Below, piece after piece: positions 1 through 36,759 of a stretch of DNA of 36,759 nt; positions within the stretch are counted from its first letter, which is position 1, and each line of letters opens with the position of its first letter. The notes under the pieces were generated by a model. That model searched no databases, was not told where the DNA came from, and saw nothing but the letters and a program-made list of their open reading frames with translations. The stretch lies in assembly GCA_021730945.1 (NCBI GenBank), contig JAKFYH010000065.1, positions 1-36,759 on the forward strand, read 5' to 3'. The position numbers and the translations under genes are program-made. This DNA is from Acidobacteriota bacterium. Its GTDB lineage: Bacteria; Acidobacteriota; Vicinamibacteria; Vicinamibacterales; UBA2999.

Positions 1-23
1 GGGTCCGGGGTCCGGGGTCCGGA
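1..23. repeat. Heptamer repeat array (GGGTCCG)n at window edge
   Basis: Three tandem copies of GGGTCCG start at the first base, so the array probably continues outside the window. The unit is a rotation of the complement of GGACCCC, which forms part of the array at 15448-15522, and it resembles the array at 19761-19821. It lies 42 bp beyond the atpB stop codon. Between them are two GGATCC palindromes (about 46-63) and, on the minus strand, a run of six T (26-31) that could act in termination. That hairpin is short and distant from the T run, so I do not call a terminator. Confidence 0.8.
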
Positions 24-65
24 CGAAAAAAGCTCTTGTGCGCGGATCCCGGGCCCCGGATCCCG

Positions 66-824
66 TTAGTGAGCGGCCGCGTGGCCGTGTTCGCTGTTGT
101 AGTCGTCGCCGTGGTCATCGACGTGCGTGGCAGCGGTCAGGTAGATAGCGCCCAGCACCAGGAAGATGAACGCCTGCAGCGGGCCGACGATCAATCCCAG
201 GAACTGAATCGGCAGAGGTGCGATGAACGGCACGATGCTGGCGAGAATCAGCACCACCAGGTGCTCGCCGAAAATGTTGCCGAACAGGCGCAGCGTGAGC
301 GACAACACGCGCGACAGGTGGCTGATGATTTCGATGACGAAAATCATCGGCGCCAGCGCCAGCGGCACGCCCGGCATGACGGCGAAGTGCTTCAAGTACT
401 GCAGCGGGCCGTTGGCGATGACGCCCTGCGCGTGATAGTAGAGCCACAGCGTCAGCGCGCACGCGAACGGGACGTTGATGTTGCTGGTTGGCGAACCGAG
501 GCCGGGGACCTGGCCCATCAGGTTGCCCAGGAGGATGAATACGAACAACGTGCCGAGCAGGGGCAGGAACTTCCGCCCTTTCTTGCCCATGTTGTCCTCG
601 AGCACGCCGACCAGGAACGAGACGATGTCCTCGAGGATGATTTGCAGCTTGCCGGGATTGTCGACGCTCAACTGCGAGCGGATGGCCATCCCGATGGCCA
701 GGATGATGAGCGTAATCAACCCGACAAAGACCATGTGGTCGGGGATCTCGGCGTGAATGCCCAGGGCCGCGATCAGGGCGTTGATGATCGCGACGAGTGG
801 CGATGGATGTTCAATGGCTTCCAC
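66..824 (-). CDS. atpB: ATP synthase F0 subunit a
   Basis: Membrane subunit a of the F0 proton channel, which forms the half-channels next to the c-ring. The 252-residue product has several hydrophobic segments (about 32-48, 87-105, 118-131, 155-170, 187-204, 206-231). The family signature LTLRLFGN carries the essential arginine at residue 179. The hydrophilic tail is rich in His and Asp. Translation starts at GTG (822-824) with no Shine-Dalgarno sequence. A TACAAT hexamer on the minus strand at 833-838 could be a -10 box giving an almost leaderless mRNA. In many bacteria atpE follows atpB; that position is outside the window. No atpI is found upstream, where a lipoprotein gene sits instead. 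Confidence 0.97.
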   Translation of the reverse strand: MEAIEHPSPLVAIINALIAALGIHAEIPDHMVFVGLITLIILAIGMAIRSQLSVDNPGKLQIILEDIVSFLVGVLEDNMGKKGRKFLPLLGTLFVFILLGNLMGQVPGLGSPTSNINVPFACALTLWLYYHAQGVIANGPLQYLKHFAVMPGVPLALAPMIFVIEIISHLSRVLSLTLRLFGNIFGEHLVVLILASIVPFIAPLPIQFLGLIVGPLQAFIFLVLGAIYLTAATHVDDHGDDYNSEHGHAAAH

Positions 825-832
825 AGCCGCCG

Positions 833-838
833 ATTGTA
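833..838 (-). promoter_or_regulatory. Putative -10 box of atpB (TACAAT)
   Basis: TACAAT on the minus strand ends 8 nt before the GTG start of atpB. There is no clear -35 box and no Shine-Dalgarno sequence. The spacing would place the transcript start within a couple of bases of the start codon. The rest of 839-969 shows no gene or strong structure. Confidence 0.4.
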
Positions 839-969
839 CTACTTTTCACAAACCATCGCCACCGGCGCCGGCGCCGCAGATGACACCGACAACGCCGATA
901 ACATCCAGACTAACAACGACTTAGCGCCGCGCCGTTCAGGCGGATGCGAGCCGTCTGACCCAGGCCTCA

Positions 970-1329
970 CTACAGAAACTTAATGCTTTTCTCGCGGAGG
1001 TGGAGACCAAACGATCGGCCGCCAATCAGGGCCACTTCCTCGACCTCGCCGCGGACCCGAACCCGGGCATTCTTGCCGGGGGTGCGGCTGCTGTCGGAAA
1101 TCACCAGCATCTCACCCGAGCCATCGCTGACCCGGTAGACCCTGAAGGGCACCATCGGGATGCCAAACGAAGTGGTCACCACGCCCTCAACGGTCACCGT
1201 CTTGTCGGCGAACCTGCCCGGGTTGGTCTGCACCTCGGAGATCGAGCGCGAACCCATGGACGCGCATGCGCCCGACAGCGCGCCGGCGGCGATCACCAGA
1301 CTCCAGACGATGTTCTTTACGCGGATCAT
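970..1329 (-). CDS. Small exported (lipo)protein, OB-fold-like
   Basis: A 119-residue protein of unknown function. It has a basic start, a hydrophobic stretch (about 7-20) and LSGAC ending at Cys22. This resembles a lipobox, but the Leu is one position too far from the Cys, so lipidation is likely rather than certain. The mature part (about 30-119) has alternating beta-like segments, with phrases such as VTVEGVVTTS and VRVRGEVEEV, that resemble small OB-fold nucleic-acid-binding-like or DUF domains. The start at ATG 1327-1329 is supported by GGGAGG a few bases upstream; the reading frame runs further upstream, but that part looks non-coding. It lies between glnA and atpB on the same strand with wide gaps, so it is probably its own unit. 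Confidence 0.75.
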   Translation of the reverse strand: MIRVKNIVWSLVIAAGALSGACASMGSRSISEVQTNPGRFADKTVTVEGVVTTSFGIPMVPFRVYRVSDGSGEMLVISDSSRTPGKNARVRVRGEVEEVALIGGRSFGLHLREKSIKFL

Positions 1330-1513
1330 GGGCCGACCTCCCTGATGAAGTGGCCGCGAACAGATCGTGAAGAGTGCGGCCGGAGAGCGGCGATGCCAGC
1401 GCCTGCCTGATAGTTCGCCCCCCGGTGATCCGTCGCGGCCTACCACTCGGATATCAAGAGTCGTACCAAACGCAGATGCAAGCCGCTGGGCCTGGCCACA
1501 GCCGATGCAGGCG

Positions 1514-1540
1514 GAGCCACAGATGACGCAGATTACGCAG
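1514..1540. repeat. Dispersed repeat related to (GATGACGCA)n
   Basis: The stretch contains GATGACGCA followed by the variant GATTACGCA, a 9-bp period. The first 20 bases are identical to those at 30721-30740, about 29 kb away, where the next unit is an exact GATGACGCA. The two copies lie in unrelated intergenic contexts, which points to a dispersed repeat family. Confidence 0.75.
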
Positions 1541-1578
1541 AACTGCTTTACTTGGCAGGCAGTTACGGCCGTTCGGCC

Positions 1579-1620
1579 CAAGCCCCAAGTCTCAAGCCCC
1601 AGGCCCCATGCCCGAGGTCC
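1579..1620. repeat. Heptamer array (CAAGCCC-type, 6 units)
   Basis: Six consecutive 7-bp units read CAAGCCC, CAAGTCT, CAAGCCC, CAGGCCC, CATGCCC and GAGGTCC. The sequence differs from the GGGATCC and TTGAAAG arrays elsewhere in the window, but the 7-bp period is the same. It lies between glnA and the lipoprotein gene. Confidence 0.75.
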
Positions 1621-1654
1621 AAACCTGTCCCCGAGGCAGGACGCCGTCCCCTCG

Positions 1655-2992
1655 CTAATACACGCCGAGGTAGCGGTCCATCTCCCAGGGCGAGACGTGA
1701 CGGATGTATTCGTCCCACTCCTCGCGCTTGGCATCAAGGAAGTGCGTGAAGATGTGTTCGCCGAGGGTTTCCTTCACCAGCGCATCCTTCTCGAACTCGT
1801 CCAGCGCCTCGCTGAGGTTGGCCGGCAGGTCGTCGATGCGCAAGTGGCGGCGCTCGCGGTGGCTCATCTTGTAGATGTTCTTGTTCACCGGCGGACCCGG
1901 GTCGACCTGGAGGTCGATGCCGTCAAGTCCGGCCCGCAACATTACCGCCAGCGCCAGGTATGGGTTGCACGACGGGTCGGGCATGCGCAGCTCCACGCGC
2001 GTAGAGGCGCCACGTGCGGCCGGCACGCGCACGAGCGGGCTGCGGTTCTTCTCAGACCACGCGATCGCCGTGGGCGCCTCGTAGCCGGGAACCAGGCGCT
2101 TGTACGAATTCACCAATGGATTGGTGATGGCGCAGAACCCCTTGGCGTGCTGCAGCAGTCCGCCGACGTAGTTCATGCAGGTCTGGCTGAGCTGGATCTC
2201 GTTACCGGCGTCGAAGAACGCATTGGCGCCGCTGGCGAACAGCGACTGGTGCGTGTGCATGCCCGACCCGTTGACGCCGAAGATCGGCTTGGGCATGAAG
2301 GTCGCGTGCAGGTTGTTTCTGAGCGCCACGTTCTTCACGATGAACCGGCACGTGCTCACGTTGTCGGCGGTGGTCAGGACGTCATCGTAGTGAAAGTCAA
2401 TCTCGTGCTGGCCCGGCGCGACTTCGTGGTGCGCGGCTTCGACGGCAATCCCCATCTGCTCGAGCGCGATCACGATCTCGCGGCGGACGTCTTCGCCAAG
2501 ATCGATGGGGGCGAGGTCGAAGTAGCTGGCCCGATCGTGGGTCTCGGTGGTGGCCCGGCCATCACGGCGGAGGAACAGGAAGAATTCGGTCTCGGGCCCC
2601 GCCATCATGGTGAAGCCGCGGTCGGCGGCCTGGGCGATGGCCCGCTTCAGCGTAGTGCGCGGGCAGCCGGCGAACGGGCTGCCGTCCGGGTTGGCAATGT
2701 CGCAAATCAGGCGGCCGACACGCGCGCCGTTGGCATCGGCCCACGGGAAGACCTGGAAGGTCGCCAGGTCCGGACGCAAGTACATGTCCGACTCCTCGAT
2801 GCGGACGAAGCCCTCAATCGACGAACCGTCGAACATGATCCTGCCGTCAAGGGCCTCGGAAAACTGGCGGTCGGGGACCTCGACATTCTTGATGACGCCG
2901 AGGATGTCGGTGAACTGCAGGCGCATGAACTTGACCCCCTGCTGCTCGGCCCGCTCAAGAATCTCCCGCTTTTCGTCCCCGCCATTTCCCAT
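1655..2992 (-). CDS. glnA: Glutamine synthetase, type I
   Basis: ATP-dependent synthesis of glutamine from glutamate and ammonia, in the cytoplasm. The 445-residue length and sequence fit GSI-alpha enzymes of the Bacillus kind. The N-terminal beta-grasp domain (about 15-100) includes MFDGSSIEGF. The catalytic domain has GPETEFF and NGSGMHTHQS (substrate, ATP and metal site), and the C-terminal part contains NKNIYKMS and ends with a W-E-x-x-x-Y-x-x-x-Y pattern. The Tyr-adenylylation loop of proteobacterial GSI-beta is not evident, so regulation by feedback or protein binding is more likely (inference). The ATG at 2990-2992 is chosen because the preceding 34 codons of the open frame look non-coding and a TACAAT box lies just upstream. 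Confidence 0.96.
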   Translation of the reverse strand: MGNGGDEKREILERAEQQGVKFMRLQFTDILGVIKNVEVPDRQFSEALDGRIMFDGSSIEGFVRIEESDMYLRPDLATFQVFPWADANGARVGRLICDIANPDGSPFAGCPRTTLKRAIAQAADRGFTMMAGPETEFFLFLRRDGRATTETHDRASYFDLAPIDLGEDVRREIVIALEQMGIAVEAAHHEVAPGQHEIDFHYDDVLTTADNVSTCRFIVKNVALRNNLHATFMPKPIFGVNGSGMHTHQSLFASGANAFFDAGNEIQLSQTCMNYVGGLLQHAKGFCAITNPLVNSYKRLVPGYEAPTAIAWSEKNRSPLVRVPAARGASTRVELRMPDPSCNPYLALAVMLRAGLDGIDLQVDPGPPVNKNIYKMSHRERRHLRIDDLPANLSEALDEFEKDALVKETLGEHIFTHFLDAKREEWDEYIRHVSPWEMDRYLGVY

Positions 2993-2998
2993 TACCGG

Positions 2999-3004
2999 AT
3001 TGTA
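2999..3004 (-). promoter_or_regulatory. Putative -10 box of glnA, leaderless type
   Basis: TACAAT on the minus strand, with exactly six bases between it and the glnA ATG and no Shine-Dalgarno sequence. Transcription would start at or next to the start codon. No good -35 box and no sigma-54 (-24/-12) signature is visible. The gap 2993-3129 is shared with the divergent PDZ gene. Confidence 0.5.
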
Positions 3005-3129
3005 ACGGCTGTCCGGGCAAACCTTTCGGATTGCGCGGTCGTCAGACCCCATTGAATGCCCACCCGCGCCCTGGTGGCGCGCCGCCATCGGCACGGTGGG
3101 TCAGGGGTGGGATTGAGGGAGAAGACCAG

Positions 3130-4008
3130 ATGAAGAACCTGAAATTCGGCGTGTTCTGCCTGGGCCTGGCGACCGTGGTCGGTGCCGCCGTGAGCGGTCT
3201 CGGCGCCCAGGATCGCGTGGAAGTGCGCCGGGCACCCGCCGGCGGGAGCCTGATGATGCTCGACGGCCGCGGCAGCCACCTGGGCGTGGTCGTCAGCGAC
3301 GTTGATGCCAAGCAGGGCGCCGGTGTGAAGGTTGACGATGTGACGCAGGGCAGCGCCGCCGAGAAGGCGGGGCTGAAGACGGGCGACGTCGTGGTCGAGT
3401 TCGACGGCGAACGCGTTCGCAGCGCCCGCCAGTTCACGCGGCTGGTGCAGGAAACGCCCGACGGCCGCGCGGTGGCCATCGCCGTGCTGCGTAACGGCAC
3501 CCGGCAAACACTGAAAGCCACGCCCGAGGCGCGATCGTTCAACTGGGACATGACCATCGATGGCGACCGTCTTGGCCGCGAGGTCGAGCGCGGCCTGCAG
3601 GGGATGCGCGAGTTCCGAGTGGACCCGCAGTTCAACTACCGATTCGACGACCGCGACGGTCGCGAGTCGCGCCGCTTCGAGTTCCGCACGCCTGACGGCG
3701 GGCGGGCCGACGTGTTCAGCATGCGCTCGTCGCGCGGGCGGCTGGGCGTGACGGTTCAGGAACTGTCACCGGAGCTGGCCGAGTATTTCGGCGCGAAGGA
3801 CGGCGGCGCGCTGGTCGCCGGCGTGACCAGGGACTCGGCCGCCGACAAGGCGGGGCTGAAGGCCGGCGACGTGATCACGATGGTCAAGGGCGATCGCGTC
3901 ACGGATGCCGACGGCCTGATTCGCGCCCTGGCCGGCATGACCGGCGAGGTGGCGCTCGGCGTCGTCCGGGACAAAAAGGCGATCACGGTCACGGCGTCAT
4001 TGCAGTAG
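3130..4008 (+). CDS. Exported protein with two PDZ domains
   Basis: A 292-residue protein with an N-terminal signal-like segment (about 5-26, ending GLGAQ) and two PDZ domains at about 48-132 and 203-290. Each PDZ has the typical S-A-A-x-K-A-G-L-K-x-G-D-V pattern (around residues 75-87 and 236-248). They are joined by a charged Arg/Asp/Phe-rich linker (135-200). There is no protease domain, so it is not a DegP/HtrA enzyme; a periplasmic binding or scaffold role is inferred. ATG 3130 is chosen because it precedes the signal sequence and has GGGAGA upstream; the open frame extends to 3031 without protein-like content. Its 3' end overlaps the convergent kinase gene by 12 bp. Confidence 0.88.
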   Translation: MKNLKFGVFCLGLATVVGAAVSGLGAQDRVEVRRAPAGGSLMMLDGRGSHLGVVVSDVDAKQGAGVKVDDVTQGSAAEKAGLKTGDVVVEFDGERVRSARQFTRLVQETPDGRAVAIAVLRNGTRQTLKATPEARSFNWDMTIDGDRLGREVERGLQGMREFRVDPQFNYRFDDRDGRESRRFEFRTPDGGRADVFSMRSSRGRLGVTVQELSPELAEYFGAKDGGALVAGVTRDSAADKAGLKAGDVITMVKGDRVTDADGLIRALAGMTGEVALGVVRDKKAITVTASLQ

Positions 4009-6690
4009 CCGCGTGACCTCCGCAGTGAGCGCTGCCGCCTCGATCGGCTTGGTCAGGTAGACGTTGGCTCCGAGGCGCAGCGATCGCAGTTCGTTCGACG
4101 ACCGATCCGCCCCCGACACCACGACCACGGGGATCCGCGCGTGCTCGGCGTTGGACTTGAGGCGCGCCAGCACTTCGTAGCCGTCGATGTTCGGCATCAG
4201 CAGGTCGAGCACCAGCAGGTCGATGTGCTCGCGTTCGATCGTGGCCAGGGCCTCGGCGCCATCGCGGGCCTGCAGCACGCGATGGCCGTTGCGGGTGAGC
4301 GACGCCGTCAGCACGCCTCGCAGGTCCGCGTCATCTTCGGCCACCAGGACCGAGGCGCCCCGCCGGCTGCCGAGCGACAGGCCGATCTCACGCAGGAGAC
4401 TCTCGAGACCATCGCCCTTGGCGACCACGGCAACACCCTCCGGCCGCCGGGCCGACGCGGAAGCGTCGGTCACGCCGGACACGACCACGACGGGGATGCG
4501 GGCGAGATCCGCCTGCTCGCGCAGGCGCTCGATGAACTCCCATCCGTCCAGGCCGGGCATCAGCAGGTCGACGGTGATGATGTCTGGGCGCATGGTCCGC
4601 GCGATGTGCATCGCGGAGGCTGCGTCGCGGGCATCGAGCACTTCGTAGCCGGCATTGACCAGCTGGGTTCGAATCAGTGTCCGGAAGTCGTCGTCGTCGT
4701 CCACTACCAATACCCGGCGCACGGTGAGCCGGGCGGAACCGTCCGGGTTGGCGGCCACCGGCGCCAGCATCGCGGCGGCGGCCTCCTCGGCGGTGGCCGC
4801 GGGCAGGGTGAACGAGAAGCGAGTGCCTTTCTGCACTTCGCTGTCAACGAAGATGCGGCCGCCATGCTGCTCGATCAGCGCCTTGGTAATGGCCAGACCC
4901 AGGCCGGTGCCGCCCTTGCGGCGCGATGCCGAGCTGTCCACCTGCTGGAATTTCTTGAAGAGCCGATTCAGGTTCTCCGGGGCGATGCCTTCTCCCTGAT
5001 CTGAAACCGCCAGGGTGACCATGCTCTCGGTCCCGGTAGCTGTCAGCGTCACCGTCGAATCCCTGGGCGCGAACTTGACGGCGTTCGACAACAGGTTGAC
5101 CAGGGCCTGGACGATGCGATCCGGGTCGATCATGACCGGACGCAACCGCGCCGGCAGTCTTGCTTCCAGCGTGACTTGTGCCTGGCGGGCCGGACCTTCG
5201 ACCACCTGGATTGACTGGCGGACGACATCGGCGATGTTCGCCAGCTTCTTGTGCAGGGTGATGTTGCCGGACTCGATTTTGGCGACGTCGAGGATGTCGT
5301 TAATGATGCGCACCAGCCGCTCGCAGTTATTGAGCGCGATCTGCAGCAGGTGGCGGTGCTCCTCGTCCGGCACTGAACCGGGTTCGTCGAGAACCAACTG
5401 CACCGAGCCGCGAATGGAGGTGAGCGGCGTGCGCAGCTCGTGGCTGACGATCGACACGAACTCATCCTTCATCCGATCCACTTCGCGCAGGCGGGACAGA
5501 TCCTGGAACGCGACGATGGCGCCGGCGATGTGGCCGAGATCGTTGCGCAGCGGCGCGCCGCTGGCCAGAATCGGGAAGACGCGGCCGTCGGGGTGATGAA
5601 TCTCCAGCTCCTCGTTGCGGACCGGCTCGCCTCGCAGGGCGCGGGCCGAGATCCACTGATCGGGGGGAATCGGCGTGCCGTCCTTGGCGACGCGCTTGAA
5701 CCGTGTCCAGTAGTTCTGGCGCAACTCCGGGTTCTTGGGCTCGATGCCGAACACGTCGGCGGCGGCCTTGTTGCGCAGGCGCACGCTGCCGTCGGGGTTG
5801 AAGATCATCAGCGCCGCGGGCACGGTTTCCAGGGTGGCCAACAAGTCGGCGTGCGCGGCCTCCACGCGCCGCCGCGCCTCGGCGGTCGCGCTGGCCAGAT
5901 CGCGGGTCTCGCTGAGCGCGCTGGCCAGCTCGCGCTCGCGGACCTGGATCGACTGCGACATCTTCGCGAACGAATTGATCAGGACGCCAATCTCGTCGTC
6001 GCGCAAGGTCTGATGGGCCGCGCTGAAGTCGCCCTGTTCGATGCGCTCGGCCGAGTCGGTCAGCTCCCGCAAGGGGTCGAGCACCCCGCGCTTGGCAAAC
6101 CAGACGACGATCGAAATGGCCAGAATGAACAAACTGGCGTAGCCGACCCGGGCCACCGCGAGCGTTGCCCGCTGCCCGTTGATCCGGTCTGTGATCTCGC
6201 GCAGCAGCTCGCGCTCGTGCGCATCGAACTCGACAAGCAGTCGATTGAGGCCGGCGAAATCCTCGGCCGACCGCCGGATGAGCAGGTCCTGGTCGGTGGT
6301 CGATGCGTCGCGAGTCAGCGGCTCTACCAGTTCCCACTGGCCCATCCACGCCCCGGCTGTGTTGCGAAACCGGGCCAGCCGCTGTTGCTGTTCGGGGTCG
6401 TGGACACTGGCTGCGAGCAGCGCCAGGGCGCCGGCATAGATGCGGCGGCTGTCGTCGCGACGCTCACGCATGGCGTCGGCGCCGGTCAACGTAAATGCCA
6501 GTTGGTTTGCCCGCGCCTCGGCCACAGCTCGCCAGACAACGCCGTGCAGGTTGAGCACGCCGCCTATGCGGTCCTTCTCCGAATCAATCCGCGCTGTCTC
6601 CGAGTACGAGTACGCGACCAGGCCGATCGCGGCCGCCGCGAGGAGATAGATCAGCCACAGGCCGGCAAATGCCCGGGTTCGAATCTTCAC
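3997..6690 (-). CDS. Membrane hybrid histidine kinase (HAMP-PAS-HK-REC-REC)
   Basis: An 897-residue sensor kinase. Two membrane segments (about 9-28 and 180-198) flank a helical periplasmic sensor of about 150 residues. HAMP (about 198-252), a helical linker and a PAS domain (about 280-400) follow. The HisKA domain has SHELRTP with phospho-acceptor His417. The HATPase domain has an N box (Asn536), DQGEG (from Asp564) and GGTGLGLA (593-600). Two receiver domains follow: REC1 (about 659-770, Asp708) and REC2 (about 780-897, Asp829, Lys881). There is no Hpt or DNA-binding output, so the signal probably passes to the neighbouring CheY-like protein or a distant partner. It starts with GTG overlapping the stop of the receiver gene by 4 bp. 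Confidence 0.95.
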   Translation of the reverse strand: MKIRTRAFAGLWLIYLLAAAAIGLVAYSYSETARIDSEKDRIGGVLNLHGVVWRAVAEARANQLAFTLTGADAMRERRDDSRRIYAGALALLAASVHDPEQQQRLARFRNTAGAWMGQWELVEPLTRDASTTDQDLLIRRSAEDFAGLNRLLVEFDAHERELLREITDRINGQRATLAVARVGYASLFILAISIVVWFAKRGVLDPLRELTDSAERIEQGDFSAAHQTLRDDEIGVLINSFAKMSQSIQVRERELASALSETRDLASATAEARRRVEAAHADLLATLETVPAALMIFNPDGSVRLRNKAAADVFGIEPKNPELRQNYWTRFKRVAKDGTPIPPDQWISARALRGEPVRNEELEIHHPDGRVFPILASGAPLRNDLGHIAGAIVAFQDLSRLREVDRMKDEFVSIVSHELRTPLTSIRGSVQLVLDEPGSVPDEEHRHLLQIALNNCERLVRIINDILDVAKIESGNITLHKKLANIADVVRQSIQVVEGPARQAQVTLEARLPARLRPVMIDPDRIVQALVNLLSNAVKFAPRDSTVTLTATGTESMVTLAVSDQGEGIAPENLNRLFKKFQQVDSSASRRKGGTGLGLAITKALIEQHGGRIFVDSEVQKGTRFSFTLPAATAEEAAAAMLAPVAANPDGSARLTVRRVLVVDDDDDFRTLIRTQLVNAGYEVLDARDAASAMHIARTMRPDIITVDLLMPGLDGWEFIERLREQADLARIPVVVVSGVTDASASARRPEGVAVVAKGDGLESLLREIGLSLGSRRGASVLVAEDDADLRGVLTASLTRNGHRVLQARDGAEALATIEREHIDLLVLDLLMPNIDGYEVLARLKSNAEHARIPVVVVSGADRSSNELRSLRLGANVYLTKPIEAAALTAEVTRLLQ

Positions 6691-7061
6691 GGGGTTTTCG
6701 CGACGATGTCCTTGACCTGCTGTCCGAGTGACAGGGCGTCAAACGGCTTGGTCACATAGCCCGAGGCGCCCAGGCTCAGGCCGCGCTGAATCTCGGCCTC
6801 CTGGGACTTGGCGGTGAGGAAGATCACGGGAATGGCGGCGGTGGCGGGATCGGCCTTGAGCTGGCGGCAGGTTTCCGGGCCGTCAAGTTCCGGCATCATC
6901 CAGTCGAGCAACACGACATCGGGCGCCTGCTCGCGAACGGCGTCCAGGGCGGCTTGGCCGTTCCCGACGACTCTTACGATGAACCCCGCGCGCTTGAGCG
7001 CCAGGCGGGCGACCAGTTGGATGTCGGGGTCATCCTCGGCGAGTACGACGGTCAGGTTCAT
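6687..7061 (-). CDS. Single-domain response regulator (CheY-like)
   Basis: A 124-residue receiver domain without an output domain. The acidic pair Asp10/Asp11, phospho-acceptor Asp53 (LLDWMMP), Thr83 and Lys105 (VTKPFD) are all present, so phosphorylation should work. It overlaps the hybrid kinase gene downstream (GTGA) and the GAF-protein gene upstream (ATGA), 4 bp each, indicating translational coupling in a three-gene operon. It probably acts as a phosphate acceptor or shuttle for the kinase at 3997-6690. Confidence 0.95.
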   Translation of the reverse strand: MNLTVVLAEDDPDIQLVARLALKRAGFIVRVVGNGQAALDAVREQAPDVVLLDWMMPELDGPETCRQLKADPATAAIPVIFLTAKSQEAEIQRGLSLGASGYVTKPFDALSLGQQVKDIVAKTP

Positions 7062-8269
7062 GAGACCGCGCTTTCCGCGCTGCGCTCAACCGCCGCCGCC
7101 GGCACGGGCGCCGTCAGCGTCGCCAGTTGTGCCGCCAGGATTGACGCCACGGCCAGGCACGCTTCGTCGGCAAGCTTGCCGGGCTGCAATTCCGCCGACA
7201 GGACGCCGACCGGTCCGGTTGGCCCGCACATCGGCACTGCAAGGGCGGCGCCGGCGGTGGCGGTGGCCGGACTGACTCGCGGCGCGTTTTCGCGCAGCGC
7301 CTCGGCGGTCATGTTGGCGTCGGCGCGTGCGATGGCACCGATGCGTTTGACGATCCGCTCGTCAAACCCGTGGGTGGAGACCGGCGACAGTGACCCGCCA
7401 TCATTGGTCGCGACCCACACGATCAGGCCCTTGGCGCCAATCGCGGTGCACGCCCGCGCCAGCGCGCCCGAGAGCGCACCGGCATCGGTGAGCGCCGACA
7501 GGTCCGAACAAATCTCGGCAACCAGCGTCAGATCGACCGTCGGAAGAGTGACCGCCGACAAAGGCTGTGGAGGCTCGACCAGATCGGGTCGCTTCAGGTC
7601 GATGGTGATGTTGTCCGCCGGCTCGGGCTTGTTGATGGTGTCGGCCAGTTCCTGCCGCCACTCGCCCGGCTCTTTCGCCGGTGCGGAGGCACGAGGCAGG
7701 AGCAGGAGCGCGGCGAGGAACCAGACGCCAATGCCGGCTGCTGCCAAGATCAGCTGTTCCTGGCGGATGCCGGCCACCCGGCGGTCGGCGGCGTGGCGCA
7801 AGACCTGACGTCCGCCAGCCACCTGTTCGTTGACGGCGGCCAGCAGATCCCGCACTTCGGTGAACAGCACGTCTCCCGCCAGGATCAACTCGCCGCGGTC
7901 GACGTACTGGAGGGCGCGGCGGTCGGCGGCGGCCAGCTGGTCGACGCTGTCGAGCGAGTCGGCCAGGGATCCGCCCGTCGCGGCCATGGCTGAATCGAGG
8001 GAGACGAGTCGCTGCTTCAACGCGTCAAGGGTCGTGCCGACGCGCTTGCTCCAGAACTCGCTGCCCTGATTGGGGGCAAGGTAGGCCGTCATCGACCCGC
8101 GCAGGTCGTGGAGAGCGCTCAGCGACTCTTCGGCGGCCAGGTCGATGGCGGCGCCGTCCTGCCGCGCCGCGGCCAGGCTCAGTTCCACGGCCTGAGCGCG
8201 GTAACCCAAGCCGGCGCTGGCGAGCACTGCCAGGACAAAGACAGCGATACGAACGGACCTGCGACCCAC
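7058..8269 (-). CDS. Membrane protein with helical sensor region and GAF domain
   Basis: A 403-residue protein. A membrane segment or uncleaved signal (about 7-25) and a second one (about 172-192) enclose a helical extracytoplasmic region of roughly 145 residues. A charged linker follows, then a GAF-like domain (about 248-385). No kinase, cyclase or effector domain is present. The topology mirrors the sensor half of the hybrid kinase in the same operon, so it may be a co-receptor or signal-input partner (inference). It starts at GTG (8267-8269) without a Shine-Dalgarno sequence; TATCCT on the minus strand at 8277-8282 ends 7 nt before it. The stop overlaps the receiver gene by 4 bp. Confidence 0.8.
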   Translation of the reverse strand: MGRRSVRIAVFVLAVLASAGLGYRAQAVELSLAAARQDGAAIDLAAEESLSALHDLRGSMTAYLAPNQGSEFWSKRVGTTLDALKQRLVSLDSAMAATGGSLADSLDSVDQLAAADRRALQYVDRGELILAGDVLFTEVRDLLAAVNEQVAGGRQVLRHAADRRVAGIRQEQLILAAAGIGVWFLAALLLLPRASAPAKEPGEWRQELADTINKPEPADNITIDLKRPDLVEPPQPLSAVTLPTVDLTLVAEICSDLSALTDAGALSGALARACTAIGAKGLIVWVATNDGGSLSPVSTHGFDERIVKRIGAIARADANMTAEALRENAPRVSPATATAGAALAVPMCGPTGPVGVLSAELQPGKLADEACLAVASILAAQLATLTAPVPAAAVERSAESAVS

Positions 8270-8276
8270 GCAGGAG

Positions 8277-8282
8277 AGGATA
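8277..8282 (-). promoter_or_regulatory. Putative -10 box of the GAF/receiver/kinase operon
   Basis: TATCCT on the minus strand, 7 nt before the GTG of the GAF-protein gene. No ribosome binding site is visible. It lies in the 35-bp gap after nuoG. Read-through from nuoG is also possible. Confidence 0.35.
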
Positions 8283-8304
8283 GCAGATAGTTCCGCGGTC
8301 CAGG

Positions 8305-10131
8305 TTACTCGGAAGTCCGCGAGATCTCGTCAGTCACGAGGCGCAGCGGAATCACGGTGGCTTGCGCCATCTGTTCCATTTGCACGTTGTGGCCCTTCAC
8401 CGGCGGCAGGTCCTGGAACATCGTGTCCCACTTCCACCGCTCCATCGGGTTGCTGGCCTTCAGCCAGTGCTCCGCGCTCACCGGGCGGTTGAAGACGGTT
8501 TCGGTCAGGGTTGCGTACTCAGGTCGAGCCGACAGGAAGGCGGCGACGTCCGACCGCACCTGCTGTGAGGTTGTGTAGGTGTACGGCAGTCCCAGCGCCG
8601 CGGCCACGCTGGTCAGGATCTGCCAGTCTTCGACGGCTTCACCCGGCGCATTGATCGCCTTGGAGGCGGCCTGAACCATGCCCTGGTCGTTGGTGTAGGT
8701 GGCGTCCTTCTCGACCCAGGCGGCGCCCGGGAGCACGACGTCGGACATCTTCGACAGTTCCGACTGCAACACGCCTTGATACACGATCACCGGCACCAGG
8801 CCATTCCTGCGGGCTTCGAGCAGCCAGCTCAGATCGCCCATCGATCCGTCGGGACCCGGATCGAGGATGTAGAGCACGGCCACGCGGCCCTGCTCGATTG
8901 CGGTGCGCAGGGCCGACAGGTCGGCATCGCCTTCACCAACGACCGCGAGTCCGAGGTCGCGCGCGCCGGCGACGTTGGGCGCGTCCACCGCGGGGACGCG
9001 GAACTTGGTGTTGGCGGGCTGCTGTTTCTCGCTGCGCCGCCAGGCGACGTGAACGTGCGAGGCGCCGCCGTCGCCCTTGAGATCTTCGGCGAGGCGTTTC
9101 AGCAGGAACAGCTCTTCGTGCGAAGCATGCGCCGAGGCCAGCATGCGCACCGACGCGGGGTCCTTGCGGCCGGCCGCGTTCAACAGGTCGCGCACGCGCA
9201 TCAGCGCGTCCTTCCAGGTGGCCACCTGTTGCACGCCGTCCTTGGTGAGGATGGTCGGCTTGCGCAGCCGCTGCTCGCCCTCCACCCACAGGTACTGGAA
9301 GCGGCCGATGTCGCACATCCAGAAGTCGTTGACCGCGGCGTTGTAGCGCGGCGTGACCCGGGCCAAGCGCGCCCCCTTGGCCCACTCGGGCTTGGCCTTC
9401 AGCCACGCCGTGGTGCTGCAGCCTTTTGAACACAGCGTGCAGGTGGTATCAACCGCGTGGGGGTTGTCCCACGGCCGCGACCGGAACCGGTACTGCTTGG
9501 TGGTGATGGCACCGACCGGGCAGACGTCCATCAGGTTGCCCGACAGCAGCGAGTGCACGCCCTGCTCGTTGAAGGTGGCCACTTCGCTGCCGTTGCCGCG
9601 GTTGATGGTGCCGATCTGGGCGTCGCCGTCGACTTCGGCCATGAAGCGGCTGCAACGCGTGCACAGGATGCAACGGTTGCGGTTCAGCATCAGCGTCGGG
9701 CCAAAGTCAACGTCGGCCTTCACGCCCTCGCCGTCGAAAGTGCGGCGCGGGAAGTCCATGCGGCTGGCGTCGTTGCCGAACGCATACGAGAAGTCCTGCA
9801 GCGGACACTCGCCGCCCTTGTCGCACACCGGGCAATCGAGCGGGTGATTGATGAGCAGGAACTCGAACACGCCCTTGCGGCCTTCCACGGCCTCGGGAGC
9901 CTGGGTATGCACCACCATGCCCTCGGCCACCGGCGTCGAACACGACGTCTGCAACTTGCCCATCTTCTCGATCTTCACGAGACAGACGCGGCACGAGGCA
10001 TCGATGCCCAATCCGGGGTGGTAGCAGTAATAGGGAACCTGAATCCCTGCCTCGATGGCGGCCTTGAGGACCGAGGTGCCCTTGGGCACCGACAACTGGC
10101 GGCCATCAATGGTCAGCGTGACGTTTTCCAT
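8305..10131 (-). CDS. nuoG: NADH-quinone oxidoreductase subunit G
   Basis: Iron-sulfur subunit of the peripheral arm of complex I, 608 residues from the ATG at 10129-10131. An in-frame GTG/ATG start a few codons upstream is possible. Cluster ligands are visible in order: 2Fe-2S N1b (Cys36, 47, 50, 64); His-ligated 4Fe-4S (His96, Cys100, 103, 109); 4Fe-4S N4 (Cys154, 157, 160, 204); and the optional N7 site (Cys231, 234, 238, 273). A shortened molybdopterin-oxidoreductase-like domain fills the rest, without evidence of cofactor binding. No other nuo gene is beside it: upstream is an M1 peptidase and downstream a signalling operon. TATCAT at 10141-10146 may be its -10 box, 9 nt before the start; no Shine-Dalgarno is seen. 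Confidence 0.94.
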   Translation of the reverse strand: MENVTLTIDGRQLSVPKGTSVLKAAIEAGIQVPYYCYHPGLGIDASCRVCLVKIEKMGKLQTSCSTPVAEGMVVHTQAPEAVEGRKGVFEFLLINHPLDCPVCDKGGECPLQDFSYAFGNDASRMDFPRRTFDGEGVKADVDFGPTLMLNRNRCILCTRCSRFMAEVDGDAQIGTINRGNGSEVATFNEQGVHSLLSGNLMDVCPVGAITTKQYRFRSRPWDNPHAVDTTCTLCSKGCSTTAWLKAKPEWAKGARLARVTPRYNAAVNDFWMCDIGRFQYLWVEGEQRLRKPTILTKDGVQQVATWKDALMRVRDLLNAAGRKDPASVRMLASAHASHEELFLLKRLAEDLKGDGGASHVHVAWRRSEKQQPANTKFRVPAVDAPNVAGARDLGLAVVGEGDADLSALRTAIEQGRVAVLYILDPGPDGSMGDLSWLLEARRNGLVPVIVYQGVLQSELSKMSDVVLPGAAWVEKDATYTNDQGMVQAASKAINAPGEAVEDWQILTSVAAALGLPYTYTTSQQVRSDVAAFLSARPEYATLTETVFNRPVSAEHWLKASNPMERWKWDTMFQDLPPVKGHNVQMEQMAQATVIPLRLVTDEISRTSE

Positions 10132-10180
10132 GACTTTAGAATGATATCCCAACCCCCGCGCTTGAACCCCCGTGCTTGAA

Positions 10181-13000
10181 CTATCGTCGTTCTATGACTG
10201 CCACCGCCCCGCCGTCCTGGTTGGCGTCAACCGAGCGGAAGGCGCCGGACAGGGCGATGCGCTGCTCGGTCACCGCCTCGGTGAGCAACACCAGGTGTTC
10301 CTCGGTCTTGCCGTCGGTGTAGGTGACGGTCACTGTGATGGGGAGGTCGAACACGCCGGCCACCTGCTCGAACCGCACGATCAGGTCCTGGCCGTCGACG
10401 GTCGAGCTGAGGCGCAGGCGCGGGATCGACGAGTCGTAGATCCAGCGCTCGAAGAACCGTTCGAGGTTGCGGCCACTGGTACTCTCCATGGCCTTGCGCA
10501 AGTCGTCGGTGCCGGCCTTCTTGAAGCGGTTGTCGGCGTAGTAGCGCCGCAGGCCGGCAAAGAAGGCCTCGTCGCCGACCAGACGCCGCAGCATGTGGAG
10601 GACCGCCGCCCCCTTGTTGTAGACCAGCGCCCGGAAGACGCGGCTCTCGTTCTTGATGTGGCCCAGCCGATAGCCCAGGTAGACCGGGCCCTGGTCCGAG
10701 TCTTCCAGGGACCAGCGCCGAAACTGCCGCAGGATGTCGCGAAACGCCTCTTCGCCTCGCCGCTCGCGCGCAAACAGGGCGGCGAAATACTGCGCGAAGC
10801 CCTCACTGAGCCACTGCTCGTGATAGTTCTTCCACCCCACGGCCTGGCCGAACCACTGGTGCGCCAGCTCATGGGCCAGGAAGAACTCGGGGAAACCCGA
10901 AAAGGCCGCCGGATCGCTCCGCCAACTGTGGGCCGTGATCGGCGGCGGGTTGTTGATCATCGCGAAGTAGGCCGGGGCGTGTCCGCCGGGCAGTTCGTCT
11001 TCCACCATCGCGATGGCGATGGCGTCGTACGGCACGTCGCCGGTCAGCGACGCGTACAGACGCATGATGTCGGCCGCCAGGGCCGCGGTGTCGCGCGACT
11101 TTGCTTCCTGGCGGCGGTTGGCGTCGACGGTGAGCTGCACCGTGTTGCGCGCCCCCACCGCCGGCGTGGCCTGCGCCAGCGCCTGGAGTTTCGCAATCTG
11201 CAGGGCCAGTGAATCGGCTGGCACCGCGACAAGTGGACTGCGTCTTCCCGGCGTGACGATATCGAGCGCCACGGTGGCGGCATCGACCCGGCTCATCTTG
11301 CTGACCAGCATCGCGAGATAACGCAGCGGTTGCGTCGCGTTGAAGCTGTACGACATGCGAGCCACGCTGCGGCCGAGGCCCTCGACGACGGCCGGCGCGG
11401 CGGCGGTTGGCGAATCCGGTTCCAGCACACCCGACGCGACCACGGCATATTCGGCCGGCACGGTGATTCGTATGCGCGCGGTGGCGAAGTCGGTCACTTG
11501 CGCCTGCGGATACCAGTAGCTGCGATTGCTGAACAACCACTTGGGTTCGGCCGGCACGAACGGTAGATCGTCGGGCTGCGAACTTCGCTGCGGCGCCTCG
11601 TCTGCCTCCGGACGGGGGTCGCCGGCCACGATCACCGATTCGTCCTGGATGCTCGTGCGCGCGAGGCGGCCGGAGTAGTTCACCGTCAGCGTGAGCGGAA
11701 AGTCGCGCGCGACTGGTGACGGCAGGTTGACCAGGATGCTGTTCTGGTTGCGCACGCGCAGGAACAGCAACCGGCCGAGTTCGTCACTCATCACCGACGA
11801 GACGTTGAGGCTGTCGGCGAAGCGCAGTGTCAGGACGCCCAGCGCCTGCGACTTGACCCGCAGCTTGAGCCGCGTGCGCCCCTCCATCCACTCCCGCTCC
11901 GGAAAGTACTGGGCGTCGATGTCGTAATCGACGATGTCGTAATCGATCAGGTCGTCTTCGTTATAGAAACGGCCGCGGCTGGCCAGTTTCTGCTCCGACG
12001 CGTAGGCGGCGATGTTGCGCTGGCGGCCGCGCTGAAACAGGGCGATGTCCTCGGGCTCGCCGCTGGATCGCGCGTAGGTGAGGGCATCGTAGCGGCGGGT
12101 CCGCACCTCGGCGACGAAGTCGCCGGGCTGCGGCAGCAGCGACCACACCTCGCGGCTCAGGTCGCTCAGGTCGAGGTTGAACGACTTGGCCACGTCTTCG
12201 ACGAAGATGCCTTGTCCTCGCCGCAGCGTCCTCGGTTCCACCGGGACCGGGACCAGCGCGTTCTCGGCGACCCGTTGATCGAACTCGTACGGATTGATCC
12301 GGACAAACGCCATGGTGAATGGGGTTTCGAGCGAGTCGCTGCCGGCAAACAGGCGCAACTGGCCTTGCTCCTCCTTGGGCGCCGGCGCGAACAAGAGTGT
12401 GCCGTCGCCGATCAACACCAGCGCCGTCACCCCTTCGGCGGTCTCGGCAACGAAGACATCGCCCCTGGGCAATCGCAGGGTGAAGTCGACCGCCTTCAGT
12501 TCGAGGTCGCGCGCCGCGTACTGCTTCTCGGTCTGCAACTGCAGCCGGTGCAGGCCTTCGATTGAGGCCAGTCGATCCTCGGCCTGTACCCGCCACGGTT
12601 GCCGCTCCTGGTCGTCGCCGCGTGGACGGCGAATGTCGAGGCCCCACGTCGCGATCCGTCCCCGGTTGCCCATCTCCTGGAACACTTCGAGGGTCAGTCG
12701 AAAGCCTTCACCTGGCAGCGAACCCTGAAGCGCCGAGCGATCGCGTTGCTTGACGACGACCCGGGTGATCCCCTGGGGGACCATGGCGTCGAAGAACTCC
12801 AGCGACTGGTCGCGATCGACGCGTGGCGGCAGCAGCGCCAGCCAGCGATTACGGTCCATGGTGGAAATGGCCGTTTCAACAGCCTCCAGGAACGCCTGAA
12901 TGGACAGTTCTTCGGCGTCCTGCGCCCGGGCGGGCACTTGTCCGGCGAAGGCCGGCGTGGTGCAGACGGCGAACAAGACAAAAAGGCAGCGTGCGAGCAT
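10181..13000 (-). CDS. Exported M1-family (gluzincin) metallopeptidase-like protein
   Basis: A 939-residue protein with a signal peptide (about 1-19, ending AFAG). The long N-terminal half (about 30-440) has no family I can name. An M1 N-terminal beta domain and the catalytic domain follow. The zinc site is HELAHQW (His710, Glu711, His714) with Glu733 after an 18-residue gap. The probable transition-state Tyr is in ALVYNKGA. The GxMEN motif that binds the substrate amino terminus in typical M1 aminopeptidases is absent; ELPGGHAP occupies the equivalent place. Aminopeptidase activity is therefore uncertain, though zinc peptidase activity is plausible. It probably acts in the periplasm. It lies between the SpoIIE-type phosphatase gene and nuoG on the same strand. 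Confidence 0.88.
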   Translation of the reverse strand: MLARCLFVLFAVCTTPAFAGQVPARAQDAEELSIQAFLEAVETAISTMDRNRWLALLPPRVDRDQSLEFFDAMVPQGITRVVVKQRDRSALQGSLPGEGFRLTLEVFQEMGNRGRIATWGLDIRRPRGDDQERQPWRVQAEDRLASIEGLHRLQLQTEKQYAARDLELKAVDFTLRLPRGDVFVAETAEGVTALVLIGDGTLLFAPAPKEEQGQLRLFAGSDSLETPFTMAFVRINPYEFDQRVAENALVPVPVEPRTLRRGQGIFVEDVAKSFNLDLSDLSREVWSLLPQPGDFVAEVRTRRYDALTYARSSGEPEDIALFQRGRQRNIAAYASEQKLASRGRFYNEDDLIDYDIVDYDIDAQYFPEREWMEGRTRLKLRVKSQALGVLTLRFADSLNVSSVMSDELGRLLFLRVRNQNSILVNLPSPVARDFPLTLTVNYSGRLARTSIQDESVIVAGDPRPEADEAPQRSSQPDDLPFVPAEPKWLFSNRSYWYPQAQVTDFATARIRITVPAEYAVVASGVLEPDSPTAAAPAVVEGLGRSVARMSYSFNATQPLRYLAMLVSKMSRVDAATVALDIVTPGRRSPLVAVPADSLALQIAKLQALAQATPAVGARNTVQLTVDANRRQEAKSRDTAALAADIMRLYASLTGDVPYDAIAIAMVEDELPGGHAPAYFAMINNPPPITAHSWRSDPAAFSGFPEFFLAHELAHQWFGQAVGWKNYHEQWLSEGFAQYFAALFARERRGEEAFRDILRQFRRWSLEDSDQGPVYLGYRLGHIKNESRVFRALVYNKGAAVLHMLRRLVGDEAFFAGLRRYYADNRFKKAGTDDLRKAMESTSGRNLERFFERWIYDSSIPRLRLSSTVDGQDLIVRFEQVAGVFDLPITVTVTYTDGKTEEHLVLLTEAVTEQRIALSGAFRSVDANQDGGAVAVIERR

Positions 13001-13013
13001 GAATGACTCAGCC

Positions 13014-13030
13014 GGTTCCCGGTTCCCGGC
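13014..13030. repeat. Two-copy heptamer repeat (GGTTCCC)
   Basis: Two tandem copies of GGTTCCC followed by GGC lie just upstream of the M1 peptidase start. It is too short to stand alone, but the unit length matches the longer 7-bp arrays of this window. Confidence 0.4.
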
Positions 13031-13058
13031 AGATTCAATTAGACGCCAGTGGGACGAA

Positions 13059-14234
13059 TCAGGCTACCGGATTCGCCAACCGGCTCAGCACTAACACGGT
13101 GAGGTCGTCGGCCAGGCGTTGGTCGCGGCGGTGACGCTCGACGGCATCAAACACCGCCCGGCCCAGATCCCCGGCTGCGGACTGCTGGTAGGCGCCCGCG
13201 TATAGGGCCAGGGTCCGCTCCAGGCCGGCCTCGTCGAACGGCGTGCCGTCAGGGCTCTCGGCCTCGGTGAGGCCGTCGCTGTACATCAACAACGCATCGC
13301 CGGGGTTGAGGCGCACTTCGCCGGCCTCGTACTCGCTGCCATCGAACATGCCGAGCGCAATGCCGCCGCTCATGAGCCGTTCAATCGATCCATCCTGGCG
13401 GCGGAGCAGCGGCGGTGTCTGGCCGGCGTTGACAAACTCGAGCCGGCCGGTCGCCGGCGTGTATGAGGCGAGGAACAAGGTAATGAACCGCGAGGCCGGC
13501 GCGTGCCGCGCCACCTGGAGGTTGAGGCGCTTGACCAGCGCCGGCAGCGGCAGGTTGTCGTCCACCAGCGTGCGCAGGATGGCAAGCAGCAATGCCATGA
13601 GCAACGCCGCCGGACTGGCCTTGCCGGCGACGTCGCCGAGCGCGACGAGCACGGTGCCGTCGGGCCGCGGCAGGATGTCGTAAAAGTCGCCGCCGACCGT
13701 GTTGGCCGGCTTGGTCAGGCCAAACGCTTCGACCCCCGGGCCCGACCACGTGCCGTTGGGCAGCATGGCCTGTTGGATCTCACGCGCCACCTCGAGGTCG
13801 CGCTTGAGCGAGAGGCGGTCGGCCACTTCCAGCAACACCAGCAGGTTCATCAACAGGAACCCGCTCAGCAGCCACAACGTGCCGTCACTGAACATCGGCG
13901 CCGGCACGCTGATGTGCACGAAGAACAGCGCGATCGGCACCGGCACGCGCATCAGGCCGAAGCCGCTGAAGAGCTCGATCAGGCCGACGACCGCCAGCGC
14001 CAGGGCAACCCCGTACATCAGCCGCCGCGCCGGTGACAGGCGCATGGTGAACGCCAGGAAGAAGCCCTGCGCGTACTTGACCGTCTTGCGATACCAGGGC
14101 AGGCCATCGAGCTCCGCCGTGTTAATGCCCTTGGCGAAGAACCGGTAGGCCTCTGGCGTCTCCCGCGTGAACAGCTTCCCCAGCTCGTCCGAGGTGAGAT
14201 CGTGCGTGTAGCGGCGGATAAACGCTTTCGGCAT
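13059..14234 (-). CDS. Membrane PP2C-type serine phosphatase (SpoIIE/RsbU-like)
   Basis: A 391-residue protein. A cytosolic N-terminal part (1-65) is followed by two or more membrane segments (about 70-94 and 100-138), a helical linker (about 140-158, LEVAREIQQAMLP, typical ahead of RsbU-like domains) and a SpoIIE phosphatase domain (about 165-388). Metal-binding motifs are present: GGDFYD, ALGDVAGKA, YSDGLTEA and ADDLTVL. Such enzymes dephosphorylate anti-sigma-antagonist proteins of the STAS type, but no STAS or anti-sigma kinase gene is nearby, so the target is unknown. It starts at ATG 14232-14234, 18 bp after the kbl stop codon, and is probably co-transcribed with kbl. Confidence 0.9.
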   Translation of the reverse strand: MPKAFIRRYTHDLTSDELGKLFTRETPEAYRFFAKGINTAELDGLPWYRKTVKYAQGFFLAFTMRLSPARRLMYGVALALAVVGLIELFSGFGLMRVPVPIALFFVHISVPAPMFSDGTLWLLSGFLLMNLLVLLEVADRLSLKRDLEVAREIQQAMLPNGTWSGPGVEAFGLTKPANTVGGDFYDILPRPDGTVLVALGDVAGKASPAALLMALLLAILRTLVDDNLPLPALVKRLNLQVARHAPASRFITLFLASYTPATGRLEFVNAGQTPPLLRRQDGSIERLMSGGIALGMFDGSEYEAGEVRLNPGDALLMYSDGLTEAESPDGTPFDEAGLERTLALYAGAYQQSAAGDLGRAVFDAVERHRRDQRLADDLTVLVLSRLANPVA

Positions 14235-14252
14235 GGATCTTTAACTCGGACG

Positions 14253-15446
14253 TTAGCCGATGACGCCGAGTTCCCTTCCCACCTTGGCAAACATATCCAG
14301 GGCGTACTGCAGGTCCGGCTTGGTGTGTGTCGCGGCCACGATCGTGCGCAACCGGGCCTTGTCGCGGGCCACGGTCGGAAAGCCGATGCTTTGTGCGAAC
14401 ACCCCTTGCGCAAACAGGGCATCCGACATCTTGGCCGCGGTGACAGCCTCGCCGACGATCACCGGGGTAATCGGGCTCTCGGAGGCGCCGGTGTTGAAGC
14501 CGAGCGAATCGAGACCGGCCTTGAAGAACCGGGTGTTATCCCACAGTTGTTCGATCCACTGGGGTTCGCTCTCGAGCACGTCGAGCGCGGCAATGCATGC
14601 GGCGGTGACGGCCGGCGGATGCGAGGTTGAGAACAGGAACGGCCGCGCCCGGTGGTAGAGAAAGTCAATCAGGGCGCCGGTGCCGGCCACGTAGCCGCCG
14701 AGCACGCCGACCGCCTTCGACAGCGTGCCAACCTGGATATCCACCCGGCCGTGGCACTTGAAGTGGTCGACCGTGCCGCTGCCGTTGGTGCCAAACACCC
14801 CGCTTGCGTGCGCATCGTCCACCATCATGATGGCGCCGTACTCTTCCGCGATCGTGCACAGGTCGGGAAGTGGGCCGAGGTCGCCTTCCATGGAAAACAC
14901 GCCGTCGGTGATCAGGATCTTGCGCTGCGAGGTGGGGAGGTCCTTGAGGATCTTTCGCGCGGCATCGACGTCCTTGTGCGGAAACACCTTGATGGCGGCG
15001 CGGCTCAAGCGGCAGCCGTCGATGATGCTGGCGTGATTTAGTTCATCCGACACCACCACGTCGTCCTTGGTCAGGACCGCCGACACGGTGCCGGCGTTGG
15101 CGGCGAAGCCGCTCTGGAACACGACCACCGATTCCACGTGCTTGAATGCGGCCAATCGGCGTTCGAGCTCCATGTGGATTTCCATGGTGCCGGAAATGGT
15201 TCGCACGGCTCCGGAGCCGACGCCGTACTTGGCCACCGCATCGAGCGCCGCCTGCTTTAGCCTGGGATGGGTCGCCAGCCCGAGGTAGTTATTGGACGAA
15301 AGGTTGACCACCGACTTGTGATCGAAGGTCGCGTGCGCGGCGGCCTCGCCTTCGAGAATTCTCAGCTTGCGATACAAGCCCTGGTCCTTGAGGGCGGTGA
15401 GTTCGGCGTTCAAGTAGGCGAGGGGATCTGGGCGCATATGATTCAT
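14253..15446 (-). CDS. kbl: Glycine C-acetyltransferase (2-amino-3-ketobutyrate CoA ligase)
   Basis: A PLP enzyme of the alpha-oxoamine synthase family. Kbl cleaves 2-amino-3-ketobutyrate with CoA into glycine and acetyl-CoA (threonine breakdown). It is about 397 residues, matching the family length. Motifs seen are LSSNNYLGL, SGTMEIH, DELNHASIIDG, DDAHASGVFG and GTLSKAVGVLGGY with the PLP lysine at about residue 244. The sequence closely resembles the Bacillus Kbl group as I recall it; 8-amino-7-oxononanoate synthase activity cannot be excluded. No tdh gene is adjacent. The start is uncertain: ATG at 15444-15446 or at 15435-15437. Neither has a Shine-Dalgarno sequence, because a heptamer array fills the space upstream. 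Confidence 0.93.
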   Translation of the reverse strand: MNHMRPDPLAYLNAELTALKDQGLYRKLRILEGEAAAHATFDHKSVVNLSSNNYLGLATHPRLKQAALDAVAKYGVGSGAVRTISGTMEIHMELERRLAAFKHVESVVVFQSGFAANAGTVSAVLTKDDVVVSDELNHASIIDGCRLSRAAIKVFPHKDVDAARKILKDLPTSQRKILITDGVFSMEGDLGPLPDLCTIAEEYGAIMMVDDAHASGVFGTNGSGTVDHFKCHGRVDIQVGTLSKAVGVLGGYVAGTGALIDFLYHRARPFLFSTSHPPAVTAACIAALDVLESEPQWIEQLWDNTRFFKAGLDSLGFNTGASESPITPVIVGEAVTAAKMSDALFAQGVFAQSIGFPTVARDKARLRTIVAATHTKPDLQYALDMFAKVGRELGVIG

Positions 15447-15447
15447 T

Positions 15448-15522
15448 CGGGATCCGGGATCCGGGATCCGGGAGTCGGGAGTCGGAAATCGGAAAATCGG
15501 GACCCCGGACCCCGGACCCCGG
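15448..15522. repeat. Heptamer array (GGGATCC / GGGAGTC / GGACCCC), possible G-quadruplex
   Basis: The whole gap between the kbl start and the stop of the membrane-protein gene is built from 7-bp units: GGGATCC repeats, GGGAGTC variants, degraded units, then GGACCCC three times. On the plus strand, GGG runs at 449-451, 456-458, 463-465, 470-472 and 477-479 (add 15000) are separated by four bases each, which fits the standard G-quadruplex pattern. The kbl mRNA leader would be the C-rich complement. Confidence 0.9.
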
Positions 15523-17514
15523 TTAACGTAACGCGAACAGTGTATCGCCGTCGGGGAACTGCGCGAGCAGGCGCGCGTTGTGGGCGAGCAGCCAGGCCTC
15601 GACCGTTCCGGCTCTGCCGGCGTCGGCGAAGGCGCGGGCGTGCAACACGACGTGCGTCGTCCCCGAGGCCACGAGTGCCTGCCACGAGGCCTCGGGATCG
15701 GCCGCCACATTGCTCAGGCGCGCCACCCTGGCTCCGTAGCCGGGAGGCACACTGCCGCTGTAGCCGTTGGTGATGGGCTTCCAGTGAGTGGCGGCGTAGT
15801 AGACATACCGAATCTCCCAGGCCGGGTCGCCAAATGGAAACTCGGTGATCGCCGCTCCAGCCGGCAATGCGCGAATCGCCGCGTAAACCGGCGGCGCCTC
15901 GCTGACTGGATAGACACGTGCCGGCGGCATCGCCTCGTTCTGACCCCACACCAGGTTGCGGTCGATCGGAATCGCAACGCCCTCGATCAGCACCAGCGCG
16001 GCAATGCCCGCGGCAATCACCGCCGGCGCATCCGCAGCGAACGCGAAGGGCCGCGCCGGCCACCGCCGGAGCCCTGCCGCGACGCCGTAGCCGGCGAGCA
16101 CCGACAAGAACAGCCCGGCCAACATGGCAAACCGGGCCGGCACGCGGACTCCAGTGAAACCCGGAACGTACTGATAGAGCACGCCGTACAAGCCGTATCC
16201 GGCGAGCGAGTCGCCCGCCCGTGGCACCGGCCCCAGCGACAGCCACATCGCGGCAAGCGTGGCGACCGCGCAGAATGCCGCCGGCGAGCGGGCCGCCCTG
16301 GCGGCAATTACCCGCGAACGCGGCGAGGCCATCAGCAGGAACACCACCGCGGCCAACAACTGCCAAACCATCCGACCCGGGCTGCGGGCGCGGATCGCAA
16401 TGCCGAGGACAGTCACGTCAAAGCCGCCGAAGGCGAGGGCACTGACGACGGCGGCCAGTTGGGTGACCACCGCTAGAGCGAGCAACCCCACGAGCGTGCG
16501 GCGCCATGCCGGCATCGCGGCCAGACCATCCGGCGCCGCCCCGCCGCCGCCGGCATTCGCTTGCAGCAAGGCGACGATCGCGACGCCGGCGAGCAGCCAC
16601 GGAACAAATCCAAGGAAGGTCTCTCCCTCGGGTCCGGCGAAGAATCGCAGCGACTTGCCGTACAGCCACAGACTCTCGGGTGCCGTGACGTACGACCAGA
16701 CATTGGCCGAGTAGCCGACTACTTCGCTCAAGGGCCGCGAGAAGCCAAGCTGCTCTTGCGCCGCCGCATAGGGCAACAGGAACGGCAACGTCAAAATCGA
16801 AGTGCCAACCGCTGCTGTCATCAGCCCGACCCAGGTGCGAAGGGTGCCAAGTGTGCCAAGGGCCCACATGCGGTGCACGACGAACAGCGGCGCGAACGGC
16901 GCGAAGTACAACAGGTAGTAACCGCACGACCAGTTCTGCATGACCAGCGCGGCGGTGCCACCGGTCAGGGCCCGGTAAGATCCGGAGGTCACGAATCGAT
17001 TCAAGCCCCACAACGCCAGCGGCATCCACTGCGAACTCATGACCTGGAGATGTGGCACCGAAGCCATGCGATAGGGCAGGAAGCCGTAGATCAGGCCGGC
17101 TATGAACGCGGCCCGCCAGTCGCCTGTCAGATCGCGCACCAGCAAGTAGGTGCCGTATGCCGAAAGCGCAAAGGTCGATACGAACAGCAGGTTGTAACAA
17201 AGAATGATGTTGCCGGTCAGCCAGTAGACCGGAAGGACTTGCAGCACCTGTGCAAACAGGTGTTCGGACAGCGACAGTGCCATCGGCGCGGGATGGAAGA
17301 TGTTGGCGTCCCAGTACTGCGACCAGGTCATGGCGCCGGTGAGCAGTTGCGGAACATGCTCCGCGCCCCACGCGAGAATCCACATGTTCAGCAGGGAGTC
17401 GCCGAGATCACCGGGAACGTCCCGGCCCATAACCGTGATCAGGGGCCAGGTCAGGACCAGCGAGAGGAGGGAAAAGGCAAGCAGCGCGAACAGTGATGCC
17501 GGTGGACGTTTCAC
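15523..17514 (-). CDS. Multi-spanning membrane protein, GT-C glycosyltransferase-like
   Basis: A 663-residue polytopic membrane protein starting at GTG (17512-17514), which overlaps the stop of the AI-2E-family gene as GTGA. About 10-13 hydrophobic segments fill residues 1-560; a soluble C-terminal part (about 560-663) follows. The first loop after helix 1 has an acidic cluster, PGDLGDSLLNMW, in the position where GT-C lipid-linked sugar transferases carry catalytic Asp residues. This and the topology suggest a membrane glycosyltransferase, but no specific family is certain. A 9-bp in-frame duplication (16844-16861) encodes LGTLGTL. The frame extends upstream to 17952 antisense-like within the neighbour, and that extension is rejected. 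Confidence 0.75.
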   Translation of the reverse strand: MKRPPASLFALLAFSLLSLVLTWPLITVMGRDVPGDLGDSLLNMWILAWGAEHVPQLLTGAMTWSQYWDANIFHPAPMALSLSEHLFAQVLQVLPVYWLTGNIILCYNLLFVSTFALSAYGTYLLVRDLTGDWRAAFIAGLIYGFLPYRMASVPHLQVMSSQWMPLALWGLNRFVTSGSYRALTGGTAALVMQNWSCGYYLLYFAPFAPLFVVHRMWALGTLGTLRTWVGLMTAAVGTSILTLPFLLPYAAAQEQLGFSRPLSEVVGYSANVWSYVTAPESLWLYGKSLRFFAGPEGETFLGFVPWLLAGVAIVALLQANAGGGGAAPDGLAAMPAWRRTLVGLLALAVVTQLAAVVSALAFGGFDVTVLGIAIRARSPGRMVWQLLAAVVFLLMASPRSRVIAARAARSPAAFCAVATLAAMWLSLGPVPRAGDSLAGYGLYGVLYQYVPGFTGVRVPARFAMLAGLFLSVLAGYGVAAGLRRWPARPFAFAADAPAVIAAGIAALVLIEGVAIPIDRNLVWGQNEAMPPARVYPVSEAPPVYAAIRALPAGAAITEFPFGDPAWEIRYVYYAATHWKPITNGYSGSVPPGYGARVARLSNVAADPEASWQALVASGTTHVVLHARAFADAGRAGTVEAWLLAHNARLLAQFPDGDTLFALR

Positions 17515-18572
17515 TCGCGCAGCACCAGCTCTTCGACCAGGACCTGGATGATCGCTGCGGTCGGCACCGCCAGCAGGGCGCCGGCCAGGCCCAGCAATGA
17601 GCTGCCGATGGCCAGCGCCACGATCACGGTGATCGCGCTCAGGCCCACCTGTTCGCTCATGATCTTCGGCACCAGGAAGTTGTTCTCGACCACTTGTTGT
17701 GCCCAGAAGAAGAGCGCCACCGCCAGCGCCAACCCCGGCGACACCGTGAAGGCGACCGCCACCGCCGGAATCGCCGACAGCAATGGCCCCACCATCGGGA
17801 TCATCTCGCCGATGCCGGCGATCACCGCCAGCACGAAGAAATACGGGACGCCAAGCACCGCCAGGCCGATGGCCGATGTCACGCCGATGATGAAGCCCAG
17901 GAGGAATTGACCGCCAAGCCACGCGCTGATCTTCACGGCGGCGCGCTCGCACACCGCCGACACGCGGCTGCGCTCCGACTCAGGGAACAGTCGCACAAAG
18001 ACGTCGAACACCCGTTCGGAGTCCACCAATAAGTAGAACGTCAGCAGCAGGATGCTGACCACGCCGACCAGGCCGCCGATGATGCCCCAGATTGCCACAA
18101 GCAATGTCGTCACCGCGTCGGCCCCGCCGGCGACCGGCGTCTGCTTCAACAGATCCGCAAACGACGTCCCTGCCGGAATCACGCCCCACTGCTCGAGCGT
18201 GCGCTGCAGCACACCGAGGCGGTCGGGCAGGTCATTCCATAGTTGCCGGCCCTGATTGGCGAGGGGCGGCACGACGGCGGCGGCGAGCGCGACGAGCGCT
18301 CCAATCACGGTCGCGTAGATGACCAGGATGGCCGCCGTCCGTGGCAGCTGGCGTTTGCCCACGGGCATGACCCGCTGGCGCTCGATCATGCGCACCAGCG
18401 GCGCCAGTCCGGTGGCAAACAGCGCGCTGACGTAGATCAGGAGAATCTGCGAGCGGACCTGGTACAAAGCCCACATCAACACGACGGCCACGGCCGTGGC
18501 GAATACGGCGTAGCGCACCACCGCGCGCGAATCGTCAGGCGCCAAGGAACTCTCGCGTAAACGCATCCACAT
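17511..18572 (-). CDS. AI-2E-family transporter (YdiK/TqsA-like permease)
   Basis: A 353-residue membrane protein of the AI-2E family (PF01594 type), with about seven to eight helices. Two helices near the N-terminus are followed by a soluble middle region, then a conserved C-terminal helical bundle containing FVLAVIAGIGEMIPMVGP, typical of the family. Members export small molecules or exchange ions; the substrate is not evident here. The ATG at 18570-18572 overlaps the aminotransferase gene by 38 bp. An in-frame GTG at about 18521 would remove the overlap but would shorten only the cytosolic tail. The downstream gene begins inside its stop codon (GTGA), so translational coupling is likely. 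Confidence 0.9.
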   Translation of the reverse strand: MWMRLRESSLAPDDSRAVVRYAVFATAVAVVLMWALYQVRSQILLIYVSALFATGLAPLVRMIERQRVMPVGKRQLPRTAAILVIYATVIGALVALAAAVVPPLANQGRQLWNDLPDRLGVLQRTLEQWGVIPAGTSFADLLKQTPVAGGADAVTTLLVAIWGIIGGLVGVVSILLLTFYLLVDSERVFDVFVRLFPESERSRVSAVCERAAVKISAWLGGQFLLGFIIGVTSAIGLAVLGVPYFFVLAVIAGIGEMIPMVGPLLSAIPAVAVAFTVSPGLALAVALFFWAQQVVENNFLVPKIMSEQVGLSAITVIVALAIGSSLLGLAGALLAVPTAAIIQVLVEELVLRE

Positions 18573-19746
18573 CGTCGTAGATGGCGCTCAGTTGCGTGGG
18601 TGAGGCCAGGAAGACGAGGCGGAAGAAGCCGTCGGCGGGGTCGGTCCCGAAGCCGGAGCCGTAGACCGTCAGAATGCCCTTGGCTCGCAACAAGCCGAGC
18701 ACGAAGTCGACATCAGTCTTGCCGTTCGGCAGCTCCACCTTCGGCATGGCGTAAAACGCACCGCGAGGCGCCACGCACGAGATACCGGGAATGGCATTCA
18801 TCCGCGCCGTGGTCAGGTCGGCGCGCTCCCGCAACTGCTGGCGAAACGACACCTGGTGCGACCGATCGCCGGTGAGCGCGGCAGTCACCGCATACTGCAT
18901 GGGACCCGGGCTGCACAGCCGGCCGTCGGCCAGCTTCTTGATGGCCGCCAGTGCCGGATCGAGCCGCGGTGACGCGCCCACCGCCATCCAGCCCGCACGC
19001 CACCCTGGTGCGAGATAGGCCTTCGACAAGCTCGAGTAGGAAATGATCGGCGCGTCGTTGTCGAGCGCCGCCATGGGCGGCACCGCGCCGTCGTAGGCGA
19101 GATCGCCGTACACTTCGTCGGCGAGGATGACCAGGCCGTGCTCCTCGGCCAATGCGATCAACGCGCGCCGCATGGGTTCGGCATAGATCGCGCCGGTCGG
19201 GTTGTTGGGATCGATCACCACGAGCGCACGCGTGCGGGGATTGATCAGGCTGCGGATGTGGTCGAGGTCCGGCATCCACTCCCGCGTGTGATCGGTCCGG
19301 TAGTACGCCGGCAGCGCGCCAATCTTCGCGAGCACCGCGGTGTACAACGGATAGGTGGGCGACGGCACCAGCACTTCGTCGCCCTCATCCACGATGGCGG
19401 TGAGGGCCAACTCGATGCCCTCCGACGTCCCCGACGTGATCAGCACGCGATCGGCCGACACGCCGACGCCGCGGGCCGCGAAGTCGGCGGCCGCGGCCTC
19501 GCGAGCCGAGGCAATGCCGGGCGACGGCGCATAGCCGTTGTGGCCGTCGCGCATGGCCTTCTCCACCGCCGCGATCAGGTGTGGCGGGGTCACGAACCCG
19601 AACTGATTGGGATCGCCGATGTTCAGGTAGCGCACCGTCATACCGGCCTGCTCGACCTTCTTCGCCTCGCCGACGATGTTCCGGATGGCGTAAGTGAAGC
19701 GATCGACGCGCTTCGCGGTCGGGATGGCGGCGGCAGTGACGGGCAT
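18535..19746 (-). CDS. PLP aminotransferase, class I/II (AlaA/AspC-like)
   Basis: A 403-residue fold-type I aminotransferase. It has an N-terminal segment with YLNIGDPNQFGF, the cofactor region TSGTSEGIEL, DPNNPTGAIY, the Asp/Tyr motif LADEVYGDL, and the Schiff-base lysine at residue 242 in SSLSKAYLAPGWR. The sequence is closest in style to alanine/valine-pyruvate aminotransferases (AlaA group) rather than classical AspC; the amino donor is inferred. The probable -10 box TAAGAT (minus strand, 19755-19760) lies 8 nt before the ATG, and no Shine-Dalgarno sequence is visible. It is the first gene of the long minus-strand run, overlapping the AI-2E-family gene. Confidence 0.9.
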   Translation of the reverse strand: MPVTAAAIPTAKRVDRFTYAIRNIVGEAKKVEQAGMTVRYLNIGDPNQFGFVTPPHLIAAVEKAMRDGHNGYAPSPGIASAREAAAADFAARGVGVSADRVLITSGTSEGIELALTAIVDEGDEVLVPSPTYPLYTAVLAKIGALPAYYRTDHTREWMPDLDHIRSLINPRTRALVVIDPNNPTGAIYAEPMRRALIALAEEHGLVILADEVYGDLAYDGAVPPMAALDNDAPIISYSSLSKAYLAPGWRAGWMAVGASPRLDPALAAIKKLADGRLCSPGPMQYAVTAALTGDRSHQVSFRQQLRERADLTTARMNAIPGISCVAPRGAFYAMPKVELPNGKTDVDFVLGLLRAKGILTVYGSGFGTDPADGFFRLVFLASPTQLSAIYDDVDAFTREFLGA

Positions 19747-19760
19747 GACGCATCGATCTT

Positions 19761-19821
19761 ATCGGGGATCGGGGATCAGGGATCAGGGACCCGGGGTCCG
19801 GGATCCGGGATTCCGGGTCCG
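19761..19821. repeat. Heptamer array (ATCGGGG / ATCAGGG / ATCCGGG), possible G-quadruplex
   Basis: About eight units of 7-8 bp: ATCGGGG twice, ATCAGGG twice, then ACCCGGG, GTCCGGG, ATCCGGG and an 8-bp variant. It is the same family as 1-23 and 15448-15522. Runs of three or four G spaced 3-4 bases apart on the plus strand meet the usual G-quadruplex pattern. It sits in the divergent gap (19747-19944) between the aminotransferase and the VWA gene. The remainder of that gap is AT-richer, with TGTAA and TTACA arms around 19829-19850 that could be an operator. Confidence 0.85.
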
Positions 19822-19944
19822 CTTGTCATGTAATTGCTACACCGTTACACGGAGTCTCCGCGCACCAAATCCTGTTGTTTTCGGTTAACATGTTGATTAC
19901 AAATGGGTTACATGGTTGGCAAGAAACTTGGAAGGATCCCGGTC

Positions 19945-20877
19945 ATGCGGCGGTTCCTCCTTGCGTTCGCGCTGGTGACCCCATCGGTTGCCGGCGGGGC
20001 CCAGGAGGCGTTGGAGAAACAGGCGACGTTTCGTTCCGGGGTGGATTTGGTCACCGTGAGCGCAACGGTTCGCGACCACAAGGGGCGTCTCGTGACCAAT
20101 CTCACGAAGCAGGACTTCGAAGTGATCGACCGTGGCGAGCGCCGCGTGATCAGCGAGTTCCGCTCGGAGCGGGCACCCTTGAGCCTGGCCATTCTCTTCG
20201 ACGTGAGCGGCAGCATGGAGATTGCCGCGCGCGCGACCGCGGCGAAGTTTGCGGCCTTTCACCTGTTGTCGTCGCTCGAAGAAGGCCGCGACGAGGCCGG
20301 GCTGTTCGCGTTTGACAGCCGGCTACGCGAGGTGGCCCCGTTCACGGTCGATACGCGTGCCCTGAAAGGTGCGCTGGGGGAGGTCGATCCGTTCGGGGCC
20401 ACTTCGTTACACGACGCCATCTCCGCCGCGGCCGAGCGGGTCGCCGGCCGCCCAATGGCGCGGCGCGCGGTGGTCGTGCTGACTGACGGCGTCGACACCT
20501 CGAGCCGGTTGTCGCCGGCCGAAGTCTCGGCCCGGGCGGCGGCCATCGACGTGCCGGTCTACATCATCGCCACGGTGCTGGCGATCGACGATCCGGGTTC
20601 CGACCGCGCGACGCCTGGATCGAAGCGGCAGGCGCCGGCCTCGGTCGGCACGATCGAGGACCTGGCGCGCTGGACCGGCGGTGCGCTGCATTACAGCAGC
20701 ACGTCGGCGTCGGCGTACAAGGCGGCGCGCGCGGTCATTGATGAGCTGCGGCACCTGTATTTGATCGCGTTCGAGCCCGGCGCCGAAGCCGGATGGCATC
20801 CGCTCGAGATCAAGACCTCGCAGAAAGACTTTGTGGTACGGACCCGTGGCGGCTATGTCGCCGGGGCGAATCGATAG
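19945..20877 (+). CDS. Exported VWA-domain protein (VWFA-related acidobacterial type)
   Basis: A 310-residue protein with a signal peptide (about 1-18) and a short beta-rich N-terminal segment (VDLVTVSATVRD, then LTKQDFEVIDRG) typical of the VWFA-related acidobacterial domain family. The VWA domain (about 78-290) has an intact metal-ion site: DVSGSM from Asp86, with a later Thr and LTDGVD. No transmembrane segment follows, so the protein is probably periplasmic or secreted, with metal-dependent protein binding inferred. ATG 19945 is chosen because it opens the signal peptide and has GGAAGGAT about 9 nt upstream; the frame is open to 19903. The next gene, an OmpA-like protein, begins 60 bp downstream. 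Confidence 0.92.
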   Translation: MRRFLLAFALVTPSVAGGAQEALEKQATFRSGVDLVTVSATVRDHKGRLVTNLTKQDFEVIDRGERRVISEFRSERAPLSLAILFDVSGSMEIAARATAAKFAAFHLLSSLEEGRDEAGLFAFDSRLREVAPFTVDTRALKGALGEVDPFGATSLHDAISAAAERVAGRPMARRAVVVLTDGVDTSSRLSPAEVSARAAAIDVPVYIIATVLAIDDPGSDRATPGSKRQAPASVGTIEDLARWTGGALHYSSTSASAYKAARAVIDELRHLYLIAFEPGAEAGWHPLEIKTSQKDFVVRTRGGYVAGANR

Positions 20878-20937
20878 CAACGACCTGGTGTTTTGGTAAA
20901 TCGGCGATCTCGTGTGAGACCGCCAGGAGGAATGATG

Positions 20938-21615
20938 ATGAGTAAGTCCCTGTTTCTGGTCGGTGTGTTTGCGGTGTCGCTCGGCGTGGCGCCGGCGTGT
21001 GCGACCAAGAAGTTCGTCCGCACCTCGGTTGGTGAGGTGAACGACAAGGTCGGCACGATGGGCAAGTCGCTCGAGGAAACGCAGGAGCGCGTGCGCACGG
21101 CCGAGGGCCGGATCGTCGAAGTGGACTCGAAGGCCGCCGCGGCCGCCGACTCCGCGTCAAAGGCCAACATGGCGGCGGCGGACGCGGCCAACAAGGCCTC
21201 GGAAGTCGGCAAGACCGCCGAAGCCCGTGCGGCCGGCATCGAGGCCGAAACCCGCAAGCTGATCTTCACGACGGTGCTCAGCGAAGATCGCGGCCAGTTC
21301 CAGCTGGGCAAGGCCGAGCTGCCCGAAGATGCCACTGCCGCCATCGACAACATGGTGAACACGCTGAAGGCCGACAAGAAGGCCGTGTGGGTCGAGATTG
21401 AAGGCCACACCGACAACGTCGGCGACGCGGCCTTCAACCAGCAGCTCGGGCTGCAGCGGGCCGAGGCGGTGAAGCGCTATCTCTACGAGAAGCACCAGGT
21501 GCCGCTGCACAAGATCAATGTGATCAGCTACGGCGAAGAGAAGCCGGTGGCCCCCAACACCACCCGCGACGGCCGCGCCCAGAACCGCCGCGTCGTGATC
21601 AAAGTCCTCGCATAG
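20938..21615 (+). CDS. OmpA-family envelope protein
   Basis: A 225-residue protein. A hydrophobic N-terminal segment ends in APAC at about residue 23, which could be a degenerate lipobox. A helical, Ala/Lys-rich stretch (about 30-105) with repeated A-A-A/D-A patterns suggests a coiled coil or alanine zipper. The C-terminal OmpA peptidoglycan-binding domain (about 110-225) has EIEGHTDNVGD and LGLQRAEAVKRYL, the usual Asp/Arg meso-DAP-binding positions. It probably links the outer membrane to the wall. Of three adjacent ATGs (20932, 20935, 20938), the last has the best spacing, 7 nt from AGGAGG at 20925-20930. The VWA gene lies upstream on the same strand. Confidence 0.93.
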   Translation: MSKSLFLVGVFAVSLGVAPACATKKFVRTSVGEVNDKVGTMGKSLEETQERVRTAEGRIVEVDSKAAAAADSASKANMAAADAANKASEVGKTAEARAAGIEAETRKLIFTTVLSEDRGQFQLGKAELPEDATAAIDNMVNTLKADKKAVWVEIEGHTDNVGDAAFNQQLGLQRAEAVKRYLYEKHQVPLHKINVISYGEEKPVAPNTTRDGRAQNRRVVIKVLA

Positions 21616-21670
21616 TTACCCCGCGAGGACCCGCCGGGACGACACCAGAACCCGGACGGGAAGGCAACAC

Positions 21671-21809
21671 TTGACGGGGGGACACTACTTGTCGGGACCT
21701 TAAGTCTTGACGAGAAGTGCCTCCCGACAAGCACTTCCCTCCCGACAAGCATTTCCCTCCCGACCAGCGTTTCCCTCCCGACAAGAAGTGCCCTCCCGTC
21801 TGGTTTCAT
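21671..21809. repeat. 18-bp repeat array with inverted and direct parts
   Basis: Four good direct units of CCTCCCGACAAGCNNTTC type occupy 21720-21791, with a fifth decayed one to 21809. Before them, at 21671-21719, degenerate units read in the opposite orientation (CTTGACGGGG, CTTGTCGGGA) with the same 18-bp spacing. The two halves can pair: CTTGTCGGGA at 21688-21697 is the exact complement of 21722-21731. The array fills most of the gap between the OmpA gene and the glycosyltransferase. The same unit recurs at 30762-30858. Confidence 0.85.
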
Positions 21810-21831
21810 GAGTTAAGCTTTTAGCGCCCTC

Positions 21832-22575
21832 ATGAAACTGTCCGTCGTCATGCCCGCTTACAACGAGCAGGCCACCATCCGCACCATCGTTGCGCGCGTG
21901 CTCGCCGTGGACCTGGGTCCCGTCGAGAAAGAGCTCGTGATCGTCGATGACGGCTCGAAGGATGGGACGCGGGACATCCTGAAAGAACTGGACGGCAAGG
22001 GCGGCGTGCGCGTGCTGTTCCAGCCGCACAACCAGGGCAAGGGCGCGGCGGTGTGGCGCGGCATCCGCGAATCGACCGGCGACATGGTGATCATCCAGGA
22101 CGCCGATCTCGAGTACGACCCGAACGAGTATCCGGCGCTGCTCCGGCCGATCCTCGAAGGTCAGGCCGATGTCGTCTACGGCTCGCGCTTCCTCGGCCAC
22201 GCGCGCGGCCACCGCGTCCTCTATTTCTGGCATTCGGTCGGCAACCGGCTGTTGACGATGCTGTCCAACATGTTCAGTGACTTGAACCTCACCGACATGG
22301 AGACCTGCTACAAGGTGATGACGCGAAAGTTTGCCGATCGCCTCGATCTGCAGTCGAAGGACTTTGGCATCGAGCCCGAGATCACCCAGAAGCTGGCGGC
22401 CATGCGCGCCCGCATCTACGAAGTGCCGATCACCTACAACGGCCGGACCTACGAAGAGGGCAAGAAGATCGGCTTGAAGGATGCCTTCAAGGCGGTGTTC
22501 ACGATTCTGCGTTTCTGGGGATGGCGGCCTGGCGAGACCACGAGCAAACCGGCAGTAGAGCAAACAGGAGACTAG
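21832..22575 (+). CDS. Family 2 glycosyltransferase (dolichyl-phosphate-mannose-synthase-like)
   Basis: A 247-residue cytoplasmic or membrane-associated GT-A fold enzyme. It has [10 protein letters not shown] at the N-terminus, VDDGSKDGT (Asp39, Asp40), an NQGKGAAV motif (about 67-74), and the DXD-like metal-binding site QDADLEYDP (Asp90, Asp92). The family transfers sugar from a nucleotide sugar to a polyprenyl phosphate; the sugar is unknown. No C-terminal transmembrane helices are present, as in DPM1-type forms. It starts at ATG 21832 without a clear Shine-Dalgarno. A stem-loop follows directly after the stop codon. Confidence 0.92.
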
Positions 22576-22610
22576 GAGATCAGGAGCGGGACTTTCCTCC
22601 TGATCTCTTT
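22576..22610. terminator. Perfect 11-bp stem-loop after the glycosyltransferase
   Basis: 22576-22586 (GAGATCAGGAG) pairs perfectly with 22597-22607, with a 10-base loop, followed by TTT. It starts at the base after the glycosyltransferase stop codon and lies between two convergent genes (the CHRD gene ends at 22628). Bases further out (ACAGGAG and CTCCTGT) extend the pairing. The T tract is short, so it is probably a terminator or a bidirectional one, but not a textbook example. Confidence 0.6.
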
Positions 22611-22627
22611 GCCTCCTGTCTTGGCAG

Positions 22628-23107
22628 CTACGGGACTCGCACGACCTGTCCACGGATCTCGCCGCCGGGGTTCGCGGTGCTATGCACGTTCATGTAGATG
22701 TTGCCAAGCTGCAGCGCCTGCACGAAGTCGTCCCACGAGTTGATGCCCTGCGGCGCCCGCGGCACCAAGTCGGTGGCCGAGGCCGTACCCGTGATGGCGA
22801 AGTCATTGGAGATACTGGTCACGACCGTAAAGTTGATCACTACGGGGCCGGACACGCCCGGCGCACCGACATGGAAGTGCGCGGCGGTGGTGCCAACCGG
22901 CATGTTGTAGACGTCAATCCGGTAAGTAACCACGCCGGTCGCGAGGTTCAGTGTCACGGTCCCGGTGCCCGCCGAACCGGTACTCACCCCGGGCACCTCG
23001 TTGCCACCCGAAAGTGCCGCGGTGAAGCTCAAGGTCTGGGCCTGCGCCTGCGCCGAAACCAGCAGGGTGAACACGCCCGCCATCGCCAGAGTCAAAACAC
23101 GTTGCAT
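22628..23107 (-). CDS. Exported CHRD-domain protein
   Basis: A 159-residue protein with a signal peptide (about 1-24, ending in an Ala/Gln-rich stretch) followed by one CHRD domain (about 25-159). Typical features are the LSGGNEVPG start, the AAHFHVGAPGVSGPVV motif around the middle, and NVHSTANPGGEIRGQ near the end. CHRD domains occur in chordin and many bacterial secreted proteins; their biochemical role in bacteria is unclear. The start at ATG 23105-23107 is supported by AAGGAG 8 bases upstream; the frame is open nine codons further. It is transcribed towards the terminator at 22576-22610. Confidence 0.9.
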   Translation of the reverse strand: MQRVLTLAMAGVFTLLVSAQAQAQTLSFTAALSGGNEVPGVSTGSAGTGTVTLNLATGVVTYRIDVYNMPVGTTAAHFHVGAPGVSGPVVINFTVVTSISNDFAITGTASATDLVPRAPQGINSWDDFVQALQLGNIYMNVHSTANPGGEIRGQVVRVP

Positions 23108-23274
23108 CTCAATCGCTCCTTTTGTCGCCCGCAAGTCGGTGGCGCGCGGTGTTCTACAGCAGGATGCGGGCCAAGCAGCAAAGCCCGATTCCCCAACGAC
23201 TTGACGGCCAGGACAGCCCGGCTGTGATTACGCGTCGCGAAAGCGGTTACGAACCGCGTATTCTCTGGAGACCC

Positions 23275-24015
23275 ATGGAACCGAACGGCAAGGTAGTCCT
23301 GATTACCGGCGGCAAACGGATCGGTGCGGCCGTCGCGATCGCGCTGGCTAAGGCTGGCGCCGACGTCGCGCTGGTCTACCACCACTCGCGGGATGAGGCT
23401 GACGAGACGGGCGCGGCGATTCGAGCGCTGGGCCGCCGGGCGCTGACACTGGCGGCCGACGTGTCGAACGATCAGGATTGCGCGAAAGCGGTAGCGGCCA
23501 CGGTCGCCGAGCTTGGCCGGCTCGACATCCTCGTCAACATGGCGTCGCTCTACGTTTCGAAGCCGCTTGATCAGCTGACGGCGGCCGACTGGGATCGCCA
23601 GATGGCGGTAGATCTGCGCGCCACGTTCCTGCTGTCGCAGGCAGCCGCAGCCGTGATGAAGAAGGCGGGCGGCGGCCGCATCATCAACTTCGCCGACTGG
23701 GTGGCGGCCAGCGGCCGGCCCCGCTACCCGGGCTACCTGCCCTACTATGTCGCGAAAGCCGGCGTCCAAGCGCTGACCGAGGCGCTGGCACTCGAACTGG
23801 CCGCCGATCAGATCCTGGTCAATGCGATCGCGCCGGGGCCGATCCTGGCGCCTTCAGTGATGAGTGACAAGGAAAGCCGCGCCGTCGAGCAGAGCACCCC
23901 GCTCGGTCGCTGGGGCGGCGCCGCTGAGATTGCCAAGGCGGTGCTGTTCCTTGTGCAGTCGGACTTTGTGACCGGCGAAACCGTCCGCGTTGACGGCGGC
24001 CGTCACGTCAAGTAG
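23275..24015 (+). CDS. SDR oxidoreductase, pteridine-reductase (FolM/PTR1)-like
   Basis: A 246-residue Rossmann-fold enzyme. The cofactor loop is TGGKRIGAA and an NMAS sequence replaces NNAG. The catalytic pair is Tyr157-x-x-x-Lys161. The usual catalytic Ser is missing; an Asp occurs at about 141 in NFADWV, and the C-terminus reads VDGGRHVK. Both traits are seen in PTR1/FolM pteridine reductases, which use Asp and end in DGGRH. NADPH-dependent reduction of a pterin or folate is therefore inferred, not proven. ATG 23275 has GGAG about 4-8 nt upstream; the open frame to 23122 is not protein-like. It converges with the aminotransferase at 24020 with only 4 bp between stops. Confidence 0.82.
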   Translation: MEPNGKVVLITGGKRIGAAVAIALAKAGADVALVYHHSRDEADETGAAIRALGRRALTLAADVSNDQDCAKAVAATVAELGRLDILVNMASLYVSKPLDQLTAADWDRQMAVDLRATFLLSQAAAAVMKKAGGGRIINFADWVAASGRPRYPGYLPYYVAKAGVQALTEALALELAADQILVNAIAPGPILAPSVMSDKESRAVEQSTPLGRWGGAAEIAKAVLFLVQSDFVTGETVRVDGGRHVK

Positions 24016-24019
24016 CCGC

Positions 24020-25213
24020 CTACTGCGCCGAGACGCGCGCGAAGGTGTCCTTCATCGACGCCAGCGCCCCGGTGAGTTCTTCGCGGCTGCGGCCGGTGCA
24101 GAAGCGCATGTAGCCTTCGCAATCCGCGCTGAAGTCGACGCCAGGCACGCAACCGATGCGGCCATGTTTGATCAGGTGCTCGGCCATCGCCCACGACAGC
24201 GACTCGCCGGCAATGCCGGCGTCCTTCGCCCAGTCGGCATTGATCTTCACAAACGCGTAGAAGGCGCCATTGGGCGGCGTTCCCGAGAACACGCCGGGCG
24301 CCGCCTCCGCCAGTCCCGCGTAAAACAGGTCACGCCGGGCCTGCAGCTCGGTCCGGAACTCGGTGATGCAGTCCTGCGAACCCTCGAGCGCGCCCACCGC
24401 GCCGTACTGCGCGATCGACGAGACGTTACTCGTGGTGTAGAGCACAATCTTGAGCGCGCGGGCGAGCAGCGCCTTGTCCTGGATGGCGAAGTAGCCGACC
24501 CGCACGCCGGTGATCGCGTACGACTTGCTCATGGTGTAGACCGGGATGGTCCGCTCGTACATCCCCGGCAGCGACGCGATGCTGACGTGTTCGCCGGTGA
24601 ACAGCAGGTCCTCGTACGCCTCATCTGAAATCACCCACAGGTTGCGCTCGCGCGCAATCGCGGCCAGCCGTTCGATGTCGGCGCGGGTCAGGATGCCGCC
24701 GGTCGGGTTGTTCGGCGAGTTCATGTACAGCACCCGGGTCTTCGGGGTGATGGCTCGCTCGACCTCATCGATGTCCCAGCGCCAGCCGAGCTCCTCTCGC
24801 AACGGCACCTGCACCGGCACGCCGTGGGCGGCCTGGCAAATGGCCATGGTGGGCGGCCATTCAGGACCGGGCACGATCATCTCGTCGCCCGGCTCGAGCA
24901 GCGCGTGCATCACCGCATACAAGCCGTGCGTGCCGCCGTTGGTGACGAGCACCTCTTCGTCGGACCCGATCGGGATGCCGTTCTTCTTCCGCATCTTCTC
25001 GGCCACCGCCTTGCGCAGCGGCGGAATGCCGGCCGTGGGAAGGTAGTGGGTGCGGTTGTCCTTCATCGCCTGCGCGACGGCGGCCTTGAACGTGTCGGGC
25101 GCATCAAACGACACGTCGCCCTGATCGAGCCGGAACGGATCCTTGACCGTGTACATCATGTCGCGGATACGCACGATGGCTGAGACAGGGACCGAGTCGT
25201 AGAATTTGCCCAT
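24020..25213 (-). CDS. PLP aminotransferase, class I/II (aspartate-aminotransferase-like)
   Basis: A 397-residue fold-type I aminotransferase, separate in sequence from the one at 18535. It has GTHGLYAVMHALLEPGDE, MNSPNNPTGGIL, ISDEAYEDL, and the PLP lysine at residue 230 in YTMSKSYAITGVRVGYF. A late Arg (MRFCTGRS) is in the place of the carboxylate-binding Arg. The substrate is unknown; aspartate or a neutral amino acid is most likely. A perfect TATAAT on the minus strand ends 6 nt before the ATG, with no Shine-Dalgarno, suggesting leaderless expression, although the MTHFR-like gene 46 bp upstream on the same strand could also read through. Confidence 0.92.
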   Translation of the reverse strand: MGKFYDSVPVSAIVRIRDMMYTVKDPFRLDQGDVSFDAPDTFKAAVAQAMKDNRTHYLPTAGIPPLRKAVAEKMRKKNGIPIGSDEEVLVTNGGTHGLYAVMHALLEPGDEMIVPGPEWPPTMAICQAAHGVPVQVPLREELGWRWDIDEVERAITPKTRVLYMNSPNNPTGGILTRADIERLAAIARERNLWVISDEAYEDLLFTGEHVSIASLPGMYERTIPVYTMSKSYAITGVRVGYFAIQDKALLARALKIVLYTTSNVSSIAQYGAVGALEGSQDCITEFRTELQARRDLFYAGLAEAAPGVFSGTPPNGAFYAFVKINADWAKDAGIAGESLSWAMAEHLIKHGRIGCVPGVDFSADCEGYMRFCTGRSREELTGALASMKDTFARVSAQ

Positions 25214-25219
25214 CCCGAC

Positions 25220-25225
25220 ATTATA
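25220..25225 (-). promoter_or_regulatory. Consensus -10 box TATAAT of the aminotransferase gene, leaderless type
   Basis: TATAAT on the minus strand is followed by six bases (GTCGGG) and then ATG. A TTGAAT hexamer lies 20 bases further upstream, somewhat too far for a standard -35 box. This is the clearest leaderless-type promoter in the window. Confidence 0.6.
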
Positions 25226-25259
25226 AACGTGGATGGGCAGGAGTCATTCAATTGGGTTT

Positions 25260-26126
25260 CTAGCGTGACGTGGCTGTCACGCCCGCCTTATCAAGAATGG
25301 CGGTCAGCGTCGCGGCGGTCTTGCGGGCGGGGAGGTTGCTGACATAGAAGTGCTTCGCGCCGAGATCGATCAAGGCGCGAATGGTGCGCGCGCAGACGTC
25401 CACCGGTGTCGCGCCGGCGGCAAACTCCTGCGTCAACCTGTCGACCGGCACCGGCAGGAACTGGCTCAACATTTCGAGGGTCCTGGTGTTGGCGCTGCGG
25501 TAGAAGAAGACTCCGAACACACCGGGCATGTCGAGACCGCCGCGGCGGCCGGCGTCAAGGAAGGCGGCGACCCGATCGGACTGGTGGTGCGACACGATCT
25601 GCGTGAGGTAGAAGTCGGCGCTGACGTGAGGATCCAGCAGGAACTCGACCTGTCCCACCGGATCGGCGATGGGATTGGCCCAGCCGCCCAGTTCCAGACC
25701 GGGATGCCGCTGGCGCAACAACTGGCGCAACTGCCAGGCGTGTTCCAGGCAACGCGTCCGGCCCACGTGCTTGTCGCCACCGAGCACGACGAGCGACGGA
25801 AAGCCGCCCTGCACGACCTGGTCGGAATACGCCAGGCAGAAGTCGAGCGAGTGCTTGGTCGTCAGGAACGGGATGACCTGCTGGCGGTCAACGGCGTCGC
25901 CCAGGTTGTTGATCAGGTGGCGCAGGTTGTTTTCTTCCTGCGCGCCGACCGCGCTATCGGTGACCATGACGCGCACGTCATGACGGGTCAGTGACCGAAT
26001 GGCGTGATAGGTGTCAATCCAGGCGTCCATGCCTTCGGCCGACTCGAGCTCCGCCCGCGGCGGGCGAAGCTCGACGGCGACGACAGTGGCGGGCTCGCGC
26101 CGCAGCTCAGACAGGTAGGACGTCAA
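25260..26126 (-). CDS. Methylenetetrahydrofolate-reductase-like protein
   Basis: A 288-residue TIM-barrel protein resembling MetF. It has VAVELRPPRAE near the N-terminus (Glu at the position of the catalytic Glu28 of E. coli MetF), LVVLGGDKH (the FAD/folate-site Asp region), ANPIADPVGQVEFLLDP, SADFYLTQIV and AKHFYVSNL in family order. It is shorter and more divergent than classical MetF, so flavin and substrate are uncertain; it may act in a variant one-carbon reaction. The start is TTG at 26124-26126, 3 bp after the stop of the DUF4412-like gene, so coupling is likely; TAAGG provides a weak Shine-Dalgarno. A pteridine-reductase-like gene lies nearby. Confidence 0.75.
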   Translation of the reverse strand: MTSYLSELRREPATVVAVELRPPRAELESAEGMDAWIDTYHAIRSLTRHDVRVMVTDSAVGAQEENNLRHLINNLGDAVDRQQVIPFLTTKHSLDFCLAYSDQVVQGGFPSLVVLGGDKHVGRTRCLEHAWQLRQLLRQRHPGLELGGWANPIADPVGQVEFLLDPHVSADFYLTQIVSHHQSDRVAAFLDAGRRGGLDMPGVFGVFFYRSANTRTLEMLSQFLPVPVDRLTQEFAAGATPVDVCARTIRALIDLGAKHFYVSNLPARKTAATLTAILDKAGVTATSR

Positions 26127-26129
26127 GCC

Positions 26130-26918
26130 TTACTTTTGTTCCTTGATCTTGTAGCCGGCCGGCGGCGCGAACAGGGTGTCGGCCAAATCGGTGGTTTCCA
26201 CCGACTGCACGGTGCTGGTGCTGCTGATGTTGCCCATCTTGGCCATCATGCCGGCCATGGGGCCGTCGCCTTCCATCTTGATGCTCATTTCCATCTCGTA
26301 GGGAATGCCGCCGGTCGCCGCCAGCTCGCGGTACATCTCCGCCATCGCCTTGGCCTGGCCGGGCGAGCCCTTGGCGCCACGCGGGTCGCTGAAGATCCAG
26401 CCCTTCTCCACCGCGCCCTTGTAGAAGTTGAGGTACTCAGCCGTGCCAGGCGCGCCCTTCACGACCCACATCGGGCCGGTCAGGTTCAAGGTGACTTTCA
26501 TGCCGCCCTTGCCGCCGATCGTGGTCGGCAGGGTGATCAACATGTCGTAGCCACTCGCGGTCTTGCCGCCAATGGTCTTGGTCTGGCCGTTGGCCTTGAC
26601 CGAGGCCTTCATCTCGCTGGTGTCGACCGCGGACTGCATGCTGGCGCCAAACGCCTGCATGTCCCACGAGTCGGCCTCCTTCTTCTTCGAGTCAAACGAG
26701 TAGAGACGCTGGTTGTCGACATCGAAAATCATCGAGCGGGTGGTGTCACCCGAGATGCTGTCGGTCCGCATCTTGTTGCCCTTGATGTAGGTGGTGCTCA
26801 CCATGTCGGTGGACATGCCCATGCCCTTGCCGCTCACGGTCGACTTGACCGTGACGTCGGCCCACGAGGTGGCGGCGAAACTGGCGGCGAACAGCGCGAC
26901 GAAAATGAGGCGTTTCAT
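26130..26918 (-). CDS. Exported DUF4412-like protein
   Basis: A 262-residue protein of unknown function with a signal peptide (about 1-20, ending SWAD). The mature part is rich in Met, Lys, Gly and Ser. Its N-terminal pattern (YIKGNKMRTDS, then IFDVDNQRLYSFD) resembles DUF4412-type proteins, which look like lipid- or metal-binding periplasmic beta proteins. A Met-rich stretch (EMEMSIKMEGDGPMAGMMAKM) near 210-232 could bind metal ions, which is only a suggestion. The start at ATG 26916-26918 follows GGAG by 9 nt; an in-frame ATG nine bases upstream abuts the GGAG and is rejected. It is followed 3 bp later by the MTHFR-like gene. Confidence 0.8.
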   Translation of the reverse strand: MKRLIFVALFAASFAATSWADVTVKSTVSGKGMGMSTDMVSTTYIKGNKMRTDSISGDTTRSMIFDVDNQRLYSFDSKKKEADSWDMQAFGASMQSAVDTSEMKASVKANGQTKTIGGKTASGYDMLITLPTTIGGKGGMKVTLNLTGPMWVVKGAPGTAEYLNFYKGAVEKGWIFSDPRGAKGSPGQAKAMAEMYRELAATGGIPYEMEMSIKMEGDGPMAGMMAKMGNISSTSTVQSVETTDLADTLFAPPAGYKIKEQK

Positions 26919-26945
26919 GTCGGTCATCTCCAGGGGGATGAGTCA

Positions 26946-26951
26946 ATTATA
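26946..26951 (-). promoter_or_regulatory. Perfect TATAAT -10 box of the DUF4412-like gene
   Basis: TATAAT on the minus strand, 27 bases before the ATG. The transcript would have a leader of about 20 nt that includes GGAG. The upstream -35 region lies inside the 19-bp repeat array and shows only a CACCGT at the right distance. The box touches the end of that array. Confidence 0.55.
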
Positions 26952-27018
26952 GGGTGCCCAGGGTGTGTACGGTGCCTAGGGGTGCGTACGGTGCCTAGGG
27001 GTGCGTACGGTGCCCAGG
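26952..27018. repeat. 19-bp tandem array between the S9 and DUF4412-like genes
   Basis: Three near-identical 19-bp copies of GGTGCGTACGGTGCCTAGG cover 26962-27018, preceded by a partial unit (26952-26961). It starts next to the TATAAT box of the DUF4412-like gene and ends 7 bp from the S9 stop codon. It could contain the -35 region of that promoter, which would put expression at the mercy of copy number. Confidence 0.85.
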
Positions 27019-27025
27019 GTGCCGG

Positions 27026-29464
27026 TCATTGTTGCGGCATCGACGTGGAGCGGGGCTTGGCGTCCTTGCCCCATTCGTTGGCCCAATTCAGCATCTCGGC
27101 GATGGTATGCATCATCGACTCGCGGGCGACATAGCCATGGGCTTCGTAGGGCAGCGTCACGTAGCGCACGGTGGCGCCGTGACCTTTCAGCGCGCGGTAG
27201 AAACGCTCCGATTGAATCGGATAGGTACCGGCGTTGTCGTCGGCCTCGCCGTGCATCAAGAGGATGGGCTCCTTGATCCGGTCGGCGTGATTGAACGGCG
27301 ACATGCGGGCGTAGAGTTGCGGCGCCTGCCAGAATGAGCGCTCCTCGTTCTGGAATCCAAACGGCGTCAGGGTGCGGTTATACGCGCCGCTGCGCGCGAT
27401 GCCGGCGCGGAAGATGTCGGAATGTGCCAGCAGGTTGGCGGTCATGAACGCGCCGTAGCTGTGCCCGCCGGCCACTACCCGCTCGGGATCGACGATGCCC
27501 ATGGCGGCCGCCTTGTCGACGGCGGCCTGCGCGCTGGCGACCAACTGCTCGATGTAGGTGTCGTTGGCGGTGTTGCCGGCACCGACGATCGGCATTTTCG
27601 GGTCGTCGATCACGGCAAAGCCCTGGGTGAGAAACAGCATGTGCAGCGTGCCCCAGCCCGGCGTCGTGAAACGATCCGCCGACCCTGTGACCTGGCTGGC
27701 CATCTTGGGATCGGCAAACTCCTGTGGATAGGCCCACAGCAGCGCGGGCAGCCGGCCCTGGGCCGGCGTCCAGCCGGGCGGCGTGTGAATGGTGGCGCGC
27801 ATCTGGACGCCGTCGGGGCGGGTGTAGGTCACCATTTCGGACTTCACGCCCTTCAGCGGCGGCGCCGGATCAGCGTAGGCCGACAGCGGCCGTCGCGAGT
27901 TTGATTCGCGGCCGCGCACGTAGAAGTTCGGCGGATCGCTTCGGGTCTCGTAGCGCGTGATGAACTTCGAGCCGTCATCCGACAGCAGGCCCAGCACCGT
28001 CTCGTAACCGCCGTCTTCGGTCTGGAAGACACGCTCCCTGGCGCCGGTCTTGATGTTGACCTTGTCGAGGAAGGGATGGTCGCCCTGCGGCGACGAGCCG
28101 ACGCCGGTCAGGTAGACGGTGTCGCCGGACTGGAACAAGGCATCGGCATTGGAGCTGCGCGCCTGACGAATCGGCGTGCCGGGATTGGCGTAGGCATCCT
28201 CGGAACTGCGCTCCCACAGCTTTCGCAGCGGCGCTCCCGCTGCATCGAGCACCGAGGTGCGCACGGCGCGCGTCTCGCGGTTGCCCTCGTTGATCCATGC
28301 GGCACCGGTTGTCGTCCAGGTGATGTTCTGGAACCGGTACTCGGTTCGGGTGAGCTCCACCGGCGTCAGCGCAAACGGCGCGGCCCACGTCATCACCTTG
28401 TCGCGGTGCGTGGCGGCGGTCTTGGGGTCGCCGCCGTCGAGCGGTTCGGCCCAGGCCAGGGTCGCCGGCAGCGTCGGATGCCAGCGCCAGGATCGGGGTC
28501 CGTTCAAGACGCCGCCCCGCGGGACGCTGTCGCCCAGCGGCAGGTCGGCCACGACCTTGACCAGCGCGCCCCGCCGATCCCAGATCTCTGCCATGGTCGG
28601 GAAGTCGTCGTAGCGGACCAGCCACGAGAAGGGCCGCTTGATGCGCGTGACGAGCGTGTACTGGCCGTCGGGCGACGGCCGGAACTCCGTGTAGATGGCC
28701 GGCCGGCCGAGCGGCGCGCGCTGGCCGGTGACGGCATCGACGGTTGCGAGTTGGCTGGTGCCGTAGTACTCGAACAGCGCCTCGTCGTGGGCGCTGGTCA
28801 GCATGTCTTGCACGGTGGGCGTCGGTGCCACACGGCCGCGGCTTTCCTGCGCGTTGGGTCCGGCCGGCGCCTCGGGTTGGGCCGGCGCCGCGCCGCGATT
28901 GGAATTGGTGAAGGCACACAGGAGCGAACCGCCCTCTCCGATCCAGCTGCAGGGCGCGCCGAATACCGCGTTCAACTGCGCCGGAGTCACCGCCTTGGCC
29001 TGTCCGGTCGCGGTTTCGCCAATCCACAACTCGACCCCGTTGTCGCGCATGTGGGTAAAGGCAAATCGACGGCCGTCGGGCGAGAAGCCAATCCACGAAA
29101 TCACCGGCATGACCGGCAGCGTCACCTTGCGCTCGCTGCTGTCGGCCACGACCTTCAAGGAGAGGCTGCGATAGCGCGCGTTCGATCGGTGGGGCGCGTT
29201 GGTCCTGGGATTGATACGCACCCCGGCCAATCGCAGCATCGGCTGCGCCAGCTCGGCAATGGTCGGCATGCTCGCGCGTTCGAGCAGCGCCACCACGTCG
29301 CGCGCCGGGCTCACCTCGGCCGTCGGCGGCGGCGGGGCATCCAGAATGTCAACGATGGTCTTGGGCGGCAGCAGGTAACCGCCGGCCGCCGGCTGGGCCG
29401 GCGCCTGGGCGAAAACCGCGACTGACCCGGTGAGGACAAGGGCCGTAAGGGTGAGGCTGCGCAT
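27026..29464 (-). CDS. Exported S9 serine peptidase (S9D glutamyl-endopeptidase-like)
   Basis: An 812-residue prolyl-oligopeptidase-family enzyme. Signal peptide (about 1-19, ending VFAQ), beta-propeller region (about 60-540) and alpha/beta-hydrolase catalytic domain (about 545-790). The catalytic triad is Ser669 (GGHSYGAF), Asp742 (GEADDN) and His776 (YEAHGY). Resemblance is closest to S9D glutamyl/acyl-peptide type peptidases; specificity is inferred from memory of the family. It probably acts in the periplasm. The -10-like TATACT lies 6 nt before the ATG and no Shine-Dalgarno is seen. A palindrome, GGTGTCTGACACC, overlaps the promoter spacer and could be an operator. Confidence 0.94.
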   Translation of the reverse strand: MRSLTLTALVLTGSVAVFAQAPAQPAAGGYLLPPKTIVDILDAPPPPTAEVSPARDVVALLERASMPTIAELAQPMLRLAGVRINPRTNAPHRSNARYRSLSLKVVADSSERKVTLPVMPVISWIGFSPDGRRFAFTHMRDNGVELWIGETATGQAKAVTPAQLNAVFGAPCSWIGEGGSLLCAFTNSNRGAAPAQPEAPAGPNAQESRGRVAPTPTVQDMLTSAHDEALFEYYGTSQLATVDAVTGQRAPLGRPAIYTEFRPSPDGQYTLVTRIKRPFSWLVRYDDFPTMAEIWDRRGALVKVVADLPLGDSVPRGGVLNGPRSWRWHPTLPATLAWAEPLDGGDPKTAATHRDKVMTWAAPFALTPVELTRTEYRFQNITWTTTGAAWINEGNRETRAVRTSVLDAAGAPLRKLWERSSEDAYANPGTPIRQARSSNADALFQSGDTVYLTGVGSSPQGDHPFLDKVNIKTGARERVFQTEDGGYETVLGLLSDDGSKFITRYETRSDPPNFYVRGRESNSRRPLSAYADPAPPLKGVKSEMVTYTRPDGVQMRATIHTPPGWTPAQGRLPALLWAYPQEFADPKMASQVTGSADRFTTPGWGTLHMLFLTQGFAVIDDPKMPIVGAGNTANDTYIEQLVASAQAAVDKAAAMGIVDPERVVAGGHSYGAFMTANLLAHSDIFRAGIARSGAYNRTLTPFGFQNEERSFWQAPQLYARMSPFNHADRIKEPILLMHGEADDNAGTYPIQSERFYRALKGHGATVRYVTLPYEAHGYVARESMMHTIAEMLNWANEWGKDAKPRSTSMPQQ

Positions 29465-29470
29465 GTGCGG

Positions 29471-29490
29471 AGTATAAGGTGTCTGACACC
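29471..29490 (-). promoter_or_regulatory. S9 peptidase promoter with GGTGTC-N-GACACC palindrome
   Basis: TATACT (29471-29476, minus strand) ends 6 nt before the S9 ATG. The perfect palindrome GGTGTCTGACACC (29478-29490) sits where the spacer between -35 and -10 would be. It could bind a repressor. It might instead be a dispersed REP-like element, because palindromes of this form are common in some genomes. Confidence 0.45.
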
Positions 29491-29500
29491 GCCGGCGCGA

Positions 29501-30718
29501 TCACGGGCTGGCGCCCGCCGCGGCGCCGGCAGCGCGGCCGGTGGCCCACGCCCATGCGAAGTTATGGCCGCCAATCGGGCCAAACGCGTCCAGGATTTCG
29601 CCGCAGAAGTAGAGGCCGGGGCACCGCCGGCTCTCAAGCGTTCGCGGCTCCACTTCGTCCAGGGCAACGCCACCGCCGGTGACCTCGGCCTTTTTGTAAC
29701 CTTCGTCACCGCTCACGGGCAGAATGTACGAGGTCAGGCGATCAATCAGCGCCAGCCGCTCGGTGCGTCGCAGGTCGCTGGTCCGCCGCTCGCGGGGGAC
29801 ACCGGCCTCGATCATCAAGCGTTCACCCAACCGCGCCGGCAGATGTTTGGCGAGGAGCGTGGCGATCAACGCTGAGGGCGCATCGAACTCAAGCTCCCAT
29901 GCCGCGGCATTGAGCGCCGACCACTGGGCCCGAATGGTCCGTCCACTTTCAGCGCGGCCTGGACGCGTCCTCACATGCGAGATATCCAACACGCTGGGTC
30001 CGCTGTACCCGCGATGGGTGAAGAGGAAGCCGCCGGAGGTCTCAACTGCGCGGGTGCCATCCTTCGCCCGCAATCGCACGTTCAGCGAGACGCCCGACAA
30101 GGCGGCGTGACCCGCGACCGGGTCGCCAAGCAGCGGCGTCAACGCCGGATACACCGGCACCATGCGATGACCAAGCCCGGCGGCGACCGTCAGACCGGTG
30201 CCGTCGCTGCCGGTCGCCGGTACCGACAATCCGCCGGTTGCCAGGACCACCCGCTCGGCGTGGAGATCGCCGCCGCCGGTCTGCAGCGAAAAGCCCGCGG
30301 CCGCCCGCTGAATCCCGATGACGCTGGTGTTGAACAGCATGCGCACGCCGCGCCGGCGTGCAAACGCGACCAGGCCGTCACGAATGTCCTTCGCCCGATT
30401 CGACTGGGGAAACAACTTGCCCGACTCCGCTTCGAGCGCCAGCGGAATGGCGAGGTCGCGCTCGAAGAAGGCTCGCTGCTCGTGCAGCGGCCACGACCGC
30501 AGCATGCCGCGCAGCAGGTGAGCCGGCGAATCGGTGACAAACCGTTCGGGCGCCAGCATTGAGGGCAAGACGTTACAGCGGCCGCCGCCGCTGATCAGGA
30601 TCTTCCGGCCGCCGTCGGCAGTGCGCTCAATCAACGTGACCTCGGCGCCGCCGCTCGCGGCAAACGCCGATGCGACCAGCCCCGCCGCGCCGCCGCCGAT
30701 TACCAACACAGATGACAT
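29501..30718 (-). CDS. HI0933/YhiN-family FAD-dependent oxidoreductase-like protein
   Basis: A 405-residue flavoprotein of the HI0933 family (function unknown; binds FAD). N-terminal Rossmann dinucleotide motif GGGAAGL, then ADGGRKILISGGGRCN, the ATGGLSVPATGSDGTG motif in the middle, GYSGPSVLDIS, and a C-terminal EVTGGGVALDE and GPIGGHNFAWAWATG. All regular family landmarks are present. ATG at 30716-30718 is chosen; the frame begins with GTG three codons earlier. No Shine-Dalgarno is visible because the start abuts a dispersed repeat. It is on the same strand as the M16 pair upstream and the S9 gene 36 bp downstream. Confidence 0.92.
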   Translation of the reverse strand: MSSVLVIGGGAAGLVASAFAASGGAEVTLIERTADGGRKILISGGGRCNVLPSMLAPERFVTDSPAHLLRGMLRSWPLHEQRAFFERDLAIPLALEAESGKLFPQSNRAKDIRDGLVAFARRRGVRMLFNTSVIGIQRAAAGFSLQTGGGDLHAERVVLATGGLSVPATGSDGTGLTVAAGLGHRMVPVYPALTPLLGDPVAGHAALSGVSLNVRLRAKDGTRAVETSGGFLFTHRGYSGPSVLDISHVRTRPGRAESGRTIRAQWSALNAAAWELEFDAPSALIATLLAKHLPARLGERLMIEAGVPRERRTSDLRRTERLALIDRLTSYILPVSGDEGYKKAEVTGGGVALDEVEPRTLESRRCPGLYFCGEILDAFGPIGGHNFAWAWATGRAAGAAAGASP

Positions 30719-30720
30719 CA

Positions 30721-30750
30721 GAGCCACAGATGACGCAGATGACGCAGATC
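30721..30750. repeat. Dispersed repeat (GATGACGCA)n at the start of the flavoprotein gene
   Basis: Two GATGACGCA units with flanking sequence; the first 20 bases are identical to those at 1514-1533. It lies directly upstream of the flavoprotein start codon and next to the 18-bp array, so it replaces the expected ribosome binding site region. Confidence 0.75.
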
Positions 30751-30761
30751 TCTACGAGACG

Positions 30762-30858
30762 TGTCCCGACAAGCGGTGCCCTCCCGACAAGCAGTGCCCT
30801 CCCGACAAGCGGTGCCCTCCCGACAAGCGGTGCCCTCCCGACAAGCGGTGCCCTCCCG
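30762..30858. repeat. 18-bp array (CCTCCCGACAAGCGGTGC)n, 5 units
   Basis: Five tandem 18-bp units (first one beginning TG instead of CC) plus a partial sixth. Units 3 to 5 are identical to each other and unit 2 differs by one base. On the minus strand, GGGAGGG repeats every 18 bases. The unit matches the array at 21720-21791, in particular CCTCCCGACAAG. The array ends 3 bp from the stop codon of the M16-like gene. It lacks spacers, so it is not CRISPR. Confidence 0.9.
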
Positions 30859-30861
30859 CCA

Positions 30862-32316
30862 TCATCTGAAGAGGCTATCGGTCGGAACCTGGATGACCGG
30901 ACCCAGGTTGAGCGCACGAATTCCGGCTTCGATCGCTTTCAAGTCGCCGACGACGACCACCGCCATTTTTTCGGGCTGGATGTAGCGCGCGGCGGCTCGC
31001 TGCAAGTCGGCGGCGGTGACCGCGGTCACGCGCGGCACGAAGTTGGCGAAGGTGGTCTCGGGAAGATTGTAGATGACCAGTTCCTCGAGCTTGCGAGCCA
31101 TGTCGCCGGTGGTCTCGAACTCACCCGGGAACCCCAGCGCCACGTAGTTGCGGGCCTTGGCCAGTTCATCGGCCGGTACCGGCGTCAGAATTCCGTTGAG
31201 CTCGTTGAAGAACTCCCTCACCGCATCAGCGGTCTTGTCGGTCTGGACGCCGGCGGCGGCAAGAAAGGGACCGGCCGACATGCGCATGTCAAACCCCGAG
31301 CTGGCGCCGTAGGCGTAGCCGTTCTTCTCGCGCAGGTTCTGGTTGAGACGCGACGTGAACGATCCGCCCAGCAGCGTGTTCAGCACTTCGAGGACCGCGT
31401 AGTCGGGTGTGGAGCGCGCGACGCCGACCCAGCCAATGCGAATCTGCGACTGTGCTGCCTCGGGCTTGTCGATCAGGTAGACCTGGCGCTTGTCGAGTTG
31501 CGGCGCGTTGGGCACCGCGGCGACGAGCGCCGCCATGCCCTCTGATTTCCACCCGCCGAACGCCTTCTCGAGCATCGGCAGTGCGGTGGCCGGTGTCAGG
31601 TCGCCGACCACGAGCAGCGTCGCGTTGTCGGGCCGGAAGTGCGAACGATAGAACGTTTTGAGATCGTCAACGGTGAGGGCTTCAATGCCGGCGGGCAGCC
31701 CGTTGGCCGGCGTGCCATAGCGGTGCGTCGGCCCGTAGATCATGCGCGGGAAGGCCAGTTGGACCAGGGCGCCGACGTTGTCACGCGCTTGCAGCAGGCC
31801 GGTGAGCCGCTCCTTGCGCAGCCGCTCGAGTTCGGTCGCCGGGAAGCTGGGGCGCAACGCCACGTCGGCCATCAGCGGCAGCGCATCCGCCAGTTTCGAG
31901 ACCGGGACCGACATGCGCACGGCCGAGGCGTCAAACGTGCTGCCGGTCGAGAGGTTGGCGCCGAGAAATTCGATGGCGTCGGCCAGATCGAGGGCCGACC
32001 GTGAGCCGGCGCCCTCGTCAAGCATGGCGGCCGTGAGGTTGCCGACCCCGTACTTGCCGATGGGATCGGCGGCACTGCCCGAGCGCACGATCAGGTTGAT
32101 CTGCGCCAGCGGCACTTCGTGGTGTTCCACCATCCACACGGCCAGGCCGTTCGACAACTGGTGTTTCTGGATGGCCGGCAGCTTCAACGACGGCGCCGGG
32201 CCAATGGGCGGCGGCTGCTTGCGGTCGGGTTGTTGCGCACCGAGCGTCGTCACCAACGTGACGACCAGCGTCAATCCGGCTAAAGCCGGACTCCACTTCT
32301 GCAGAGTCTTCTTCAT
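30862..32316 (-). CDS. M16-family peptidase-like protein, non-catalytic subunit
   Basis: A 484-residue exported protein (signal peptide about 1-27) of two M16 domains. The zinc-binding HxxEH motif is absent: the equivalent place reads GVGNLTAAMLDEGAG. The C-terminal half keeps the R-x-K-x-G-Y-A-Y motif (REKNGYAYG) that lines the substrate site in non-catalytic M16B partners. It therefore probably pairs with the catalytic subunit encoded just upstream (32313-33695), as in heterodimeric M16B peptidases (inference). Its ATG overlaps the stop of that gene as ATGA, 4 bp, so the two are translated together. Confidence 0.92.
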   Translation of the reverse strand: MKKTLQKWSPALAGLTLVVTLVTTLGAQQPDRKQPPPIGPAPSLKLPAIQKHQLSNGLAVWMVEHHEVPLAQINLIVRSGSAADPIGKYGVGNLTAAMLDEGAGSRSALDLADAIEFLGANLSTGSTFDASAVRMSVPVSKLADALPLMADVALRPSFPATELERLRKERLTGLLQARDNVGALVQLAFPRMIYGPTHRYGTPANGLPAGIEALTVDDLKTFYRSHFRPDNATLLVVGDLTPATALPMLEKAFGGWKSEGMAALVAAVPNAPQLDKRQVYLIDKPEAAQSQIRIGWVGVARSTPDYAVLEVLNTLLGGSFTSRLNQNLREKNGYAYGASSGFDMRMSAGPFLAAAGVQTDKTADAVREFFNELNGILTPVPADELAKARNYVALGFPGEFETTGDMARKLEELVIYNLPETTFANFVPRVTAVTAADLQRAAARYIQPEKMAVVVVGDLKAIEAGIRALNLGPVIQVPTDSLFR

Positions 32317-33695
32317 TTCTTCTCTCCCGGAACCACGCTGAGCTCGACGCGGCGATCCTTCGGCAGGTAACGATCCACCGCCGCCTGCACGTCGGCCGCG
32401 GTCACGGCCCGGTAGCGGGCCAGGTCCTGGGCAAAGTAGTCGGGGGTGCCGGCCGCCTTGTAATAGGCGTTCAGTTGGTCGGCCTTGCCGCCGAAACCGC
32501 CGACGCGCTCCATGTTGCGATAGAACGAGGCCTCAGTCTGGTTCAGCGCCCGTGTCATTTCCCGTGGCGTGGGCGCCTCCCGGCGCAACTTGTCGAGCTC
32601 CTCATCGATCACCGCCTGGATCCGGTCGAGACCCTGACCGGGCCGCGCGGTAGCGACGATCACGAAGTTACTGCCAAGCGCCTGCGATTGCTGGAACGCC
32701 GAGACGTCCTGCGCGATCTGCAGGTCGTAGACCAGGCGCCGGTACAACCGCGAGTTCTTGCCGCTGCTGAGCAGGTTGGCGATGATGTCCATGGTGGCGT
32801 CGCCCGGCTTGAGCAGTCCCGGTGTGAGCCAGGCCATGTAGAGGCGCGGCAACTGCACGCGGTCGGTAATGGTCTTCTGCTTCACGCCGTCGAGTACCGC
32901 GGTCGGCGGCGACAGCGGTGTCACCGGCTTGCCGGCCGGCACGTCGGCGAACCACTTTTCGACGAGCTTTCGGGTGTCGGCCAGGTCGATGTCGCCGGCG
33001 ATGACCAGGCTGGCGTTGTTGGGCACGTAGTAGGTGCGGAAGAAGCGCGCAACGTCCTCGAAGCTGGCGGCGCTCAGGTCTTCCATCGATCCGATCACCG
33101 GCCAGCTATACGGATGGCCCGCCGGATAAAGCAGCGACGAGAGCTCGACAAACGCCTGACCGTACGGCTGGTTGTCGACGCCCTGGCGTTTCTCGTTCTT
33201 GACGACGTCGCGCTGGCCGTCGACTTTGCCGGGCGACTTGTCGTCGAGCAGGAAGCCCATGCGATCCGACTCGAGAAACAGCGCCAGCTCCAGCGCGTTG
33301 GCCGGCAGGTCGATGTAGTAGTTGGTGCGATCGGTGTTGGTCGAACCGTTGTTGTTGGCGCCCGCGGCCTCGAGCCAGTTGTCGAAGTCGCCTTCGGGCA
33401 CGTGCATCGAGCCCTCGAACATCACGTGTTCGAACAGGTGAGCGAAGCCGGTGCGGCCGACCCGCTCGTTGGCCGACCCGACGTGATACCAGAGATTGAC
33501 CGCCACTACCGGCACGCTGGTGTCGCGATGCAGGATCACGTTCAGGCCGTTGGGCAGCGTGAACCGTGTGTGGGGAACGCTCAGCGCCGGGGTCTGCGCC
33601 TGCAGTGAAACCGGCTCGCCGATCGTGGCCGGACCGGCCAGGATCAACGCCGTCAAGGCCAGGGCCAGGAGGTGGGACGAACGGACTCGCGTCAT
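32313..33695 (-). CDS. M16-family zinc peptidase, catalytic subunit
   Basis: A 460-residue exported peptidase (signal-like segment about 8-30). Inverted zinc motif HLFEH with His86, Glu89 and His90, and distal ligand Glu168 (VVKNEKRQ), the normal spacing of about 77 residues. ANNNGSTNTDRTNYY after the zinc motif is usual for M16B. The C-terminal domain (about 230-455) has the standard M16 fold but no R/Y substrate motif, which the partner at 30862-32316 supplies. It probably degrades peptides in the periplasm. The -10-like TAGACT lies 6 nt before the ATG; the NhaR-like gene ends only 22 bp upstream. Confidence 0.94.
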   Translation of the reverse strand: MTRVRSSHLLALALTALILAGPATIGEPVSLQAQTPALSVPHTRFTLPNGLNVILHRDTSVPVVAVNLWYHVGSANERVGRTGFAHLFEHVMFEGSMHVPEGDFDNWLEAAGANNNGSTNTDRTNYYIDLPANALELALFLESDRMGFLLDDKSPGKVDGQRDVVKNEKRQGVDNQPYGQAFVELSSLLYPAGHPYSWPVIGSMEDLSAASFEDVARFFRTYYVPNNASLVIAGDIDLADTRKLVEKWFADVPAGKPVTPLSPPTAVLDGVKQKTITDRVQLPRLYMAWLTPGLLKPGDATMDIIANLLSSGKNSRLYRRLVYDLQIAQDVSAFQQSQALGSNFVIVATARPGQGLDRIQAVIDEELDKLRREAPTPREMTRALNQTEASFYRNMERVGGFGGKADQLNAYYKAAGTPDYFAQDLARYRAVTAADVQAAVDRYLPKDRRVELSVVPGEKK

Positions 33696-33701
33696 CCGTC
33701 C

Positions 33702-33707
33702 AGTCTA
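33702..33707 (-). promoter_or_regulatory. Putative -10 box of the M16 operon (TAGACT)
   Basis: TAGACT on the minus strand with exactly six bases (GGACGG) before the ATG. No Shine-Dalgarno sequence at the usual distance; the GGACGG itself touches the start codon. The site lies in the 22-bp gap after the NhaR-like gene, so it could be chance or an internal promoter. Confidence 0.35.
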
Positions 33708-33717
33708 GCGCAGCGTC

Positions 33718-34626
33718 CTACTTCTTTCGTCGCGCCAGCATCTCGTTGGCGGCGTTGGAAATCGCGACCACGGCGGGGTGCTTCAGGCGCCGTTCGACCG
33801 AGATGGCGAAATAGCGCTCGCGCACGCTGTCGAGCCGGCCGACCGGCACCACGCCGTACTGCCGCATCACTTCCCGCTCGATCACCGTTGGCGCCACAAA
33901 CAGGCCGGCGCCGGCCTGTCCAAATGTCGTCAGCAGCGCGCTGTCGTCCAGCTCGGCAATCACCCGCGGCCGCAGGCCCTGCTGGTCGAACCAGAGGTCA
34001 AGCGTGCGCCGCAGCGTCTTGCCGGCCGATGGCAGCAGGAACGGCGCGTCGTTGAGCGACTGCGGAAAGTTCCGGCGCCGCGGGGCCGCCAGCTTCGCGG
34101 TGCCGAAGACGGTGACCGTAGTTTCACCGAGCGCATGACTGAATGCCTTGACCTTGATCGCCGGCGAGATCGGCGTGTCGGCAATCACCAGGTCCAGGGC
34201 GTGCGTGGCCAGGTCGGTAAGCAGCCGGTCGGCGGCGCCGTCGCGGCACACGATCTGCACGGGCGGCGTCAGCCGCAGAGCCGGTTCCAGCAACCGATAC
34301 GCGATGATCTTGGTCACTTCATCGGCGACCCCCACCTGGAAGCGGACCGGCCGGCCGGTGGGCCGATCGTTGATGGTGTCCATCAGCTCGCGGCCGATGG
34401 AGAAGATGTCATCGGCATAGCCGTAGACGACGTGGCCGATTTCAGTGAGGACCAGGTTGCGGCCCGAGCGCTGAAACAGCTTTTCACCCAGTTGATGTTC
34501 GAGCGCGCGAATCTGGCCGCTGATGGTGGGCTGGGCCAGCCGCAGTTCTTCACTGGCACGCGCGATGGTGCCGTGGCGCGCCACGGTCCAGAAGTAGAGC
34601 AGATGGTGGTAGTTGAGCCACTCCAT
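33718..34626 (-). CDS. nhaR: LysR-family regulator, NhaR-like
   Basis: A 302-residue LysR-type transcription factor. Winged HTH at about 5-65 (YHHLLYFWTVARHGTI, LAQPTISGQIRALE) and effector-binding domain (about 95-295). The sequence follows E. coli NhaR closely in style: YxHLxYFW start, TI-GQIRALE, a GVAD segment at the start of the effector domain, and a C-terminal HPAV motif. NhaR responds to sodium and activates nhaA; no antiporter is nearby, so the target is unknown. It may instead regulate the M16 genes downstream or the divergent purEK promoter. It starts at ATG 34624-34626, next to the TTGAAAG array. Confidence 0.88.
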   Translation of the reverse strand: MEWLNYHHLLYFWTVARHGTIARASEELRLAQPTISGQIRALEHQLGEKLFQRSGRNLVLTEIGHVVYGYADDIFSIGRELMDTINDRPTGRPVRFQVGVADEVTKIIAYRLLEPALRLTPPVQIVCRDGAADRLLTDLATHALDLVIADTPISPAIKVKAFSHALGETTVTVFGTAKLAAPRRRNFPQSLNDAPFLLPSAGKTLRRTLDLWFDQQGLRPRVIAELDDSALLTTFGQAGAGLFVAPTVIEREVMRQYGVVPVGRLDSVRERYFAISVERRLKHPAVVAISNAANEMLARRKK

Positions 34627-34631
34627 AGGAG

Positions 34632-34696
34632 TTGAAAGTTGAAAGTTGAAACTTGACAGTTGAAAATTTGACTATTGGAAACTTGACTGTTGACAG
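34632..34696. repeat. Heptamer array (TTGAAAG / TTGACAG-like), AT-rich
   Basis: Nine consecutive units of 7-8 bp that all begin TTG or TTTG (TTGAAAG twice, TTGAAAC, TTGACAG, TTGAAAA, then variants, TTGACTG, TTGACAG). It is unusually AT-rich for this genome and fills the divergent gap between the NhaR-like gene and purE. TTGACA and TTGAAA are -35-like hexamers, but none is at a normal spacing from the purE -10 box. Confidence 0.85.
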
Positions 34697-34727
34697 TGGC
34701 GCTCCCGGCCGCCGGCGACGTCTACGA

Positions 34728-34733
34728 TATACT
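34728..34733 (+). promoter_or_regulatory. Putative -10 box of purEK (TATACT)
   Basis: TATACT, five of six matches to consensus, 13 nt before the purE ATG; the leader would be about 6 nt. No Shine-Dalgarno sequence is visible. The TTGACA at 34690-34695 is 32 bases away, too far for a -35 box. Confidence 0.45.
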
Positions 34734-34746
34734 TTCTGTTTCCGTT

Positions 34747-35235
34747 ATGACCGACAAACCACTTGTAGCAGTGATCATGGGCTCCACCTCCGACTGGGAC
34801 ACCATGTCCCACGCAGTCGAGATTCTCGAGCGCTTTGGCGTGGCCTACGAAAAAGAAGTTGTCTCCGCGCACCGTACGCCGGTCTGGATGGCGGAGTTCG
34901 CGCAAGGGGCCGAGACCCGCGGTATCCAGGTGATCATCGCCGGCGCCGGCGGCGCCGCGCACCTGCCCGGGATGGTGGCGTCGCATACCGTGCTGCCGGT
35001 GCTCGGTGTGCCGGTGAACAGCGCGTCGCTGCAAGGCCTCGACTCGCTGCTGTCGATCGTGCAGATGCCGGGCGGTATACCGGTGGGGACGCTCGCGATT
35101 GGCAAGCCCGGCGCGATCAACGCCGGCCTGCTGGCGGTGAGCATTCTCGCCACCGCGCGCCCCGACTTGCGGGATCGCCTGCGGCAGTTCCGGGCCGAGC
35201 AGACGGCAAAGGTCCGTCAGGATACGCTTCCGTGA
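34747..35235 (+). CDS. purE: N5-carboxyaminoimidazole ribonucleotide mutase
   Basis: Cytoplasmic purine biosynthesis enzyme that converts N5-CAIR to CAIR. It is 162 residues, the usual length. The N-terminus has [12 protein letters not shown], then SAHRTP with the catalytic His, [12 protein letters not shown], and [12 protein letters not shown] later. ATG 34747 is chosen because the frame upstream is repeat sequence. The stop overlaps the GTG start of purK by 4 bp (GTGA), so PurE and PurK are translated together and carry out consecutive steps. Confidence 0.97.
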
Positions 35236-36365
35236 ACCGCATCGTGCTGCCCGGCGCCACTATCGGCGTGCTAGGCAGCGGGCAGTTGGGCCGCATGCTC
35301 GCCCTCGCGGCCCGCCGCATGGGCTACCGCGTCCACACGCTGTCGCCCGGCGTCGACACCCCCACCGGCCAGGTGGCTGACCTCGAAGTCAGCGCCGAGT
35401 ACGACGACCTTGAGGCCATTCGCGCCTTCGCCCGTGGCGTCGACGTGATGACGTTCGAGTTCGAGAACGTGGCCACCGACGCCGCCGATGCCGCCGCGGA
35501 ACTGGTGGCGGTGCGGCCGAGTGGTGCGGCGCTGCACATCACGCAGCAGCGCGCGCGCGAAAAGGGATTTCTCGCCGACCGCGGCTACCCGGTGACGCCG
35601 TTTGCGAAGGCCCAGTCGCTCGACGAATTGGCCGTCGGCCTCGGCGTGGTCGGCCTCCCCGCCATCATCAAGACCGCGGCCTTTGGATACGACGGCAAGG
35701 GCCAGCACCGGGTCGACCGCATCGAAGACGGCGACCGGGTGTGGGGATTGGTTGGGCACCAGGAGGCAATCATCGAGAGCGTGGTCGACTTCACGCACGA
35801 AATTTCGGTGGTCGCGGCCCGCGGCCTTGACGGCGATTTCGCGCACTACGGCGCGATTGAGAACCTCCATCACCACCACATCCTCGACCTGTCGGTGTCC
35901 CCGGCCCGCATCCCCCAGGGCCTGGCGGATGAAGCCGTCCACCTGGCGCATCGCGTGCTCGATGACCTTGGTTACGTCGGCGTGCTGTGCGTGGAGTTCT
36001 TCGTGACCCGTGACGGCCGGCTGCTGGTCAACGAGATCGCCCCGCGTCCGCATAACTCGGGTCACCTCACGATCGATGCCTGTATCACCTCGCAGTTTGA
36101 GCAGCAGGTGCGCGCGGTGTGCGGCCTGTCGCTCGGCGACACCACGCAGCTGCGTCCGGCCGCGATGGTCAACCTGTTAGGCGACCTGTGGATCAATGGC
36201 GAACCCGACTGGGCCGGCGCCCTGGCCATGCCCGACGTGAAGCTGCACCTGTACGGCAAGAGCGATCCGCGCGTCGGCCGCAAGATGGGCCACATCACGG
36301 CGCTTGGCGACACGGTGGACGAGGCCGCCGCCAAGGCGCTCGCGGCCCGCGACGTGCTGTGCTGA
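35232..36365 (+). CDS. purK: N5-carboxyaminoimidazole ribonucleotide synthase
   Basis: ATP-grasp enzyme that uses AIR, ATP and bicarbonate to make N5-CAIR, the substrate of PurE. It is 377 residues, normal for the family. N-terminal [16 protein letters not shown], the ATP-grasp core with [21 protein letters not shown], and [11 protein letters not shown] near the metal site. It starts at GTG 35232-35234, which shares bases with the purE stop codon. The longer open frame to 34653 is rejected as the purE antisense/off-frame. No terminator is visible after the stop. Confidence 0.97.
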
Positions 36366-36379
36366 TGACGGCCGTACGC

Positions 36380-36403
36380 CACCGAGGACGCCGAGGACGA
36401 GGA
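36380..36403. repeat. Short 9-bp-type repeat (CGCCGAGGA-like)
   Basis: About two and a half 9-bp units (CACCGAGGA, CGCCGAGGA, CGAGGA) lie between purK and the next gene. This is short, and recorded because of the other arrays in the window. Confidence 0.4.
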
Positions 36404-36422
36404 ACCGCTGTGCCATCCCGGC

Positions 36423-36428
36423 TAGAAT
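36423..36428 (+). promoter_or_regulatory. Putative -10 box of the winged-helix regulator gene (TAGAAT)
   Basis: TAGAAT, five of six matches to consensus, is followed by seven bases and then the GTG start codon. No Shine-Dalgarno is seen, so the mRNA may be leaderless. Confidence 0.5.
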
Positions 36429-36435
36429 CGCCCTC

Positions 36436-36759
36436 GTGATCCGCTTCGGGCCCTTCGAGATTGATCCGCGCACGTGGACGCTCGCTCGCGACGGGCAGCC
36501 GCTCGATCTGTCGCCCCGGCTGGTCGAGATCCTCGGCTACCTCGCCAGTCGCAGCGGCGTGATCGTGACTAAGGATGACTTGCTCGAGCGTTTCTGGCCG
36601 GGGGTCAACATCAGCGACAACACCCTGACGCGGGCGGTGGCCGACATTCGCAAGGCGCTCGGGGACTCGGCAACCGAACCAAAATACGTGCAGACTCTCG
36701 CCCGGCGCGGCTATCGCTTTGTTGGGGCTGGTGGGGCTGGTGGGGCTGGTGGGGCTGGT
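36436..36759 (+). CDS. Winged-helix (Trans_reg_C/CadC-like) regulator, N-terminal part, cut by the window end
   Basis: The first 108 codons of a gene that runs off the right edge. The reading frame from GTG 36436 encodes an OmpR/PhoB-type winged-helix domain (about 1-95), with the usual features: IRFGPFEIDP at the start, LSPRLVEILGYLASRSG, DDLLERFWPGV, TLTRAVADIRKALGD and a C-terminal RRGYRFV hairpin. After it come four GAG repeats made from a 9-bp tandem repeat. In this bacterial group such domains are often fused to TPR, kinase or WD-type regions, which cannot be seen here. The -10-like TAGAAT lies 7 nt upstream. Confidence 0.88.
   Translation, partial: MIRFGPFEIDPRTWTLARDGQPLDLSPRLVEILGYLASRSGVIVTKDDLLERFWPGVNISDNTLTRAVADIRKALGDSATEPKYVQTLARRGYRFVGAGGAGGAGGAG
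36724..36759 (+). repeat. In-frame 9-bp tandem repeat (GGGGCTGGT)n, 4 units to the edge
   Basis: Four perfect copies of GGGGCTGGT, each coding Gly-Ala-Gly, continue to the last base of the window. They are in frame right after the winged-helix domain and probably form a flexible linker whose length can vary by slippage. Confidence 0.85.

Follow-up and report, generated by a model that had tools for sequence, protein, structure and literature searches.

A genus-restricted family of oriented, mostly intergenic 18-bp G-rich tandem repeats in Acidobacteriota

Immediately behind an M16-family peptidase gene in the stretch of DNA analysed here (the window, 36,759 nucleotides), an 18-bp unit is repeated in tandem, and the same unit recurs about 9 kb away beside another gene. 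This arrangement raises the question of whether the two arrays belong to a dispersed family and, if so, what builds and orients its members. The window corresponds to contig 46 of a 67-contig, 4.73-Mb genome, coded G000 among nine genomes of the genus (G000 to G008). The features concerned are:

30764..30858, G-strand on the minus strand: focal 18-bp tandem array (TRF; model matches at 30782-30817 and 30818-30858)
30862..32316, minus strand: M16-family peptidase gene, lying 5' of the focal G-strand (Pfam PF05193 and PF00675; translation)
29501..30709, minus strand: HI0933-like flavoprotein gene, lying 3' of the focal G-strand (Pfam PF03486; gene call)
21720..21798, minus strand: second 18-bp array, more diverged (TRF, 4.4 copies, 86% matches)
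21657..21697, plus strand: decayed partner array converging on 21720-21798 (match to model R1, E 8.9e-5)

The focal array is real and far beyond chance. Running TRF on the window returned 5.3 copies at period 18 with 97% matches and a score of 183, confirming the clean tandem array proposed in the preliminary description, with 30764 as a better start than 30762. On the G-strand, CGGGA occupies six in-register positions, including both ends of the array, the first of them 3 bp past the M16 stop codon. The predicted start of the HI0933-like gene lies 54 bp from the array, although this start is approximate and an earlier GTG at 30727 is possible. Allowing at most one mismatch, CCTCCCGACAAG occurs eight times in the window (seven exact, one with a mismatch), always within the two 18-bp arrays, compared with a mean of 0.26 and a maximum of 2 in 100 shuffles. 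The unit is thus common to both arrays, as had been noted, and the focal one is the cleaner (97% versus 86% matches). The second array lies 33 bp upstream of a glycosyltransferase start codon with its G-strand antisense to that gene and, together with its decayed partner, forms a convergent pair (21638-21800) predicted to fold as a long hairpin (z -4.8). The window contained no RNA family match at Rfam gathering thresholds and no tRNA or tmRNA, and consensus searches of 30600-31000 around the focal array revealed no promoter or intrinsic terminator.

Genome-wide, the unit is far from confined to these two loci. A 12-mer of the unit is present in 113 exact copies (59 and 54 on the two strands; 0 and 1 for the backwards-pattern control), and the pattern TCGGGAGGG-N9-TCGGGA occurs 158 times, with none for its control. 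A two-unit, sequence-only model yielded 122 matches (E <=0.01) in 72 strand-specific clusters at 57 loci; as it scored 150 of 2840 first-look candidates, weak arrays may have been missed. The earlier suggestion of a dispersed unit was therefore borne out. Of the 134 contig ends, fifteen have an array cluster no more than 120 bp away. The assembly thus seems to be broken by arrays, and their count in this genome is probably low. The array-terminated ends include those of contigs 6, 45, 54, 55 and 59, and comparison with stretch L231 of G005 indicates that contigs 45 and 6 are probably adjacent, with an array between them.

Among the nine genus genomes, two-unit hits numbered 158 (G000), 71 (G005), 58 (G002), 8, 3, 2, 1, 0 and 0, with controls at 0. 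In a sample of the order, 5 of 149 genomes matched, namely three of this genus and two of another genus with a different filler; in a sample of the phylum, matches came from 8 of 396 genomes (four of this genus, one with the same different filler and three hits, and three with single hits), and the backwards control gave two single hits. Three of the nine genus genomes hence carry the family in abundance, and the samples searched hardly contain it beyond these. Among named relatives of the M16 gene, the best belong to acidobacterial metagenome-assembled genomes: a Lake Baikal pair with 88% and 86%, and RIFCSPLOWO2_12_FULL_67_14b with 79%. The coordinates of their hits coincide with those of G006, G003 and G001. 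Viral contigs, searched with a stricter pattern than the genomes, contained no match to the 18-mer, and neither did plasmids and phages in a blastn search with the low-complexity filter on, which masks simple repeats. Searches of the open-licence literature with 18-mer unit strings did not find the repeat described, the string matches listed all being unrelated by title, and CTTGTCGGGAGGG was absent from the papers among the matches listed.

The internal structure of the unit is informative about what is being maintained. Read on the G-strand, it consists of CGGGAGGG, an 8-bp filler (consensus CACTNCTT) and GT, such that GTCGGGAGGG forms a conserved core while the filler drifts. Where neighbouring units differ at one to three positions (138 pairs), the 8-bp core accounts for 19 of the differences, the filler for 248 and GT for 15. 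When the middle unit of a triple was left unconstrained and compared with agreeing neighbours, 139 triples with the core in both outer units showed differences in 5 of 1112 cells of the core and in 98 of 821 cells of the filler, and 30 triples with identical outer units had one core and 23 filler differences. Resolved by position, each G of the two G-runs accounts for 1 to 4 of the 282 differences, and C1, A5, G17 and C14 for 2, 5, 1 and 7, respectively, compared with 26 to 54 at positions 12, 13, 15, 16 and 9. C1, A5 and G17 thus vary about as little as the G-runs do, and C14 almost as little. Spacing is equally strict: in 283 kb of sequence chosen around arrays, 86 runs of at least four GGG were spaced at period 18, and at most six at any other period between 4 and 30. 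Fillers are more alike within arrays (similarity 0.746) than between them (0.583), as local duplication predicts. A quadruplex needs G-runs and not C1, A5, G17 or C14, so that quadruplex formation alone leaves the constancy of the core unexplained, which points more to sequence-specific recognition or core-dependent amplification than to a bare G-quadruplex. Any model must account for the constancy of the core across the units of redundant arrays. The drifting filler serves as an internal yardstick, showing that constraint spans about ten bases and not the G-runs alone, and makes the quadruplex directly testable against sequence-specific recognition.

Layout relative to genes was evaluated in the window and 55 further stretches of G000, with genes taken from a simple codon-based caller whose starts are approximate; for the relatives, 16 (G005), 19 (G002), 33 (G006) and 27 (G003) stretches were picked as a subset of the places listed by the searches. 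Of the 69 G000 arrays, eight are located within predicted genes, 18 have a neighbour on one side only owing to a sequence end and 43 are usable; in G005 and G002, 4 of 20 and 6 of 23 arrays, respectively, are in genes. The 18-mer is a genus-restricted, genome-wide and mostly intergenic tandem repeat family. Its orientation follows a firm rule of convergence. Wherever two arrays on opposite strands are neighbours within 3 kb, the one with the plus G-strand comes first (18/18 overall; 11/11 in G000, 4/4 in G005, 3/3 in G002), same-strand neighbours number four, and all 13 G000 loci with model clusters on both strands are convergent. Outward polarity, in turn, is not general. In G000, 23 arrays have 80 bp or more of free intergenic space, and for 19 of these the gene edge lying 5' of the G-strand is the nearer one (p 0.0026; median distances 15 bp and 151 bp on the 5' and the other side). 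The corresponding figures are 8/11 in G005, which is not significant, and 5/13 in G002, and over all 43 usable G000 arrays the split is 25 versus 17 with one tie. Arrays inside genes are antisense in 12 of 18 cases over the three genomes, a weak bias. A replication-strand signal of the KOPS or Chi type was rejected: array orientation agreed with local GC skew in 33/69, 8/20 and 10/23 cases, indicating no signal.

Four units is the commonest array size, with the terminal CGGGA counted as a unit (29/69 in G000, 10/20 in G005, 11/23 in G002). Arrays with an even number of CGGGA exceed those with an odd number in G000 (49 to 20) and, less markedly, in G005 (14 to 6), but not in G002 (12 to 11). 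When arrays within predicted genes are set aside, 5 of 16 in G005 and 8 of 17 in G002 sit at an orthologous gene edge that also carries a G000 array, so many arrays are not recent. Three sets of in-gene arrays common to species were recognized by eye, with drifted fillers (L099/L230/L251, L119/L246 and L126/L249). In L099, L230 and L251 the array lies within the same predicted gene of three species, antisense in each, so coding sequence tolerates the 18-bp unit.

The focal slot itself changes from species to species. An M16 orthologue with at least 73% identity is present in eight of the nine genus genomes, and a comparison by eye of the sequence following its stop codon found the 18-mer array in G000, a decayed 18-mer array in the same orientation in G002, a GGGGTCC heptamer array in G006, another short sequence without an array in G005 and no G-rich array in G003, G001, G004 and G008. 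The preliminary description considered the focal array the younger of the two. Its near-identical units and the lack of any G-rich array after the stop in five of the eight genus M16 orthologues agree with this, but the decayed array in G002 implies that the site may be old; the focal array would be either young or an old site that has re-expanded.

The heptamer in G006 belongs to a second family of G-rich arrays in the genus (GGGATCC, GGGGTCC and relatives), which is also represented in the window:

15447..15522, both strands: convergent pair of G-rich heptamer arrays (TRF 15447-15480 and 15500-15522; intergenic listing), filling the whole space between two genes
19761..19821, plus strand: G-rich heptamer array (TRF), beginning 18 bp from an antisense start codon

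Heptamer pattern counts, with backwards controls in brackets, were 80 (3) in G000, 173 (5) in G005, 194 (18) in G006, 236 (35) in G008 and 54 (11) in G003, and hardly or not above control in G007 (9; 7), G004 (5; 1), G001 (3; 16) and G002 (2; 2). In G006, polarity is outward in 15 of 16 cases and 10 of 12 opposite pairs converge, including all nine closer than 60 bp. These arrays resemble the 18-mers in their convergent pairs and outward polarity (G006), in a commonest size of four (25/49 and 19/38) and in occurring both in the window and in the focal slot of G006. They differ in their period of 7 and their sequence and, in G003, in lying mostly inside predicted genes (21/38) without convergence, opposite pairs being split two and two. 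GGG is invariant across 54 triples whose outer heptamers are identical, but GGG was also what these arrays had been found by. Stretch L321 (G003 contig 23, about 160-175 kb) carries six heptamer arrays in a row inside predicted genes, against the intergenic rule. Mutual replacement of 18-mer and heptamer in one slot, seen in four intergenic regions, was rejected as a rule, since about one case per comparison is expected under an assumed figure of about 1500 intergenic regions and no excess over chance emerges.

The closest known counterparts are the G-rich heptamer repeats of Xanthomonas and Nostoc (GGGAATC and GGGGA(C/T)T), described by Rehm et al. 2015 (PMC4692102). There, GGGAATC repeats are spread between genes, in Xanthomonas lying nearer the 5' ORF (28 versus 160 nt on average), and form convergent pairs (70 and 75 cases), with few paired repeats in Nostoc; four units is the commonest size, 83% of positions are common to two Xanthomonas species and quadruplexes formed in vitro, while neither a mobile partner nor a known function is reported. 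The 18-mers likewise are genome-wide tandem units with G-runs, mostly intergenic (57 loci; 8/69 in genes), with convergent inverted pairs, a four-unit mode, positions common to relatives and no mobile partner found. In contrast to the Xanthomonas heptamers, the 18-mer combines two G-runs with a variable filler, has constant non-G core positions and occurs in another phylum. The 5' proximity known from Xanthomonas gives a mixed picture, with 19/23 in G000, a non-significant 8/11 in G005 and failure in G002 (5/13), one of three genomes, and quadruplexes, formed in vitro there, are a prediction for the 18-mers, in 10 of 69 arrays. By definition, with period 18 and the core GTCGGGAGGG, the 18-mer is not a member of the GGGNATC-type heptamer class; even so, the family very probably works in the same way as the Xanthomonas repeats.

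TAACTGA direct repeats of Beggiatoaceae, Cyanobacteria and Bacteroidetes (MacGregor 2015; PMC4679880) also comprise many short intergenic tandem arrays of patchy distribution with no known mechanism of spread. Unlike the 18-mers they are not G-rich and lie just upstream of start codons, post-transcriptional regulation having been suggested (PMC4679880). New in the present case is an 18-bp unit with two G-runs and a barely varying core; the kind is already known, and the mechanism put forward below is one that we infer. Oriented G-repeats at gene borders, previously found in Xanthomonas and Nostoc without a function, thus have a similar layout in another phylum, and the other phylum, the other unit length and two families that differ in abundance among close species together point to a general cause.

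The candidate explanations were weighed against core, layout and distribution. The one that we favour, at a probability of roughly 0.4, is local amplification that depends on the core, harm to neighbouring genes setting limits to where arrays can lie. Stalling or misalignment at the G-rich core would lead to re-duplication of units, only units with an intact core would propagate, and arrays would be kept only at sites and in orientations that cause the adjoining genes least disturbance. Retention of the core in every unit of a redundant array would suit the propagation of intact units more than selection on the whole array. Amplification is further supported by the wide differences in abundance among related species (158 to 0 two-unit hits), by the variable state of the M16 slot (18-mer, decayed 18-mer, heptamer or none) and by convergence and outward polarity in G000. 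It is weakened by the loss of polarity in G002, its lack of significance in G005 and the overall 25 versus 17 split, by the presence of one core in all arrays and species, which selection for a binding site would explain equally well, and by the sites held in common with G005 and G002, which make many arrays old. VNTR or MIRU-type loci vary in copy number between isolates of one species; amplification of the 18-mer is deduced from one genome per species. Less probable, though a possibility to be taken seriously, is a polar transcription border, at which polymerase leaving a gene, whichever way it runs, would immediately make G-rich RNA over the array, with pausing, R-loops or quadruplexes curbing read-through, while polymerase entering would make C-rich RNA and pass. 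Convergence (18/18), outward polarity in G000 and among G006 heptamers (15/16), the weak antisense bias inside genes and the potential of convergent pairs such as 21638-21800 to form long hairpins all fit such a border, as does the strand and place dependence of quadruplex effects in E. coli described by Rehm et al. (PMC4692102). Against it stand the failure of polarity in G002, the lack of a terminator-like site at the focal array and the fact that a barrier between co-directional genes would cut operons; moreover, in a T7 study (PMC7341879) RNA output is reported to rise when the non-template strand carries a quadruplex motif, the opposite of a barrier.

Recognition of GTCGGGAGGG by a putative DNA- or RNA-binding protein, with sites arrayed for cooperative binding, would explain the constancy of C1, A5, G17 and nearly C14 as well as the exact 18-bp spacing. 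We nevertheless consider it rather unlikely, as G006, G008 and G003, with few or no 18-mers, bear heptamer arrays of another sequence and one protein could hardly read both. Amplification, transcription border and core-binding protein are favoured in that order, and the present data separate none of them. A broader version, likewise doubtful, would make GTCGGGAGGG the recognition site of a protein or a sequence-specific amplification process that builds and maintains oriented border arrays, with 18-mer and heptamer as interchangeable versions of one border-marking system swapped within the genus. A plain quadruplex element, in which G-runs alone matter, is improbable. The preliminary description had proposed quadruplexes on the minus strand, and two GGGAGGG motifs do provide four G-runs, the genus heptamer arrays have only G-runs and layout in common with the 18-mers, and four is the commonest array size in both families. 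Yet two units, with two G-runs each, would suffice, so the four-unit mode is not predicted; the loop between G-run pairs would span 11 nt, and the constant non-G positions exceed what quadruplexes alone explain. RNA folding with quadruplexes allowed placed one in the best fold of 10 of the 69 arrays, whereas the focal array adopted an ordinary fold, which 194 of 200 mononucleotide shuffles of its G-strand equalled or bettered. The least credible explanation is a mobile element of the REP/RAYT or MITE type. REP sequences associated with RAYT transposases are dispersed, intergenic and often arranged as inverted pairs, all of which holds for the 18-mers, but an 18-mer array is not a single palindrome, and as single-stranded DNA the focal array is less structured than 198 of 200 shuffles (z +2.5), with no stable Watson-Crick hairpin; only convergent pairs fold strongly. 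The RAYT partner envisaged at the outset received no support: PF01797 counts, which pool RAYTs and other Y1 transposases, are 5 in G000, 6 in G005, 1 in G002 with its 58 two-unit hits and 13 in G008 with none, and so do not track array numbers across the genus. Of the five Y1 genes of G000, one has an array at 1047 bp, three are separated by 40 to 97 kb from the closest array of their contig and one is on an array-free contig. The lack of matches in viral contigs (stricter pattern) and in plasmids and phages (blastn, filter on) likewise speaks against mobility.

The window contains further repeats beside the two G-rich families. A dispersed period-9 repeat (CAGATGACG / CATCTGTGT) is found at 1520-1541 and at 30727-30749, where it adjoins the focal array and extends into the predicted coding-sequence start of the HI0933-like gene; it also adjoins another 18-mer array (right end of L018) and persists in relatives without the 18-mer (M16 slots of L140 and L142). 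A third type of array, intergenic and of period 19 (GGTGCCCAGGGGTGCGTAC), lies between two minus-strand genes at 26953-27019, and an AT-richer intergenic array (AGTTGAA / GAAACTTGACTGTTG) separates divergent genes at 34630-34692. Finally, a perfect 9-bp repeat, TGGGGCTGG, is present in 4.1 copies at 36723-36759, reaching the contig end within a predicted open gene.
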